Assembly: GCA_030949385.1 (NCBI GenBank)
Contig: JAUZSP010000003.1
Span: 1 to 64,000 of the forward strand
Direction of reading: 5' to 3'
Origin: Gammaproteobacteria bacterium
GTDB lineage: Bacteria > Pseudomonadota > Gammaproteobacteria > JAUZRS01
Length of the DNA stretch: 64,000 nt
A program made the position numbers and the translations under genes. The notes beneath the pieces are model-generated. The model searched no databases, was not told where the DNA came from, and saw only the letters and a list, made by a program, of their open reading frames with translations. Positions 1-64,000 of this stretch are shown here, piece by piece. The number at the start of each line of letters is the position of its first letter. Position 1 is the stretch's first letter.

Positions 1-1
1 T

Positions 2-244
2 ACACTGCGAGTACCTGTAGAGCTAAAAAGTAGATTGGAGCATGAAGCCAAACAGCAGGGTGTTTCTCTGAATAATTTAGCCAACTATTTTTTAACCACC
101 CAATTAAGTCAACGGGAAGCCTTGTCGATGCTTGAAGCGCGTATCTCGAAAAAAAACATCACGCAACTCAAAAGCAAAGTGCAAAAAATATTGGCGGCGG
201 TACCAAAACGGAAAGCAGTACCCGAATGGGATCGCATCAAGTAA
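2..244 (+). CDS. Ribbon-helix-helix DNA-binding protein (5' truncated by window edge)
   Basis: The frame is open from the first bases of the window to the stop at 244, so the true start lies upstream. The visible 80 residues begin with a short strand (LRVPVELKSRL) followed by two helices (residues about 10-35). This is the layout of Arc/MetJ or HicB C-terminal ribbon-helix-helix domains, which bind operator DNA as dimers. A TTG at 35 could be read as a start, but it would remove the beta strand and is unlikely. The tail is basic (residues 55-80). HicB-type antitoxins usually follow a small hicA toxin, which would lie outside the window. An orphan regulator is the alternative. Confidence 0.6.
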   Translation, partial: TLRVPVELKSRLEHEAKQQGVSLNNLANYFLTTQLSQREALSMLEARISKKNITQLKSKVQKILAAVPKRKAVPEWDRIK

Positions 245-359
245 CCGCCCGAAACCGGTTCTGAACTCCACTCAGTCTCCCTGCTGAGTCATTGTGCTTC
301 TCTTTAGCGCCTAAATCTGGCATCGTTGCCCGTACTAAAAACCCCCACCCGGAACAGAC

Positions 360-617
360 ATGAAACTATTAGTACGCAACTTAGACCGATCAATCACAGA
401 AGAAGAGCTAAAACGCTTGTTTCAAAAATACGGAACAGTGCAATCATGCGATTTGGTCATGGACAAAAACAGCGGTCAGTCCAAAGGCTTTGGTTTCATT
501 GAGATACCAAAAGTAGGTCATGCAAAAGCGGCACTGAAAAACCTCAACAACACAACCGTTGGCGGCAGCAAAATCCGCGTGAAAAAAGTTGACCCCGATG
601 GCAGCCAAAACCCTTAA
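360..617 (+). CDS. Small RRM-domain RNA-binding protein
   Basis: This 85-residue protein is a single RNA recognition motif. RNP2 (KLLVRNL) lies at residues 2-8 and RNP1 (KGFGFIEI) near residues 41-48, with the aromatic residues expected to stack on RNA bases. Bacterial single-RRM proteins of this size bind single-stranded RNA in the cytoplasm and are often induced by cold or stress. The ATG at 360 fits the domain start. There is no obvious operon partner, since the gene is separated by more than 100 nt on both sides. The family is clear. The specific role is unknown. Confidence 0.85.
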   Translation: MKLLVRNLDRSITEEELKRLFQKYGTVQSCDLVMDKNSGQSKGFGFIEIPKVGHAKAALKNLNNTTVGGSKIRVKKVDPDGSQNP

Positions 618-732
618 GTTAAAAAAGCAGACGCAGTTATGAGCTGGCTCAAAGAATGCTTCTACTGCTTCACAACGTCATCAATCCAGCGTTGACAACC
701 CCACAAGGCTTCCGCTAGGCTAAAACGCACTT

Positions 733-1053
733 ATGAAACGAATTCTGATCTACCTCATGTTGCTCAGCACGCTCTCCAGCGGGCTGGCCTTCGCCTGGGA
801 TACGCATCCCGAGGCGATGGTGGGTCATGATTCCGTTGCGCTTGATCTGCTGCTGGATACCGACACCAGCCTCAATGACAGCAATGACACCCACCTTGAT
901 GACCACTGCTGTCATGCCAGCGCGCACCTGCTCGCCATGCTGGTGCCTCACGCGCCCAGCAATCGCCATCACAGCGCACCTTCACACCTTCACCCCACTC
1001 AAGCCACCTCCCTGCGTTACATCGCCCCTCTGCTGCGCCCTCCCATACACTAA
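733..1053 (+). CDS. Small periplasmic CzcI-like protein ahead of czcCBA
   Basis: The 106-residue product starts with a typical signal peptide (hydrophobic residues 4-20, cleavage near AFA). The mature part is short, with acidic and His/Cys positions (DDHCCH near residue 57, then several His pairs). Proteins of this kind, named CzcI in Cupriavidus, often precede RND metal efflux operons and are thought to modulate metal response in the periplasm. It lies 75 nt upstream of the TolC-like gene on the same strand. Assignment rests on position, size, signal peptide and His content. Sequence conservation in this family is low. Confidence 0.6.
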   Translation: MKRILIYLMLLSTLSSGLAFAWDTHPEAMVGHDSVALDLLLDTDTSLNDSNDTHLDDHCCHASAHLLAMLVPHAPSNRHHSAPSHLHPTQATSLRYIAPLLRPPIH

Positions 1054-1128
1054 TTTCTTTCAACGTTGTGCCTGCTGCGCCCTCGTTCGCGCTGCGTTTC
1101 TGTTCCTCGCACGGAAAGAATTTAGATC

Positions 1129-2385
1129 ATGTTAAAACACCCATTGCTGGTGGCTGGCTTCTGCGCTGGCCTAATTTTGCCCTCTTGGGCGCACGCCACT
1201 GAAACGGCGCAAAATTCAAGCGAATTACGCCAATTTATTCAACAACTTTGGCAACAAAGCCCCGAACTGGCCGCCGCCAAAGCCGCCATCGAAGCGGCTC
1301 GGGCGCAGGCACACGCCGCCAGCCAACCTCTCTATAATCCCTCGCTGCAACTGGATGCCGAACGCAGCGACATCAGCAGCGCCACGCTGGGACTGAGCCA
1401 AACCCTCGACTGGCACGACAAACGCCTCGCTCGCCAAAATAGGGCGCGCAAAGCAATCAGCGCTTATCAAACTCGCCTGCACTTGATTCGCACCCAACTG
1501 AGCAATGACACCCTGCTCGCACTGAGCCGTTATCAAACCACGCAACAGCTCTTCGCCTTAGCCTCCCAACGCAGCGAATTGATGCAGCGGTTTAGCAGCA
1601 GTGTGCAGACCCGCTACCGTGCCGGTGACATGCGCCTGCTGGATACGGCACTGGCCAAACTCGCTTACAGCGAAGCCGTCATGCAACAGGCCAGCCGTGC
1701 AGCGGATCTGGCCGACAACGAGGCCACACTGCACGCTCTGACGGGCGTTAGCCGCAACTGGCCGCAACTGGCAACCAACACCCCATATCCACCGGTAACG
1801 ATAGAGACAGAAGCCTTGCTGGAAAATTTGGCCGAAATGCAGATGCAACGCGCCCAACTGATCTTGAGCAAAAATCGCATTCGGCAAGCCGAACAAGAAC
1901 AGCAAGCCGACCCCACCCTCGGTCTCAGTGGCGGTCGAGATGGCAGCGAAAATCGCATCGGTCTCAGCTTGGAGATTCCACTGTTTATCCGTAACGACTT
2001 CAGTGCCGAAGTGCTCGCCACTCGCCATCAAGCCCAACAGGCGGAACAGGACTACCTCACCCAACAGCGCCGCGCCCGCGCCAAACTCAACGGCGCACTG
2101 AAACGCTTTCAGACCATGAACCAAGCGTGGCAAGGCTGGTTAAAGAGCGGTCAACAGGCACAAAACGATCAGAAAAAATGGCTCGAACAACTGTGGAACG
2201 CCGGTGAATTGAGCGCCAGCGACTACCTGCTGCAAGCCAAACAGAGCATCGACACCCAAGTCGCCGCCCTCAGCCTCAAAGGCGAACTGCAACAGGCGCA
2301 CCTGCTCTGGTTAAGCGCCTCCGGCCAAATGAACGACTGGCTCAACCTCAGCACCCAAGCCTCACCTTCTGGAGAACAACAATGA
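1129..2385 (+). CDS. czcC: Outer-membrane efflux protein, TolC/CzcC family
   Basis: The product has 418 residues: a signal peptide (residues 1-23, SWAHA cleavage) followed by two repeats rich in Ala, Gln and Leu that form the alpha-helical barrel of TolC-type channels. A central segment with Gly and Ser (LGLSGGRDGSENRIGLSLEIP) matches the transmembrane beta strands of the second half. It should form the outer-membrane exit duct of the tripartite pump encoded with the next two genes. Its stop codon overlaps the start of the adaptor gene (ATGA). Length is normal for CzcC/CusC relatives. Confidence 0.9.
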   Translation: MLKHPLLVAGFCAGLILPSWAHATETAQNSSELRQFIQQLWQQSPELAAAKAAIEAARAQAHAASQPLYNPSLQLDAERSDISSATLGLSQTLDWHDKRLARQNRARKAISAYQTRLHLIRTQLSNDTLLALSRYQTTQQLFALASQRSELMQRFSSSVQTRYRAGDMRLLDTALAKLAYSEAVMQQASRAADLADNEATLHALTGVSRNWPQLATNTPYPPVTIETEALLENLAEMQMQRAQLILSKNRIRQAEQEQQADPTLGLSGGRDGSENRIGLSLEIPLFIRNDFSAEVLATRHQAQQAEQDYLTQQRRARAKLNGALKRFQTMNQAWQGWLKSGQQAQNDQKKWLEQLWNAGELSASDYLLQAKQSIDTQVAALSLKGELQQAHLLWLSASGQMNDWLNLSTQASPSGEQQ

Positions 2386-3593
2386 AAAACAGCCCCTTAG
2401 TCGCCTTGCTACTCACTCTTAGCCTTACCTCCACCGCGTGGGCAGAAGAGGCGCATGACCACGAGCACGCAGCAGAACATCAGGAAAAAAGCCCTCAACA
2501 CACCGAAAACAAGAACGAAAAACAAGACGATCACGACGACCACGGTGAAGAGAAAGAAGGCGCTCACGGCGCAGCATCTGGCGATGCCGAACTCAGCCCC
2601 GCGCAACAAAAAATGGCGGGCATCAAAACCGAAAAAGTACGGACATTCTCTCTAGGCGCAGCCATCACCGCCCCAGGTCAAGCCGTTCTAAACGCCTACC
2701 GCAGCAGCAAAATCACCCCACGCACCGCTGCCCAAATCATCAAGCGCCATGTGCAATTGGGAGATCAAGTCAAAAAAGGTCAAATCTTAATCAGCCTATC
2801 CAGCGTCGAGATGTCTCAAGCACAGGGGCTATTGATGGAAAATAATCTGGAGTGGAAACGAGTCAAGCGTCTCGGGCGCAAAACCGTCTCCGACAAACGT
2901 TACGTGGCAGCGCACATTGCCTATCAACAAGCCTACGCCAAAGTGCGCGCGTTCGGCATGAGCGAAGATCAAATTCAAACCCTACTCAAAACCGGCGATG
3001 CCAGCCGTGCCACAGGTGAATTCCAACTGCTCTCCCTGCAAGACGGCACCGTCATCAGCGATGATTTTGTCTTGGGTGAGTTGATCCAGCCCGGGCGCGT
3101 TTTAATCCAAATCAGCGATGAAACCCGTCTCTGGGTCGAAGCGCGTCTCAGCCCCGAAGAGGCCACCAACATCACTCTGGGTGCCAAAGCACAGATCCAA
3201 GTGGGGTCACACACCCTACAAGGCAGAGTCACCCAGGCTCGCCACAGCCTCGATGAAACCACCCGCACGCTGGCCATTCACATCGAGGTGGACAACCGCG
3301 ATGAACGGCTGCACCCAGGCCAATTTGTCAGCGCCGTGATTGAGAGCAAACAGAGCCTTACCGGCATCGTCGTGCCTCTGCAAGCGGTGCTGCGCGCCGC
3401 CGATGGTGACTGGCAGGTCTTTTTAGAAACGGCCCCCGGTCGTTTTGTTGCCCAAGAGGTGAAAGTGCTGCGCACCGTGGGAAATCAAACCTTAATCAGC
3501 GGCATTGAGATCGGCAGCACCGTGGTCACCGCTGGGGCGTTTTTTGTCCAATCGGAAATTGCCAAAAGCGGCTTTTCAGTCCACAACCACTAA
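2382..3593 (+). CDS. czcB: RND efflux periplasmic adaptor, CzcB family
   Basis: The 403-residue adaptor starts with a signal peptide ending near AWA (residues 1-21). A His/Asp/Glu-rich segment follows (residues 22-65, many HDH/HDDHG-type clusters) and probably binds divalent metal. The remainder has the adaptor order of lipoyl-like domain (KRHVQLGDQVKKGQILISL near 120), helical hairpin, and beta-barrel segments (LHPGQFVSAVI near 310). It bridges the RND pump and the outer-membrane channel in the periplasm. The His-rich insert favours zinc, cobalt, cadmium or nickel as substrate rather than drugs. It is translationally coupled to czcC. Confidence 0.92.
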   Translation: MKNSPLVALLLTLSLTSTAWAEEAHDHEHAAEHQEKSPQHTENKNEKQDDHDDHGEEKEGAHGAASGDAELSPAQQKMAGIKTEKVRTFSLGAAITAPGQAVLNAYRSSKITPRTAAQIIKRHVQLGDQVKKGQILISLSSVEMSQAQGLLMENNLEWKRVKRLGRKTVSDKRYVAAHIAYQQAYAKVRAFGMSEDQIQTLLKTGDASRATGEFQLLSLQDGTVISDDFVLGELIQPGRVLIQISDETRLWVEARLSPEEATNITLGAKAQIQVGSHTLQGRVTQARHSLDETTRTLAIHIEVDNRDERLHPGQFVSAVIESKQSLTGIVVPLQAVLRAADGDWQVFLETAPGRFVAQEVKVLRTVGNQTLISGIEIGSTVVTAGAFFVQSEIAKSGFSVHNH

Positions 3594-3605
3594 GGAAAAC
3601 AGATC

Positions 3606-6600
3606 ATGTTAAATCGAATCATTGATCTCGGTATTGAAAATCGGCTGATGGTGCTGTTGGCGCTGATCGCCACGTTGGTCGGAGCGACCCTACTGCTGCC
3701 CAAGCTCAATTTGGATGCCTTTCCCGATGTCACCAACGTGCAAGTGCAGATCAACACCGAAGCGCAAGGGCTGGCCGCCGAAGAGGTCGAACAACTGATC
3801 ACCTTCCCCATCGAAGCGGTGATGTACGCCTTGCCCGATGTGCAAGAGGTGCGTTCCATTTCCAAAACCGGCCTGTCGGTGATCACCGTGGTCTTCAGCG
3901 AAGGCACGGACATCTACTTTGCCCGCCAACTGGTGTTTGAACGCCTGCAAGCAGCCAAAGAACAGATCCCCAACGGCATCGGCACCCCCGGAATGGGACC
4001 CAATACCTCCGGCCTTGGCCAAGTATTCCAGTACATTCTGCGCGCCGAAGAGGGTTCTAAATACGATGCCATCGCCTTGCGCAGCCTCAACGATTGGGTG
4101 GTTAAACTGCTCTTGATGCCCGTACCTGGAGTGACGGAAGTGCTCTCTTTTGGTGGCGAAGTGCGCCAATACCAAGTGCAGCTCGACCCACAACGCCTAC
4201 TGGCCTACCAACTGTCCAGTGACGATGTGGCCAACGCCATCGAAAACAACAACCGCAACGCCGGAGGCTGGTATCTGGATCGCGGTGAAGAGCAGCTGGT
4301 GATTCGCGGTGTCGGTTGGTTACGCAGCGGTCAATTGGGGCTGCAAGACATCGGCAACATTCCTCTGCTGGATGTGGACGGTGTGCCGGTGCGGGTGCGC
4401 GATGTGGCACAGATTAATTTCGGCCCTGAAATTCGTCAAGGCGCGGTCACCATGACCCTGCGTGACGCCAACGGTGAACCCAATTCTTTGGGCGAAGTGG
4501 TGGCCGGTGTGGTGCTCAAACGCATGGGAGCCAACACCAAAGCCACCATTGACAGCATCAAAGATCGTCTACCAGCGATTCAGATGGCGCTGCCCGATGG
4601 AGTGAGACTGGAAGCGGTCTACGATCAATCGGATCTGGTGGACAAGGCGGTCAGCACCGTCAGCAATGCGTTGTTGGAAGCCTTTGTTTTGATCGTCATT
4701 ATCTTAATGCTCTTTTTGCTTAATCTGCGCGCCACCTTGTTGGTACTGATCTCCGTACCGATCTCCATTTTGCTCGCCTTGATGGCAATGGCACAGTGGG
4801 GTGTTTCCGCCAACCTGATGTCTTTGGGCGGTCTGACCATCGCCATTGGCATGATGGTGGACGGCTCGGTGGTGATGATGGAACACATCTTCAGCCACCT
4901 CACCCACCCCGATGCACAACACCAAAAAGGCCGCAGCGAACCGGATCGCCACGGCATCGCCCTGCGCATTCAAGAAGCGGCACGAGAAGTGGGCAGGCCG
5001 GTTTTTTACGCCGTGCTGATCATCATCATCGTCTTTGCGCCGCTGTTCAGCCTCGAAGGGGTGGAAGGCAAACTGTTTCAACCGATGGCCATCTCCATTG
5101 TCTTGGCCATGATCGCTTCACTGCTGGTGGCACTGATCGTCGTCCCCGCGCTGGCCACCTACCTGTTTACCAAAGGGGTCAAAGAGCGCCGCAGTTGGAT
5201 TATGATTCCGCTGGAGAAGCTCTATCGGCTGCTGCTCGGCGCAGCGTTGAAAATGCGCACGCTGGTGGTGGTCGTCGCCTTGGCGCTGTTTCTCGGCTCC
5301 CTCGCTCTGGTTCCGCTTCTCGGTACTGAATTTGTGCCAGAACTGGAAGAGGGTACTATCAATGTACGCATCACCCTCGCCCCCTCTTCCAGCCTCGACA
5401 CCTCTCTTAAAGTGGCACAAAAGCTGGAAAAAGAGCTGATGACCTTCCCCGAGGTGCTCTACGTCTCCAGCCGCATTGGCCGTGCTGAGATTGGCGGTGA
5501 TCCTGAGCCGGTCTCCAATGTGGAGATCTTTATCGGCCTCAAACCCGTCTCGGAATGGACATCTGCCAACAATCGCAAGGATCTGCAACGGCTGATGGAA
5601 GCGAAAATGTCCGTGCATCCCGGTTTGTTGTTCTCCTTTTCACAGCCCATCGCCACCCGCGTCGATGAACTGCTCTCGGGGGTCAAAGCGCAGTTGGCGA
5701 TCAAACTGTTTGGCAGCGATCTACAACAACTGGCCAAAACCGGCAAAGAGATCGAGGCATTGGTTCGCCAAGTGGAAGGCACCCGTGGGGTGGAGATGGA
5801 GCAGATCGGCGGTGAAGCGCAACTCGCCATTCGCCCTGATCGAGAAGCCTTGGCACGTTACGGCATCTCCGTAGCTCAGGTGATGGATTTGGTCAGCGAC
5901 GCCATTGGCGGTCGTGAAGCCGGTCAGGTCATCAACGGCAATGAACGCTACAACATCACCGTGCGGCTGGCAGAAGAGCAGCGCAACAGCATTGAGGCCA
6001 TTCGCAGTTTGATTCTGCAAGCGCCCAGCGGAGCGTGGGTGAAACTGGGCGATCTGGCACAGGTGGAGATCGAATCAGGACCACCGCAGATTCGGCGTGA
6101 CGATGTGCAGCGACGGGTGGTGATTCAGACCAATGTGGAAGGCCGTGATATGGGCGGATTGGTCAGTGAACTGCAACAGCGCATCGCCCGTGACATTGAT
6201 CTACCCACCGGTTACAGCATTGTCTATGGCGGCCAGTTTGAAAATCAGCAACGCGCTCAAGCGCGTTTGATGGTGGTGGTGCCGCTCTCTTTGGGTTTGA
6301 TCTTTTTACTGCTCTATTTTGCCTTTCATTCCGTGGGGCAAGCGGCGCTGATCATGCTCAATGTGCCACTGGCTTTGATTGGCGGCATCGCTGCGCTCTA
6401 TATTTCCGGCCAATATTTATCCGTCCCTGGTTCCATCGGTTTTATCGCGCTGTTTGGGGTGGCGGTACTCAATGGGGTGGTGATGGTCAACGCCATCAAT
6501 CAACGCCTGAGTGGGGAAAACAATCTGCACTTGGCGGTTTTTGAAGGCGCGTTATCCCGCTTGCGGCCGGTGTTGATGACCGCCTCCATTGCCGCTTTGG

Positions 6601-6767
6601 GTCTGATCCCGATGCTGCTCTCCAGCGGAGTCGGCTCCGAGGTGCAACGACCGCTGGCTACAGTGGTGGTTGGTGGGCTGGTCTCTTCCACGCTGCTGAC
6701 CTTGTTTGTGATTCCGGCGCTGTATGCGGTTTTTTCTAAAGCGATGTTGAAAGAGCAGCGGCGCTAA
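3606..6767 (+). CDS. czcA: Heavy-metal RND efflux permease, CzcA/CusA family
   Basis: The 1053-residue product has the HME-RND layout: an N-terminal helix, a large periplasmic loop, a block of membrane segments around residues 340-530, a second periplasmic loop, and a C-terminal block around residues 870-1045. The GMMVDGSVVMMEH segment in transmembrane helix 4 carries the proton-relay acidic residue typical of metal exporters of this group. It starts 12 nt after czcB, and the three genes form one operon for proton-driven export of divalent metal from cytoplasm or periplasm. Exact metal specificity cannot be read from the sequence. Confidence 0.95.
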   Translation: MLNRIIDLGIENRLMVLLALIATLVGATLLLPKLNLDAFPDVTNVQVQINTEAQGLAAEEVEQLITFPIEAVMYALPDVQEVRSISKTGLSVITVVFSEGTDIYFARQLVFERLQAAKEQIPNGIGTPGMGPNTSGLGQVFQYILRAEEGSKYDAIALRSLNDWVVKLLLMPVPGVTEVLSFGGEVRQYQVQLDPQRLLAYQLSSDDVANAIENNNRNAGGWYLDRGEEQLVIRGVGWLRSGQLGLQDIGNIPLLDVDGVPVRVRDVAQINFGPEIRQGAVTMTLRDANGEPNSLGEVVAGVVLKRMGANTKATIDSIKDRLPAIQMALPDGVRLEAVYDQSDLVDKAVSTVSNALLEAFVLIVIILMLFLLNLRATLLVLISVPISILLALMAMAQWGVSANLMSLGGLTIAIGMMVDGSVVMMEHIFSHLTHPDAQHQKGRSEPDRHGIALRIQEAAREVGRPVFYAVLIIIIVFAPLFSLEGVEGKLFQPMAISIVLAMIASLLVALIVVPALATYLFTKGVKERRSWIMIPLEKLYRLLLGAALKMRTLVVVVALALFLGSLALVPLLGTEFVPELEEGTINVRITLAPSSSLDTSLKVAQKLEKELMTFPEVLYVSSRIGRAEIGGDPEPVSNVEIFIGLKPVSEWTSANNRKDLQRLMEAKMSVHPGLLFSFSQPIATRVDELLSGVKAQLAIKLFGSDLQQLAKTGKEIEALVRQVEGTRGVEMEQIGGEAQLAIRPDREALARYGISVAQVMDLVSDAIGGREAGQVINGNERYNITVRLAEEQRNSIEAIRSLILQAPSGAWVKLGDLAQVEIESGPPQIRRDDVQRRVVIQTNVEGRDMGGLVSELQQRIARDIDLPTGYSIVYGGQFENQQRAQARLMVVVPLSLGLIFLLLYFAFHSVGQAALIMLNVPLALIGGIAALYISGQYLSVPGSIGFIALFGVAVLNGVVMVNAINQRLSGENNLHLAVFEGALSRLRPVLMTASIAALGLIPMLLSSGVGSEVQRPLATVVVGGLVSSTLLTLFVIPALYAVFSKAMLKEQRR

Positions 6768-6832
6768 GAAAAGCGGTGAGGTGTGAGGCCTCACCCTTGA
6801 ACAACTGTATCCTTGAGGCTACGATACAACCC

Positions 6833-7123
6833 ATGATAAAAATCCAAAAAACGTCACTTTATGCCAAATGGCTTAATGGGTTGCGAGACATTAAAACCCG
6901 TTCCCGAATATTGGTTCGAATAGAGCGCTTAGCACAAGGCAATTTGGGTGATGTTAAACCTATTGGCGAGGGTGTGTCCGAACTGCGGATCCATTGTGGT
7001 TCTGGTTATCGAGTCTATTTTAAAAAATCAGGATCGCAGTTGATCATACTTCTGGCCGGTGGAGACAAAAGCTCGCAAGCAAAAGACATTCAAAAAGCAT
7101 TAAAACTTGCCCGTAATTTATAA
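6833..7123 (+). CDS. HigB/RelE-superfamily toxin
   Basis: The product has 96 residues from the ATG at 6833. A longer frame to 6776 adds 19 residues that do not resemble the family. The pattern ARLL-like helices, then GNLGDVKPIGEGVSELRI, then GSGYRVYF and LLAGGDKSSQAKDI is that of the small HigB-type addiction-module killer proteins, ribosome-dependent mRNases. The antitoxin gene follows 12 nt downstream, giving the toxin-first order typical of higBA. A decayed paralogous pair lies at 19356-19958. The gene sits between czcA and the CDF transporter, so the module has probably inserted into a metal-resistance block. Confidence 0.8.
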   Translation: MIKIQKTSLYAKWLNGLRDIKTRSRILVRIERLAQGNLGDVKPIGEGVSELRIHCGSGYRVYFKKSGSQLIILLAGGDKSSQAKDIQKALKLARNL

Positions 7124-7135
7124 GGTAAAACCATT

Positions 7136-7444
7136 ATGAAAAAAACAGAAACAACCGTGTACGACGTAGCTGAATATCTACGCACTCCAGAAGAATCAGC
7201 GGCGTATCTTGAAGCCTGCCTTGAGGAAGCTGGAGGAGATGCTGCTTTTATCGCCAAAGCATTGGGTGATATTGCCAGAGCAAGGGGCATGTCTCACATT
7301 GCTAAAGAGACCGGTCTCTCCAGAGAAAGTCTGTATAAATCACTTTCCGGCGAGAGAATCCCCACCTTTGATACCATTTTAAAAGTAATGCATGCCCTCG
7401 GTTTAAGGTTACATACAGAGGTTGCAATCCAAAACAAGGATTAA
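7136..7444 (+). CDS. HigA-like antitoxin with Xre-type HTH
   Basis: The 102-residue product pairs with the toxin ending at 7123. The C-terminal half holds a helix-turn-helix (MSHIAKETGLSRESLYKSL, residues about 58-78), followed by the PTFDTILKVMHALGL motif of the 'addiction module antidote protein' family. The N-terminal half (EESAAYLEACLEE) is the toxin-binding region. It should neutralise the toxin and repress the pair. Strong similarity in layout to the antitoxin at 19656 indicates that the two modules are paralogous. The CDF transporter gene begins 15 nt downstream, so read-through is possible. Confidence 0.85.
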   Translation: MKKTETTVYDVAEYLRTPEESAAYLEACLEEAGGDAAFIAKALGDIARARGMSHIAKETGLSRESLYKSLSGERIPTFDTILKVMHALGLRLHTEVAIQNKD

Positions 7445-7459
7445 ATTGGATTAAAAACA

Positions 7460-8329
7460 ATGAGCAATCATCATCACCACAACACCGACAGCATGGGTGA
7501 TCGACGGCTGCTGCTGGCCATCGTCGTTAATATGCTGCTCACGCTGGCGCAAATTATCGGCGGTATTCTCTCCGGCAGTTTGGCACTGATTGCGGACGCG
7601 CTGCACAATTTCAGCGATGCCGCCTCTCTTTTGATTGCTTGGGTGGCGCGTAAAATTGGCCGCCGACCAGCAGATCAATTTAAAACCTTCGGTTACAAAC
7701 GGGCGGAAATTATTGCCGCACTGATTAATTTGGTGACGCTGGTTTTGGTGGGTTTTTATCTTATTTACGAAGCCCTATGGCGTCTCTTTTCACCGCAAAT
7801 AATTGAGGGTTGGATTGTCATTGTTGTCGCAGGCATTGCCCTTATCATCGACGTCATTACCGCCCTGCTCACCTACCGCATGGCAAAAGAGAGCCTAAAC
7901 ATGCGAGCGGCTTTTTTGCACAACGTTTCCGATGCCTTGGCCTCATTGGGGGTCATTGTCGCAGGTGCGCTGATTTTAATGTATCAGTGGTATTGGATCG
8001 ATACCGCCTTGACGCTGATGATTGCATTTTATGTGCTTTATCAAGCGGCCTCGCTGTTGCCAAAAACCGTGCATATTTTAATGGAGGGAACCCCTGAAAA
8101 CGTGTCGCTAAAAAAAGTAATTAATGCCATGCAATCTGTAGCAGGTGTGCAACAGATTTATCATCTGCATGTTTGGCAACTGGACGAGCATAAAAATGCA
8201 CTGGAGGCGCACGTCGTTATTTCTGACTTTAATCAAAGCGAAAAAATTAAAAATGATTTAAAGAAATGTTTGGATGAAGAGTTCTCTATTTCTCACTCAA
8301 CATTAGAATTGGAGATAAAAAAATCATGA
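7460..8329 (+). CDS. Cation diffusion facilitator (CDF) zinc/cobalt exporter
   Basis: The 289-residue product is a CDF transporter. Six transmembrane segments fill residues about 15-205, and a cytoplasmic dimerisation domain follows (residues 210-289). The metal site residues are seen in the two family motifs, IADALHNFSDAASLL (TM2) and HNVSDALASLG (TM5). The N-terminus has four His in a row, commonly a metal-loading element. It exchanges protons for Zn2+ or Co2+ at the inner membrane. Position next to czcCBA points to joint handling of metal: the CDF moves it to the periplasm and Czc exports it from the cell. Confidence 0.92.
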   Translation: MSNHHHHNTDSMGDRRLLLAIVVNMLLTLAQIIGGILSGSLALIADALHNFSDAASLLIAWVARKIGRRPADQFKTFGYKRAEIIAALINLVTLVLVGFYLIYEALWRLFSPQIIEGWIVIVVAGIALIIDVITALLTYRMAKESLNMRAAFLHNVSDALASLGVIVAGALILMYQWYWIDTALTLMIAFYVLYQAASLLPKTVHILMEGTPENVSLKKVINAMQSVAGVQQIYHLHVWQLDEHKNALEAHVVISDFNQSEKIKNDLKKCLDEEFSISHSTLELEIKKS

Positions 8330-8419
8330 TTTTTTAAAAAAACGCCAACCGCATCACGTAATAATTAATTATTATATTATAATATAATTTTTCTTTAACA
8401 CACATGAAAGGGACTTCCT
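8330..8419 (+). promoter_or_regulatory. Very AT-rich leader before the lipoprotein gene
   Basis: This 90-nt gap contains a run made almost only of A and T at about 8355-8398, unlike the surrounding sequence. AT-rich blocks of this sort commonly carry a promoter or an H-NS-type silencing site. A purine-rich ribosome-binding site (AAAGGGACTT) stands just ahead of the ATG at 8420. No single -10/-35 pair is convincing. Confidence 0.35.
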
Positions 8420-9793
8420 ATGAAGCTCAAAAACATGCTACAAAAATCAACCTTATTGATAGGTTCAATGCTGATCATCAGCGGCTGTGACACACAGACC
8501 ATGGAGAGTAATTTGGGCGCACCCATGCCCTACAGTTACAGTAATAACAATATGATGCCAACAGGAAAGCTGACTACTTTTTATGGCGACATCACCAATC
8601 AACGCATTCTTGGCATTGACATAGAGAGCATGTCGGTGAGCAGCGACACCCCCACCAACGGCCTAAAACCGTACACCGTAGGCCGCGCCGATGGGCGTAA
8701 CGGCAACTTAAATAAACTCTACGGTGTGACTCGAAACTCACCTTGGATGGAGATCATTGATTTAAGCACCCGACAGATCACCGGTACGGTACCGCTGCAA
8801 CACACACCACGCTCTTGTGCCTACAACGAAGTGCTTGGTCTGCAATTGGTCAGCGGTATTGATAAACCCATGTCTTCCTTAATTGATCCAAAAACAGATC
8901 AAGTGGTGGCCACAGCAGGTAGAAATACTTTGGTCACTCCCACTGACACCGGCGGCTCAAATGCCACCGGACACCCTGTCTGGTTAAGCAGCACGGTGTT
9001 TGCCATTCTCGACCGAGAAGTGAGAAAAATAGACACTTATAAAGTTGAACAAATGAACGGCCAGTGGAGTACTCGTTTTTTACAATCCATTAGTACGCCC
9101 ACCTCCGCGCATCATTTTATCGGCAAAGGTTCCGACGGTATGGATACCGGCATCGCTATGAATGATCCGGTTATGAACAAATTTTATGTCATCACCGAAG
9201 GCTCAGCACTGGACAATATCCCCCCCAGCGTTTTAGAACTTGATTTTTCAAATGAAATGTTAAGCATTAATCGCTCGGTCTCCTTCGATCATGCCGCCAC
9301 CTTGGATGAACACAACAACCCAAACTTTGATACCGCACACACCGCACCGGAAATAACCGGCGGCCATCACGCCACCTTTCACCCCAGCGGTCGTTATCTC
9401 TATGTCGGTTCAAAAGCCGGTGAAGTCTTAGTTGTTGATGTCACTAAAATGCACATCATCAAACAAATTCCGGCCGGATCGGGCAGTGGTCACACCACCT
9501 TTATTCCGCAAAAAGGCCTTGGCATTGTCACCAACCACGGCGCTCAATTTGTCACTATTATTGACACCACAACCCACACAAAAATAAAAGATTTAATGGT
9601 CAGTGGCGTTTCTCAGAACAGCGTGATCATGCAATCACACACCAGCTTTACCGATGCTGCCGGTGATTTCTTCTACGCTTTTGCTTCCAATAACGGGGTG
9701 TTTTATGAGGTCAATCTGACCACACTGGAGGTCTCACGCACCCTCACAACTGGCGGAACTCCAGTACAAGGCTGCTTTACTTACCTGCCCTAA
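8420..9793 (+). CDS. Lipoprotein with beta-propeller-like repeats
   Basis: The 457-residue product has a lipoprotein signal peptide with the lipobox ISGC and lipidated Cys23. The residue after the Cys is Asp, which in Escherichia coli acts as an inner-membrane retention signal. The mature part has repeated strand-rich blocks of the YVTN/propeller kind, for example GRYLYVGSKAGEVLVVDV (near 325) and KGLGIVTNHGAQFVTIIDT. Several His residues lie in the central blades (GGHHATFHPSG). It follows the metal efflux block and could be a metal-related periplasmic sensor or scaffold, but no function is assigned. It is read separately from the CDF gene because of a 90-nt AT-rich gap. Confidence 0.7.
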   Translation: MKLKNMLQKSTLLIGSMLIISGCDTQTMESNLGAPMPYSYSNNNMMPTGKLTTFYGDITNQRILGIDIESMSVSSDTPTNGLKPYTVGRADGRNGNLNKLYGVTRNSPWMEIIDLSTRQITGTVPLQHTPRSCAYNEVLGLQLVSGIDKPMSSLIDPKTDQVVATAGRNTLVTPTDTGGSNATGHPVWLSSTVFAILDREVRKIDTYKVEQMNGQWSTRFLQSISTPTSAHHFIGKGSDGMDTGIAMNDPVMNKFYVITEGSALDNIPPSVLELDFSNEMLSINRSVSFDHAATLDEHNNPNFDTAHTAPEITGGHHATFHPSGRYLYVGSKAGEVLVVDVTKMHIIKQIPAGSGSGHTTFIPQKGLGIVTNHGAQFVTIIDTTTHTKIKDLMVSGVSQNSVIMQSHTSFTDAAGDFFYAFASNNGVFYEVNLTTLEVSRTLTTGGTPVQGCFTYLP

Positions 9794-9817
9794 GCGGCTC
9801 ACTCTTTCACCACCCTG

Positions 9818-9885
9818 AGCACCTTGCTGGCGTTGTTGGGTTTGCCTTAATCGGTAAACCACAATTCCGTCAAGGTGCTTTTTTC
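9818..9885 (+). terminator. Probable intrinsic terminator after the propeller lipoprotein
   Basis: The arm AGCACCTTG at 9818-9826 pairs with CAAGGTGCT at 9871-9879, followed by a run of six T. A smaller inner pairing (GTTTGCC with GGTAAAC) closes part of the long loop. It lies between two convergent genes, and the T run favours termination of plus-strand transcripts. Confidence 0.5.
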
Positions 9886-9905
9886 TGGAAGTCATTAAAA
9901 TCGCA

Positions 9906-10289
9906 CTACTCAAAAGGAGTGCGGCTGTCTTGCATCAGTTGATCTAATGCCCTTCGCGCTTGCTTTGGATTGGCTCGATCTTTTTCTTCCAGCATTTCAC
10001 ATTCGTCCCTCACCATTTCATCCACAGTAGAAGGGTAATATTTGCAGTCGTCAGGGCGGTCATAATAAATATCACAGGTGTACTTATTTTGCTTCGGCAC
10101 TTTTCTTAACCAAGGGCATACTTCCATCTGTTGGCCTGTTTCGGGATCGCTCCAAATTTCACCTTGGTTTACATAACGATGTATATCAGGTCGGTAGTTT
10201 TCCCAATAATCTGCTTGAACAGTTGAAACCGATAAACCACCGTTGCCGTATTTGACACAGCATTTTCCGCATTGATTGCACTCTTTCAC
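9906..10289 (-). CDS. YkgJ-type cysteine-cluster protein
   Basis: The 127-residue product begins with CNQCGKCC (residues 4-11) and has further Cys at CPWL, YTCDIY and DDCKYYP. This is the zinc- or iron-chelating pattern of the YkgJ/UPF0153 family. These small cytoplasmic proteins are widespread and their role is not settled. The C-terminal third is charged (DECEMLEEKDRANPKQ). It is convergent with the lipoprotein gene and stands alone. The start is the ATG directly before the first Cys motif, as usual in this family. Confidence 0.8.
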   Translation of the reverse strand: MKECNQCGKCCVKYGNGGLSVSTVQADYWENYRPDIHRYVNQGEIWSDPETGQQMEVCPWLRKVPKQNKYTCDIYYDRPDDCKYYPSTVDEMVRDECEMLEEKDRANPKQARRALDQLMQDSRTPFE

Positions 10290-10376
10290 GTTAAGAATTA
10301 AGTCCTGTTTTTATTTTAAAAAATTTATTTATCGTCACCAAGCTTCCGCAATAAATTTACATAATGGCAATGATAC

Positions 10377-10640
10377 TTACTCTCCATAGTGTGATTTTTC
10401 CCTCACAATCAATACCAGACAGTGTTCACTCTCAATTCGATAGACAATGCGATCTTGAAAGCTTAAACGCACTGAATAATACCCCGTTAAATCACCAACC
10501 AGTCGCTTTCCACTCTGCGGAACGACAGCGATTTTATGACGTAAAATATCTTTTAATTTAGATTTAAGCTTTGGTGTCAGTTTGCAAATCTCTTTTTGCG
10601 CCTGCTTGGTAAACAAAATTTGATAGCGCTCACAGCTCAC
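10377..10640 (-). CDS. RelE/YoeB-superfamily toxin
   Basis: This 87-residue basic protein has the RelE-fold sequence order: two N-terminal helices with many Lys, GDLTGYYSVRLSFQDRIVYRI (residues about 49-70), and a C-terminal KSHYGE in which His and Tyr match residues important for mRNA cleavage in YoeB/RelE toxins. It starts with GTG at 10640, and the antitoxin stop TGA overlaps this start (GTGA). The purine-rich GGAGAA just upstream serves as its ribosome-binding site. Overlap and order (antitoxin first) mark a type II module. Confidence 0.82.
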   Translation of the reverse strand: MSCERYQILFTKQAQKEICKLTPKLKSKLKDILRHKIAVVPQSGKRLVGDLTGYYSVRLSFQDRIVYRIESEHCLVLIVREKSHYGE

Positions 10641-10897
10641 ATAGGTTCTCCGAACACATCCTCAAAGCTTACGACTTCCCCCGCATCAGCTTGCTGAATG
10701 GATTGATTAAACGTCTGCTTAAAATCAGGTTGAGATAAAAGATGTAAGGTTTCCTGTAAGCTTTCATAATCATCGGCAGACATAATGACTGCATTGCCAG
10801 ATTTATGTTGAATCTCAATAATTTCATGTCGCTGTGTGGTCTGTTTAATCAGCTCAAAAAAGGTTTTTCTCGCTTCGGTTGCGCTCATTGTCATCAT
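10637..10897 (-). CDS. Phd/YefM-family antitoxin
   Basis: From the ATG at 10897 the product has 86 residues; a GAGG lies 8 nt upstream. A longer frame to 11212 has no family support. MSATEARKTFFELIKQ (near residue 4) is the Phd/YefM DNA-binding start, and AVIMSADDYESLQETLHLL is the standard middle motif. The disordered C-terminus (residues 60-86) should wrap the toxin encoded by the overlapping gene. It probably represses its own promoter through the GTAC-containing sequence at 10916-10937. Confidence 0.87.
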   Translation of the reverse strand: MMTMSATEARKTFFELIKQTTQRHEIIEIQHKSGNAVIMSADDYESLQETLHLLSQPDFKQTFNQSIQQADAGEVVSFEDVFGEPM

Positions 10898-10915
10898 GAT
10901 TTCAGCCTCATTTAA

Positions 10916-10937
10916 CGTACCAGATAATGTACCACAA
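10916..10937 (-). promoter_or_regulatory. Possible operator of the Phd/RelE-type pair
   Basis: Two GTAC cores (10917-10920 and 10929-10932) stand 20-40 nt upstream of the antitoxin start. YefM-type antitoxins recognise TGTAC-containing palindromes, and the other YefM-like gene in this window has a perfect palindrome with the same core at 38831-38853. The match here is imperfect. Confidence 0.35.
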
Positions 10938-11153
10938 TGACGTGTCATAAGTACGTTCTCATCCCACGCCTTCCTGTGAGAAAGTATGCTCCCCCCCCCT
11001 TTGCAACCCACTAGAAACCATTCCCCAACCGAAACGAATAGAGTAGACTCCACCTTCTTCGGCGAAACACCGCCGTTTGAGCTTGTTTTTTCTATTTTTG
11101 CCCCTATAAACCGTAATCGACACATTATAAAACCGCCCATCTTGGAGAGACAC

Positions 11154-11534
11154 ATGGCCGTTATTGAACTCAACGAAAGCAACTTCCAACAGACCATCGA
11201 CAATAACGACATTGTTATTATTGATTTTTGGGCACCCTGGTGTGGCCCCTGTCGCTCCTTTGCGCCGATCTATGAAAAAATCTCCGAAAAACACCCCGAT
11301 GTGGTGTTTGCCAAACTGAACACCGAAGATGAACAAGGATTGGCGACCCAGTTTAATATTCGCTCCATCCCCACCATCGCCCTGTTCCGCGAACAGATCA
11401 TCCTGATGATGCAAGCCGGTGCGCTGCCAGAATCGGCGCTGGAAGATGTGATCAAACGCGCCCAAGATCTGGACATGGACGACGTGCGTAAAGAGATTGC
11501 CGAAAAAGAAGCCGAAGGTGAAAAATCCGCTTAA
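11154..11534 (+). CDS. Thioredoxin with acidic C-terminal tail
   Basis: The 126-residue product is a thioredoxin-fold protein with the active site WCGPC (residues about 28-32) and the cis-Pro motif SIPT (near 73). The ATG at 11154 follows a GGAGAG ribosome-binding site and gives the usual thioredoxin start; the open frame continues upstream without family similarity. After residue 105 comes a charged helix (DDVRKEIAEKEAEGEK) longer than in TrxA, as in several proteobacterial side-branch thioredoxins. It should reduce disulfides in the cytoplasm. Its end overlaps that of the convergent argA by 4 nt. Confidence 0.88.
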   Translation: MAVIELNESNFQQTIDNNDIVIIDFWAPWCGPCRSFAPIYEKISEKHPDVVFAKLNTEDEQGLATQFNIRSIPTIALFREQIILMMQAGALPESALEDVIKRAQDLDMDDVRKEIAEKEAEGEKSA

Positions 11535-12832
11535 GTGAGCGTTTTCACAAAGATTTTTGAGTTACGCTGATAGTTGTACAACGCCTGCCGCTCGGCGGGC
11601 AGTTGGCTTAAATCCCCCGCCACAAAACCCCGCTCCACAAACCAGTGCGCCGTCTGCGTGGTTAAAACAAACAATTGTCTAACCCCCTGCTCTTGCGCCT
11701 TTTTCTCCACCCGTTGCAGCAACAACTCCGCTTTGCCCCGCCGCCGATACGCCTCATGCACCACCACACAAGCCAGCTCCGCCCAAGCCGCATCCCGCTG
11801 TGAATAGAGTGCCGCACAGCCAATCACCATGCCGTCTCGTTCCAACACCGTGAAGCGTTCCACCTCCAACTCCAACTGCTCCCGTGAACGGCGCACCAAC
11901 ACCCCCCGCTGCTCCAAAGGCTGAATCAACTCCAGAATGCCGCCCACATCCTCAATGCTGGCTGAACGCACACCCTCGTAGATTTCCGCCGTAATCAAGG
12001 TGCCACTGCCATCACGGCTGTACAACTCTTGCAGCAACGCGCCATCCCGCCGCCCAACCAAATGCACCCGCGCCACCCCTTGCAACGATGCCCGCGCCGC
12101 ACTTTTCAGATGCAGCGTAGTACCGAGGTCACTGATCTGCTCAGAAAGGGCAAGCGCCTGCGACGGCGAAAGCTGCTCCAGTAAATTGCCCGCCTGATCC
12201 AGCACCCCCACCTGCTCGGTGAGAAAGATCAACTTATCCGCCTGCAGCGCGATGGCCGTCTCCGTCGCCACCTCTTCTGCGTGCAGATTAAAGACTTCGC
12301 CGGTCGCGGAGTAACCCAGCGGTGAAAGCAACAACAGGTTATTCTCCGCCAGCAGTTTATCCATCGCCACGGCATTAATGCGCCGCACCACACCGGTATG
12401 GCAAAAATCGGTGCCGTCATGAATGCCCCACGGCTTGGCGGTAACAAAATTGCCCGACAACACCTGCAGACACGCGCCCGCCATCGGCGTATTGGGCAAC
12501 CCCATAGAAAGCAGCGCCTCAATCTCCACCCGCACCGCGCCACAGACCTCTTTTAACAGCGGCAAAGTTTGATCATCGGTAATGCGAATGCCTTGCTGAA
12601 CATGAGACTCAATGCCAAGGCTTTTCAGCCGAGCCTCCACTTGCGGACGCACTCCAAACACCAGCACCAGACGCACCCCCAAGCTGTTGAGAAGGGCGAT
12701 GTCGTGAATCAAACTGGAAAACTGCTTCTCCAGCAACGCCTGCCCAGAAAAGGCCAGCACCACGGTACGGCCACGATGGGCGTTGACGTAGGGCGACATC
12801 TGTCGCAGAGCGGTCACGTCGTAGGCGCTCAT
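11531..12832 (-). CDS. argA: N-acetylglutamate synthase
   Basis: The 433-residue protein joins an amino-acid-kinase-like domain (residues about 20-285) to a GNAT acetyltransferase domain (about 290-430, with the acetyl-CoA loop YRRRGKAELLL). This is the classical two-domain ArgA that makes N-acetylglutamate from glutamate and acetyl-CoA, the first step of arginine synthesis. The kinase-like domain is the arginine feedback site in the family. The start overlaps the stop of the upstream argE by 4 nt, so the two genes are translationally coupled, which fits the linear arginine pathway. Confidence 0.93.
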   Translation of the reverse strand: MSAYDVTALRQMSPYVNAHRGRTVVLAFSGQALLEKQFSSLIHDIALLNSLGVRLVLVFGVRPQVEARLKSLGIESHVQQGIRITDDQTLPLLKEVCGAVRVEIEALLSMGLPNTPMAGACLQVLSGNFVTAKPWGIHDGTDFCHTGVVRRINAVAMDKLLAENNLLLLSPLGYSATGEVFNLHAEEVATETAIALQADKLIFLTEQVGVLDQAGNLLEQLSPSQALALSEQISDLGTTLHLKSAARASLQGVARVHLVGRRDGALLQELYSRDGSGTLITAEIYEGVRSASIEDVGGILELIQPLEQRGVLVRRSREQLELEVERFTVLERDGMVIGCAALYSQRDAAWAELACVVVHEAYRRRGKAELLLQRVEKKAQEQGVRQLFVLTTQTAHWFVERGFVAGDLSQLPAERQALYNYQRNSKIFVKTLT

Positions 12833-13989
12833 GAGGCGGGATGCAAACAGAAATGATTGATCAAGCGCCGCAACAGATCCACCGTTGGTTGCAGAGCATC
12901 CAAGCGCAAAAATTCATCGGGCTGATGGGCTTGAGCAATGTCACCCGGCCCCATCACCACCACCTGCATCCCCATCTCGGTCAGATAGGGCGCTTCGGTA
13001 CCAAAGGCCACCGCCTCCGACTCATAGCCACTGAGCCGTTCCGCCACTTGGACGATCTCAGAATCCTTAGCGGTCTCCAGAGCGGGAATGCCATCAAACA
13101 GACTCTCAAATTCCAAGCTCAAACCGCTGCCTTGCATCCGCTCACTGAGACGCTCTCGCACCATTTTTCGGGTCTGTTCCAATTTCATTCCCGGCAAGGG
13201 GCGCAGATCAAAGGAGAGATCACACTGGCCACAGATGCGGTTGGGGTTATCGCCACCACAAATATGGCCTAGATTCAGCGTTGGCACCGGTACCTCAAAG
13301 GCGGGGTTTTGATATTGCAACTGCAACTCGTCACGCAGCAACAGCAGCTCCGTCATGAGGCGATTCATCCCCTCCAAGGCGCTGTTGCCGTAGGCCGGAT
13401 TACTAGAGTGCCCCGCTTGACCGATAAGGCGAACGCCCTCCATCATCACGCCTTTGTGCATCCGCACCGGACGCAGCCCTGTCGGCTCACCGATCACCGC
13501 AAAATCCGCCAGAGAACGACCGCTGGCCAGCAGCGCCTTAGCTCCCGCCATGCTGCTCTCCTCATCAGCGGTGGCGATCACCGTTAAGGGTTTGAGCAGT
13601 TTCCCCGCAGTGAAAAGGCTGGCCGCTTCCAGTGCCAAAACCAGAAAACTTTTCATATCCGCCGTGCCCAAGCCGTACAACTTGCCATCACGTTCGCTGA
13701 GCAAAAAGGGGTTGCTCTGCCACAGTTCCTCATTGCACGGCACCGTATCGGTGTGGCCTGAGAGCAGCAGCCCGCCAGCACCGGAACCCAAAGTGGCGAC
13801 CATATTGGCTTTATTCGGCTGCCCAGCGAGAGGCAACACCTCCACCACAAAACCAGCGGCGCGATACCACTCCGCCAACCGCTCCACCACCGCACGATTG
13901 CCCATATCAAAGCTGGGATTGACACTGCTAACGGAGGGCAGCTCGATCAGAGCGGCGATTTTTTTCAGTAACGGGTTGGCAAAGGTCAT
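12829..13989 (-). CDS. argE: Acetylornithine deacetylase
   Basis: From the ATG at 13989 the product has 386 residues. A TTG seven codons further upstream is less likely. It is an M20-family metallohydrolase: SGHTDTVPC (metal ligand and catalytic Asp, near residue 75), ADMKSF (bridging Asp), TADEESSMAG (catalytic Glu and metal Glu) and VIGEPTGLRPVR are all present, and a C-terminal metal His lies in AHQPDEF. It removes the acetyl group from N-acetylornithine in arginine synthesis. It is the first gene of the argE-argA unit. Confidence 0.92.
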   Translation of the reverse strand: MTFANPLLKKIAALIELPSVSSVNPSFDMGNRAVVERLAEWYRAAGFVVEVLPLAGQPNKANMVATLGSGAGGLLLSGHTDTVPCNEELWQSNPFLLSERDGKLYGLGTADMKSFLVLALEAASLFTAGKLLKPLTVIATADEESSMAGAKALLASGRSLADFAVIGEPTGLRPVRMHKGVMMEGVRLIGQAGHSSNPAYGNSALEGMNRLMTELLLLRDELQLQYQNPAFEVPVPTLNLGHICGGDNPNRICGQCDLSFDLRPLPGMKLEQTRKMVRERLSERMQGSGLSLEFESLFDGIPALETAKDSEIVQVAERLSGYESEAVAFGTEAPYLTEMGMQVVVMGPGDIAQAHQPDEFLRLDALQPTVDLLRRLINHFCLHPAS

Positions 13990-14043
13990 GGGGAAACGTC
14001 CAACAGACAAGGAAGTCCATCAGTATAAAACATTCAAACGCGA

Positions 14044-14081
14044 CGTAGGGCGCAATAAGCTCAGCGCATTGCGCCGATAAA
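14044..14081 (+). repeat. REP-like palindromic repeat, copy 1
   Basis: The sequence reads GTAGGGCGCAATAA, a short spacer, then GCGCATTGCGCCGATAA. Related copies occur at 33888-33920, 33934-33968, 44746-44787 and 57490-57531. All lie between genes and can fold back (GGCGCAAT with ATTGCGCC). Confidence 0.7.
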
Positions 14082-14089
14082 CAGCACCA

Positions 14090-14791
14090 TCAAAGACCGT
14101 TCAACAAAATATCCAAACACTCCTCAGCCATCTCCGCCACCTCTTCATTCGAGTCATGCACCGCCGCGCGCACCAACGGAATGATTTTCATCTCCCCACT
14201 GAGGGAAAGATAACGCAGCGCATCACGGCGATGATGTGGGTTACTGCTGGCCAACCACTCAATCAAACTCGGCACCATCATGGTCAACGCCTCTTGACCG
14301 TGCAGTGCCTCCATCAGCGCCTCAGCGGAGAGACGCAAGGGCAAGGGCAACGCCTCTTCTTGTAACAGAGCCAAAACCTGCTGACCCCAGTGAGGCGACT
14401 CCGCCAGCAGCTTTTCCAAACGCAGCAAACTGCCACTTTGCAGCTCACGTTTGAGGTACTTTATAATGCCCTCTTCTGTATTGAGCAGCGTCACCCACGA
14501 TCTCAATTCCTGAGTAGAAATCCCACCTTCAAATTCAAACTCACCCAAACGCAACCACGGCACAGCACGTAAATTAATTCGGCGAGCACGATCTGGGTCC
14601 ACGGCAATATTGACCACTTCTAAACTGGCCAAGGCAGATTCCTGCAATAACTGAGTGAGATCTTGTAGAAGCTGAGCGGAACAATCACAATCCGGTGAAA
14701 TCAATAACAGCGCGTGATTTTCCGTCGCCACTGAGGCATAAAATTCCATATTAAACGATTCACTCCCACCGCCCTTCGAAGAAAAAAACAT
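14090..14791 (-). CDS. Thioredoxin-like protein with HEAT-repeat C-terminus
   Basis: The 233-residue product starts with a thioredoxin-like domain (residues about 15-105; the redox position reads SPDCDCS and a cis-Pro follows in RAVPWLRLG). The second half is helical and resembles HEAT repeats (HHRRDALRYLSLSG, then AVHDSNEEVAEMAEECLDIL). The CxC-type active site is not the usual CxxC, so redox activity is uncertain. The HEAT part suggests a protein-protein adaptor. An ATG at 14749 is an alternative start that would remove the Gly/Ser-rich first 14 residues. No operon partner is seen; the gene is divergent from the HAD phosphatase. Confidence 0.6.
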   Translation of the reverse strand: MFFSSKGGGSESFNMEFYASVATENHALLLISPDCDCSAQLLQDLTQLLQESALASLEVVNIAVDPDRARRINLRAVPWLRLGEFEFEGGISTQELRSWVTLLNTEEGIIKYLKRELQSGSLLRLEKLLAESPHWGQQVLALLQEEALPLPLRLSAEALMEALHGQEALTMMVPSLIEWLASSNPHHRRDALRYLSLSGEMKIIPLVRAAVHDSNEEVAEMAEECLDILLNGL

Positions 14792-14965
14792 CCCTCACCC
14801 CTTCCCTGTTAAATCTCTCACCTATCAACACCGTCGATAGAGCATCATCATAGTTCAGCGTGCTAACAAATGACTCAAAATTGGCGCTATTTAAGGAAAT
14901 AATCACCCTGTAGAGGGTAAGATCTCACATCAGAATTCCACTTCTTTATCAGAGAACCTCAAGCC

Positions 14966-15604
14966 ATGCTGATCCCTACTGCCAACCACAGAGCGACCCT
15001 AATCTTTGACTTCGACGGCACTCTGGCGGACAGCTTACAGACCGCCATCACGGTGATTAACAGACTCGCTAAAATGTACGATTTCTGTGCCATTCACCCG
15101 CTTGAGCTGACCAGCCTACGAGAGAAAAGCGCCTTGGAGATTGTTCGTCATCTGCAAATACCGATTCTTAAAGTCCCCCTTATCGCTCAAAAAGCACGCC
15201 AGATGATGCGAAGTGAGCAACAAAAAATCCGTCCAATCAACGGTATTCCTATTATTCTCCATACCCTGAAAAGCCGAGGCCGTACTTTGGGTTTGCTCAG
15301 CTCCAATTCGGAAGAAAACTTGCGCCTCTTCAACCAGTATCACAAGCTGGAACTGTTCGATTTTATCAGTGGCACCTCACCGCTGTGGGGCAAAGCACAA
15401 CACCTCAAACGGCTGTTGAAAGAACACAAATTGCCCCGACAAGAGGTGATTATGGTGGGAGATGAGCTGCGTGACATTGAAGCGGCACGCCAATGCGGAA
15501 TCAAAATTGCGGCGGTCAGTTGGGGCTACAACAGCTACGAAGCGCTCCAAGAAGCCCAACCGGATTGGTTACTGGAACACCCCAGACAATTACTGAAACT
15601 CTAA
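14966..15604 (+). CDS. HAD-superfamily phosphatase (phosphoglycolate phosphatase-like)
   Basis: The 212-residue product has the HAD motifs in order: FDFDGTLADS (motif I nucleophile Asp, residues about 14-23), LLSSNSEEN (motif II Ser), a Lys in the KAQHLKRLL region (motif III), and MVGDELRDIEAA (motif IV Asp residues). A helical cap of type C1 sits after motif I. It probably dephosphorylates a small cytoplasmic metabolite such as phosphoglycolate; the substrate cannot be inferred further. It is a single gene ending in a bidirectional terminator shared with gpmI. Confidence 0.85.
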   Translation: MLIPTANHRATLIFDFDGTLADSLQTAITVINRLAKMYDFCAIHPLELTSLREKSALEIVRHLQIPILKVPLIAQKARQMMRSEQQKIRPINGIPIILHTLKSRGRTLGLLSSNSEENLRLFNQYHKLELFDFISGTSPLWGKAQHLKRLLKEHKLPRQEVIMVGDELRDIEAARQCGIKIAAVSWGYNSYEALQEAQPDWLLEHPRQLLKL

Positions 15605-15623
15605 AACCGCGATAACAGACACA

Positions 15624-15662
15624 AAAAAGCCCGACTCAAAAATGAGTAACGGGCTTTAAAAA
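15624..15662. terminator. Bidirectional intrinsic terminator between HAD gene and gpmI
   Basis: AAAGCCCG, ACTCA, a short A loop, TGAGT and CGGGCTTT make a strong stem with A-rich and T-rich flanks. It sits between the convergent ends of the phosphatase gene and gpmI, so it can end both transcripts. Confidence 0.8.
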
Positions 15663-15746
15663 TACGGCATCGGGAGGAGTCGAATACCGTGCAATAACTT
15701 TATCGCCTTCCTAGGAAGGAAACCGTTAACGGAGTCTCAGTTTTCC

Positions 15747-17294
15747 TTAAGAAACATCCACCTCTTCCAGTAACATGGAATTACCTGACATTTCAGCCGG
15801 TTGCGGAATGCCCATCAACTGCAATACCGTCGGTGCCACCGAACTAAGCCCTTGGCCATTGGCCAAGCGCCAAGCGGCTTTGTCCACCACCAAACAAGGC
15901 ACCGGATAGGTGGTGTGTTGAGTGTGCGGCTCACCGGTAACGGGATCAATCATCTCATCACAGTTGCCATGATCTGCGGTCAAAATCGCCGACCAGTTGT
16001 TCTTTTTCACACAATCCAAGACCCGACCCGCTTCTTTATCCAAAGTCTCCACTGCAATCACGATGGCTTCACGCACAGCGGTATGACCCACCATGTCACC
16101 GTTGGCAAAGTTGACCACAATAAAGCCATACTGCTCTGACTCAATGGCAGTAATAACCGCATCGGCCACCTCTTTGGCGCTCATCTCCGGCTTCATATCG
16201 TAAGTAGCCACTTTCGGTGAAGGCACCACAAGGCGATCTTCACCGGCAAAGGGCTGCTCTTTGCCGCCGTTAAAGAAATAGGTCACATGAGCGTATTTCT
16301 CTGTTTCAGCGCAATGGAATTGACGCAAACCGGCCAAACTGACCACCTTACCCAACATCACTGGCGGACGCTCAGGAGCAAAAGCAATGGGAGCCAAATA
16401 TTTGGGGTCGTACTCCGTCATACAGGTCACAGTCACCGGCTCATAATCGCCCCGATCAAAACCGCCAAACTCTTCTAAACTCAAAGCCTCGGCCAATTGA
16501 CGCGGACGATCGTTGCGAAAATTAAAGAAGATAACGCTGTCATCATCCGCAATTTTTACCGCACCAGGCAGCACCGTCGGCTTAATAAACTCATCACCAC
16601 GACCGTGTTCATAAGCGTTTTCAATCGCCTCTTCCGCACTGGTGGAGTAACAGCCTTTATGGTTAACCATCACATCCCAAGCCAGCTTGGTACGATCCCA
16701 GCGGTTGTCACGATCCATCGCATGATAACGACCACTGATGGTGGCGATGGTGCCATTAGCACCCTCTAAAGCATCGTACAATGAAGGCAGATAGGTTCTG
16801 GCATGACGAGGAGCCGTATCACGACCGTCGGTCATCATATGCACCATCGGTCGCACGCCCTGCTGAGCGCAGAGGCGAATCAGCGCCAACAGATGTGTAA
16901 TGTGGCTGTGAACCCCGCCATCAGAGACCAACCCGACCAAATGAATTGGTCGATCAGCGGCTTTGGCCTTCTCCATTGCGGACAGAAACGCAGAAATTTT
17001 ATAAAAGCTGCCGTCCTGCACCGAATCATCAATTCTCACCAGATCCTGACGGGTAATACAACCACAACCCAAGGTCAAATGCCCCACCTCAGAATTACCC
17101 ATCTGCCCCTCTGGCAGCCCCACCGCTCTTCCAGACGCTTCCAGAGAGTTGTGGCCATGATGAGAAAAATAGTCATCAAGACGGGGTGTTTTAGCTTGTT
17201 GAACGGCGTTGTTCAAACGACCTGGGTTAACCCCAAAGCCATCGAGAATGATTAAAACAACGGGTTGGCGCGGCACGGCATGAGCGGTTTTCAT
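15747..17294 (-). CDS. gpmI: 2,3-bisphosphoglycerate-independent phosphoglycerate mutase
   Basis: The 515-residue enzyme interconverts 3- and 2-phosphoglycerate in glycolysis and gluconeogenesis. LDGFGVNP (metal Asp near residue 18) and the catalytic Ser motif GNSEVGHL (residues about 67-74) are intact. The second metal site residues are found in the NFANGDMVGHT and TADHGNCDEM motifs. Length is normal for the Mn2+-dependent alkaline-phosphatase-superfamily enzyme. It is monocistronic, with a terminator behind it. Confidence 0.96.
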   Translation of the reverse strand: MKTAHAVPRQPVVLIILDGFGVNPGRLNNAVQQAKTPRLDDYFSHHGHNSLEASGRAVGLPEGQMGNSEVGHLTLGCGCITRQDLVRIDDSVQDGSFYKISAFLSAMEKAKAADRPIHLVGLVSDGGVHSHITHLLALIRLCAQQGVRPMVHMMTDGRDTAPRHARTYLPSLYDALEGANGTIATISGRYHAMDRDNRWDRTKLAWDVMVNHKGCYSTSAEEAIENAYEHGRGDEFIKPTVLPGAVKIADDDSVIFFNFRNDRPRQLAEALSLEEFGGFDRGDYEPVTVTCMTEYDPKYLAPIAFAPERPPVMLGKVVSLAGLRQFHCAETEKYAHVTYFFNGGKEQPFAGEDRLVVPSPKVATYDMKPEMSAKEVADAVITAIESEQYGFIVVNFANGDMVGHTAVREAIVIAVETLDKEAGRVLDCVKKNNWSAILTADHGNCDEMIDPVTGEPHTQHTTYPVPCLVVDKAAWRLANGQGLSSVAPTVLQLMGIPQPAEMSGNSMLLEEVDVS

Positions 17295-17356
17295 AAGAGC
17301 TTATTTTTTATCCATAACATAACAATAGAAAAGGCGGGCAGATTTTAGCCTATTTT

Positions 17357-19219
17357 TCATCTGGTTTCCGGCTCAATACGCAAATCAGGCAGCAAAGGGC
17401 TCTTTTTAGAAACAAAAAGCTCAATATGCTCTGCATACCAGAGCACCGTTTGACCGGATAAAAAGCGCCCTGCTGCTTGCAGAGCCTGTTGATAATCCGC
17501 TTTCCAGTTAGGCTGATAACCGGCAGCCAACACCTGCGGACTCAATTTCAACAACAGTGCCGACGGCGATGGCAGTGGACCATCATCCAATAAAGGCCGT
17601 TGCAACAACACCGGCAACAGCGGTTTTTGCCCCAAACGCCAACTGCCTTGCCGATAAAACAGCGACCACGCTCTGTCACTCAACTCAGCGACCCGATCCT
17701 GCAAGGCTTTTTTCTGCGCTGGAAACGCCACAGCACAGCGCCACAATCCCTGCGCCACTGTCGTGTAACCGGCAAACGCCGCGCCCTTCGTGCTGCTCAA
17801 CTCGCGCCGCAACTCACCTTTAGACCAAAATCCATTCACAAACGCCAACTGTTTGCTTGCAGCAGTTTGGAATCGCTCACCCTCCGGTGCAACACTGGCT
17901 TGACACAACGCGCTCAAAGCCAAACCATTCCAGCCCGCCAAACGTTTACCGTCTTTGGGCAGAGAACGATTTTGCAGCCGCCAACGATGCAGTTTAGCGC
18001 GGATGATCTTCTGCTCTTCTTGCAACAGCGAAAAACTCATTTTCAGCTCTTTAGCCAAGTGCTGTGGCTTCTCAATCGCCACCGGCAACAGACCCAAAAC
18101 CTGCTCGCCTTCTGAGATAGGCAGCCATGACCAGAGCCTATCTGCCAAGGCAAACTCCGCCTTGCTAAGCACAGCCATCAGCTCTTCGCGCTGCCAAAGA
18201 TAGCTACCGCCTTCATTGCCGTCATCGTCCACCGCCGACAAAGAAGCGATAAAACCGCCCTCTTGGTGCGCCATTTCTGCCAACATAAAATCCAAGGTCT
18301 CAAAAGCAATCTGACGATAACGCGGCTGATCCAAGATCTGTGCTGCCTGCAGGTAAAGGCTCACCGCCAAAGCGTTGTCGTAGAGCATCTTTTCAAAATG
18401 GGGTTGCTGCCAACCGGGGTCAACGGTGTAACGATAAAACCCACCGCCCAAATGATCTCGCAAAGCCAAATGTGCCATCTGATCCAACGTCAAACGCAGA
18501 AAGGCCTCCAGCTCTTCGTTCGGCGCGCTTTGCAGCTCCAGCAGCAGCGATGACAACATCGGCACCCGTGGGAACTTACTCTGCTCACCAAAACCGCCTT
18601 GCAGCTCATCGCCCAATTTCAGCGCCTGCTCAACCAGCTCTTGGCGCAGTTCAGCCACGGGGCGAACACCACCTTGCTCCAACGCCACTTTTTTAAAGAT
18701 CTGTCCCGAAGCCATCTGCGCCATTTGCGCCAATCTCTGCGGCGACTCCTGCCAACGTTCGCGGAGGTTAATCAGGAGCTGTTCAAACGACTCAGCAGGG
18801 CGATAGGTCAACCCCAATAGGGGGTAACCCTCGGGGGTGAGAAAGACGTTCAATGGCCAACCCGCCGAGCCGTTCATCTGCTGCACAAACCGAATCAACA
18901 ACGCATCCAAAGCCACATCCAGCTCTCGATCCACTTTGACCGCGATAAAGGAATCATTGAGCAACTTAGCAATGGCAGGGTTTTGGTAACTTTCTCGCTG
19001 CATCACATGGCACCAGTGACAGGCAAAATAACCACTGGAGATCAAAATCAGCTTGTTCTCTTTTTTGGCTTGCTCCAGCACATCAGCACCCCAAGCACGC
19101 CACTGCACTGGATCATCACCGTGCATGGCTAAATAAGGGGAAAAGTGGTTTTTCAGTTCATTGCCGGCAAAAAGCGGCAGGGTGAAGAGACACAGCAACA
19201 AGGTGAATAATTTAAGCAT
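17357..19219 (-). CDS. Secreted DUF255 / thioredoxin-domain protein (YyaL-SSP411 family)
   Basis: From the ATG at 19219 the product has about 620 residues and begins with a signal peptide (LFTLLLCLFTLPLFAG). The mature N-terminus is the conserved DUF255 domain: NHFSPYLAMHGDDPVQW, then the CHWCHVM redox-like site and GSAGWPLNVFLTPEG. The rest (residues about 200-620) is an alpha/alpha-barrel like that of N-acylglucosamine 2-epimerases. The biochemical role of the family is not established. Periplasmic location is inferred from the signal peptide, whereas many homologues are cytoplasmic. An ATG five codons upstream is also possible. Confidence 0.85.
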   Translation of the reverse strand: MLKLFTLLLCLFTLPLFAGNELKNHFSPYLAMHGDDPVQWRAWGADVLEQAKKENKLILISSGYFACHWCHVMQRESYQNPAIAKLLNDSFIAVKVDRELDVALDALLIRFVQQMNGSAGWPLNVFLTPEGYPLLGLTYRPAESFEQLLINLRERWQESPQRLAQMAQMASGQIFKKVALEQGGVRPVAELRQELVEQALKLGDELQGGFGEQSKFPRVPMLSSLLLELQSAPNEELEAFLRLTLDQMAHLALRDHLGGGFYRYTVDPGWQQPHFEKMLYDNALAVSLYLQAAQILDQPRYRQIAFETLDFMLAEMAHQEGGFIASLSAVDDDGNEGGSYLWQREELMAVLSKAEFALADRLWSWLPISEGEQVLGLLPVAIEKPQHLAKELKMSFSLLQEEQKIIRAKLHRWRLQNRSLPKDGKRLAGWNGLALSALCQASVAPEGERFQTAASKQLAFVNGFWSKGELRRELSSTKGAAFAGYTTVAQGLWRCAVAFPAQKKALQDRVAELSDRAWSLFYRQGSWRLGQKPLLPVLLQRPLLDDGPLPSPSALLLKLSPQVLAAGYQPNWKADYQQALQAAGRFLSGQTVLWYAEHIELFVSKKSPLLPDLRIEPETR

Positions 19220-19355
19220 CAGAACATCAGCCATAAATCTAAGGGGAAGATCCGTTTTACCTCAGTTGAGGCTCAAAGGGCAAATTTTCTCTCCTCTTTC
19301 AGATACAACACAACATCTGATTTACGTTCTGTAACCAATCGACTACACTGGTCTT

Positions 19356-19652
19356 ATGTACAAAATTAAACGCACTGATGAATTTGCTCATTGGCTCGAT
19401 AATCTAAAGGATTCTAAAGTTAAAGCGCGACTCATTCGTCGTCTCGAAAAAGTCGCACAAGGTAATCTAGGCGATGTGAAATCAGTGGCGAGTGGAGTCT
19501 TCGAAATGCGATAATTTTTCGGCTCTGGTTGGCGCATGTATTACACCTTGCGCGGTACTGTCTTGATTATCATGTTAGCTGGTGGTAACAAATCAAATCA
19601 GCAAACAGACATCAAAAAAGCCATTCGTTTAGCTTCTATGCTGGAGGATTAA
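19356..19652 (+). pseudogene. HigB/RelE-like toxin with internal stop codon
   Basis: The frame from the ATG at 19356 to TAA at 19650-19652 encodes 98 family-like codons but is broken by TAA at codon 53 (19512-19514). The residues before (GNLGDVKSVASGVFEMR) and after (FFGSGWRMYY, then MLAGGNKS) align with the intact toxin at 6833-7123. Relatives usually have an acidic residue or Ile at the stop position, so a single substitution such as GAA to TAA explains it. The antitoxin behind it is intact. Either the toxin has been inactivated or this is a base error. Confidence 0.8.
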
Positions 19653-19655
19653 AAG

Positions 19656-19958
19656 ATGATTGATAAAATCAACGTTTCAAACTTGCCGGATTTTAACCCA
19701 GCCGAACACCTAAAAAACAAGGAAGACATTGCAGCTTATCTAGAAACCGCATTTGAAGAAGATGACCCCGCTGCACTGGTCTCTGCGCTCGGTGTTGTGG
19801 CTCGTGCCACAGGGATGACAGAGATTGCCAATAAATCTGGATTAACACGCGAAGCGCTCTACCGATCTCTGCGTTCAGGTGCCTCGCCCCGTTTTGATAC
19901 CGTGGCGCGCGTACTCAAAGCATTGGATCTGAACCTCAGCGTGACCTCTGGAGCATAA
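19656..19958 (+). CDS. HigA-like antitoxin of the decayed module
   Basis: The 100-residue product matches the antitoxin at 7136-7444 in layout: a helical N-terminus (KEDIAAYLETAFEE), the HTH MTEIANKSGLTREALYRSL (residues about 54-73) and PRFDTVARVLKALDL at the end. It starts 3 nt after the toxin frame. With the toxin broken, it may persist as an orphan that can cross-neutralise the related toxin at 6833 or simply regulate its own promoter. It is convergent with tatC. Confidence 0.83.
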   Translation: MIDKINVSNLPDFNPAEHLKNKEDIAAYLETAFEEDDPAALVSALGVVARATGMTEIANKSGLTREALYRSLRSGASPRFDTVARVLKALDLNLSVTSGA

Positions 19959-19976
19959 AAACGGTTGTAAGAAAAA

Positions 19977-21209
19977 TTAATCCTTACCCTTTGCGGGCGA
20001 ATCTTTTTTCACCTCGGGTGGTCGCTCCTTTGGCTCTTCATAACTCGGTGGATTATCAGGATCATTGCCCAACGCATTCACATCCTGATCTTGATACTCT
20101 TCCTCTAAGTCTTCCATATTGGCCTCTGCATCGGCGGCCTCTTGGTCGAACTCAGATTCAGGCTCTTTGCGGCTTTCAATCCCATCAGGAACCTGCTCTG
20201 AGTCGCCATCCTTTTCATCGGTTTCATCAGATTCGATCTGATCCAACTCCGACTCCATCTGCTCGTCGGTCAGCGGTTCGTATTCAAGAATCTCAAAATC
20301 CGCTTGGCTGTTGTCCGGCGAACGGGGTGGCAAGCCCCAATCTTCACTCGCTTCACTGCTGCTCACCGAACCAGCGGCTACTGCGGTGGCAACGGTGCTG
20401 CCTACCACCGCAGTGGCATCAGAACCCTCTGGATCTGGCTCCGACTCCTCAGCTTTGCGCTTGACCCACAGACGGGAGAAGAGCAAACCGATCTCAAACA
20501 ACAACCACATCGGCAACGCCAACAAGGTTTGCGAGATCACATCAGGCGGGGTTAAAAACATCCCCAAGACAAATGCCCCGACGATAATAAAGGGGCGCTT
20601 TTCCGCCAGTTTATCCGGCGTGGTCATGCCCACCACCACCAACAAAATGGTCGCAATTGGCACTTCGAAGGCCATGCCAAAGGCAAAAAAGATCGTGATA
20701 ATAAAATCGAGGTATTTGCCGATGTCGGTCATCATCGCCACCCCTTCGGGGGTGACACTGGCAAAAAAGGAGAAAATCAGTGGGAAAACCACATAATAAG
20801 CAAAGGCCACCCCCAGATAAAACAGCAAGGTGCTGGAAATCAGCAGCGGCCTGACCAGACGTTTCTCTTTCAGGTAAAGACCCGGGGCAATAAACGACCA
20901 CATCTGATACAAAATCACCGGCACCGAAAGAAAAACGGCCAGCATCAAAGTCATCTTAAACGGCACCAAAAACGGCGAGGCCACCTCGGTGGCAATCATG
21001 CTGTTGTTGTCCGGCAGATGCGCCATCAATGGTCCTGCCAACCAAGTATAAATTTCACCGTTGAAAGGGAACAGACAGAGAAACAGCACGATGATCGACA
21101 GCACCATGCGCAGCAAACGATCGCGCAACTCAAACAGATGGGTTAAAAACCCTTGCTCTTTTTCGATCTCAACGTCGCTCTTATTTGGATCTAACGGCGC
21201 TGCACTCAT
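19977..21209 (-). CDS. tatC: Sec-independent translocase TatC with long acidic tail
   Basis: The 410-residue protein has the TatC core in its first 250 residues: FLTHLFELRDRLLR at the N-terminus, six membrane segments and the conserved FAFGMAFEVPI in the fourth. TatC recognises twin-arginine signal peptides and forms the receptor with TatB. TatC proteins normally stop soon after the sixth helix. Here about 150 further residues follow, very rich in Glu, Asp, Ser and Pro, and predicted to be disordered and cytoplasmic. Its start overlaps the tatB stop by 4 nt. It is the last gene of the tatABC unit behind the his genes. Confidence 0.95.
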   Translation of the reverse strand: MSAAPLDPNKSDVEIEKEQGFLTHLFELRDRLLRMVLSIIVLFLCLFPFNGEIYTWLAGPLMAHLPDNNSMIATEVASPFLVPFKMTLMLAVFLSVPVILYQMWSFIAPGLYLKEKRLVRPLLISSTLLFYLGVAFAYYVVFPLIFSFFASVTPEGVAMMTDIGKYLDFIITIFFAFGMAFEVPIATILLVVVGMTTPDKLAEKRPFIIVGAFVLGMFLTPPDVISQTLLALPMWLLFEIGLLFSRLWVKRKAEESEPDPEGSDATAVVGSTVATAVAAGSVSSSEASEDWGLPPRSPDNSQADFEILEYEPLTDEQMESELDQIESDETDEKDGDSEQVPDGIESRKEPESEFDQEAADAEANMEDLEEEYQDQDVNALGNDPDNPPSYEEPKERPPEVKKDSPAKGKD

Positions 21210-21538
21210 ACTTTTTTATCCGCTGTTTTGCTCTGCTCAGATTCCAAGGTGTCCAGAGAGTCCTGTGCTTTTTGCACCCCCTCATTGACCTCTTTTTGCA
21301 CGTTACTCATGATGCCTTTCAGCTCCTGAATCTGTGACTCTTGATCTCCGAGCATCTTCTTTAGATTCTCTGTCTCCAGCTCACGATTAACATCGTCTTT
21401 GACGTTGCTGACAAAACGCTGCATTTTGCCCACCCACAGACCCACCGTGCGTGCCACAGCGGGCAAACGTTCAGGACCGATCACCAATAAAGCAATCACA
21501 CCAATCAGGGAGATTTCCCAAAAACCAATATCAAACAT
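21206..21538 (-). CDS. tatB: Sec-independent translocase TatB
   Basis: The 110-residue product has the TatB pattern: a membrane helix (residues 3-20) with FWEISLIGVIALLVIGPERLP, in which the Glu and the GPERLP hinge are diagnostic. An amphipathic helix (ARTVGLWVGKMQRFVSNVKDD) and a charged tail with many Gln and Glu follow. It forms the substrate receptor with TatC at the inner membrane. The gene lies 3 nt after tatA and overlaps tatC by 4 nt. Confidence 0.94.
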   Translation of the reverse strand: MFDIGFWEISLIGVIALLVIGPERLPAVARTVGLWVGKMQRFVSNVKDDVNRELETENLKKMLGDQESQIQELKGIMSNVQKEVNEGVQKAQDSLDTLESEQSKTADKKV

Positions 21539-21541
21539 AAA

Positions 21542-21781
21542 TTAACTTTTGGGTTGTTCTTTTTTCTCAGGTTCCGCACTGGCGCTGCGCTCAGCTGTCG
21601 CGTCAGTGGCGGCTTTATCCGCCAGCTTTTTCGCCTCATCGCTGTTGCCGTCGCTCATGGCGCTTTTAAAGCCCTTCACTGCCGAGCCTAAATCACCGCC
21701 GATATTACGCAAGCGTTTGGCACCAAACAGCACCAACACAATCGCCAGAATAATCACCAACTGCCAAATACTAATACCCAT
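21542..21781 (-). CDS. tatA: Sec-independent translocase TatA
   Basis: The 79-residue product begins [20 protein letters not shown], a single N-terminal membrane helix, and continues with [19 protein letters not shown], the hinge and amphipathic helix of TatA. TatA oligomers form the translocation site for folded twin-arginine proteins. The short charged tail (residues 50-79) is typical. It follows hisE by 13 nt in the same direction, so the tat genes are probably co-transcribed with the histidine genes. Confidence 0.94.
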
Positions 21782-21794
21782 CGTCTCTCTCCAC

Positions 21795-22115
21795 TTATTT
21801 TAATTTGCGGGACGCTTTCTCTTCCAGCCCAGAAAGGCCAAAACGGCGCTGCAACTCGTTCAATACATCATCCGGTCCCAAACCTTGATCCGCAAGCATC
21901 ACCAAGGTATGGAACCATAAATCTGCGGTCTCGTAGACCAAGGCGTTTTTATCCTCGCCCTTGGCGGCAATAATCGTCTCTACCGCCTCTTCTCCCACCT
22001 TTTTCAAAATGGTATCCAGACCCTTGGCGTACAAGCTGGCCACATAAGAACTGCTGGCATCCGCCGATTTACGCTGCTCTAGCTCCTTGGCCAACTGCGT
22101 TAACACATCACTCAT
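21795..22115 (-). CDS. hisE: Phosphoribosyl-ATP pyrophosphatase
   Basis: From the ATG at 22115 the product has 106 residues, normal for HisE. The open frame further upstream runs inside hisI and is not part of the protein. [31 protein letters not shown] carries the conserved Glu cluster that binds Mg2+, and the helix [12 protein letters not shown] follows. It hydrolyses phosphoribosyl-ATP to phosphoribosyl-AMP, step 2 of histidine synthesis. It overlaps the hisI stop by 4 nt, so HisI and HisE are separate coupled proteins rather than the fused HisIE of enterics. Confidence 0.94.
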
Positions 22116-22492
22116 TTGTAGATCTCTTTGGGGTCTTTCAAAACCGGCTCTACTGCCGTCCATTGACCCCCTTGCAAGCGTTTAAAAAAACAGTGCTGAC
22201 GACCGGTGTGACAAGAGATGCCGCCCCGCTGTTCAATTTGCAGCAGCAACACATCGTTATCACAATCAAGACGCATCTCTTGAATCAACTGTGTGTGCCC
22301 CGACTCTTCGCCCTTGTGCCAGAGCTTCGAGCGCGAACGCGACCAGTAGACCGCTTCCCCCTTTGCATGGCTCAAGCGTAACGCTTCGTGGTTCATCCAC
22401 GCCACCATCAGCACTTGGCCACTGCTGGCCTCTTGGGCAATCACTGGCAACAGACCGTTGGCATCCCACTTAATTTCATCCAACCAATTCAT
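22112..22492 (-). CDS. hisI: Phosphoribosyl-AMP cyclohydrolase
   Basis: The 126-residue product catalyses step 3 of histidine synthesis. [13 protein letters not shown] and the active-site stretch [18 protein letters not shown] (residues about 48-66) are the family core. The metal ligands follow in [14 protein letters not shown] (Asp and Cys) and [13 protein letters not shown] (Cys and His). Length equals single-domain HisI. It is separated from hisF by 111 nt that contain a small hairpin. Confidence 0.95.
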
Positions 22493-22511
22493 GACGTTTC
22501 TCTATCCTGTG

Positions 22512-22529
22512 GGCGAAAAATATTTCGCC
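22512..22529. repeat. Short perfect hairpin between hisF and hisI
   Basis: GGCGAAA and TTTCGCC pair across a 4-nt AT loop. It lies in the hisF-hisI gap and lacks a T run, so it is more likely an mRNA processing or REP-type hairpin than a terminator. Confidence 0.45.
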
Positions 22530-22603
22530 GCTACATTCGCCTCTACGCAAAAGACAACAACAAAGCATGACCCTACTGATTGCGCGCTAGCTTAGCACAG
22601 GCA

Positions 22604-23377
22604 TTAAAGACGCACCTCGATACCCCGTTTGGCCATGTGCTGTTTTGCTTCACCGATGCTGTACTCTCCAAAATGAAAAATACTCGCTGCCAACACCGCA
22701 TCAGCACCGCCCTGCAACACCCCTTCACAAAGGTGATCCAAGTTACCCACACCACCAGAAGCGATCACCGGCACCGAAACCGCATCACATATAGCACGGG
22801 TCAGCTCCAGATTAAAACCGATTTTGGTGCCGTCTCGATCCATGCTGGTGAGCAAAATCTCCCCCGCACCGTAAGCCGCCATCTTTTTTGCCCACGCCAC
22901 CGCATCCAAGCCGGTGGTTTTACGCCCACCGTGAGTAAAAATTTCCCAGCGTTTTGGCTCGCCTTCGCCGCTGACTTGTTTGGCATCAATGGCCACCACA
23001 ATGCACTGTGAACCGACTTTATCCGCCGCTTCACGCACAAACTCAGGCCGAAACACCGCCGCCGAATTAATCGCTATTTTATCCGCTCCGGCGATCAACA
23101 TCGTGCGTACGTCCTCCACCGTGCGAATGCCGCCGCCAACGGTGAGCGGGATAAACACCTCCGAAGCGATGGCCTCCACCACATGCACCATCGTATCGCG
23201 CTCGTGGGCGGTGGCGGTGATGTCGAGAAAAGTAATCTCATCAGCACCTTCGCGGTCGTAACGCTGTGCGATCTCCACCGGATCACCGGCATCACGAATC
23301 TCGACGAACTTGACCCCTTTCACCACTCGGCCATTGTCCACATCGAGACAGGGAATAATGCGTTTTGCCAGCCCCAT
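22604..23377 (-). CDS. hisF: Imidazole glycerol phosphate synthase cyclase subunit
   Basis: The 257-residue TIM barrel starts [21 protein letters not shown], with the catalytic Asp11 in LDVDNG. The second catalytic Asp is in [13 protein letters not shown], and the phosphate loops VGGGIRT and ASGGVGN are intact. It uses ammonia from HisH to make imidazole glycerol phosphate and AICAR. It starts 1 nt before hisA ends on the same strand, so the two genes are tightly coupled. Confidence 0.97.
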
Positions 23378-23378
23378 C

Positions 23379-24119
23379 TCAGCCTCCGACCAACTCGTCT
23401 GTCAAGGCTTGCGCCTGTGCCAGATCAATGCTGCCTTCGTAAATAGCACGGCCAATAATCGCGCCCATAATGCCCGACTCACGCACCTCGATCAGGCCCC
23501 GAATGTCGTCCATATTGCTCACCCCACCGGAGGCGATGACAGGGATGTCCATCGCTTCCGCCAACTGCTGAGTCGCGTCACGGTTGACCCCCTGCATCAT
23601 GCCGTCACGGCTGATGTCGGTGTAAACAATGGCTGAAACGCCATCTCCCTCAAAACGTTTTGCCAGCTCGATGGCATCCACATCAGAGGCCTCAGCCCAG
23701 CCTTCCAGCGCCACCTTGCCGTCGTTGGCATCCAGACCCACAATGATGTGACCGGCAAAACGTTTGCAAGCTTCGGTGACAAAACTCGGATCACGCACCG
23801 CCTGGGTGCCGATGATGGCGTAGCTGACCCCCGCATCCAAATAAGCGGCTATGCTGTCGGCGTTGCGAATCCCACCACCCACCTGAATCGGCAGCTCAGG
23901 GTATTTTTTCGCAATTGCGCCAATCACCCCTGCATTAACCGGCTTACCGGCAAACGCCCCGTCCAGATCCACCAGATGCAGACGACGCGCACCCGCATCC
24001 ACCCAGCGACTGGCCATCGCCACGGGATCATCACCAAAGACCGTATCGTCGTCCATACGGCCTTGACGCAGGCGCACACATTGGCCATTTTTTAAATCAA
24101 TTGCGGGGATTAACAGCAT
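23379..24119 (-). CDS. hisA: ProFAR isomerase
   Basis: The 246-residue TIM-barrel enzyme isomerises the ProFAR aminoaldose in step 4 of histidine synthesis. [14 protein letters not shown] holds the catalytic Asp near residue 8, and [11 protein letters not shown] holds the second Asp. VGGGIRN and ASGGVSN are the two phosphate-binding loops shared with HisF. It is located between hisH (107 nt upstream) and hisF (immediately downstream), the usual order. Confidence 0.97.
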
Positions 24120-24189
24120 CTGAACATCTCTCTAAAATCAAAGATTGTATTAAAAAACCATTAGGAATGGTTTAACAACGTAACCGTAG

Positions 24190-24211
24190 GGGCAGACCTA
24201 TGTGTCTGCCC
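24190..24211. repeat. Hairpin repeat in the hisH-hisA gap
   Basis: GGGCAGAC and GTCTGCCC pair over a 6-nt loop in the 107-nt space between hisH and hisA. The form (GTAGGGGCAGACC...GTCTGCCC) is that of dispersed intergenic hairpins. It may protect the mRNA end or tune expression of the downstream genes. Confidence 0.5.
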
Positions 24212-24226
24212 ACCCAAACCGAAACA

Positions 24227-24871
24227 TCAAACCGACCAGCGGGCAAAATTGTGCAACAACTGCAAACCGTCGTGGGCGCTCTTTTCAGGATGAAACTGAC
24301 AGGAAAAGACGTTCTCACGGGCAAGGGCGGTCGCAAAACGCTCACCATAAACACTGCTGCCCACCCGCAAACTCAGGTCATCTGGCTCAACAAAGTAACT
24401 GTGAACAAAATAGAAACGCGCCTCATCTTCAATGCCCTGCCACAACGGATGGGGCTGCTGCTGAGTGACGCGGTTCCAGCCCATGTGAGGGATTTTCAGC
24501 CGTTCATTGGAATCTGTATCGCGCAACTCTTGACCAAAAAAGCGCACCTTGCCTGAAAACAGATCAAGGCAATCAACGCCACCGTTCTCTTCGCTGTGCG
24601 AGAGCAGCACTTGCAGACCCATGCAGATGCCCAAAAAAGGCTTCTCAGCCGCCGCCTCCATCACCGCCTCGATCACCTTGTGCTGCGCCAACTGCGCCAT
24701 GCAATCTTTAGCCGCACCTTGGCCGGGAAACACCACCCGCGAGGCAGCGCGAATTTTTGCTGGATCATCGGTGACAATGACCTTGTCACCCTTGGCCACC
24801 ACATGTTCCATCGCTTTGGAGACCGAGCGCAAATTGCCCATGCCGTAATCAATCACCGCAATTGTTGTCAT
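24227..24871 (-). CDS. hisH: Imidazole glycerol phosphate synthase glutaminase subunit
   Basis: The 214-residue product is a class I glutamine amidotransferase. IDYGMGNLRSV at the start, the nucleophile Cys in FLGICMGLQVL (near residue 80) and the His/Glu of the triad in CQFHPEKS (near 195) are all present. It feeds ammonia to HisF. It lies 9 nt after hisB on the same strand. Confidence 0.96.
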   Translation of the reverse strand: MTTIAVIDYGMGNLRSVSKAMEHVVAKGDKVIVTDDPAKIRAASRVVFPGQGAAKDCMAQLAQHKVIEAVMEAAAEKPFLGICMGLQVLLSHSEENGGVDCLDLFSGKVRFFGQELRDTDSNERLKIPHMGWNRVTQQQPHPLWQGIEDEARFYFVHSYFVEPDDLSLRVGSSVYGERFATALARENVFSCQFHPEKSAHDGLQLLHNFARWSV

Positions 24872-24880
24872 GAGTCGATC

Positions 24881-25474
24881 CTACAAGCTGCCTTTGGTGG
24901 AGGGCATGATGCCTGCCATGCGCGGGTCATGTGCAATCGCCATGCGCAGCGCCCGACCGAAGGCTTTAAAGATGGTTTCGATTATGTGGTGGGTATTGCG
25001 CCCGTGCAGGTTGTCGATGTGCAAGCTCACATTGGCGTGATTGACAAAACCTTGGAAAAACTCAAACACCAGATCCGTGTCAAAACTACCCACCATTGAG
25101 CGCGGCATTTCAGCGCGCATCTCAATGCCAGGCCGACCGGAGAAGTCGATCACCACCCGTGACAACGCTTCATCCAAAGGCACATAGGCATGACCGTAAC
25201 GGACGATGCCTTTTTTATCACCCAGTGCAGCGCTGAAGGCCTGCCCCAAAGTGATGCCGATGTCTTCTACGGTGTGGTGATCGTCAATTTCATGGTCGCC
25301 GTTGGCAACAATATTGAGGTCGATCAGGCCATGACGGCCAATCTGATCCAGCATGTGATCCAAAAAAGGCACACCGGTTTCGAAGTGGGTTTGACCTGTG
25401 CCATCAAGGTTAATGGCAACTGTGATTTGGGTCTCCAAAGTGTCTCGGGAGACGTTGGCGGTACGCGCAGACAT
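24881..25474 (-). CDS. hisB: Imidazoleglycerol-phosphate dehydratase
   Basis: From the ATG at 25474 the product has 197 residues; an upstream in-frame ATG would add 11 unrelated residues. The enzyme is the stand-alone dehydratase without the phosphatase domain found in enterics. Metal-binding His motifs are clear: [28 protein letters not shown], and RNTHHIIE near the C-terminus. It is the first gene of the hisB-hisH-hisA-hisF-hisI-hisE-tatABC run on the minus strand. Confidence 0.96.
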
Positions 25475-25591
25475 CGGCTCTATCTCATTTCCACAAAAGT
25501 GTGGCAAGGATACACAACTTGAGCAAGGCAGACTAGGGTGGGACTACAATGCTTAGATGACAGATGTACTATGCCACTACACACCTGAGTC

Positions 25592-27682
25592 TCAACGAGG
25601 AATAGTGCAGTCCAAAGCAGCACCATAAGGGCTGATAATTCCTGGTGGCTCAACACCGATGGTGTTGTAGTCAAGCACCAAACCAGGCAGAGTAAAATCA
25701 ACGCTCTCGACACTTTCACTGCCTGCCACCAGCGCCCGTGCTTTGAGGCGTACCGTCACCCAACGTGCGTGGGACTTGGGATACACCACAGAGAAATAAC
25801 CAAAACCATTGGCATCGGTCAATAATGCACCTGCATTCACCGTCGGTAACATAGCTGGGTCCTGAGCGATGGTAGCCGAATTAGACGGCTCTAAGGCACC
25901 ACTGCAATTGCGATCCTCACCCGAGCGATAATCTTCCAAGATCAAATCCAACAGACCATCCCCATCCAGATCCTCACCGGCATCCAAAATACCGTTGTTA
26001 TTCAAATCCTCGGGGAAATCCAAGATACCATTACCATTCAAATCTTCATTTGGATCTAATTGAGCATTGCAGTTACTGGCCAGATCATTATCCAACACAC
26101 CGTTCTGGTTCAAATCTTCGGATAAACACTCCACACTGCGAACAATCACCCAACTGTCCGGCTTACCATCCGAGAGGGTGTCCACCCCCTCGTGCCGCCC
26201 CTTAAAATAAGCCAAGGGCTGCACACTCAGCTCCACCCGCACGCCACTGACGGGCGCACCTTGAGCGTTGCTCACTTGCACCACGTAGGATTTCTGGTTC
26301 TGCACCACATTGACTTGGGACGCTTCCTTACCGGTACCGAGTACCATGCGCAGTGCTTTTTGGCCGACGGTTAAATTCACCGTACTGCTGATTTGAACAC
26401 CGACGTTATTGGCCACCGTAGCGGAGAGGATGGTGCTATTGTGACCACCAACACCGGCGGTGTAGACCGTACCCGCCATACCTGAGCTGTTGCTGAGAGC
26501 CGAACCGACGGACAAACTGCCTCCAGAAACATCGGATAAAATGGCAAACACCACAGTCTGGTTTTTAACCAAATTGCCCTGCGCATCGCGCACGATGGCA
26601 CTGATGTTACTGGTCTCACCACCACCCAAGGTGGTTGGCGACGCTTGCAAAGTCAATGAGGCCGGGTTGGTAGCCACAAATTCAATCGTACGTTGAGCAA
26701 TGGAGCCGTTGGCCGCTTTGGCGGTCATCACCGCAGCACCCGCATTGCTAGAGTGGATCACATTGTCCACCAGCCCAAAACTATTCGTCGTCGCAGTCTG
26801 AGTGGCGAGACCGTTTAAAAACAGCCCCCTCGTGGTATTCAACTGCACCGTCTGCCCCACCACTGGCTGGCCATTTTGCAACCACTGCACCGAGACCAAT
26901 TTTCCAACGTTACCAATGGAAATCTCAGCCGCATTCAGTGGGGTTTGAAAATGAAAGCGATCCGGTCTGACGGTTAAATTAAAACTCGCCGTGACCGTGC
27001 CTGCCAAAGCAGAGGCGGTAATCACATCATCCAAACCCACACTGTCGATGACTGTGGCCTGCGTCTGACCGCTGCTGTTGGTCAGAGGCGGCTGAACAAC
27101 CACGTTGCCACGTGCCGAACTGACCACCACCGCTGCCCCAACAATGGGATCACCGTTGCCATCCAAGAGGCTAAAAGAGAGATCCGCGCTGGATTCAACG
27201 GTCACCGCACTCGGTCCGTCCACGCTCACGCTGCTGCCCACCACCTCAATCGTAATCGAGTCACTGGCACCAGCCACAACCGCTGTGACCGTAATGCTGC
27301 GATTGCTCACATCCGCCCCTGGCAACAACTCCGCCACCGCCATGCCCAGACCGTCAGTCACTCCCTGAGTGACAGCAAGATCCCCTGAAGTGGCACTGAA
27401 GGTTACCGTCTCTCCCTGCACTAACTGATTACCCACATCTTTAATGCGCACGCTCAAGATCACCTTGCCCGCATTGCCAGAAGAGAGCTGACGGCTGTCC
27501 GCTTGCAGGGTAACGCTCAAAACAGCGCCTGGGGTGGTAATCGTCGGTGTACCAGAACCGGGCTCAGTAACCGTCGAACCAGCACCATTGTTTAGCGTCG
27601 AAGTTGACTCTTCACGAGTCCCACAGGCAACCAATAGGCTCAAGAGAAGAGCAAGAGAAAGAAGACGCGGCAGGAGTTTCAT
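25592..27682 (-). CDS. Lipoprotein with bacterial Ig-like (Big_1) domains and Ca-binding loops
   Basis: The 696-residue product has a lipoprotein signal peptide with LVAC and lipidated Cys20. From residue 45 to about 450 there are several Ig-like repeats of the invasin/intimin Big_1 kind, each with a GxxVTFSATSG-like strand and a TDGLGMAVAEL-like strand. The C-terminal part (about 520-590) has repeated acidic loops such as DLNGNGILD, DLNNNGILDAGED and DLDGDGLLD, typical of calcium-binding EF-hand-like or thrombospondin-3-type repeats. It is probably surface-exposed and adhesive or structural. It may be transcribed with the barrel protein and Fur-like gene upstream. Confidence 0.82.
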   Translation of the reverse strand: MKLLPRLLSLALLLSLLVACGTREESTSTLNNGAGSTVTEPGSGTPTITTPGAVLSVTLQADSRQLSSGNAGKVILSVRIKDVGNQLVQGETVTFSATSGDLAVTQGVTDGLGMAVAELLPGADVSNRSITVTAVVAGASDSITIEVVGSSVSVDGPSAVTVESSADLSFSLLDGNGDPIVGAAVVVSSARGNVVVQPPLTNSSGQTQATVIDSVGLDDVITASALAGTVTASFNLTVRPDRFHFQTPLNAAEISIGNVGKLVSVQWLQNGQPVVGQTVQLNTTRGLFLNGLATQTATTNSFGLVDNVIHSSNAGAAVMTAKAANGSIAQRTIEFVATNPASLTLQASPTTLGGGETSNISAIVRDAQGNLVKNQTVVFAILSDVSGGSLSVGSALSNSSGMAGTVYTAGVGGHNSTILSATVANNVGVQISSTVNLTVGQKALRMVLGTGKEASQVNVVQNQKSYVVQVSNAQGAPVSGVRVELSVQPLAYFKGRHEGVDTLSDGKPDSWVIVRSVECLSEDLNQNGVLDNDLASNCNAQLDPNEDLNGNGILDFPEDLNNNGILDAGEDLDGDGLLDLILEDYRSGEDRNCSGALEPSNSATIAQDPAMLPTVNAGALLTDANGFGYFSVVYPKSHARWVTVRLKARALVAGSESVESVDFTLPGLVLDYNTIGVEPPGIISPYGAALDCTIPR

Positions 27683-27797
27683 GGCGCAAGCCTTTTTGTA
27701 TTCGTAATCAGAGATCGCATAAATCTGAACAGACTACCGTAGTGCCACAACAATGTGGCGAGTAAAAGCATGACGGGTACGATCAAACCGACAAGCG

Positions 27798-28370
27798 CTA
27801 ACGCAGACGCGGCCAACCAAAATGAGTTACGAAACCAACGCCTATTGAATCGTAACGATCTTCAACCGTATTCTGCAAATACCGGCTGATTTCTAAGGTC
27901 AACGCCGTATCACGGTTGCCAAACAGCTCAATGCCCACCCCGTAAGCAGGAGAGGTTTCATTGCCTTTCTTTATCGCCGTGGTGGTTGCCACATCCGATT
28001 CAAAATAACTGCCACCGGCCAACAGGTACAAATTAACCCGATCATAAGGCAGATCAAGACGTAAAAAGAGCGAGGCATAACGGCTGTTAGGTGACTTCAA
28101 TAACACCCCCGTATTATCAGAACCCCAACCCACATGACCTTCAACGGCAAGATAATCAGCAAAATGATAACCCAAACGCAGGTTCAAGTTAGACATCGCC
28201 ACCGTCCCCAAGGTCGTGCCCGCCAACTCACTGCTGCCGACATTAAAACCAATGTAGGACGGAGAACGCGGCACTTCGGCGACCCAGCCCGCCTCAGAGA
28301 ACGCTGAAACCGCCAACAACAGAGGTAAAATAGAACCCGCTACTCTCCGTGATATTACCTTGCAGACCAT
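27798..28370 (-). CDS. Small outer-membrane beta-barrel protein
   Basis: The 190-residue product starts with a signal peptide (residues 1-27, ending FSEA). The rest alternates polar and hydrophobic residues, as in eight-stranded barrels: YIGFNVGSSELAG, NLNLRLGYHFADYLAVEGHVGWG, YASLFLRLDLPYDRVNLYLLAGGSYF, and DSIGVGFVTHFGWPRLR at the end. This is the OmpA/OprF N-terminal or 'porin family' fold without a peptidoglycan-binding domain. It is 24 nt behind the Fur-family gene on the same strand and probably co-regulated. Confidence 0.72.
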   Translation of the reverse strand: MVCKVISRRVAGSILPLLLAVSAFSEAGWVAEVPRSPSYIGFNVGSSELAGTTLGTVAMSNLNLRLGYHFADYLAVEGHVGWGSDNTGVLLKSPNSRYASLFLRLDLPYDRVNLYLLAGGSYFESDVATTTAIKKGNETSPAYGVGIELFGNRDTALTLEISRYLQNTVEDRYDSIGVGFVTHFGWPRLR

Positions 28371-28394
28371 ACTCAGACTCTCCTCAAACAGACG

Positions 28395-28823
28395 TTATAA
28401 ATCGACGTTACGCACCTTAATCAACAACTCCACCCCTTGCAGAACCACACCCGACAAGGTTGGCAAACCCTTGATGTCAATGCCAGCAGCATCAATATCA
28501 AGCAATTCGCCGGAATCGAGATTAAACAGATGATGATGTGGCTTGGGATTGCTGTCATAAAAGGTGCGCCCCGAATCCACCAGCACTTCACGCAGCAAAC
28601 CCTTACGCACAAACAAACCCAAGGTATTGTAAACCGTCGCTTTGGAAACCGGACACCCCGCTTCATTCACACCCAGACGCACCGCCTCTGCCACCAAATG
28701 CTGAGAGCGCTGAAACATAAACTCGGCAATCGCCACTCGCTGCTGAGTCGGCAAAATCTGCCGAGCCTGCAACAGGTGATGCACGTCGTCTCTGCTCAAG
28801 GGATAGTTGTAATCTGTTTCCAT
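28395..28823 (-). CDS. Fur-family transcriptional regulator
   Basis: The 142-residue product has the winged-helix of Fur proteins (QRVAIAEFMFQRSQHLVAEAV and SKATVYNTLGLFVRKGLL, residues about 28-80). The His cluster PKPHHHLF (near 93-100) corresponds to the metal-sensing site at the start of the dimerisation domain. No CxxC pairs follow, so the structural zinc site of Fur, PerR and Zur is absent. This is as seen in Irr-like and some other short members. It likely senses metal, heme or peroxide and may control its neighbours. The gene is divergent from the transposase-like gene. Confidence 0.85.
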   Translation of the reverse strand: METDYNYPLSRDDVHHLLQARQILPTQQRVAIAEFMFQRSQHLVAEAVRLGVNEAGCPVSKATVYNTLGLFVRKGLLREVLVDSGRTFYDSNPKPHHHLFNLDSGELLDIDAAGIDIKGLPTLSGVVLQGVELLIKVRNVDL

Positions 28824-28923
28824 AAGATCTGAGAGTATAAACCTAGCGCAGCAAAATTGATAAAAACGTTAAATCACCGACCATCTCCTGCAATCCAAGA
28901 AAAAACTGCTAATCTCAATAGGT

Positions 28924-29772
28924 ATGGCCAGACCTTTACGACTCGAAATTACCGGTGGACTCTACCACATCAGCTCTTACGGAAAGGCTGGAGATGCCGT
29001 CTTCAAAGACGATCATGACCGGCAACAGTTCCTGCACATCTTAGGCGATGTCTGTCAGCGCATGGGCTGGAAGTGCCACGCTTACAGCCTGCTGAATCAG
29101 GGCTATCAACTGCTGATCGAAACCCCAAAAGCCAATCTCTGCAAAGGCATGCGCCAGCTCAATGGCGTCTTCACCCAAAATTTTAATCAGCGCCGCCAGC
29201 AGAGCGGCGCTCTTTTTCAAGGACGCTACAAAGCGATTATCGCCGAAAAAAAATCGTATCTGTTGCGTCTAAACCACCACATTGTGCGCGCCCCGCAGCA
29301 AGCCGGTCTGTGCCGTTCCGCGCTGCAATGGCGCTGGAGCAGCTACCAAGCAACCTTTGGTGCTGTTGCCGCCCCCGCTTGGCTGGACGTTGTAAGCTGC
29401 CTGCACTCCTTTGGCAAACAGAACAAAAAAGCGCGTGATGCCTACCGACACTACATTCGCAGCCCACAAGACAGCGATGCCCTCTGGACTGAAGTGCAAC
29501 AACAGATCTACCTTGGCAGCCCCACGTTTATCAAACGACTACAGAAAAAAATGGCGCAGCACCAAACAACGCCGCAGCACTCCTCCATGAGGCCAATCAC
29601 ATCACAAGATCAAAACGGTCTTGCCCACTACCAAAAACGCTACAAAAACCGCAACCAAGCCATTGCTGCCGCCTATCTGTCAGGCAAATACACGCTGCAA
29701 AGCATCGGCCATTTTTTTGATCTGCACTACACCACCGTCAGCCGCATCGTCAAACAGCACGAACAAACCTGA
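28924..29772 (+). CDS. REP-associated transposase-like protein, catalytically degenerate
   Basis: The 282-residue frame is intact and clearly related to REP-associated (IS200-like, Y1) transposases: MARPLRLEITGGLYHISSYG at the start, DRQQFLHILGDVCQRMGW, LIETPKANLCKGMRQLNG, GALFQGRYKAIIAEK and a C-terminal HTH (YTLQSIGHFFDLHYTTVSRIV). The HUH position, usually NHYHLLIE, reads NQGYQLLIE, so both metal-binding His are lost. The helix that normally carries the catalytic Tyr (RYIHLNP type) reads HHIVRAP, so the Tyr is lost too. DNA binding may remain. No insertion-sequence ends are visible around it. Confidence 0.8.
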   Translation: MARPLRLEITGGLYHISSYGKAGDAVFKDDHDRQQFLHILGDVCQRMGWKCHAYSLLNQGYQLLIETPKANLCKGMRQLNGVFTQNFNQRRQQSGALFQGRYKAIIAEKKSYLLRLNHHIVRAPQQAGLCRSALQWRWSSYQATFGAVAAPAWLDVVSCLHSFGKQNKKARDAYRHYIRSPQDSDALWTEVQQQIYLGSPTFIKRLQKKMAQHQTTPQHSSMRPITSQDQNGLAHYQKRYKNRNQAIAAAYLSGKYTLQSIGHFFDLHYTTVSRIVKQHEQT

Positions 29773-29783
29773 CCAGACACAAC

Positions 29784-31610
29784 TCACTCCAGTGTGGCAG
29801 TTAACTCGTCAATGGAACGCGCACAACGAATCTTCATATCAAACTCCACATCGGCAGGAAACTCCTGAGAAATGACAAAGATCTGTGACAGTTCGCGGCT
29901 GATGTTCGGCAGCACCTTCAATGAACTGCGCATTCTCTGCTCATCAAAAAAGGCAAAGGGTTCATCCAAAAAGAGAAATTGACCACCCTCAATGGCGGTA
30001 TTGGCCAGCTCTTGTGAGAGTGCCAACCGTAAGGCCAACATAATTTGCCGTTGAGTGCCGCTGGAGACCTCATCCAAGACCATAAAATCGCGCTTTTCAT
30101 TAGAGAACACACGCACATTTAGATCTGCATCCACCTCTAAATGTTGATAACGACCATCGGTTAAAGAAGGCAAACTCTCCCCAGCCATCGAACGCACATC
30201 CCGATTAAAACGCACCGCAATGTGACGACACGAGCCTTCCAATAAGGCCAACGCCGTTTCACGTACCTGAATGCGCATCTCAACTTCCGCCTGTTTCTCC
30301 TCGAAAGCCTGTCGCATACCTTGCAACTCCAGCTCGCGCCGACAACGCCCCTTCTCAACCTCAATAGAGGACGCCAACTCCGAGCCTTGCTGCTGATTGC
30401 ACTCCATCGACTCATCGGATGCCACCAACAACGCCGCACTGCACTCCTGCACCACCGACAAACTGTTTTCCGCTTCTGCCAACGCCTGCGTTACACGCGC
30501 CCTCTCCGCCGCCTTCTCATCGTCTTCACCTTGCAACTCATGCAGGGCTTGGAAGCTCTGCTGAAATTTTTCCACCCCCTGCTCCTGCTCTTGCATCAAA
30601 GCGCGCAGATTTCGTTTTGCCACACCGCTGCGGCTCAGGAAAAAAAAGCCGCTCAACAGCAGCAGCAACCCCGCCGTCAAACCCCAACCCACCCACGACG
30701 CTTGCCAACCATCAACATTTTCCAGCAACCACAGCGACACTTGCTGTGCAGGCCTGCTCTCTGCCTGCTCGGTCAACAAAAACCAACCACCCAGAAAAAC
30801 CGACATCAAGATAAAACTCAGCGCGACAAACCAGCGTGAACGACTCCGTTGTCCACGACACACCTGCTTACGCACGCTCAACTCGGGAATCATAAAGGCA
30901 TAACCTTTGACATCCTCTTGCAACCGTTCTGCCGCACGCCGCTGCTCCTTCAGTGCGCCGCTCAGCTCATGTTGCTGCTGTTGCAAACGCGCCAACAGAC
31001 CCTCCTCCAACGCCAGCTCCGCCAGCTGTTGGCTCAGCTCATCACAACGTCCCGTGGCCGTATCCAGACTCTCCTGCTCCGTGGGCAGAGCCACTTCAAT
31101 GCTCTGCGCCACCTCTTCCAAAGCAGCAATACCCGCCATGGTTTTCACCGCATGGCTGTGAGGGTGTGGCGTGGTGATTTCGCGCTGCGCCAAATAAAAG
31201 GACTCGATAAACTCCTCGTACCGAAAACCAATCAAATTACCCAACAACGCCTCACAAGCGGAAATGCCTCGCGCCAAGGGCACATCCTCATGCCCCTCTT
31301 CATTGACCTTCACCCCCTGATTATTGTCGTCGTCCAGATAGCGGGTCACTTGATAACGTTTACTGTCACCGACACTGAAGGTCACCGTCACCTGACAGCG
31401 GGACTCACCCCAACGCAGTGCTTTGGAAATGTTCTCTGGCGAAAGAGAAAAGGTACGCCCAAACAGAGCAAAACAGATCACCTCACCGGTGGTGCTTTTA
31501 CCCGCCTCATTTTGCCCACTGATGGAGATCAGACCCTTTTCGGGTAGGTCTTCCAGCACCAATTTTTTATATTTGAGTAAATTCTCTGCATAAACCGCAT
31601 GAATGATCAT
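29784..31610 (-). CDS. Rad50/YhaN-like ATPase with central membrane segments
   Basis: The 608-residue product has the split ABC ATPase of the SMC/Rad50 group. Walker A is GQNEAGKST (residues about 33-41). After a coiled coil, the C-terminal half carries the signature-like SSGTQRQIMLALRLALSQ and Walker B FLFLDEPFAFFD (near 560). Two hydrophobic segments interrupt the middle (WFVALSFILMSVFLGGWFLL near 258 and WVGWGLTAGLLLLLSGFFFL near 300), a feature of YhaN-type members. The usual SbcD/YhaO nuclease partner is not adjacent. A small gene overlaps its start. Role in DNA-end handling at the membrane is inferred. Confidence 0.78.
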   Translation of the reverse strand: MIIHAVYAENLLKYKKLVLEDLPEKGLISISGQNEAGKSTTGEVICFALFGRTFSLSPENISKALRWGESRCQVTVTFSVGDSKRYQVTRYLDDDNNQGVKVNEEGHEDVPLARGISACEALLGNLIGFRYEEFIESFYLAQREITTPHPHSHAVKTMAGIAALEEVAQSIEVALPTEQESLDTATGRCDELSQQLAELALEEGLLARLQQQQHELSGALKEQRRAAERLQEDVKGYAFMIPELSVRKQVCRGQRSRSRWFVALSFILMSVFLGGWFLLTEQAESRPAQQVSLWLLENVDGWQASWVGWGLTAGLLLLLSGFFFLSRSGVAKRNLRALMQEQEQGVEKFQQSFQALHELQGEDDEKAAERARVTQALAEAENSLSVVQECSAALLVASDESMECNQQQGSELASSIEVEKGRCRRELELQGMRQAFEEKQAEVEMRIQVRETALALLEGSCRHIAVRFNRDVRSMAGESLPSLTDGRYQHLEVDADLNVRVFSNEKRDFMVLDEVSSGTQRQIMLALRLALSQELANTAIEGGQFLFLDEPFAFFDEQRMRSSLKVLPNISRELSQIFVISQEFPADVEFDMKIRCARSIDELTATLE

Positions 31611-31789
31611 TTAAGCGCCTCCACACCCAGTTTACGCAGCACCAGCTCCACTGCCTGTCGATAGACCTCTTCATCAAAATCCGTCTCTGCATTGCGACGA
31701 TATTCCAGCTCTGCCTGACAATATTCAGCAAACACCTTCGCCGACCCCTTCATCTTGGAACCATCCCATGTTTTATCATTTGATGACAT
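31607..31789 (-). CDS. Small acidic protein coupled to the YhaN-like ATPase
   Basis: From the ATG at 31789 the product has 60 residues; a TTG at 31816 would add nine more. It is helical and rich in Glu (FAEYCQAELEYRRNAETDFDEEVYRQAVELVLRKL, in part), with no recognised domain. The stop overlaps the ATPase start by 4 nt, so the two are translationally coupled and probably act together. It occupies the position that a nuclease subunit takes in sbcDC-type operons but is far too small to be one. Confidence 0.55.
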   Translation of the reverse strand: MSSNDKTWDGSKMKGSAKVFAEYCQAELEYRRNAETDFDEEVYRQAVELVLRKLGVEALK

Positions 31790-31875
31790 GCTTTCCACCC
31801 ATCCACCGTTGTCCAAAAAAAGATCATTTATCGCTCACACCATGCGCCATTCTAGGCTAAAAACACCTAAAAAAA

Positions 31876-33854
<1,979 letters not shown>

Positions 33855-33887
33855 GCCAAACCAAGCAGCAATCCGTAGCAATGTAAT

Positions 33888-33920
33888 GGCGCAATGCCGT
33901 ACCGTTATTGCGCCCTACAC
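33888..33920 (-). repeat. REP-like palindromic repeat, copy 2
   Basis: GGCGCAATGCC, a short spacer and GTTATTGCGCCCTAC form the reverse orientation of the repeat at 14044-14081. It is the left half of an inverted pair with 33934-33968 in the aroE-amidotransferase gap. Confidence 0.7.
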
Positions 33921-33933
33921 AAAGTTCACCCAC

Positions 33934-33968
33934 CCGTAGGGTGCAATAACCAACGGGCATTGCACCTG
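33934..33968 (+). repeat. REP-like palindromic repeat, copy 3
   Basis: CGTAGGGTGCAATAACCAACGGGCATTGCACC is a variant of the same repeat in forward orientation. Compensating changes (GGTGCAAT with ATTGCACC) keep the stem, which suggests that the fold is under selection. Confidence 0.7.
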
Positions 33969-34002
33969 AATATTTCCAGACAGAACTCTCCAAAACTTAC
34001 CG

Positions 34003-34008
34003 TATAAT
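34003..34008 (+). promoter_or_regulatory. Candidate -10 box of the amidotransferase gene
   Basis: TATAAT lies 30 nt upstream of the ATG at 34038, followed by an AAGGAAAG ribosome-binding site. No good -35 hexamer stands 17 nt upstream, so an activator or a weak promoter is likely. Confidence 0.35.
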
Positions 34009-34037
34009 ACCCACCAACCTAAACGAAGGAAAGTTCT

Positions 34038-35819
34038 ATGTGCGGCATTTGTGGTGAGTTTCGCTTTGATGGCTCCAGCCCCGATCTGGCCATCACCCAG
34101 CGGATGATGCAACGTCTGGAAAAACGCGGCCCCGATCACGGCGGCAGTTTCAGCGATGGCCCTGTCGCGCTCGGGCATCGGCGGCTCTCCATCATCGACC
34201 TCAGCGTCAACGCGCATCAACCGATGATCGACCGCCAACACGCACTGGCGCTGGTCTTCAATGGCACGATCTACAACTTCCCGCAACTGCGCGCCGAATT
34301 GCAGCAAAAAGGCCATCACTTCAACAGCAGCGGCGACAGCGAAGTGATTCTCAAAGCCTACGCCGAATGGGGTGAACACTGCGTCGAACGTTTCAGCGGC
34401 ATGTTCGCCTTCGCCCTCTGGGACATGAACGCCAAAAGCCTCTTTCTGGCGCGGGATCGGTTTGGCATCAAACCGCTCTACTACAGCTTGGATAATAAAC
34501 GCCTGCGGTTCGCCTCCTCCGTACAAGCCCTGCTGGAAGGCGGTGACATCGACACCGAAATCAACCCCATCGGCCTGCACAATCAGTTCACCTTGCACGG
34601 CGTGATCCCTGCCCCCAACACCCTGCTCAATGGAGTGCAGAAATTCAAACCCGCCCATCAGATGCGGGTCAAACTCGACGGTCGCAGCGCAGAGAAACGC
34701 TACTGGCAACTTGATCTTCACCCCACCGACAGCCCAAAAAGCGAAGGAGAATGGATCGAAGCGATTCACGCCAGCCTGCGCAGCGCAGTGAAAAAACGCC
34801 TCGACATCGCCGATGTGCCCGTCGGTGTGCTGCTCTCTGGGGGTCTCGACTCCAGCCTGTTGGTGGGGCTGCTGGCGGAAGCGGGGGTCAGTGACCTAAA
34901 AACCTTCACCGTCGGCTTTGATGATCAGCCGGAAGAGAAAGGCAATGAGTTTGAATTTTCCGATCCGGTGGCAGAAAAATTCGGCACCGAACACCACAAA
35001 TTCCATGTGCCCAATAAACAGCTGATCGAACGACTGCCGGAAGCGGTGGATGCCATGAACGAACCGATGTTCGGCCAAGATGCCATCGCCTTCTACCTGC
35101 TTTCGGAACAGGTCTCCAAAAAGGTCAAAGTGGTGCAAAGTGGTCAAGGTGCCGATGAGGTCTTCGCCGGTTATTTTTGGTACCCCGAAATGGCCAAGGC
35201 CAGCGGCAGCGATTTAGAGCGTTTTGCCCCACATTATTTTGACCGCGACCATGCCGAATGGCTGACAAGCGTACAGAAAAAATACCACTGTGACGATGCC
35301 ACCTCGCCGCTGATCGCCAAGCTGCTGGCCGATCTTCCTGGGGATGACTACCTCAACCGCGTCTTAGCAATGGACACCAGCACCCTGATTGTCGATGATC
35401 CGGTCAAGCGGGTGGACAACATGACCATGGCCTGGGGTCTGGAAGCGCGAGTGCCGTTTCTGGATCACGAATTGGTGCAGTTGGCCACCCAGATGCCCAG
35501 CGCAATGAAATTGCAGAGCGGTGGCAAACATGTGCTGAAAAAAATCGCCCGAGGCCTGCTGCCCGATTCCGTTATCGACCGTCGTAAAGGTTACTTCCCC
35601 GTTCCGGCACTGAAATACGTGCGTGGTGAAGTTTACGATTTTGTCCGCGACATTCTCACCTCCACACGCTGCCAGCAGCGGGCGCTGTTTGAACCCAAAT
35701 ACATTGCCAAACTGCTGGCCAACCCCGAGCGTTACCTTACCCGTCTGCAAGGCAGCAAACTCTGGCATATGGCACTGCTGGAGCTGTGGTTGCAACGTAA
35801 TGTAGATCGAGTGGCTTGA
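34038..35819 (+). CDS. Asparagine-synthetase-family amidotransferase (NAGGN amidotransferase-like)
   Basis: The 593-residue protein has an N-terminal glutaminase (MCGICGE, nucleophile Cys2, with RGPDHGG and FNGTIYN) and a C-terminal synthetase domain with the PP-loop LLSGGLDSSL (near 270) and the GQGADEVFAGYFWYP motif. The short first lines (MCGICGEFRFDGSSPD) and the GYFWYP form resemble N-acetylglutaminylglutamine amidotransferases, which make an osmoprotectant dipeptide, more than AsnB. In that pathway a GNAT-ligase gene is normally adjacent, and none is seen here. A general asparagine synthetase is the alternative. Confidence 0.75.
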   Translation: MCGICGEFRFDGSSPDLAITQRMMQRLEKRGPDHGGSFSDGPVALGHRRLSIIDLSVNAHQPMIDRQHALALVFNGTIYNFPQLRAELQQKGHHFNSSGDSEVILKAYAEWGEHCVERFSGMFAFALWDMNAKSLFLARDRFGIKPLYYSLDNKRLRFASSVQALLEGGDIDTEINPIGLHNQFTLHGVIPAPNTLLNGVQKFKPAHQMRVKLDGRSAEKRYWQLDLHPTDSPKSEGEWIEAIHASLRSAVKKRLDIADVPVGVLLSGGLDSSLLVGLLAEAGVSDLKTFTVGFDDQPEEKGNEFEFSDPVAEKFGTEHHKFHVPNKQLIERLPEAVDAMNEPMFGQDAIAFYLLSEQVSKKVKVVQSGQGADEVFAGYFWYPEMAKASGSDLERFAPHYFDRDHAEWLTSVQKKYHCDDATSPLIAKLLADLPGDDYLNRVLAMDTSTLIVDDPVKRVDNMTMAWGLEARVPFLDHELVQLATQMPSAMKLQSGGKHVLKKIARGLLPDSVIDRRKGYFPVPALKYVRGEVYDFVRDILTSTRCQQRALFEPKYIAKLLANPERYLTRLQGSKLWHMALLELWLQRNVDRVA

Positions 35820-35908
35820 TTTTTTCAATAGCACCCCTATATTGTCACCTAACTGGCTCACTTCTAAAGTAAGCTCTCTCTCCCAGCCCATTTGATAAGG
35901 TAAACATT

Positions 35909-36241
35909 ATGGACGTATTAGATCGCATCCGCGAACAAGTCGAAAGCAACCCCGTACTGATCTACATGAAAGGCACCCCACAAATGCCCATGTGTGGTTT
36001 CTCCAGCCGTGCTGCTGAAGCGCTGAAAAACTGTGGTGTGGAGTTTGGTTATGTAAACCTTCTCGCCGATCCAGAGATTTTCCAGAACCTGCCTCGTTAC
36101 GCTGATTGGCCTACATTCCCTCAGGTCTACATCAAAGGCGAACTGATCGGCGGCTGCGACATCACCTTAGAGATGTTTGAATCCGGTGATCTGAAAACAA
36201 TGGCTCAAGAAGCCGTGGATGCTGCTAAAGCCAAATCGTAA
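35909..36241 (+). CDS. grxD: Monothiol glutaredoxin, Grx4 type
   Basis: The 110-residue product has the CGFS active site (MPMCGFSSRA, residues about 27-36) of monothiol glutaredoxins, plus the glutathione-binding WPTFPQVYIKGELIGGCD. These proteins carry [2Fe-2S] clusters with BolA and deliver them to target proteins. The length is that of Escherichia coli GrxD. It is a single gene with its own ribosome-binding site, followed by hairpins. Confidence 0.96.
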   Translation: MDVLDRIREQVESNPVLIYMKGTPQMPMCGFSSRAAEALKNCGVEFGYVNLLADPEIFQNLPRYADWPTFPQVYIKGELIGGCDITLEMFESGDLKTMAQEAVDAAKAKS

Positions 36242-36247
36242 GATTGG

Positions 36248-36313
36248 CGCGCTATTTTATAGCGACACAGCGAACGATAAAACCGTAGAGACAAGGCATA
36301 CCTTGTCTCTACT
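36248..36313. repeat. Two hairpins behind grxD
   Basis: CGCTAT-TTT-ATAGCG at 36248-36262 directly follows the grxD stop. A larger dispersed-type hairpin, AGAGACAAGG with CCTTGTCTCT, stands at about 36287-36310. The second one reaches the stop codon of the convergent kinase gene. They may end transcription from both sides, though neither has a long T run. Confidence 0.5.
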
Positions 36314-37398
36314 AAATCGGTAAAAAAAAGGCGAATTTAGCCCCACCCTCGGGGCGATTTTCTGCCCATAACCGCCCGCCGTGACGCTCCACCAAACTGC
36401 GGCTGATGGACAAACCCATGCCCATGCCTTCCTTTTTGGTACTAAAAAAAGCGTCAAACAGCGACTCTTCATCCACCTCTGGCAAACCCTGACCCACATC
36501 CAACACCTGCACCTCAACCCCCCCCTTAACGGCCTGTGTCGAAACCTCCAGACGACCGCCCCCCCACCGCTGAAATCGCTTCCATTGCGTTGCGCAACAG
36601 ATTGATCATCACCTGTTCCAATTGCAACCGATCCCCCGTCACCACGGGCAAATTTTTCGCCAACGAGCTGATTACCTCCACCTTGTGCATGGTGCGATCC
36701 ACCTCCAGCAACGACAGGCTTTCACGCAACACCTCATGCAGATCCACCGCTTCATTGCCGGAAGTGCTGCCTTTTCTGGCGAACTGGCGTACCTGCTTGA
36801 CGATATTCGAAGCGCGCTCCGCCTGTTGGCAGACCTGATCCAAGGCCGCCAAAATCTCCTCCATCGAACACTCATCCCGCTGCAAGCGACGCTCACAGCC
36901 TTTGACGTAGTTGATGATCGCCGCCAAAGGCTGATTGATCTCATGCGCCAACCCTGAGGTCAGCTCCCCCAGCAAGCTCAAGCGCGAAACGTGCTCCAAC
37001 TGCGCTTGACGCTGCCACGCCAAGGCCGCATTTTTTTTGCCTTGAGTGCGATCGTAAATCAGCGAGAGAAAATGGGTCACTTGATTCTGCGCGTCTCGCA
37101 ACGGCAACAGATGGCTCTCCAAACAAAGCGATTCAGCCGACAGGCTCAGTGCGTCCAGCTCCAGCAATTTTGCCTCGCCACTCAAGGCACCCACCAGACA
37201 CGCTTCATAAAGAGGATGACAGTGTGGCAAGAGAAACTCTTTGAGGCGTTTGCCCACCAACTGACTGGCGTGATCCGCCTGCATGATCGACAACATAGAA
37301 GGGTTGGTGTTAAGAATGCGCCCTTCCAGATCACAGAGATTTACCCCATTAGGTAAATTTTCAACAATGGTCTGAAACGAATCAGGAATTGAGTTCAT
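36312..37398 (-). pseudogene. PAS-domain sensor histidine kinase, frameshifted at a poly-G tract
   Basis: The gene starts at the ATG 37398 (GAGG six nt upstream) with a PAS domain (VENLPNGVNLCDLEGRILNTN), a HisKA domain (LLGELTSGLAHEINQPLAAI, phospho-His) and the N box (LEQVMINLLRNAMEAI). The frame is lost at a run of seven G (36559-36565 on the gene strand). Removing one G restores an unbroken frame through DVGQGLP, FSTKKEGMGMGLSI and the final LPI at 36312. A second run of eight G lies at about 36518-36525. The kinase is FixL/DctS-like and paired with the response regulator upstream. Phase variation, a real mutation or a homopolymer error would all explain it. Confidence 0.85.
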
Positions 37399-37399
37399 A

Positions 37400-38026
37400 T
37401 CACGCCTCATTTTTGCCCTGCAACGCCAAACTGCATTTAACCAATTGCGGTAGAGAGTCCACCGCCATCTTCTCCATCACCTTGGAACGGTGTGCCTCAA
37501 CGGTTTTGTGACTCAAACCCAACTGCGCAGCGATTTCACGGTTGGTTTGACCCTCCACGACCTTTTCCATCACTTGACGTTCACGGGGAGAAAGCTGCTC
37601 AAAATGAGCTTGCAAATCCTCCAACCGCTCACGCACCTTCAATTGCTCTTCTGACAAAAGAATGGCCGCCTGCAACAGCTCCAATAACGGCTGATCGTTA
37701 AACGGTTTTTGGACAAAATCCAGCGCCCCCGCCTTCATCGCCCGCACCGCCATCGGCACATCACCGTGGCCGCTGATCATAATCACCGGCAGTTGAAATG
37801 CACCTTGTTGCAGTCGCTCCAGCAGCGCCAAACCGTTCATATCTCGCAGGCGTACATCCAGCAACAAACAGCCCAGAGAGAGCACCTTACCAAGGCGTTG
37901 ATGTTGCAAAAAAGTGTGAGCGGAAGCGTAGGTTTTGACCTGCAAACCCACCGACTCAATCAACCACTTCAATGAATCACGAATGGCCGCATCGTCATCC
38001 ACCACATGCACCACCGCCACACTCAT
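37400..38026 (-). CDS. FixJ/NarL-type response regulator
   Basis: From the ATG at 38026 the product has 208 residues. The receiver domain (residues 1-120) has VVDDDAAIRDSL, the phospho-acceptor Asp in LLLDVRLRDMNGL and the Lys in FVQKPFNDQ. A LuxR-type HTH follows (LSPRERQVMEKVVEGQTNREIAAQLGLSHKTVE, in part, near 145-185). It should bind DNA after phosphorylation by the adjacent kinase. The start touches the rnt stop (TGATG), and its stop lies 2 nt after the kinase start codon, so rnt, regulator and kinase are one transcription unit. Confidence 0.92.
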   Translation of the reverse strand: MSVAVVHVVDDDAAIRDSLKWLIESVGLQVKTYASAHTFLQHQRLGKVLSLGCLLLDVRLRDMNGLALLERLQQGAFQLPVIMISGHGDVPMAVRAMKAGALDFVQKPFNDQPLLELLQAAILLSEEQLKVRERLEDLQAHFEQLSPRERQVMEKVVEGQTNREIAAQLGLSHKTVEAHRSKVMEKMAVDSLPQLVKCSLALQGKNEA

Positions 38027-38673
38027 CAGCCCACTTCCACCAAGGGTAATTTTTGCTCGTGCAACGACTCCCAACGATTGATGATTTTGCAAAACAGTTC
38101 AGCGGTTTTTTCAGTGTCGTACACCGCACTGTGCGCTTCGTCGTTATCCCACTCGATGTCGGCGGCTTTAATCGCCCGCGACAGCACCGTCTGACCGTAA
38201 GCCAAACCGGCCAGAGAAACCGTATCAAAGGTACTAAAAGGGTGAAACGGGTTGCGCTTAATGCCGGTGCGTTCAATCGCAGCATTGATAAAACTAAGAT
38301 CAAAGGCGGCGTTGTGGCCAACCAAAATTGCCCGAGTGCAGCCCGTCTCTTTCAGCTCTTTGCGAATCGGCTTAAAAAGATAGCCCATCGCATCTTGCTC
38401 ACCGCGAGCGGCGCGCAGAGGGTGGTAAGGATCAATGCCGTTCACCTCCAAGGACTTCTCTTCCATATTCGCCCCTTCAAAAGGTTTGATGTGGGTGGAG
38501 GTGGTCTCCGCAGGATAAAGGTTGCCTGCGTCATCCAGACGCACAATCGTCACCGCCACTTCTAACAGAGCATCGGTTTTGGCGTTAAAACCGCCGGTTT
38601 CCACATCCACGACCACCGGCAGGTAGCTGCGAAAGCGGTTTGACATGGGGGTTTTCTGACCCGGTTTGTACAT
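38026..38673 (-). CDS. rnt: Ribonuclease T
   Basis: The 215-residue exoribonuclease trims the 3' ends of tRNA and other stable RNAs. DEDD motifs are present: [11 protein letters not shown] (residues about 20-30), [10 protein letters not shown] (near 118) and the C-terminal [14 protein letters not shown] (DEDDh His and Asp). The family-specific [19 protein letters not shown] segment confirms RNase T rather than DNA polymerase epsilon subunits. The ATG at 38673 or at 38646 may be used. It heads the unit with the two-component genes. Confidence 0.94.
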
Positions 38674-38705
38674 AAAATTGCTCGACTTTGCCTAAATTAG
38701 GGAAA

Positions 38706-38725
38706 ATTGGCGAGGACTCGCCAAT
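38706..38725. repeat. Short hairpin upstream of rnt
   Basis: ATTGGCGAG and CTCGCCAAT are perfect complements with two bases between them. It lies in the 195-nt gap between divergent rnt and yefM and may be an operator or a repeat fragment. Confidence 0.4.
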
Positions 38726-38830
38726 GAATGGCTCACTGTAAAACAATCGGGGGGGAATATCTATCGTTGCAAAACCTGAAACAGAGCCTGAAAAAAGAAG
38801 CTGAATTGACTTATTCGAGCGTTAACCTAT

Positions 38831-38853
38831 TATGTACTGAGTTTCAGTACATA
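38831..38853 (+). promoter_or_regulatory. Perfect palindromic operator ahead of yefM-yoeB
   Basis: TATGTACTGA and TCAGTACATA are perfect 10-nt inverted arms with 3 nt between, ending 15 nt before the GTG start. The TGTAC/GTACA core is the one bound by YefM-type antitoxins. Autorepression of the pair is therefore likely. Confidence 0.75.
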
Positions 38854-38868
38854 ATATAGGTGTAGACA

Positions 38869-39141
38869 GTGGATACAATCAGTGTCAATAAATTTAGAAA
38901 TAACTTGAAAACCTGTGTAGAACAGGTCGCTTCAGAGCACATTCCGCTAAAAGTCACACGTAGAAATGGGGCTGATTTTATCGTTTTAAGTGCAGAGGAT
39001 TGGCAGCGTGAACAGGAAACCTTATCTGTTTTACAAAACAATGACTTAATGCAGCAGATTGCGGCTTCAGTGACGACACACTCAAAAGGCAAAGGCTATA
39101 AACCAAGCTCAGGGGAGTTGGATGAGATCACTGCTATTTGA
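38869..39141 (+). CDS. yefM: YefM-like antitoxin
   Basis: The 90-residue product starts with GTG at 38869. MDTISVNKFRNNLKTCVEQV is the DNA-binding N-terminus of Phd/YefM proteins, and LKVTRRNGADFIVLSAEDWQREQETL is the conserved middle. The C-terminal 35 residues should bind the toxin. The toxin frame begins inside its last 20 nt. Autoregulation is expected through the palindrome just upstream. Confidence 0.88.
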   Translation: MDTISVNKFRNNLKTCVEQVASEHIPLKVTRRNGADFIVLSAEDWQREQETLSVLQNNDLMQQIAASVTTHSKGKGYKPSSGELDEITAI

Positions 39142-39391
39142 AGGCAATACTTGGTCTGCCTACGAAGAGCTTAGGCTAAAGGATAAAAAGCTACACAAGG
39201 TGCTGTGCCGTTTATTGAAAGAGATGCTCCGTGACGATCCATCCACAGGAACGGGCAAACCCGAGCCATTAAAACACGGCCTTGCTGGTTTGTGGTCTCG
39301 CCGTATCAGCCAGAGAGACCGTGTGATTTATAAATACGATGAAAAGTGTATTTATATTTTTGCTATTGGTGGACATTATGATCAGCTTTAA
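39122..39391 (+). CDS. yoeB: YoeB-type mRNA interferase toxin
   Basis: The 89-residue product is a typical Txe/YoeB toxin: MRSLLFEGNTWSAYEEL at the start, LLKEMLRDDPSTGTGKPEPLKH, GLWSRRISQRDRVIYKY, and the end GGHYDQL with the catalytic-site His and Tyr. It associates with the ribosome and cleaves mRNA in the A site. It overlaps its antitoxin gene by 20 nt. Confidence 0.92.
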   Translation: MRSLLFEGNTWSAYEELRLKDKKLHKVLCRLLKEMLRDDPSTGTGKPEPLKHGLAGLWSRRISQRDRVIYKYDEKCIYIFAIGGHYDQL

Positions 39392-39439
39392 TTGTTTTTA
39401 ATCGGTGCTGCCTACTGAATTTGTTGGTTAAACCCCACC

Positions 39440-40477
39440 CTACCCCTGCAAACGCCACGACAAAGACGTTCCAGCAGCCAAGGGCAAGACACTTTTCCCC
39501 ACCCCAAAATCAAACCGTTCAGGGATCGGATTAGGCTCTTTACGCAGCGTGATCTGATCTTTATTGCGCGGCAGACGATAAAAATCCGCGCCGTAAAAGC
39601 TGGCGAACCCTTCCAATTTATCCAGCGCCTGCACCGACTCAAAGGCTTCAGCGTAAAACTCAATCGCCGCATGAGCAGAGTAGATCCCTGCACAGCCGCA
39701 CGCAGACTCCTTATCGCCCACCGCGTGAGGGGCGCTGTCGGTGCCTAAGAAAAATTTCGGGCTGCCGCTGGTGGCGGCGTTTAACAGCGCCAAACGGTGT
39801 TTCTCCCGTTTGATCACCGGCAAGCAGTAAAAATGCGGCTTAATCCCACCCACCAACATGGCGTTACGGTTGTAAAGCAAGTGGTGTGGGGTGATGGTGG
39901 CGGCCAGATTGGCCGACCCCGCTTGCACACACTCCGCCGCCTCTTGGGTGGTGATGTGTTCAAAGATCACCCGCAACTCCGGCAGATCCGCCAGCAACGG
40001 CAACAGCACTTGGTCAATAAAGACCCGCTCACGATCAAACACATCCACCTCATGAGCCACCACCTCGCCGTGCAACAGCAGTGGAATGCCGTGTTTTTGC
40101 ATCCGCTCCAAGGTGGCATAACAGCCGCGCAAGTTCGTCACACCGGCATCGGAGTTGGTGGTCGCACCCGCTGGATAGAGTTTGACCGCTTTCAGCCAAC
40201 CGCTCGCAGCGGCACGATCAATTTCAGCAGGCGACAAGGTATCGGTCAGATAGAGGGTCATCAACGGTTCCAGCGTCAAACCTTCGGGCAACGCGGTCAA
40301 AATACGCTCTCGATATTCCGAGGCCAACGCCACCGTGGTCACGGGTGGGCGCAGATTGGGCATGATCACCGCACGGCCAAAACGTTCAGCGGTGTGTCCC
40401 ACCACCGCCTGCATCGCTTCACCGTCACGCAGGTGCAGATGCCAATCATCAGGACGGGTTAAGGTTAATGTCTGCAT
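39440..40477 (-). CDS. pyrC: Dihydroorotase, class II
   Basis: From the ATG at 40477 the product has 345 residues; the frame upstream has no similarity. It closes carbamoyl aspartate to dihydroorotate in pyrimidine synthesis. Metal ligands are in DDWHLHLRDG, the carboxylated Lys is in LKAVKLYPAGATTNSDAG, His ligands are in LLLHGEV and FEHITTQEA, and the catalytic Asp is in GTDSAPH. Length and motifs match the Escherichia coli-type enzyme. A MITE-like element lies directly upstream. Confidence 0.96.
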   Translation of the reverse strand: MQTLTLTRPDDWHLHLRDGEAMQAVVGHTAERFGRAVIMPNLRPPVTTVALASEYRERILTALPEGLTLEPLMTLYLTDTLSPAEIDRAAASGWLKAVKLYPAGATTNSDAGVTNLRGCYATLERMQKHGIPLLLHGEVVAHEVDVFDRERVFIDQVLLPLLADLPELRVIFEHITTQEAAECVQAGSANLAATITPHHLLYNRNAMLVGGIKPHFYCLPVIKREKHRLALLNAATSGSPKFFLGTDSAPHAVGDKESACGCAGIYSAHAAIEFYAEAFESVQALDKLEGFASFYGADFYRLPRNKDQITLRKEPNPIPERFDFGVGKSVLPLAAGTSLSWRLQG

Positions 40478-40494
40478 AAAAAAAATCCTTTGTT

Positions 40495-40616
40495 GTAGGT
40501 TGGGGTGATAACCCCAACAAAAAACACTCCGATATAAAACAGACCAATTGGGAATTATTTGTTGGGGTGCATTTTTGGGAATTATTTGTTGGGGTTCGTA
40601 CCTCACCCCAACCTAC
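40495..40616. mobile_element. MITE-like element with 14-nt terminal inverted repeats
   Basis: GTAGGTTGGGGTGA at 40495-40508 is the exact complement of TCACCCCAACCTAC at 40603-40616. Inside, the unit GGGAATTATTTGTTGGGGT occurs twice, 29 nt apart. The element of about 122 bp has no coding capacity and fills the gap between pyrC and the exonuclease gene. The size and ends fit a miniature inverted-repeat element or a large REP-type hairpin. Target duplications are not evident. Confidence 0.6.
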
Positions 40617-40628
40617 GCGAAATTAAAA

Positions 40629-41516
40629 TCACAACCCCAACACCCGCCACCAGCGCTGCTGCTGCTCTGGTTTCATTAACAGGCGATCAAACGTCTGTCG
40701 CAAGGCTTTTTTATCCACCGGTTGCAGACGCAACGCTTCGGGGTCGCTGGGCAAACTTTCATCCATAAACAAACCCGTCAGCTTGCGAGACAGCCGCACC
40801 TGATCTTCGTGCTCCATCAGCAACTCTTGCACATGGGCTGCGCCGCGAAACTGCATCTTATGCACTTTAGTGAGATTGGCGTAAATGCCGTCGATGTCTT
40901 TCCACTTGATCAACAGACGCACCGCCGTGGCTTGGCCGACATTGGGGATACCCGGAATGTTGTCCACCTTATCGCCCATCAACGCCAACATATCGGCAAT
41001 CTGCTCCGGCTCCAAGCGATACTTTTTCTTCACCCCAGAACGGCTCAAACGCACCTTGCGCGCATAGTCCCACCACTCATCTTGCACCCCCACCAACTGG
41101 GTCAAATCTTTATCGGCAGTAAGAATGATCGAACGACACTCAGACCCACGCAAGCGCGTGGCCAAGGTGGCGATAAGGTCATCGGCTTCGTACTGATTGC
41201 TGGTAAAACTGACCATCCCCAACGCGGCAACCAACTCACGGCAAAGGCCAAATTGATAACGCAGCTCTTCGGGAACCGGAGAGCGATTGGCTTTGTAATC
41301 GGCAAACAGCGCCCGACGCACGCAGCGCGATTTTTTCTGATCAAACGCACAAACCAGATACTCGACGTACTCTTTTTCCAGCAGATCCAAGAGAAAATCA
41401 GCAAAGCCGTGCAGCGCATTCAGCGGTCGCCCTTCACTGTCTTGACGCGAATAGGGATAGCAATGCCAGCCGCGAAAAATATAGATGCTGGCATCAATCA
41501 GATACAGGGCTTTCAA
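40629..41516 (-). CDS. 5'-3' exonuclease (FEN/PolA N-terminal family)
   Basis: The likely start is TTG at 41516, just after the stop of the malic enzyme gene and 10 nt behind GAGG, giving 295 residues. A GTG at 41546 inside the preceding gene is less likely. The acidic metal-binding positions of FEN nucleases are seen in LIDASIYIFRGWH, YEADDLIATLA and LTADKDLTQLV. The helix-hairpin-helix GDKVDNIPGIPNVG follows. It resembles the nuclease domain of DNA polymerase I and ExoIX. It probably processes flaps in DNA repair. Confidence 0.88.
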   Translation of the reverse strand: MKALYLIDASIYIFRGWHCYPYSRQDSEGRPLNALHGFADFLLDLLEKEYVEYLVCAFDQKKSRCVRRALFADYKANRSPVPEELRYQFGLCRELVAALGMVSFTSNQYEADDLIATLATRLRGSECRSIILTADKDLTQLVGVQDEWWDYARKVRLSRSGVKKKYRLEPEQIADMLALMGDKVDNIPGIPNVGQATAVRLLIKWKDIDGIYANLTKVHKMQFRGAAHVQELLMEHEDQVRLSRKLTGLFMDESLPSDPEALRLQPVDKKALRQTFDRLLMKPEQQQRWWRVLGL

Positions 41517-41517
41517 A

Positions 41518-42756
41518 TCAGACTTTCCTCGCCACACCCGAGGCACGCGCCGCTGCCGCCACCGCCGCCGGTACCGTTTTGATCAAACGGGGGTCGAAAG
41601 GCTTAGGGATAATGTACTCTTTACCCAGCACCATCGACTCGACCCCGTAGGCTTTCAACACCTCTTCCGGCACCGGCTGATGAGCAATCTCGGCAATGGC
41701 ATGCGCCGCCGCTACCTTCATCTCCTCCGTGATGGCACTGGCGTGAACGTCCAGCGCGCCACGGAATAAGAAGGGAAAACAGAGCACGTTATTCACCTGA
41801 TTGGGGTAATCGCTGCGCCCCGTGGCCATGATCAGATCATCCCGAGTGGCGTAGGCAATCGCCGGATCAATTTCAGGATCAGGATTGGAAAGGGCAAACA
41901 CAATCGGTTTCGCCGCCATCGAAGCCAACATCTCAGCGGTGACCAGATTCGGCCCAGAAACACCGATAAAGACATCCGCTCCCACAAAAGCATCGGTCAA
42001 GGTGCGCGCTTCGGTGTCACGCACAAAAGGTTGTCGCCATTGATCAATGTCATCTCGACCGCTGTGCAACACGCCTTTGCGGTTCACCATCAGAATGTTT
42101 TCAATTTTGGCCCCCAAAGCAACGGCCATCTTCATCGAGGCCACCGCTGCCGCACCGGCACCGAGACAGACGATCTTTACCTCCTCGATCTTCTTGCCCT
42201 GAATCTGCAACGCATTCAACAAACCAGCGGAGATCACAATGGCGGTGCCGTGCTGATCGTCGTGAAAAACCGGAATATCCAAGCTCTTGATCAAGGCCTC
42301 TTCGATCTCAAAACAGCGCGGCGCGGCGATGTCTTCCAGATTGATGCCACCAAAGGTATCGGCGATGCGTTCTACGGTTTCGATAAAGGCTTTCGGTTCA
42401 GTGACATTGACCTCAATATCAAACACATCCACATCGGCAAAGCGTTTGAACAGCACCCCTTTGCCTTCCATCACCGGCTTGCCTGCCAGAGCACCCACAT
42501 CACCCAAACCCAACACCGCCGTGCCATCGGTGATCACCGCCACCAAATTGCCTTTGGCGGTATAACGATAGGCGGCACTGGGATCAGCTGCAATCGCTCG
42601 CACCGGCACCGCCACCCCTGGGGTGTACGCCAAAGAGAGATCCTCTTGGGTTTCGGTAGGCTTGGTGATCTCGGTGGCGATTTTGCCTGGACGAGGAAAT
42701 TCATGATACTCAAGGGATTGACGTTCGAGGTTCTCTTTCATGCTGATCTCCGACAT
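41518..42756 (-). CDS. Malic enzyme (short form)
   Basis: The 412-residue product oxidatively decarboxylates malate to pyruvate with NAD(P)+. SLAYTPGVAVPVRAIAADPSA, the metal site in FHDDQHGTAIV, the catalytic Lys in AGKPVMEGKGVLFK, and the nucleotide loop CLGAGAAAVASMKMA are intact. The phosphotransacetylase-like domain of MaeB is absent. It links the TCA cycle to pyruvate. It is separated from rpmE by a terminator hairpin. Confidence 0.93.
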   Translation of the reverse strand: MSEISMKENLERQSLEYHEFPRPGKIATEITKPTETQEDLSLAYTPGVAVPVRAIAADPSAAYRYTAKGNLVAVITDGTAVLGLGDVGALAGKPVMEGKGVLFKRFADVDVFDIEVNVTEPKAFIETVERIADTFGGINLEDIAAPRCFEIEEALIKSLDIPVFHDDQHGTAIVISAGLLNALQIQGKKIEEVKIVCLGAGAAAVASMKMAVALGAKIENILMVNRKGVLHSGRDDIDQWRQPFVRDTEARTLTDAFVGADVFIGVSGPNLVTAEMLASMAAKPIVFALSNPDPEIDPAIAYATRDDLIMATGRSDYPNQVNNVLCFPFLFRGALDVHASAITEEMKVAAAHAIAEIAHQPVPEEVLKAYGVESMVLGKEYIIPKPFDPRLIKTVPAAVAAAARASGVARKV

Positions 42757-42774
42757 AACATTAAGGGTGCTGAA

Positions 42775-42806
42775 ACAAAAAAGGCACCCGAAGGTGCCTT
42801 TCTTTT
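42775..42806 (-). terminator. Intrinsic terminator behind rpmE
   Basis: AAGGCACC, the tetraloop region CGAA and GGTGCCTT form a tight stem. On the minus strand it is followed by six T. It separates rpmE from the malic enzyme gene, both read on the minus strand. Confidence 0.8.
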
Positions 42807-42825
42807 ATCACGGAAATGCGTTCCG

Positions 42826-43029
42826 TTAACCGTATCTGCGACGGAACTTGTCCACCTGTCCAGCGGTATCCATGATTTTCTGTTTACCGGTGTAGAAAGG
42901 GTGACACTGAGAACAGACCTCAACGCTCAACGCCTCTTTCGCAGAATAAGTTGATTTGGTTTCAAATTTGTTGCCGCAACTACAGGTCACAGCGATTGCT
43001 TCGTATTTGGGGTGAATCTCCGGCTTCAT
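42826..43029 (-). CDS. rpmE: Ribosomal protein bL31, zinc-binding type
   Basis: The 67-residue product begins [22 protein letters not shown], and the Cys pairs CSCG and [13 protein letters not shown] are the zinc site of the C+ form of L31. The tail [11 protein letters not shown] is typical. The C+ type serves as the zinc-replete version and a zinc reserve. It is a single gene ended by the hairpin at 42775-42806. Confidence 0.97.
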
Positions 43030-43381
43030 CGCAGGATTCCTTATAACTCAGTTGTGGACAAAAAAGGAGGTGGAGTTTACAGCTCAGCCCACCCTTCTGC
43101 AAGGGCTAAATAAAGAGGAATTCAGCCTGTGGATAACTTTGTGGACAACTTTCACTGCCGGTTCTTTAAGAGCGTAAATACACGGTAAAAAACAGGCTAA
43201 AAAAACAGGCTAAAAATAAAAAAACAGTTTTATTTCAATGAATTAGTGAATTAAAAAAAGCAATGTTTCAAGCTAAAAACCCACTGCAAGGAAAATAAAA
43301 CACCAGAGCAGAGGCTGTGCGTAAAGCCGAGCATTCTCTTCTGTTATGATAGCCGCCACTGTTTATTGAAAGGTTTTTGTA
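43030..43381. other. Gene-free stretch with DnaA-box-like motifs between rpmE and rimO
   Basis: No gene is supported in this 352-nt divergent region. It contains TGTGGATAA at 43128-43136, a perfect match to the DnaA box in reverse, and two one-mismatch forms, TGTGGACAA, at 43053-43061 and 43140-43148. A direct repeat (AAAAACAGGCTAAAAA twice, about 43188-43216) and a strongly A-rich block follow. TATGAT at 43345-43350 could be the -10 of rimO. The three motifs may titrate DnaA or couple rimO/rpmE expression to replication. Confidence 0.5.
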
Positions 43382-44698
43382 ATGTCCAGCACAGCTCCAA
43401 AGGTCGGTTTTGTCAGTCTCGGTTGCCCCAAAGCACTGGTGGATTCAGAACGCATCATCACTCAACTGCGCTCCGAGGGCTACGATCTGGTGCCCGATTA
43501 CAGCGGTGCCGATCTGGTGGTGGTCAACACCTGCGGTTTTATCGACCCTGCGGTAGAAGAGTCCTTAGATGCCATCGGCGAGGCGCTGGAAGAGAACGGC
43601 AAAGTGATCGTCACTGGCTGTCTGGGCGAACGTGCCTCTGAAATCACCGACGTGCATCCCAGCGTCTTGGCCGTCACTGGCGCACACGCCTACAAAGAGG
43701 TCATGGATGCGGTACACACCCACCTGCCTGCCCCACACGACCCCTACAGCAGTTTGATTCCTCCGCAAGGGATCAAACTCACCCCCAAACACTACGCCTA
43801 CCTGAAAATATCCGAAGGCTGCAACCACCGTTGCAGCTTCTGCATCATCCCCAGTATGCGCGGCGATCTTGAAAGCCGCGCCATCGGCGAGATCATGCAA
43901 GAGGCAGAAAACCTAGTCAAAGCCGGAGTCAAAGAGCTGCTCATCATCGCTCAAGACAGCAGCGCCTACGGTCTGGACATCAAATACCGCACCGGTTTTT
44001 GGAACGGCCAACCGATCAAATCGCGTTTTTACGAGCTGGCCAAGGCACTCGGTGAGCTGGGCATCTGGGTACGAATGCACTACGTCTACCCCTACCCGCA
44101 TGTCGATAAAGTCATTCCACTGATGGCCGAGGGCAAAATTCTGCCCTATCTGGATGTGCCACTGCAACACGGCAGCCCGCGCATTCTCAAGGCAATGAAA
44201 CGCCCCGCCGCCAGTGAAAAAGCCCTTGATCGAATTCAACGCTGGCGCGAAATTTGTCCTGACATCACCTTACGCAGCACCTTTATCACCGGCTTTCCTG
44301 GCGAGACCGAAAGCGAGTTTCAAGAACTGCTCGACTTTATCCAAGCGGCACAATTGGATCGGGTCGGCTGCTTCACCTACTCACCCGTTGAAGGCGCAAA
44401 AGCCAACGATCTGCCCGATCACGTCCCAGAAGAAGTCAAACAGGAGCGCCAACAACGTCTGATGGAACTGCAAGAGGGCATCAGCGGTGCGCGCATCGAA
44501 CGCTTTGTCGGTCGCACCCTGCAGGTGCTGGTGGATCAGGTCGGTGACGGCGAAGCCATCGCACGCAGCCAAGGTGATGCACCCGAAGTCGATGGGGTTG
44601 TTTTTATCGAAGGCGGCGAACACCTGCCTGTCGGTGAATTTGCCCAAGTGGAGATCATCGGCACCGACATCCACGATCTGGTCGCACGTCCGGTTTAA
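43382..44698 (+). CDS. rimO: Ribosomal protein uS12 methylthiotransferase
   Basis: The 438-residue enzyme adds a methylthio group to the conserved Asp of uS12. The N-terminal UPF0004 domain has the three Cys of its cluster in [21 protein letters not shown] and VTGCLGER. The radical-SAM motif is [15 protein letters not shown] (near residue 147-161), and a TRAM domain closes the protein (after about residue 370). The [18 protein letters not shown] form is specific for RimO rather than MiaB. Confidence 0.96.
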
Positions 44699-44745
44699 AT
44701 AATTAACGGATGTTACGCAGCAAAGAAGGCAAACAGTTTAGGACT

Positions 44746-44787
44746 GCGTAGGGCGGCACTAACCAAAGGGCAGTGCGCCGATAAAAC
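44746..44787 (+). repeat. REP-like palindromic repeat, copy 4
   Basis: GCGTAGGGCGGCACTAACC and AAGGGCAGTGCGCCGATAAAA form a variant of the repeat at 14044-14081. GGCGGCACT pairs with AGTGCGCC with small changes. Confidence 0.65.
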
Positions 44788-44813
44788 CAAGCACCCCATC
44801 ATGATTACAGTGA

Positions 44814-44987
44814 TCTTGCTCGTCTCCGGGTCTTGCTCGTCTCCTGGGTCTTGCTCGTCTCCGGGTCTTGCTCGTCTCTGGGTCTTGCTCGTCTCTGGGT
44901 CTTGCTCGTCTCTGGGTCTTGCTCGTCTCTGGGTCTTGCTCGTCTCTGGGTCTTGCTCGTCTCTGGGTCTTGCTCGTCATTCTCGGG
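44814..44987. repeat. Tandem array of 17-nt units
   Basis: The unit TCTTGCTCGTCTCTGGG is repeated nine times between 44814 and 44967. The first three copies have CC or CCT variants (one is 18 nt), and a 20-nt tenth copy ends at 44987. The next unit merges into the inverted repeat at 44996. The unit contains CTTGCTCGTC, the flank of the dRS3-like element. The array probably grew by slippage or unequal exchange from that flank. Confidence 0.9.
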
Positions 44988-44995
44988 TCTTGCTC

Positions 44996-45070
44996 GTCAT
45001 TCCCGCGAAGGCGGGAATCCATACAAGACGATCAAACTCTCATGTGGATTCCCGCCTTCGCGGGAATGAC
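44996..45070. repeat. Inverted pair of dRS3-like elements
   Basis: The arms at 44996-45021 and 45045-45070 are perfect 26-nt complements. Each contains ATTCCC-N8-GGGAAT, the consensus of the neisserial dRS3 repeat and similar elements of other proteobacteria. The 23-nt middle is unique. Such pairs can be mobilised as cassettes or act as recombination sites. Confidence 0.85.
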
Positions 45071-45166
45071 GGAAGTTACGGAAGTTACGGGAATGACGAT
45101 GCACTTATTTTTTAACAAACGACCTAACATCAGTTAATTAAGAGTAAATCCCCCAGTGAGAAAAAA

Positions 45167-45676
45167 ATGCTAACCCGGATTATTTTTAAAGCCAGCCTCA
45201 GCGTATTAATCATCCTAGCCGCCACCGGCTACGGCAGTTACCTCACCACCGGCCAACTGCCCTTTGGACTGGAAGGCCTGAGTGTTAAAAAAGTAACAAC
45301 TCCGCTGCAAAATCAATTCAGCAGCCTAAAAAATCAAGTTGAAAACATAACCGGCAGCGAAAAAAACAGCAGCGAAAGCGGCATTTATAAATGGCAAGAC
45401 CAACAAGGCGAGTGGCACTACGGCGACGCACCGCCCAACACCGCCAGCGCCACCCCAATGCACATTAATCTACAACAAAATGTGATTAATGCTGTGACTG
45501 CGAAAAAGCCTCAGCACGAAGAAAAACCCACAGAAACCAGCCAAGCAGAAGAACCTTCCAGCGGCTCGGCCTACAGCCCCAGCACGGTGAAAAAACTCTT
45601 CAACGACGCACAAGGCTTGCAAGAGAAACTCAATGGCCGTTTTGCGCAGCAGCAGGAGTTGTTAAAGCCGCAATAA
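45167..45676 (+). CDS. DUF4124-domain membrane-anchored protein
   Basis: The 169-residue product has an N-terminal membrane helix (residues about 8-25, uncleaved anchor or signal). At residues about 73-87 it has IYKWQDQQGEWHYGDAPP, the core of DUF4124 (YxWxDxxGxxHYSD), a small beta domain common in gammaproteobacterial envelope proteins. The C-terminus (residues 125-169) is helical and rich in Gln and Glu. Function is unknown. It precedes the chaperone-ATPase operon by 170 nt on the same strand, but nothing shows that it belongs to it. Confidence 0.75.
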   Translation: MLTRIIFKASLSVLIILAATGYGSYLTTGQLPFGLEGLSVKKVTTPLQNQFSSLKNQVENITGSEKNSSESGIYKWQDQQGEWHYGDAPPNTASATPMHINLQQNVINAVTAKKPQHEEKPTETSQAEEPSSGSAYSPSTVKKLFNDAQGLQEKLNGRFAQQQELLKPQ

Positions 45677-45846
45677 ACAACATCAGCCCTAAAAAAATCA
45701 CAACCAGTAACAATCTCTGACCAACCCAAAAACGCCCTCCTCACCCCCCTTCTCCCACCTTGCAGGGGAAATAAAAGAGGCGTATAACCAAGCCACTTTG
45801 ATCGCCCCCCTCAGATTTTGCTAAAAATAAGCCAAAGGTGTCGTCT

Positions 45847-46407
45847 ATGCTCAAATGGATACAACGATTTTTACACTGCTGGAACCACAGCAACAGCCTA
45901 AAAACGCCTTCCCAAGCCAAAACAACCTCCTCAATCAAAACCCCAAAACCGGCTGCGGTACCTAAGCCCACACCGCCTGCCATCACTCTATTTAAAGCAG
46001 AACAACGCGCCTTTGAGCAGTTCCAACAGATCAGCGAAGAGACCCAAGCGGCGCTTAAAGGCATCTTCAAAGACCGCTCCCCCAGTGGGTTTCTCGCCTG
46101 CGGTTTACAAGAAAAAAACATCCTCAGCTTCTGGGACTACTGCAAAACCCGCCTGATCGAAAACCCCGATGACGAAGCCGAGCGGCTGGCGGCGCTGTTT
46201 GCGTTCTTTTTCCAGCGTTATTTGTTGGCTTACCCCAACGCCCAAACCCAAACCGTCACCGTCGGCGAACGTTTTGACCCCCTGCAACACATCCGCACCC
46301 CCAGCAGCCCCGTCAGCGGCACCGTTAGCCGCGTGGTGCTGGCAGGCTGGATCAACCGCAAAACCGATAAAATTGTTAAATTAAGCCTAGTGGAGCTAAG
46401 CGCATGA
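45847..46407 (+). CDS. GrpE-like nucleotide-exchange protein, short form (system gene 1)
   Basis: From the ATG at 45847 the product has 186 residues. Residues 1-45 are Lys/Pro-rich, a helix follows (EQRAFEQFQQISEETQAALKG), and the C-terminal part VGERFDPLQHIRTPSSP...GTVSRVVLAGWI...VKLSLVEL follows the pattern of the GrpE beta domain (DPxxHxAV...GTVxxVxxxGY). This family opens the nucleotide pocket of Hsp70 ATPases, which fits the Hsp70-like gene that overlaps its stop by 4 nt. From about 45991 on, it is almost identical to the second GrpE-like gene; only the N-terminus differs. The assignment is by pattern and context. Confidence 0.7.
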   Translation: MLKWIQRFLHCWNHSNSLKTPSQAKTTSSIKTPKPAAVPKPTPPAITLFKAEQRAFEQFQQISEETQAALKGIFKDRSPSGFLACGLQEKNILSFWDYCKTRLIENPDDEAERLAALFAFFFQRYLLAYPNAQTQTVTVGERFDPLQHIRTPSSPVSGTVSRVVLAGWINRKTDKIVKLSLVELSA

Positions 46408-49187
46408 GTCACCCAACCCAAACCGTTCAACAAGCCCAACTGCCCAACACAGTCTTAGAAAACATACGGCCTGACCATGAAAATATACTGTCTGACTCTT
46501 ATCAACAGATCTGGGATGAAACCGAAAAAAAAGCCGTGGCCTTGATGGCAAAAACGTGGGTGACGTTCTCCCGTGAGCATCTGCTCTACGACGACCGCAT
46601 TCAAGCCCTCTGGAGTTACGACAGTAAGAAGAAACGACTTTTCACGCCAATACCATTAAATAACAGCGACAATTTAAACGCAGCTCACGAGGCCATCACT
46701 AAACAGTATGCGCACCACGGCGCGGCGATTCAACAGGCTCAGCTCAGCCCACCCACCGCCACCGAATTAAAAACCTCCCTCTACCAGCAGAGCAACACCC
46801 CCTTTGCTCTGACAAATCAACGCCCCAAGGGTCATTACAACTGGTGCTACCAAACAGAATCCAAACTGCGTGCAAAAGATTTAGATGCAGGTTGTTGGAA
46901 TAGCAACCCCTCCAGTGGACAGCTCTGCCCCTTACTGCCTTTGGGTCAGCGAGACAACCGCTTTGCCCTCAGCTCAACTGAGCGGTTGGCCGCTTGGCTG
47001 CAACACAATTTGTTGCCTGACGCACTGGCCGCTGACGACGGTTATCTCTTTCTGCTGCGCTTCAACAGCGCAGAGGCGCTGTTGAACGGCTTTTCACGCC
47101 ACCCCAGTCCAAAAACAAGACGGTTTTCTTCACACACTTGCCGAAGTTCAAGCACAACACCAACAACAGCATCATCATCGAACACCTCAAAAACGACGAC
47201 CTGCGCCGTGCCGATCTGCAAGCCCACGACGAGAAAATATTCACCGACATCGAACAAGGACACTGGGCGCTCTGCCCCAGCAACCCCGCCTCCGATCAGG
47301 CTACTTTGCCGCTTGATCCGCCCTTGGTCGCCCGCAACCCCGCCAGCGACATCAACAGCGGTGTGGTGGGCATCGACTTCGGCACCAAAAGCACCGTCGT
47401 GGTCTGCCAAAAAGGAACCATCCAAATCCAACCGATGCGTATTGGCACCGGCAACCTGAGCAACGCCATTGAAGCGCAACACTACGAAAACCCCACCATC
47501 ATGGCTTTTCATGACCTGAGCCAATTCATCAGCGACTACCAGAGCCAAGCCGGTCGCCCAGAGACCCGCTGGCACGACCTGACCGTCTCACACACCGCCT
47601 TCCGTGATTTAATGGACGGCCACTCCAGCGACTTCAGCGCCTTTTTGAGCGACTTAAAACAGTGGGCCGGCACCAGTGGCAAAAAAATCAAAGTGGTGGA
47701 TAAAAAACAGCAGATATTCGAGTTCCCCGAGTTTTTAGAACTCGACGACGACGACATCAACCCCATCGAACTTTACGCCTACTATTTGGGGCTTTACATC
47801 AACACCCCGCGCAACGGCATTTTCATGGATTATATTTTGTCCTTTCCCGTCACCTATGAACTCGCCATCCGTGACAAAATCATCCAAAGCTTTGAGCGCG
47901 GCATCAAAAAATCACTGCCCCAATCGCTGCACCAACAGCCCGAACAGATGGCCAAACTGCGGGTCAGCAAAGGTGCCAGCGAACCCGCCGCCTACGCCGT
48001 CATCGCCCTGCAAGAGTACGACTTTGAGCCAGAAGAGGATGAGCGCGTTTTTTATGGCGTGTTTGATTTTGGCGGCGGCACCACCGATTTTGATTTTGGC
48101 CTCTACCGCGACGCCTGCGAAAACACAGAATCCCGTTACGACTACGCCATTGAACATTTTGGCGCGGGTGGTGATCGTTATCTGGGCGGGGAAAACCTGC
48201 TCGCACTGCTCGCCTTTGAGATCTTTAAACACAATCAGGAAAAACTCCGCACGGCGCAGATTCAATTTACCCAGCCGCCCGAAACACCGCTTTTTTGGGT
48301 TCAGAAGCCCTGCTAAGCCCCTCCCGCGAAGCAAAAATGAACAGCAAAAATCTAATGGAGGCGCTGCGCGGATTTTGGGAGCAAGACCCCGAAAAAGCAG
48401 ACACCTATCAGAACGGCAGTTTGGAGATCAACCTGTTTAATGCCCAAGGAAACGAGCAGGCCAGTTTTGAGCTGGACATCGACGCGGAACAGATGAAAAA
48501 GACCTTATATGAGCGCATCGAACGCGGCGTGGTGAATTTCTTTGAGAGCCTGCGACTGGCCTTTTCCAACCAAGCCTTTGACCTCAAAGAGATCGACTGC
48601 GTACAGCTCTTTTTGGCCGGTAACTCCAGCAAATCGCCGTGGGTCAGCGAACTGTTCGAGCAGGAAATGGCGCGAGTCATAGAAGAGATGCAACAAGAAA
48701 ACCTCAAGGCCGATGACTTTTTAAGCTCCACCCCAGCCTGAGCAGCGATGAGCTGGATCGACCCACGGGCAAAACCGGCGTGGCCTACGGTTTGATTGAG
48801 ACCCGCCCAGGAGGTGACGTGTTGGTGATTGATCACAACGTCAAAGAGGAGATCGCCTTTAAATATTACCTTGGCCGTTCACGCAAGAAAAAATTCAAAT
48901 TGATTGTGGATCGCCACTCGCCCTACCATCAATGGATTCAATTTATTGATGCCAGTCAAACCGATTTTGAAATTTATTACAGCAGCGTTTCAGCGGTCAG
49001 CACCAATAAAATCCCCATCGGGGACAACAGCATCCAGCGTTTACGCTTGAGCATCGAGCAAGCGCACAGCAGCGCCCACGTCTATCTGCGCCCCATTTCA
49101 CCCAGCGAAATTGAGTACGTGGTGGCAGATCAAAACGGCATTGAAAGCCAAGCCTACCTCAGTGACATCCAGACGGTAGCCATTTAA
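45991..49187 (+). repeat. Direct duplication of the GrpE-like/Hsp70-like module, copy 1
   Basis: This stretch repeats at 49841-53037 with an exact offset of 3850 nt at both ends. About the first 600 nt differ at only a handful of positions. Short islands (for example 46624-46735) and the last 950 nt differ much more. The copies are in tandem with the unique N-terminal part of the second GrpE-like gene between them. Confidence 0.92.
46404..49187 (+). pseudogene. Hsp70-like ATPase with N-terminal extension, copy 1, frameshifted (system gene 2)
   Basis: The region of 2784 nt would encode about 927 residues. The Hsp70/actin-fold signature is clear: phosphate 1 GIDFGTKSTVVV (near residue 322), phosphate 2 FDFGGGTTDFDFGLY (near 554) and the adenosine motif FLAGNSSKSPW (near 736). 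About 320 unrecognised residues precede the ATPase domain and 150 follow it. Four one-base indels break the frame: near 47083, near 47133, T6 at 48291-48296 and T5 at 48718-48722. They cancel out, so the final part is again in the first frame. Copy 2 is intact at each of these places. It overlaps the GrpE-like gene by 4 nt. Confidence 0.8.
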
Positions 49188-49214
49188 ATGGATTTTTTTA
49201 ATAAGGAAAAAAAC

Positions 49215-50257
49215 ATGACTAAAACTGATTTTTTAACGTTTCTCGACGATCCTGAAGTACGCGCTAAAATCTGCGAGATCTGTGCGGAACACGCATCACT
49301 CACACGTTCTGATCCTAACCTCCTCGATGCCCTAAAAAAAGAGGGTCTACGACAAACACAACAGATCGAGCAGCAACGCAGTGAAATCGAAAACAGCCCA
49401 GTGAAAAGCAGCGCAGCGAAATTGAAAAGCAGCGCAGCGAAATTGAAAAGCAGCGCAGCGAAATTGAAAAGCAGCGCAGTGAAATCGAAAAGCAGCGCAG
49501 CGAAATCGAGCAACAACAAGACAAACTCGACGCTGAAGAAAAAACCAATACCGACCTTCAGCGCCAAGTCGATGCCCTAGAAAACGACAGCACAACGCAC
49601 ACTCAAAAAATCAATCAGCAGCGCAGCGAAATCGAGCAACTGAAAAACAAACTCGACGCTGAAGAAAAAACCAACACCGAACTCCAGAGCCAAGTCGATG
49701 CCCTAAAAAACGACTACACAGCACACAAGCAAACAATCGAGCAACAGAAAAACAAACTCGACACTGAAAAACAGACCAACGCGGACCTCCAAGACAAACT
49801 CAACAACACAGAAAAAAAATTGCACACATACGAACAGCAATTTAGCGCAGAACAACACGCCTTTGAGCAGTTCCAACAGATCAGCGAAGAGACCCAAGCG
49901 GCGCTTAAAGGCATCTTCAAAGACCGCTCCCCCAGTGGGTTTCTCGCCTGCGGTTTACAAGAAAAAAACATCCTCAGCTTCTGGGACTACTGCAAAACCC
50001 GCCTGATCGAAAACCCCGATGACGAAGCCGAGCGGCTGGCGGCGCTGTTTGCGTTCTTTTTCCAGCGTTATTTGCTGGCTTACCCCAACGCCCAAATCCA
50101 AACCGTCACCGTCGGCGAACGTTTTGACCCCCTGCGCCACATCCGCACCCCCAGCAGCCCCGTCAGCGGCACCGTTAGCCGCGTGGTGCTGGCAGGCTGG
50201 ATTAACCGCAAAACCGATAAAATTGTTAAATTAAGCCTAGTGGAGCTAAGCGCATGA
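49215..50257 (+). pseudogene. GrpE-like protein with long coiled coil, one frameshift (system gene 3)
   Basis: The ATG at 49215 follows AAGGA. Residues 1-50 (MTKTDFLTFLDDPEVRAKI) are unlike copy 1. Then comes a coiled coil of heptads QRSEIEK and two longer units around KLDAEEKTNT-LQ-QVDAL, and from about residue 205 the GrpE-like part shared with copy 1. The frame slips by one base at 49391-49396, at the beginning of the 21-nt repeats; adding one base gives a continuous frame of about 347 residues. The coiled coil may replace the GrpE dimer helix. Its stop overlaps the second Hsp70-like gene by 4 nt. Confidence 0.75.
49405..49510 (+). repeat. 21-nt tandem repeats encoding coiled-coil heptads
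   Basis: About five copies of AGCAGCGCAGCGAAATTGAAA encode the seven-residue unit KQRSEIE. Units are nearly identical in DNA, so the array is young and prone to slippage. A one-base frameshift lies at its left edge. Confidence 0.88.
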
Positions 50258-53037
50258 GTCACCCAACCCAAACCGTTCAACAAGCCCAACTGCCCAACAC
50301 AGTCTTAGAAAACATACGGCCTGACCATGAAAATATACTGTCTGACTCTTATCAACAGATCTGGGATGAAACCGAAAAAAAAGCCGTGGCCTTGATGGCA
50401 AAAACGTGGGTGACGTTCTCCCGTGAGCATCTGCTCTACGACGACCGCATTCAAGCCCTCTGGAGTTACGACAGCTCAGAAGAAACACTTTTTCACTCCA
50501 ATAACCCTCTACAGACAGAGATGATTTAATTGCAGCTCACGAGGCCATTGCTGAACACTGCGCGCACCATGAAATGACACGACAGGCTCAGCTCAGCCCA
50601 CCCACCGCCACCGAATTAAAAACCTCCCTCTACCAGCAGAGCAACACCCCCTTTGCTCTGACAAATCAACGCCCCCATTACAGCTGTTATTGGTGCTACC
50701 AAACAGAATCCAAACTGCGTGCAAAAGATTTAGATGCAGGTTGTTGGAATAAGCTCCCTCCAGTGGACAGCTCTGCCCCTTACTGCCTTTGGGTCAGCGA
50801 GACAACCGCTTTGCCCTCAGCTCAACTGAGCGGTTGGCCGCTTGGCTGCAACACAATTTGTTGCCTGACGCACTGGCCGCTGACGACGGTTATCTCTTTC
50901 TGCTGCGCTTCAACACCCTTGCGGCGCTGTTAACGGCTTTTCACGCCACCCCAGTCAAAAAACAAGACGGTTTTCTTCACACCTTGCCGAAGTTCAAGCA
51001 CAAGCACCAACAACAGCATCATCATCGAACACCTCAAAAACGACGACCTGCGCCGTGCCGATCTGCAAGCCCACGACGAGAAAATATTCACCGACATCGA
51101 ACAAGGACACTGGGCGCTCTGGCCCAGCAACCCCGCCTCCGATCAGGCTACTTTGCCGCTTGATCCGCCCTTGGTCGCCCGCAACCCCGCCAGCGACATC
51201 AACAGCGGTGTGGTGGGCATCGACTTCGGCACCAAAAGCACCGTCGTGGTCTGCCAAAAAGAGACCACCCAAATTCAACCCATGCGTATTGGTGGTGGCC
51301 AATTAAACAACGGTGTTCATGCCCATCAGTACGAAAACCCCACCATCATGGCTTTTCATGACCTGAGCCAATTCATCAGCGACTACCAGAGCCAAGCCGG
51401 TCGCCCCGAGACCCGCTGGCAAGACCTGACCGTCTCTCACACCGCCTTCAACGATTTGATGAACAGCCACTCCAGCGACTTCAGCGCCTTTTTGAGCGAC
51501 TTAAAACAGTGGGCCGGCACCAGTGGCAAAAAAATCAAAGTGGTGGATAAAAAACAGCAGATATTCGAGTTCCCCGAGTTTTTAGAACTCGACGACGACG
51601 ACCTCAACCCCATCGAACTTTACGCCTACTATTTGGGGCTTTACATCAACACCCCGCGCAACGGCATCTTTATGGATTACATTTTATCCTTCCCCGTCAC
51701 CTATGAACTCGCCATCCGTGACAAAATCATCCAAAGCTTTGAGCGCGGCATCAAAAAATCACTGCCCCAATCGCTGCACCAACAGCCCGAACAGATGGCC
51801 AAACTGCGGGTCAGCAAAGGTGCCAGCGAACCCGCCGCCTACGCCGTCATCGCCCTGCAAGAGTACGACTTTGAGCCAGAAGAGGATGAGCGTATTTTTT
51901 ATGGCGTGTTTGATTTTGGCGGTGGCACCACCGATTTTGATTTTGGCCTCTACCGCGACGCCTGCGAAAACACAGAATCCCGTTACGACTACGCCATTGA
52001 ACATTTTGGCGCGGGTGGTGATCGTTATCTGGGCGGGGAAAACCTGCTCGAACTGCTTGCTTTTGAGGTTTTCAAAAGCAACCAAAATAATCTCAGCGCG
52101 AGCAACATACAATTTACCCAGCCGCCCGAAACCAAAACATTTTTGGGGCATGAAACTCTGCTAAGCCAATCCCGCGAAGCCAAAATGAACAGCAAAACCC
52201 TGATGGAAGCCTTGCGCGGTTTTTGGGAACAAGACCCCGAGTTAGCCGAGTCTTATCAAAACGGCAGTTTGGAAATCAACCTCTTCAACACGCAGGGCGA
52301 GATGCACACCAATTTTGAGCTGGACATCAATGCCGAAGCAGATGCAGGACATTTTGTACCAACGGATCAAACGCGGAGTGGTGAATTTCTTTGAAAGCCT
52401 GCGTTTGGCGTTTTCAAACCAACAGCTCAAATTGCACACCATCAACACCATTCAGATCTTTTTAGCAGGCAACTCCAGCAAATCACCGTGGGTCACAGAA
52501 CTGTTCGAGATCGAAATGATGCGAGTCAGCGCAGAGATGCAAGAAAAAGGCATTGAGATAGATGACTTTTTTACACTCCACCCTTGCCTAAGCTCGGATC
52601 AGTTGGACAAACCCAACGGCAAAACCGGCGTGGCTTACGGCTTGATCGAAACCAGTCCCGACGGTGTTATTTTGGTCATTGACCACAACGTCAAAGAGGA
52701 GATCGCGTTTAAATATTATCTCGGACAAGAGACGAAGAAAAATTCAGAGTCGATTTTGGATCGCCAAGATGCCTATCATCAATGGGTCGAGTTTATTGAT
52801 GCCAGCCAAACCAACTTCAAACTGTTTTACAGCAGCACTTCAACAGTCAGCACCAATAACGTGCGTACCAGCGACCCCAGCATTCAATTACGACGTTTGC
52901 GCATCGAACAGACGCATGAGAATGCTCACGTCTATCTGCGCCCCATTTCACCCAGCGAAATTGAGTACGTGGTTGCGCACAGAAACGACATCGAAAATCA
53001 AACCTATCTCAGCGAGATTAAAAAGGTCAGCCTGTAA
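49841..53037 (+). repeat. Direct duplication of the GrpE-like/Hsp70-like module, copy 2
   Basis: This is the second copy of 45991-49187. Sequence is nearly identical through the GrpE-like part and the ATPase domain, and clearly diverged after about 52060. Its end abuts the start codon of the HerA-like gene. Confidence 0.92.
50254..53037 (+). pseudogene. Hsp70-like ATPase with N-terminal extension, copy 2, frameshifted (system gene 4)
   Basis: This copy also spans 2784 nt. The ATPase motifs GIDFGTKST, FDFGGGTTDFDF and FLAGNSSKSPW are all intact. The frame is broken near 50480-50530, near 50750, near 51003 and at 52334-52338 (one extra G), at places where copy 1 is in frame, and again the shifts cancel. 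The protein sequence on both sides of each break stays conserved, which argues for very recent events or base errors. The part after residue about 600 differs strongly from copy 1. The stop TAA is directly followed by the ATG of the HerA-like gene. Confidence 0.8.
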
Positions 53038-56000
53038 ATGAAAAAGCAAACAGAACACAGCGTCATTAGCCTACTCAAACAAAACCTGAGCAGAGAAAAG
53101 AACCCCACATCCAACACACACTCAATTCAAAAATACACGCCACTGAAAACCGATGAAGTGATTTTCATCCATATCGAAGAGCTGACCTTTGAGCAAGAGT
53201 CACCGCGCCGAGAAGCCTTAGAAAACATCCTCAGCACCCTGACAATCGACGGCATACAACTGGTTTATTTACTCATCGGTGATGAAAATGGGGTCTCGTT
53301 TTATTTTGCCATTGCCAAAGATAAAAACCACACCACGGCCTTGGAGCTGGATGTCGATGATATTGGCCGTTATATTTTAAAACCGAGCATTGAAGGTAAT
53401 TTCCGAGGCAGTAAAATAACCGAACAGAGTAAAAATAAAGCGCAGATCCTCGCCACCATCAACGGCATGAAACGCATCCAGCGGCTTGACGGTGTGCCAA
53501 CGGTCAATACAGAAGACGGCTCTTTTCAAGGCGTAGATCGTTTGGTGGATGTCATGATGGGCGACCAATTTGTCCTCATGGTGTTGGCCTCCCCGCTGAA
53601 TGAAGCAAGCATTGAGCAAATTGAAACCGATCTGTACGACATTCACAATACCTTGTCACCCAAAGCCAAAGAGTCCATCCAAGACAGTGAAGGCAGCAGC
53701 CTGACCAGTGGCACCAGCAAAACCTGGGGTACGTCCGACACCAGTGGCAGCAACAAGGGCAGCTCTACATCGCAGTCAACCAGCAGCTCAAAAGGCCAAA
53801 CCACCGGCAGCTCCAGTGGAGAGACCATTGGTAGATCAGATGGAGAGACCGAAGGCGAAACAACAGGAGACAGTACGGGTGTTTCAAACACTAAAACCAA
53901 AGGCACCAGTGAAAAAGGCGGTTCAAGCTCTAGCACAAATTCAGGCGCTAAAGGCACCAGCCATACAAAAAACACCGGCACTTCTACCACCAAAAACACC
54001 GGTTCTTCTGTTTCCAAAAACACTGGGCAATCAAAATCCAGCAACACCGGCAGCTCCGACAGCAGCTCCACCTCCAGCAACAGCGGCACCTCAAATTCCA
54101 AAACAACAAACAACTCCGACAGCACCAACAGCTCCAACACCACCAACCAAGGCAGCAACAAAAGCCGCGAATTCACCGACAAACTGATCAACGAATGGTT
54201 GCAATACATTGATGAGGTGCTGCTCAAACGCCTGCATCACGGTCAAAAACGCGGTCTGTTCAACGCCTGCGCCTACCTTCTCGCCAATGAAAAAGGCACC
54301 TTAATTAAACTTGGCAACACCATGAAAGCCCTCTTTTCTGGCGACGAAAACAACAGAACCCCGCTCAGGCTTAGCCCGATTCATGCTGCAAACGAAATAG
54401 CCAACATCAAAAACTTGCAGCTCTCCACCGCCAACAGCACATTGACTCAAGCGCAGCAACAGAATCAACTGCTGCACTCAAAAAACAGCCCACAATACGC
54501 CCACTGGATGTCCAGCAGTGAGTTAAGCGTGATCATGGGCTTGCCACAAAAAGAAGTGGTCGGGCTGGCGCTGAAAGAGGAGGTTGAATTTGGTTTAAAC
54601 ATCAAAAAACAAAACCTAAAACAAGAAAACAAATTACTGCTCGGTCACTTGGTACACAGCGGCGGAGCGTTAAACATCAAAGTCCACATTGATAAAGCGC
54701 ATCTCAACAAACACACCTTCGTCACTGGGGTGACGGGCAGCGGCAAAACCAGCACCTGCCTGCGCCTGCTGGACTCGGCACAGATGCCCTTTTTGGTTAT
54801 CGAACCGGCCAAAACCGAGTATCGAATTTTAACTCAAAAACACGATGATATTTTAATCTTCACCCTCGGTGATGATCGTGTGGCACCGTTTCGACTCAAC
54901 CCCTTTGAGTTTTTTCCAGGCGAAAACATTACCGCTCGGGTCGATATGATCAAGGCCACCATCGAAGCGGCCTTTGACATGGAGGCGGCCATCCCGCAAC
55001 TGATCGAGGCGGCCCTTTACCAATGTTATGAAGACTGCGGCTGGGACATCGCCAGCTCCACCAACAGCCGCTTTAATGATCCCTTCGCCGACGGCGTGTT
55101 TGCCTTTCCCACCTTGCAAGATCTGATTAATCAGACCGAAACAGTCGCCGAACAACAGGGCTTTGATGAACGCCTGAAAAAAGATTACATCGGCTCGATC
55201 AAAGCACGCCTGCAGAGCCTGCTGATTGGTGCCAAAGGCTTTATGCTCAACACCCCCCGCTCGATTAACTTCCTTGAATTGATTGAAAAAAACGTCATTC
55301 TGGAGTTAGAAGAGATCAAAAATGGCAATGAAAAATCCCTCATCATGGGCTTTGTACTGATCAATCTTAACGAGGCCATCAAACAGAAATACAAGCAATA
55401 CAAACAGCAGGGTCAAACCTTCAAACACATCACTCTGATTGAAGAGGCGCATCGGCTGCTGGCCAAATACACCCCTGGCGACAATCCGAGTAAAAAACTG
55501 GCCGTCGAAACCTTTACCGACATGCTCGCCGAAGTGCGTAAATACGGTGAGTCTTTGGTGATCGTCGATCAAATCCCCGACAAACTCACCCCCGAGGTGT
55601 TAAAAAACACCAACATGAAGATCGTCCACAAACTGTTTGCGCAGGACGATAAAAACGCCATCGGCAATACGATGGCACTGGACGATGAACAGAAACAGTT
55701 CTTATCCAATCTGGAAACCGGCCAAGCGATCATCTCTAACCAAGATTTTGCCAAACCGCTGCGGGTGAAAATCAAAGAGGTGCCCGACCTCAGCACCACC
55801 ACCACCGAGTTAATCGACGAACAGACCATCCGCAATAACGCCCTGTGTTATTATCAGCAGCGTTACAAAAAGGGCTTGATATTGGGCTTAGAATTGAATG
55901 ACAGCGAACCCTCCCTTGAGGAGATCGAACAGCATTTACAGATCAAAATCCTTGGGCTTGCCAAGGGTTGGCAACACCTCTGTTCTATAGCGGCCATTCA

Positions 56001-56244
56001 AAAAACCAGCGCCGATAATAAAGGCTTTCAGTTTGACCTAAAACAGTACCTCGAAGGCAATCGGCTCACAGGCGAGAAAAAAATCGATTTTGTGATTCAC
56101 TATTTAAAACAACGCTTTTATAAACATAAAACAAAGGTTAGTCATGATGTTTTGGCGCTGTTTATAAAAGGCATTCTCGATGGCAGCAAACAAACCTTTG
56201 AGCTCCGAGAAAAGACGCTCTTAAAAATCAGACAATCACATTAA
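53038..56244 (+). CDS. HerA/VirB4-like P-loop ATPase with Ser/Thr/Gly linker (system gene 5)
   Basis: The 1068-residue product has an N-terminal alpha/beta domain (residues 1-215), about 160 residues almost entirely of Ser, Thr, Gly, Asn and Lys (218-376), and a DUF87-type motor. Walker A is GVTGSGKTST (near 564), followed by FLVIEPAKTEYR. Walker B is ITLIEEAHRLL (near 798), and then come VRKYGESLVIVDQIPDKL and NTMALDDEQKQFLSNLETGQAII. The HerA/VirB4 group forms hexameric DNA or protein translocases. The gene starts right at the stop of the second Hsp70-like gene. It is the only large intact gene of the operon. Confidence 0.85.
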   Translation: MKKQTEHSVISLLKQNLSREKNPTSNTHSIQKYTPLKTDEVIFIHIEELTFEQESPRREALENILSTLTIDGIQLVYLLIGDENGVSFYFAIAKDKNHTTALELDVDDIGRYILKPSIEGNFRGSKITEQSKNKAQILATINGMKRIQRLDGVPTVNTEDGSFQGVDRLVDVMMGDQFVLMVLASPLNEASIEQIETDLYDIHNTLSPKAKESIQDSEGSSLTSGTSKTWGTSDTSGSNKGSSTSQSTSSSKGQTTGSSSGETIGRSDGETEGETTGDSTGVSNTKTKGTSEKGGSSSSTNSGAKGTSHTKNTGTSTTKNTGSSVSKNTGQSKSSNTGSSDSSSTSSNSGTSNSKTTNNSDSTNSSNTTNQGSNKSREFTDKLINEWLQYIDEVLLKRLHHGQKRGLFNACAYLLANEKGTLIKLGNTMKALFSGDENNRTPLRLSPIHAANEIANIKNLQLSTANSTLTQAQQQNQLLHSKNSPQYAHWMSSSELSVIMGLPQKEVVGLALKEEVEFGLNIKKQNLKQENKLLLGHLVHSGGALNIKVHIDKAHLNKHTFVTGVTGSGKTSTCLRLLDSAQMPFLVIEPAKTEYRILTQKHDDILIFTLGDDRVAPFRLNPFEFFPGENITARVDMIKATIEAAFDMEAAIPQLIEAALYQCYEDCGWDIASSTNSRFNDPFADGVFAFPTLQDLINQTETVAEQQGFDERLKKDYIGSIKARLQSLLIGAKGFMLNTPRSINFLELIEKNVILELEEIKNGNEKSLIMGFVLINLNEAIKQKYKQYKQQGQTFKHITLIEEAHRLLAKYTPGDNPSKKLAVETFTDMLAEVRKYGESLVIVDQIPDKLTPEVLKNTNMKIVHKLFAQDDKNAIGNTMALDDEQKQFLSNLETGQAIISNQDFAKPLRVKIKEVPDLSTTTTELIDEQTIRNNALCYYQQRYKKGLILGLELNDSEPSLEEIEQHLQIKILGLAKGWQHLCSIAAIQKTSADNKGFQFDLKQYLEGNRLTGEKKIDFVIHYLKQRFYKHKTKVSHDVLALFIKGILDGSKQTFELREKTLLKIRQSH

Positions 56245-56261
56245 GGTAAAGGAGATTTAGT

Positions 56262-56927
56262 ATGGGTTTTTGGAGTTCAGTTGGCGATTTCTGTAGCAGC
56301 GCCATCGAAGTGGTCAGTTCCGTCGCCTCTTCTATTGGTTCAAGCTTAGCCAAAGCTACCACCACTCTGCTTGAAATAGCCGGTCCTTATATTGGACCGA
56401 TCAGCAACATTATTCGCATCATTGGGGTCTTTCTTGATGTCCTAACGCCCAATGACAAGCCAGAAGAGCTGGGTGCCAAAGCGATGCAAGCGGAAAAAAA
56501 GCCTGAAGATTTTGACAGCAATAACGACTACATTGATTACTTACGCAACGACATAGATTTGGATACAGAAAAATTTAACAACGCCACAGATGGAGAAAAA
56601 ACGGCGTTCACTGCCGTTGGCAGTTCAATTACGCTCAAAGGCATTGAAGAGGTAAAAGGCTTTGACATCCCGCTCACCACTTGGCTTTCGCTGGCGCACT
56701 TAAAACTGGATAAAGAAAGTGATGTCGTAGAGGTCAATGCCATTCTAGACACCTTTAAAGAGGACAAATTAACGGATTTTTCCGGCTACATCGAAGGGAA
56801 ATTAGACACCAGCAAGGAATTAGAGGTCGGTGATGCCTTGGTCAATATGTACCAAGAACTGGAACCGACCTTGAGCAAAGCAGAGATCGAACAAAAAGTG
56901 ATTCAAATGGAGAAGGGGACACTCTGA
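56262..56927 (+). CDS. Unknown protein with hydrophobic N-terminal segment (system gene 6)
   Basis: The 221-residue product follows a good AAGGAG site. Residues 1-65 are small and hydrophobic, with many Ser, Gly, Ala and Ile (VVSSVASSIGSSLAK, then GPYIGPISNIIRIIGVFLDVL). This part could insert into or lie on a membrane. The rest is acidic and helical (EKKPEDFDSNNDYIDYLRNDIDLD, in part). I do not recognise a family. Its stop overlaps the next start by one base (TGATG), so it belongs to the operon. A membrane-acting effector or anchor is possible, but this is inference only. Confidence 0.6.
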   Translation: MGFWSSVGDFCSSAIEVVSSVASSIGSSLAKATTTLLEIAGPYIGPISNIIRIIGVFLDVLTPNDKPEELGAKAMQAEKKPEDFDSNNDYIDYLRNDIDLDTEKFNNATDGEKTAFTAVGSSITLKGIEEVKGFDIPLTTWLSLAHLKLDKESDVVEVNAILDTFKEDKLTDFSGYIEGKLDTSKELEVGDALVNMYQELEPTLSKAEIEQKVIQMEKGTL

Positions 56928-57439
56928 TGAGCAGCCATCACTACCTTCTGGTACAGCAAGACGGTGAAATTTCGGTCTATCATTACGCCGAGAAAACACT
57001 CACTCTGCTCAAGTTTAAAGGCGAAACCCAACAAGATTACGCCTCCGATCCTGAACGTTTTTGGCGGGCCTTTAAAGAAAAAATTGAATACCACGATGAA
57101 AAACTGGGGTTTATTGTTTTTTCCGATCAAGAAACCCTGAACATCCCTGACACCATTGTCCTTTGCGACAGCGATGATTTTCACCCAGCGGCATTAAGCA
57201 ACGTCTATGAGCTGGGCGACCTTAGCCAGCTGAATCAATTCAGCCACCCGCCTCTGGTCGAATTTGATATCGCTGCTCTTGCCAACAATGCAAAAGAGAC
57301 CGAAACCGAAGCCATCACAGCAACCAGCATCACCCCACAGGTTAAAGAAAAAACCGAGGTGATCGAGGTGGAAAATGCACCGATTCTAACCCCGCAAGAT
57401 TTTTTCACCAAAAAAACCCGCGATTATAAAAATAGTTAA
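56927..57439 (+). CDS. Unknown small protein closing the operon (system gene 7)
   Basis: The 170-residue product has an alpha/beta-looking N-terminal two thirds (HHYLLVQQDGEISVYHYAEK, DEKLGFIVFSDQETL, IPDTIVLCDSDDF) and a Thr/Glu-rich tail (residues 125-170). No family is recognised. The strand-helix pattern is compatible with a small adaptor or regulatory domain. It is coupled to gene 6 by a TGATG overlap. The operon ends here; a REP-like repeat lies 50 nt downstream. Confidence 0.6.
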   Translation: MSSHHYLLVQQDGEISVYHYAEKTLTLLKFKGETQQDYASDPERFWRAFKEKIEYHDEKLGFIVFSDQETLNIPDTIVLCDSDDFHPAALSNVYELGDLSQLNQFSHPPLVEFDIAALANNAKETETEAITATSITPQVKEKTEVIEVENAPILTPQDFFTKKTRDYKNS

Positions 57440-57489
57440 AGCAGAAAATCGGGGGTTAAGACGTTCACAGCGGAGTTAAGGTTTGCTTA

Positions 57490-57531
57490 TTTTATCGGCG
57501 CAATGCCCTTTGGTTATTGCGCCCTACGCGG
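57490..57531 (-). repeat. REP-like palindromic repeat, copy 5
   Basis: TTTTATCGGCGCAATGCCC, TTTGG and TTATTGCGCCCTACGC are the reverse form of copies 1 and 4. It lies between the operon end and the convergent hemW and can form a stable stem. Confidence 0.75.
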
Positions 57532-57567
57532 TTTTGAAATGCTCGCCCTCTGTTGGCTACCGAACTG

Positions 57568-58719
57568 TTATAAAAACATCCCCAACAAATCATTCAAAAA
57601 CCGCCGTCCCAACTCCGTCGCTTTGATTTCCCGATGATCCCAATGCAGCAGACCTTTATCCACTGCCTGCTGCAACGGCTCGGCGATGATACTCAAGGGC
57701 AGACCGGTACGCTCCAAAAACAACGCACTGGCAACACCTTCGTTTAAACGCAAGGCGTTCATCATAAATTCCAAACCGATCTTCTTGCGCTCTAAATTTT
57801 CCTCGCCCGAAACGAAACCAGCCGCATGATCCGCCATGTACTGCGCGGGCTGGCGCTGTTTCCAGCGTCGCAAAACGCGATCCTCACCTGGTAGGGTCAA
57901 CTTGCCGTGCGCGCCAGCACCAATGCCGAGATAATCGCCAAACTGCCAATAATTGAGGTTGTGCGCGCACTGCCGCCCCTCTTGCGCGTAAGCCGAAACC
58001 TCATAACCGCCGTAACCCGCCGTCTGCAACGTCTCAATGCCGCGCTCCTGCATGTTCCAGATGCGTTCATCGGGCGGCAAGGTCGGTGGTCGAGCGGCAA
58101 AGGCGGTATTGGGTTCAAGGGTCAATTGATAATAAGAGAGGTGCTGCGGTTGCAACGAGAGCGCCTGCTGCACATCGGCCAACGCCATCTGCTCCGTCTG
58201 TCCGGGCAGACCAAACATCAGATCCAAATTCACGTTCTCAAAACCGGCTTTATAAGCGATCTCTGCCGCTCGCAACGCCTCACGACCGTCGTGAACCCGC
58301 CCCAGCTTTTGCAGCATTTGATCATTAAAACTCTGCACCCCGATGGAAAGGCGATTGATGCCCAAGTCGTGAAATTCGGCAAACTTAGCCTGCTCAAAGG
58401 TACCCGGGTTGGCCTCCATCGTCACCTCCATGCCGCTGCGCGGATTGAGCAGCGCACGCACTTGGCTCAGCAGACGATCCAAGGCCTCTGGTGAAAACAA
58501 GCTCGGCGTACCGCCGCCAATAAAAATACTCTCCAATGAACGCCCCCACACATCGGGCAGGTCACGGCTTAAATCCGCAATCAAGGCATCGACATAGGCC
58601 ATTTCCGGCAACGCCTTGGGCGCTGCGTGTGAGTTGAAATCACAATAAGGGCATTTTTGCAGACACCAAGGAATATGGATGTAGAGCGACAGAGGCAGTG
58701 CCGCAGTGAAATGAAACAC
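57568..58719 (-). CDS. hemW: HemW-family radical SAM heme chaperone
   Basis: The 383-residue product begins with SLYIHIPWCLQKCPYCDFNSH, in which CxxxCxxC binds the [4Fe-4S] cluster and the extra Cys-Asp-Phe marks the HemN/HemW group. FIGGGTPSLF, TMEANPG and INRLSIGVQSFND follow. The length and the lack of the long HemN N-terminus fit HemW, a heme-binding protein thought to deliver heme to respiratory enzymes, rather than the oxygen-independent coproporphyrinogen oxidase. It ends convergently to the chaperone-ATPase operon. Confidence 0.92.
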   Translation of the reverse strand: MFHFTAALPLSLYIHIPWCLQKCPYCDFNSHAAPKALPEMAYVDALIADLSRDLPDVWGRSLESIFIGGGTPSLFSPEALDRLLSQVRALLNPRSGMEVTMEANPGTFEQAKFAEFHDLGINRLSIGVQSFNDQMLQKLGRVHDGREALRAAEIAYKAGFENVNLDLMFGLPGQTEQMALADVQQALSLQPQHLSYYQLTLEPNTAFAARPPTLPPDERIWNMQERGIETLQTAGYGGYEVSAYAQEGRQCAHNLNYWQFGDYLGIGAGAHGKLTLPGEDRVLRRWKQRQPAQYMADHAAGFVSGEENLERKKIGLEFMMNALRLNEGVASALFLERTGLPLSIIAEPLQQAVDKGLLHWDHREIKATELGRRFLNDLLGMFL

Positions 58720-59034
58720 CTAAGCGACCAACAAAGCCGTAACCGGCAGCCAAAATGACAGCCGCGTCACACCGGCCTTGCAGGACTCCACAGAGAACGT
58801 GCCGCCCTCAACTTCAATGGATGATTTAATCTTTTGTAATACCAACTCATGATCCCATGCGTGACTTTCAACTAGAAAATAAAAACGTTCGGTATGCTGC
58901 CATGCTCGAATTTTCAACTCAGAACCTGAGGAGGAGTGATAACGCTGGTGACTGAGGAGGCGGCCTAACACGGATTCTAGCCGTGGCCGATCAATCTCCG
59001 TCTGTGCCATAGAGGCAACTTGCTGATTCAGCAT
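58720..59034 (-). CDS. Small protein with degenerate kinase-ATPase-like C-terminus
   Basis: The 104-residue product lies immediately upstream of hemW. The end GGTFSVESCKAGVTRLSFWLPV resembles the last strand pair of histidine kinase ATPase domains (GGxxxVxSxxxGTxFxFxLP), but the N, G1 and F boxes are absent. It may be a remnant or a stand-alone fold. A start at the internal ATG 59010 (MAQTEIDRPR) is also possible. Function is unknown. Confidence 0.5.
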   Translation of the reverse strand: MLNQQVASMAQTEIDRPRLESVLGRLLSHQRYHSSSGSELKIRAWQHTERFYFLVESHAWDHELVLQKIKSSIEVEGGTFSVESCKAGVTRLSFWLPVTALLVA

Positions 59035-59197
59035 AATGTTTGTCTTCTGTTGCGTTTTAATGACCGCTTCCAGCGTCTCAATTGGCGTGTCTGCCGAATA
59101 CCTTCCCTACGTTTGTCCTAAAGGGACTTCCGCTAGCAAGGCTAACGCACTTTTACAGGGGACAACAGTTAAAACTCTTTCAGTTCATAAGATCCTC

Positions 59198-59611
59198 TTA
59201 GCCAAAAAGCCATAACAGAACAGCATAACGCGCCGCTTTACCAAGCAAAATCGCCAACAGAGAAGAAAAAAAGGGAATGCGCAACCAACCCGCTGCGAGG
59301 CAAAGAGGATCCCCTACCAGCGGCAACCAAGAAAGCAGCAGCAGAGGCGCACCGTGTTTTTGCAACCAGTGGCTGGCGCGTTGCTGAGCCTCGCTCAACT
59401 GGCGTGTACCGTAACCCCGACTGATCCAATAACCCAGCAACCAAGAACTCACCCCACCGAGGGTATTGCCCAGCGTCGCCACCAGCAGCAGGCTTAAGGG
59501 TGAATAGCCGTTGCTGAGCAACAGCAACAGCAACACCTCAGAGCCTCCAGGAAAGAGGGTTGAAGAGATAAACGCACTGCCAAACAGACCCCACAGATTC
59601 AGATCCAACAC
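59198..59611 (-). CDS. YqaA-family (DedA/SNARE-associated-like) membrane protein
   Basis: The 137-residue product is mostly hydrophobic, with about four membrane segments. FISSTLFPGGSEVLLLLLLSNGYSPLSLL, the Gly-rich ATLGNTLGGVSSWLLGYWISRG and WLPLVGDPLCLAAGWLRIP are the motifs of YqaA, a short relative of DedA proteins. It sits in the inner membrane. The family is linked to membrane integrity but has no settled reaction. It follows the DUF6629-like gene by 10 nt. Confidence 0.85.
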   Translation of the reverse strand: MLDLNLWGLFGSAFISSTLFPGGSEVLLLLLLSNGYSPLSLLLVATLGNTLGGVSSWLLGYWISRGYGTRQLSEAQQRASHWLQKHGAPLLLLSWLPLVGDPLCLAAGWLRIPFFSSLLAILLGKAARYAVLLWLFG

Positions 59612-59621
59612 TCAGCACACC

Positions 59622-60302
59622 CTATCGAGAAGGCAATGCCTCCTGTTCTGCAGCTTCACCATAAACAATGCGCGCCACATAAAGTGAGAGCAGTGCCACT
59701 AAAAATCCCCAAAGGGAAATGAGAGCGTAATTGTACGCCAATAAAACAAACAGAGCCGCACCGGTCACCATGTAACCAAAACGTTTGACCTCTTGATCAC
59801 TGGCTCCCAGTAGGGGCAACAAGACAATCGCACAGTAGATGGCATAGACCCACAGCTGGGAAAAATAGGCATCATAAAGCAACTGCGTCTGATAGACGAT
59901 GTTGCCCTCAACCACCATCACTTGTAACCAATCGTCACGCAAAAACATCGGCATGTAGAGCGACAAACCAAACAACAAACCCAATAACGACAGCAAGAGA
60001 AACTCCTCACGACGAGCAAAATCGGTCTCTAGTTGATAAACCGCATGGGGAATCCAAAACAACCAAAACAGATGAGAAAAAAACAGATAACCGTAGACCG
60101 CAGTGGTCGGCTCCAATAAGGGCCCTAGCGCCAGCTCCAACCAGATCTGCCCCTCCAGCGCCTGCTGAATACCAAACACCAACGGCAAACCCGCCAAAGC
60201 CATGTAACGCTTATCCCAATCAGAAGCGCGATTGATCGCATAGAGCCCAACAGGAATTAAAACAGCGGCACTCAAAAAACTGACCGTACTGGAAAAAAAC
60301 AT
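59622..60302 (-). CDS. Multi-pass membrane protein (DUF6629-like)
   Basis: From the ATG at 60302 the product has 226 residues and about seven membrane helices. The start MFFSSTVSFLSAAVLIPVGLYAI and the motif LPLVFGIQQALEGQIWL match a family of uncharacterised membrane proteins seen in many bacteria. An ATG four codons upstream has no room for its ribosome-binding site. No transport or enzyme motif is visible. It forms a pair with the YqaA gene. Confidence 0.7.
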   Translation of the reverse strand: MFFSSTVSFLSAAVLIPVGLYAINRASDWDKRYMALAGLPLVFGIQQALEGQIWLELALGPLLEPTTAVYGYLFFSHLFWLFWIPHAVYQLETDFARREEFLLLSLLGLLFGLSLYMPMFLRDDWLQVMVVEGNIVYQTQLLYDAYFSQLWVYAIYCAIVLLPLLGASDQEVKRFGYMVTGAALFVLLAYNYALISLWGFLVALLSLYVARIVYGEAAEQEALPSR

Positions 60303-60458
60303 AATATGACCCATCCTTGATAAGTGGCTAACACCCTATCTATAGCTCACTGATGCAACAAATAAACAAAAGTGGCTATACAGCAGTTTAGAACTAGTCT
60401 AAACTTTTATCCGTGGCCTCTGTGGGCCCTATTTAAACCACCAAGAAGGTATCCTACG

Positions 60459-60875
60459 ATGGACTTAAAAGGCAGCAAGACTGAGCAACACTTGAAAGAC
60501 GCATTCGCTGGAGAATCCCAAGCAAACCGCCGTTACCTCTACTTCGCAGGAAAAGCAGACATCGAAGGTTACAACGACATCGCCGCCCTGTTCCGTTCCA
60601 CCGCTGAAGGTGAAACCGGCCATGCACACGGTCATTTGGAATACTTAGAGCAGACCGGCGATCCCGCTACCGGCCTGCCCTTTGGTCCGACTGGCGACAA
60701 CCTGAAATGCGCCGTTGCCGGTGAAACCCACGAGTACACCGACATGTACCCTGGAATGGCCAAAGACGCACGTAGCGAAGGTTTTGATGAAGTTGCTGAT
60801 TGGTTTGAAACCTTAGCAAAAGCGGAACGTTCACACGCCAATCGTTATCAGAAAGCTCTGAACGAAATGGAATAA
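60459..60875 (+). CDS. Rubrerythrin (erythrin domain only)
   Basis: From the ATG at 60459 the product has 138 residues. It has the di-iron four-helix bundle: [48 protein letters not shown], the middle Glu in [14 protein letters not shown], and [15 protein letters not shown] (EXXH). The C-terminal rubredoxin domain is absent. Rubrerythrins reduce peroxide in anaerobes and microaerophiles, so electrons must come from another protein. The Fe-S oxidoreductase encoded downstream is the obvious candidate. Confidence 0.93.
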
Positions 60876-60884
60876 AGCGTTTCT

Positions 60885-60913
60885 CCGACCAGAGCCTGCT
60901 CTGGTCGGTTTTG
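60885..60913 (+). terminator. Hairpin terminator or attenuator between rubrerythrin and the Fe-S gene
   Basis: CCGACCAGAG and CTCTGGTCGG are perfect 10-nt arms with a 4-nt loop, followed by TTTTG. The next gene begins 20 nt later, so this probably sets a high rubrerythrin to Fe-S protein ratio by partial termination. Confidence 0.75.
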
Positions 60914-60932
60914 ATCAATTTGGAGATAGATT

Positions 60933-62264
60933 ATGGCCGCCCGCGAAGGCAATCTCGAAGCCCCCACTCGCCACCCCCTTGATTGGAAAAACCCCGATTT
61001 CTACAACGAAGAGTCTCTCTTCAATGAATTGGAACGCGTCTTTGACCATTGCCACGGCTGTCGTCGTTGCGTCAGCCTGTGCCAATCCTTTCCGACTCTG
61101 TTTGATTTAGTCGATGAGTCAGAGACCTTTGAAGTCGATGGCGTTGCCAAAAAAGACTACTGGAAGGTGGTGGATCACTGCTATCTCTGTGACCTCTGTT
61201 ACATGACCAAATGCCCCTACACGCCACCACACGAATGGAATATTGATTTCCCCCATCTGATGCTGCGCGCCAAGGCGGTTAAGTTTGAAAAAGGCGAGGT
61301 GAAAACCCGCGACAAAATTCTCACCAGCACCGACACCGTTGGCAAACTGGCAGGCATCCCCGTTATTGCGGGTCTTGTCAATGCCGCCAACCGTGCCAAA
61401 CCAACACGCAAACTGTTGCAATCGGTGCTGGAGGTACACGAAGAAGCCCGTCTACCCGAATACCACAGCAAACCGCTGCGCAAACGCCTTTCGCACCTGA
61501 TCGACAAACAGGCCGCCGGTACTCCCGCCGGGAAAACCACCGGCAAAGTGGCGCTGTTTGCCACTTGCTACGGCAACCGTAACGAACCCAAAATCGGCGA
61601 AGATCTGCTGGCGGTGTTTGAGCACAACGGCATCCCCGTCACGCTGGCGAAAAAAGAGCAGTGCTGCGGTATGCCCAAGCTGGAGCTGGGCGACCTTGAA
61701 GCGGTGCAAGCCGCCAAAGAGGCCAACATTCCGCAACTGGCCAAACTGGTAGATGAGGGCTGGGACATCATCGCTCCTGTGCCCTCTTGCGCTTTGATGT
61801 TCAAACAAGAATTACCGTTGATGTTCCCCGACGATGCCGAAGTGCAAAAAGTCGGCAAAGCCATTTACGACCCCTTTGAGTATTTGATGCACCGCTCCAA
61901 AGCCGGTCTGCTCAACACCGACTTTAAAACCCCACTGGGCAAAGTGGCCTACCACGCCGCCTGTCACCAGCGGGTGCAAAACGTCGGCGCGAAAACCCAG
62001 CAAGTGCTGGCGTTGATCCCCGACACCACCATCACCACCATCGCCCGTTGTTCTGGTCACGATGGCACCTACGCGGTGAAAAAAGAGTTTTACGATTCGG
62101 CAATGAAAATTGTCAAACCGGTGGTCAATCAAATCAAGCGCGCCGAGGCAGATCACTACGGCAGCGATTGCCCAATGGCAGGCCACCACATCGAACACGC
62201 GCTGAACGACGGCAGTGTCACCGAACACCCCATGAGTCTGCTACGCAAAGCGTACGACATCTGA
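60933..62264 (+). CDS. (Fe-S)-binding oxidoreductase subunit, GlpC/HdrD-like
   Basis: The 443-residue product has two [4Fe-4S] ferredoxin motifs near the N-terminus (CHGCRRCVSLC near residue 35 and CYLCDLCYMTKCP near 88). Two CCG-like domains follow: the first has FATCYGN and EQCCGMP, and the second has YHAACHQRVQNVG and ARCSGHDGTY. This is the layout of GlpC/heterodisulfide-reductase D-type electron-transfer subunits. In this three-gene cluster it likely passes electrons to rubrerythrin. It is followed by the DUF3501 gene after 17 nt. Confidence 0.88.
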   Translation: MAAREGNLEAPTRHPLDWKNPDFYNEESLFNELERVFDHCHGCRRCVSLCQSFPTLFDLVDESETFEVDGVAKKDYWKVVDHCYLCDLCYMTKCPYTPPHEWNIDFPHLMLRAKAVKFEKGEVKTRDKILTSTDTVGKLAGIPVIAGLVNAANRAKPTRKLLQSVLEVHEEARLPEYHSKPLRKRLSHLIDKQAAGTPAGKTTGKVALFATCYGNRNEPKIGEDLLAVFEHNGIPVTLAKKEQCCGMPKLELGDLEAVQAAKEANIPQLAKLVDEGWDIIAPVPSCALMFKQELPLMFPDDAEVQKVGKAIYDPFEYLMHRSKAGLLNTDFKTPLGKVAYHAACHQRVQNVGAKTQQVLALIPDTTITTIARCSGHDGTYAVKKEFYDSAMKIVKPVVNQIKRAEADHYGSDCPMAGHHIEHALNDGSVTEHPMSLLRKAYDI

Positions 62265-62281
62265 ATTTTAGGAAAAACATT

Positions 62282-62863
62282 ATGAGCAAACTCAGCCACA
62301 GCGACCTCTACAGTCTGGAGCAGTACTCGCGGATTCGTCCCGAGTTTCGCACCACGGTGATGGAGCACAAAAAAAATCGTCACATTGAAATCGGTGAGCA
62401 CGCCGGTCTCTATTTTGAAGACAACCTGACGATGAAATACCAAGTGCAGGAGATGCTGCGCATCGAACGCCTATTCGAAGCCGAGGCCATCCAAGACGAG
62501 CTGGATGTCTACAACGATCTGGTTCCCGACGGCGGCAATCTAAAAGCCACCTTTATGCTCGAATATTCTCAGATTGAAGAGCGCAAAAAAGCCTTGGCCA
62601 GCTTAGTTGGTGTGGAACACACCCTTTACATGCAGGTTGAAGGTTTTGATCCGGTCAAAGCGATTGCCAATGAAGATCTGGAACGCAGCACCGATGAAAA
62701 AACCTCAGCGGTGCATTTTGTCCGCTTTGAATTCAGTGCCGAGATGATTTCAGCATTGAAACAAGGCGCGGCTCTTTATGCCAGTATCGAGCATGAAAAT
62801 TACCCTGAGCGGGTTAAATTAATGGGCAATCAACACAGTGCTCTGCTCGCGGATTTTGCCTAA
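62282..62863 (+). CDS. DUF3501 family protein
   Basis: From the ATG at 62282 the product has 193 residues. LYSLEQYSRIRPEFRTTVMEHKKNRHIEIGEHAGLYFED (in parts) and VQEMLRIERLFEAEAIQDELDVYNDLVPDG are typical of DUF3501. The family is regularly found directly behind rubrerythrin and the (Fe-S) subunit. Its role is unknown; an assembly or regulatory partner of the peroxide-reducing complex is the simplest inference. It is convergent with tcdA. Confidence 0.85.
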   Translation: MSKLSHSDLYSLEQYSRIRPEFRTTVMEHKKNRHIEIGEHAGLYFEDNLTMKYQVQEMLRIERLFEAEAIQDELDVYNDLVPDGGNLKATFMLEYSQIEERKKALASLVGVEHTLYMQVEGFDPVKAIANEDLERSTDEKTSAVHFVRFEFSAEMISALKQGAALYASIEHENYPERVKLMGNQHSALLADFA

Positions 62864-62873
62864 CATCAGCGAC

Positions 62874-63590
62874 TCAATCCAACACTCTATTGACCACCGC
62901 CGAGGCCAGCATCAACCCCAACATCGCCGGTAAAAACGAAACAGTACCGTTCACCGAACGGGCACGACCACCCTCCACCGGCTGATGTTCGCTGCCCTTT
63001 TTCGGCAGCTCATCACTGAACACCACTGGATAATTCAAATCCGCTCCCAAACGCCGCAAGCGCCGACGCATCTCCCGCGCCAAAGGACAAACGTCGGTTT
63101 CTGCCAAGGTGCTTAATTTCACTTTACTGGCATCCAAACGCCCCCCCGCTCCCATTGCCGAAAAAACCGCAATGCCCTGCTGCTGACACTGCCAGACCAG
63201 ATCCGCTTTGCAATGAATGCTGTCGATGCAATCAATCACCACATTGGTTTTTGACCCTTGCAACAACTCCACAATATTCTCAGGGCGAATAAACAAATCC
63301 TGCACACTTAACTCCAATTCAGGATTAATATCTCGCAGACGTTCGGCCATCACCTCGACCTTGGAGCGCCCCAAGGTGGAACGCAACGCCAACAGTTGCC
63401 GGTTTAGATTGGACTCCGCCACCGTATCGTGATCAACCAGCGTCATCTGGCCTACGCCCGCCCGCGCAATCGCCTCAGCAGCAAACCCACCCACCCCACC
63501 CAAACCCACCACCATCACTCGTGTTTTAGCCAGCTTTACCACACCTTGATGGCCAATCAGCAACTCGGTACGTTGCATTGCTTCACTCAT
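62874..63590 (-). CDS. tcdA: tRNA threonylcarbamoyladenosine dehydratase
   Basis: From the ATG at 63590 the product has 238 residues. A GTG four codons upstream is less likely. It is an E1-like ATP-dependent enzyme: VMVVGLGGVGGFAAEAIARAGVG (nucleotide loop, near 28-50), DHDTVAESNLNRQ (Arg and Asn contacts), and IDSIHCKADLV. It cyclises the t6A modification at position 37 of tRNA. The length and CPLAREMRRRLRRLG segment fit TcdA rather than MoeB or ThiF. The tatD-type gene ends 12 nt upstream of its start. Confidence 0.9.
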   Translation of the reverse strand: MSEAMQRTELLIGHQGVVKLAKTRVMVVGLGGVGGFAAEAIARAGVGQMTLVDHDTVAESNLNRQLLALRSTLGRSKVEVMAERLRDINPELELSVQDLFIRPENIVELLQGSKTNVVIDCIDSIHCKADLVWQCQQQGIAVFSAMGAGGRLDASKVKLSTLAETDVCPLAREMRRRLRRLGADLNYPVVFSDELPKKGSEHQPVEGGRARSVNGTVSFLPAMLGLMLASAVVNRVLD

Positions 63591-63602
63591 ATTTATTCTC
63601 AC

Positions 63603-64000
63603 TTAAAATTGAAACAGCTGACGTGCGCTGTTTGTTGTCACACTCGCCACCTGCTCTTGTTCAATGCTGCGCAATTCTGCCACTGTTTGCACTACCTGAC
63701 TCAAATAAGCCGGTTCATTACGCTCTCCCCAATGAATCTGATCCGGCTGATCCGGTGCATCAGACTCCAGTAACAATGCTTCTAAAGGCAACAACTTCAC
63801 TAAGCGCCTCAGCTTCAACGCCCTCGGGTAGGTAATCGGCCCCCCAAAACCGAGCTTAAAGCCCCGCTCGATCAGCTGTTTCGCCTGCTGCTCACTGCCG
63901 GAAAAACAGTGGCACACCCCGGTCAACGTGGGGCGCTGGCGCAGCGCCCGCAACACCTGATCCACCGATTTGCGCGCATGAATCACCACCGGCAAATTAA
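63603..64000 (-). CDS. TatD-family metal-dependent DNase (5' part beyond window)
   Basis: The frame runs to the last base of the window, so the first half is missing. The visible 131 residues contain PVVIHARKS (metal His), GVCHCFSGSEQQAKQLIERGFKLGFGG (metal His in HCFSG), and LLLESDAPDQ (metal Asp), followed by the C-terminal helix LRSIEQEQVASVTTNSARQLF. These are the motifs of TatD/YcfH/YjjV-type hydrolases with 3'-5' DNase activity. Which paralogue it is cannot be told without the N-terminus. Confidence 0.88.
   Translation of the reverse strand, partial: NLPVVIHARKSVDQVLRALRQRPTLTGVCHCFSGSEQQAKQLIERGFKLGFGGPITYPRALKLRRLVKLLPLEALLLESDAPDQPDQIHWGERNEPAYLSQVVQTVAELRSIEQEQVASVTTNSARQLFQF

Follow-up and report, generated by a model that had tools for sequence, protein, structure and literature searches.

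The window, a stretch of 64,000 nt, belongs to contig 3 of a 2.87-Mb gammaproteobacterial genome that was assembled in 10 contigs. On its forward strand it carries a GrpE-like gene and an Hsp70-like gene, a second pair of the same kind, a gene for a HerA/FtsK-type ATPase, and two genes for smaller proteins (Table 1). The GrpE-like/Hsp70-like module is present twice in the same orientation, as had been read from the letters before any database was searched: copy A lies at 45990-49187 and copy B at 49840-53037, and their 3176 aligned sites are 90% identical. The repeat begins within the GrpE-like gene, and the N-termini of GrpE-like A and B are unrelated: that of A is short, whereas that of B is a coiled coil with 21-nt repeats. 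In relatives, homologues of GrpE-like B are intact and have 250-312 amino acids.

Table 1. Genes of the locus and segments of the repeat, in window coordinates; partner positions are in copy B.
Feature	Position	Strand	Remarks
GrpE-like gene A	45838-46407	+	intact, 189 aa; N-terminus unique up to about 45990, GrpE-like part shared from there on
Homogenised tract 1	46008-46625	+	partner 49858-50475; identical runs of 217, 65 and 272 nt; dS 0.03, then 0
Hsp70-like gene A	46404-49187	+	frameshifted; from alignment to three intact relatives
Island 1, probable relic of old divergence	46623-46735	+	partner 50473-50584; dS 1.38, dN 0.34
Homogenised tract 2	46733-47414	+	identical runs of 102, 63, 160, 163 and 139 nt
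Mini-islands within tract 2	46827-46841, 46902-46907, 47068-47084	+	
Island 2	47414-47487	+	partner about 51261-51334; directly after the IDFGTKST motif; dS 1.04, dN 0.26
Homogenised tract 3 (core of nucleotide-binding domain)	47488-48203	+	dS 0.08; identical runs of up to 200 nt
Micro-islands within tract 3	47560-47618, 47821-47845, 48046-48076	+	
Unconverted end (last third of nucleotide-binding domain and beta-rich C-terminal domain)	48204-49187	+	partner 52051-53037; dS 1.03, dN/dS 0.20
GrpE-like gene B	49188-50257	+	coiled coil with 21-nt and 63-nt repeats, then shared GrpE-like part
Hsp70-like gene B	50254-53037	+	frameshifted; from alignment to intact relatives
HerA/FtsK-type ATPase with serine-rich insert	53038-56244	+	1068 aa, intact; DUF87, NF033849 ser_rich, CedD and HerA models
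221-aa protein, start MGFWSSVG, N-terminus rich in small residues	56262-56927	+	homologue in 23 of 24 complete operons
170-aa protein	56927-57439	+	operon partner in part of the relatives; phmmer matches in, e.g., L043, L047 and L098

The identity between A and B is very uneven: thirteen identical runs of 60-272 nt alternate with short islands, and between 48204 and 49187 only 69-82% of each 100 nt is identical. The sequence-only reading had described near-identical tracts, an island at 46624-46735 (50474-50585 in B), and a strongly different 3' end, and the alignment of the copies bears out all of these. It also places further small islands at 47068-47084, 47415-47482, 47560-47618, 47821-47845, and 48046-48076. 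The sliding comparison that had been proposed gives a clearly non-uniform divergence; none of 2000 shuffles clustered the identical runs as strongly as we observed. The offset between the copies had been given as exactly 3850 nt, which is wrong: it starts at 3850 on the 5' side and goes through 3852, 3849, 3848, 3847, 3848, and 3849 back to 3850, because of 1-nt and in-frame indels.

We compared the codons of A and B in a frame-respecting way and estimated dS and dN for each segment. Between the copies, the GrpE-like part has a dS of 0.03. The Hsp70-like gene begins with 73 codons at a dS of 0, the two segments after island 1 (to 46826 and to 47062) are at 0 again, and 47488-48202 is at 0.08. 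By contrast, dS is 1.38 in the island at 46623-46735, 1.04 in the island at 47414-47487, and 1.03 in the last ~980 nt (48203-49184). The dS of the islands is similar to that of the 3' end (p = 0.71) and far from that of the tracts (p = 1e-16). Because island dS matches the C-terminal part while the tracts are near zero, the islands seem to be leftovers of the original divergence. These values support the earlier suggestion of gene conversion between the copies.

The same analysis does not support the idea that conversion homogenises the ATPase while the C-terminal region diversifies. First, with a dN/dS of 0.20, the divergent 3' end is under purifying selection (the islands have about 0.25), which speaks against adaptive diversification and also against the suggestion that the C-termini diversified to recognise different partners. 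Second, the conversion boundary at 48203 is inside the nucleotide-binding domain, 5' of the adenosine motif AGNSSKS; since this motif falls in the divergent part, the boundary cuts through the ATPase domain. Third, the N-terminal domain is the most exchangeable part of the protein among relatives, yet it too is homogenised between A and B.

Our best explanation, to which we give a probability of about 75%, is that an old tandem pair was partly overwritten by recent gene conversion. The GrpE-like/Hsp70-like pair would have been duplicated in tandem long ago, and the copies would have diverged under purifying selection to a dS of about 1. More recently, homologous recombination between A and B (intralocus gene conversion) would have overwritten most of a central 2.2 kb that begins halfway through the GrpE-like gene and reaches two thirds of the way into the ATPase domain of the Hsp70-like gene. 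The short islands, both of the dissimilar GrpE N-termini, and the divergent 3' end would have been spared. Donor and recipient were presumably A and B themselves. The tracts may lie mainly in the conserved core because conversion needs long matching stretches, which a slowly evolving core would supply. The genes would be intact in the living cell, and the roughly ten 1-nt indels (see below), all within the duplicated unit, would be residual errors of the assembly. A and B are sisters in the tree of the ATPase and in the tree of the C-terminal part, and their C-termini are 71% identical, as compared to at most 53% for any known relative. A young duplication of the whole unit is disfavoured because the coiled coil before B would have been copied with it, and the N-terminus of A is unrelated.

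Gene conversion is a known process, and what is unusual here is how clean it is at synonymous sites. In concerted evolution by gene conversion, a conserved core is homogenised and the ends diverge. The rhs genes are reported as an example of tandem paralogues that evolve in this way (PMC2935791). In contrast to this pattern, the divergent end of the window's pair is under purifying selection, and we observed no tip displacement.

About ten single-base indels, which the sequence-only reading had not noticed, disrupt both Hsp70-like frames and GrpE-like B; their positions differ between the copies. We used frameshift-aware alignment to intact relatives (Sulfurovum L042, 920 aa; Mariprofundaceae L033, 918 aa; and Campylobacteraceae L041). 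The net frameshifts are at about 47077-47136 (47084/47136), 48285, and 48718 in Hsp70-like A and at about 50480-50525, 50755, 51000, and 52337 in Hsp70-like B, and a coding model puts one at about 49393 in the coiled-coil part of GrpE-like B. The recovered frames, about 5.5 kb, contain no stop codons in either copy. Over 10.5 kb of flank, a comparison with the sister species gives 478 substitutions and 0 coding indels. Inside the identical A/B tracts, 1-nt indels and substitutions occur at about equal frequency, which is unlike natural decay. Because of the clean flanks, this parity, and the lack of stop codons, we read the frameshifts as technical: they look like residual consensus errors of a hard repeat. 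Poor assembly across the genome is ruled out: the flanks are clean against the sister species, and most of the coding model's other frameshift calls, over about 395 kb, fall at ordinary gene junctions.

Alternatively, the module could be real but decaying, with both Hsp70-like genes and one GrpE-like gene being pseudogenes. This would compete only with the intactness of the genes and is compatible with conversion. The frameshift sites do differ between the copies, and homologues elsewhere are intact at 920-1080 aa. Furthermore, the frameshifts at 48718 and 52337 sit where the copies differ by 22%, and short-read polishing should work in such sequence, so real decay keeps some probability. Nevertheless, we think that decay is unlikely, given the open frames, the dN/dS of 0.20, the frequency of indels relative to substitutions in the tracts, and the intact genes downstream in the operon.

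The mosaic itself is most simply explained by intralocus conversion of an old pair, with allelic import as the main rival. Under allelic import, the tandem copies are young, and one of them received its islands and 3' end by homologous recombination with a related system of another strain. Horizontally mobile systems do recombine, this would give the same mosaic of dS, and the locus is variable: the sister species at 95% identity has other sequence beside hemW. However, it would require imports on both flanks, at least two more for the inner islands, and replacement of a GrpE N-terminus, and no known relative is nearer to either C-terminus than A and B are to each other. We consider it improbable. 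We would be more surprised if the tandem arrangement were an assembly artefact, in which allelic variants from different strains, or a partly mis-polished copy, were joined and the indels mark the joins. Although the roughly ten frameshifting indels are found only in the duplicated unit, with several at tract edges and clean flanks around them, the GrpE N-termini differ between the copies, the unit is flanked by unique genes, and many other genomes have tandem Hsp70 pairs too, isolates and one complete plasmid among them. Also, sequencing error cannot produce a dS of about 1. Finally, a mosaic without conversion, due to strong conservation of the ATPase and faster evolution elsewhere, can be dismissed: the ATPase is indeed the most conserved part at the protein level in all paralogue pairs and orthologues, but dS rules this out as the cause, as protein constraint does not explain why synonymous sites track the mosaic (0 to 0.08 versus 1.0 to 1.4).

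The earlier assignment of the proteins as GrpE-like and Hsp70-like holds at the level of fold. For the Hsp70-like protein, Pfam models give no match and the NCBIfam DnaK models give only E = 0.03 to 0.25, far below the cut-off. A profile of 57 Hsp70-like relatives matches only Hsp70 chains in the PDB (E = 4e-5), and the AF2 model of a Sulfurovum homologue (pLDDT 89.7) matches full-length DnaK in Foldseek (E = 1e-20). As for a possible C-terminal substrate-binding domain, the alignment has about 640 columns, compared to 520-610 residues in the DnaK structures, and the C-terminus is beta-rich, but the TM-score is low. An actin-like nucleotide-binding domain with phosphate-1, phosphate-2, and adenosine motifs is present, and the columns of IDFGT, DFGGGTTD, and AGNSSKS are invariant or nearly so in the family. 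By its predicted fold, the protein is a genuine, remote relative of Hsp70 that lies outside the curated DnaK families. As for the AF2 model of GrpE-like A (pLDDT 88.7), its best Foldseek matches are GrpE and GrpEL1 (E = 2.9e-4, probability 0.99-1.00), and five of 37 GrpE-like homologues match PF01025 (best E = 9e-5). At the fold level only, the predicted structure has the helical dimer stalk and beta-wing of GrpE.

Compared to DnaK and GrpE, the Hsp70-like protein shares the nucleotide-binding fold, the motifs IDFGT, DFGGGTTD, AGNSSKS, and GKTGVAFG, a beta-rich C-terminal domain that aligns to full-length DnaK, and a GrpE-like gene directly upstream. It differs in having only 13-15% identity and, across the family, an extra exchangeable N-terminal domain of 250-400 aa. 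There is also a coiled coil before the GrpE-like part, no DnaJ was seen, and the operon includes a HerA-type ATPase. We scanned ten members for the exchangeable N-terminal 250-400 residues: the domain is Lcl_C-like in the Acinetobacter pair (below the Pfam cut-off) and WD40 in Ghiorsea, and no family was recognised in the remaining scanned members.

We collected relatives with one scan of a genome collection and smaller searches. GrpE-like, Hsp70-like, and serine-rich HerA-type ATPase genes occur together at 24 relatives' loci, 23 of which have the MGFW-type small protein as well, and the operon spans four phyla (Pseudomonadota, Campylobacterota, Bacillota, and Fusobacteriota). Seven of the 24 complete operons have two Hsp70-like genes, including those of Aliivibrio, Sulfurovum, Fusobacterium gastrosuis, and an Acinetobacter plasmid. 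Many genomes from a different class of the same phylum have a single version of ~960 aa. Because the paired copies are sisters or form one small clade in the trees (in the window, Ghiorsea, Epulopiscium, Sulfurovum, Acinetobacter, Helicobacter, and a Lachnospiraceae group), the Hsp70-like gene was doubled independently in at least six lineages. In the literature that we searched, mostly papers available without subscription, we did not find a description of this operon. To us, the conserved, uncharacterised operon around the pair is more interesting than the conversion itself, and the main use of our finding is that an Hsp70/GrpE-like pair is locked to a HerA-type ATPase operon over four phyla, with at least six doublings.

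We looked for a similar mosaic in 11 other paralogue pairs; it is clear only in Ghiorsea and hinted at in L049. In the Ghiorsea pair, 15 of the 30 differences in 2273 nt fall within 124 nt, and the WD40 N-terminus is only 85% identical, so this pair appears to be a second, independent example. Since most other pairs (L041, L051, L065, L069, L091, L098, and Acinetobacter) lack low-dS tracts, conversion is not the rule in the family. If the operon is a conflict system, the window's converted pair would be a natural set of swapped segments for mapping the function of each part.

Some operons vary in other ways. In Ghiorsea (L043, 8858-17213), the WD40-Hsp70-like gene is tandemly duplicated together with a 144-aa gene, and the second copy is interrupted by a transposase-like gene. 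On the Acinetobacter piscicola plasmid (L010, 8110-13923), the two Hsp70-like paralogues with Lcl_C-like N-termini lie beside HEPN-domain and dynamin-like genes. A Campylobacteraceae MAG (L041, 5038-6027) has the HerA gene as fragments only, and vibrios have two MGFW genes around the HerA gene.

From its context, the operon may have a conflict (defence-like) role. This context consists of WYL-domain neighbours, copies on plasmids, a variable insertion site, and the matches to HerA models. WYL-domain proteins are the commonest family among the operon's neighbours, in five neighbourhoods; in Photobacterium, a WYL-domain gene is directly upstream. These neighbours and the variable site fit a conflict system but do not prove one. 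In such a mobile system, the Hsp70-like protein would be reset by its GrpE-like exchange factor and would serve a HerA-type motor and a small protein that looks membrane active as their ATP-driven sensor or assembly switch. We have low confidence in this role. It is possible, though we tend to doubt it, that the operons represent a widespread and undescribed chaperone-motor conflict system, composed of a GrpE-like coiled coil, an Hsp70-like switch with an exchangeable N-terminal recognition domain, a serine-rich HerA motor, and a small pore-like protein. The Hsp70-like gene would be duplicated repeatedly, and conversion would keep the ATPase cores alike, so that both proteins could serve one exchange factor or a mixed assembly, while their ends differ. 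If the operon is a conflict system, then two Hsp70-like subunits rather than one would often be favoured.

Two known groups of systems are similar. Type III CoCoNuT systems have the Hsp70-like protein CnuD and an EccE3-HerA extension, so an Hsp70-like protein, an ATPase of the FtsK/HerA superfamily, and a small helical protein share one predicted operon there as well (PMC11090510). Operons of the window's type differ by their constant GrpE-like partner. No McrB/CnuB GTPase, CnuC, or VWA gene was found among the module's genes that we searched, and with these core genes absent, membership in CoCoNuT is ruled out. GAP1-N2 GTPase-centred conflict systems also include HSP70 and GrpE as operon partners, sometimes with a second HSP70 gene (PMC7159879), but we found no GTPase, FNIII, or DnaJ component in the window's module.

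The site of the module is variable. Neither the Hsp70-like nor the HerA genes occur in a sister species of the same genus, whose DNA is about 95% identical. This species has an unrelated gene on the hemW side (L151, G001:C192, 10541-10879) that is absent from the window's genome, and because a different gene lies beside hemW, we consider this a variable (cargo) site. The contigs of the sister species end at 45241 and shortly after hemW, and the comparison thus covers the cargo on the hemW side. A phage origin is ruled out, as there was no relative in a phage collection and only distant PHROG matches, and no structured RNA in the region matched Rfam. Just upstream of the module, at 44814-44998, is a tandem array of 10.6 copies of a 17-nt unit (TCTTGCTCGTCTCTGGG), with clearly fewer units in the sister species, and a 34-nt palindrome (44995-45071) adjoins it. 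A 31-nt inverted repeat flanks the module, with arms at 44756-44786 and 57490-57520 that are 94% complementary and 12.7 kb apart.
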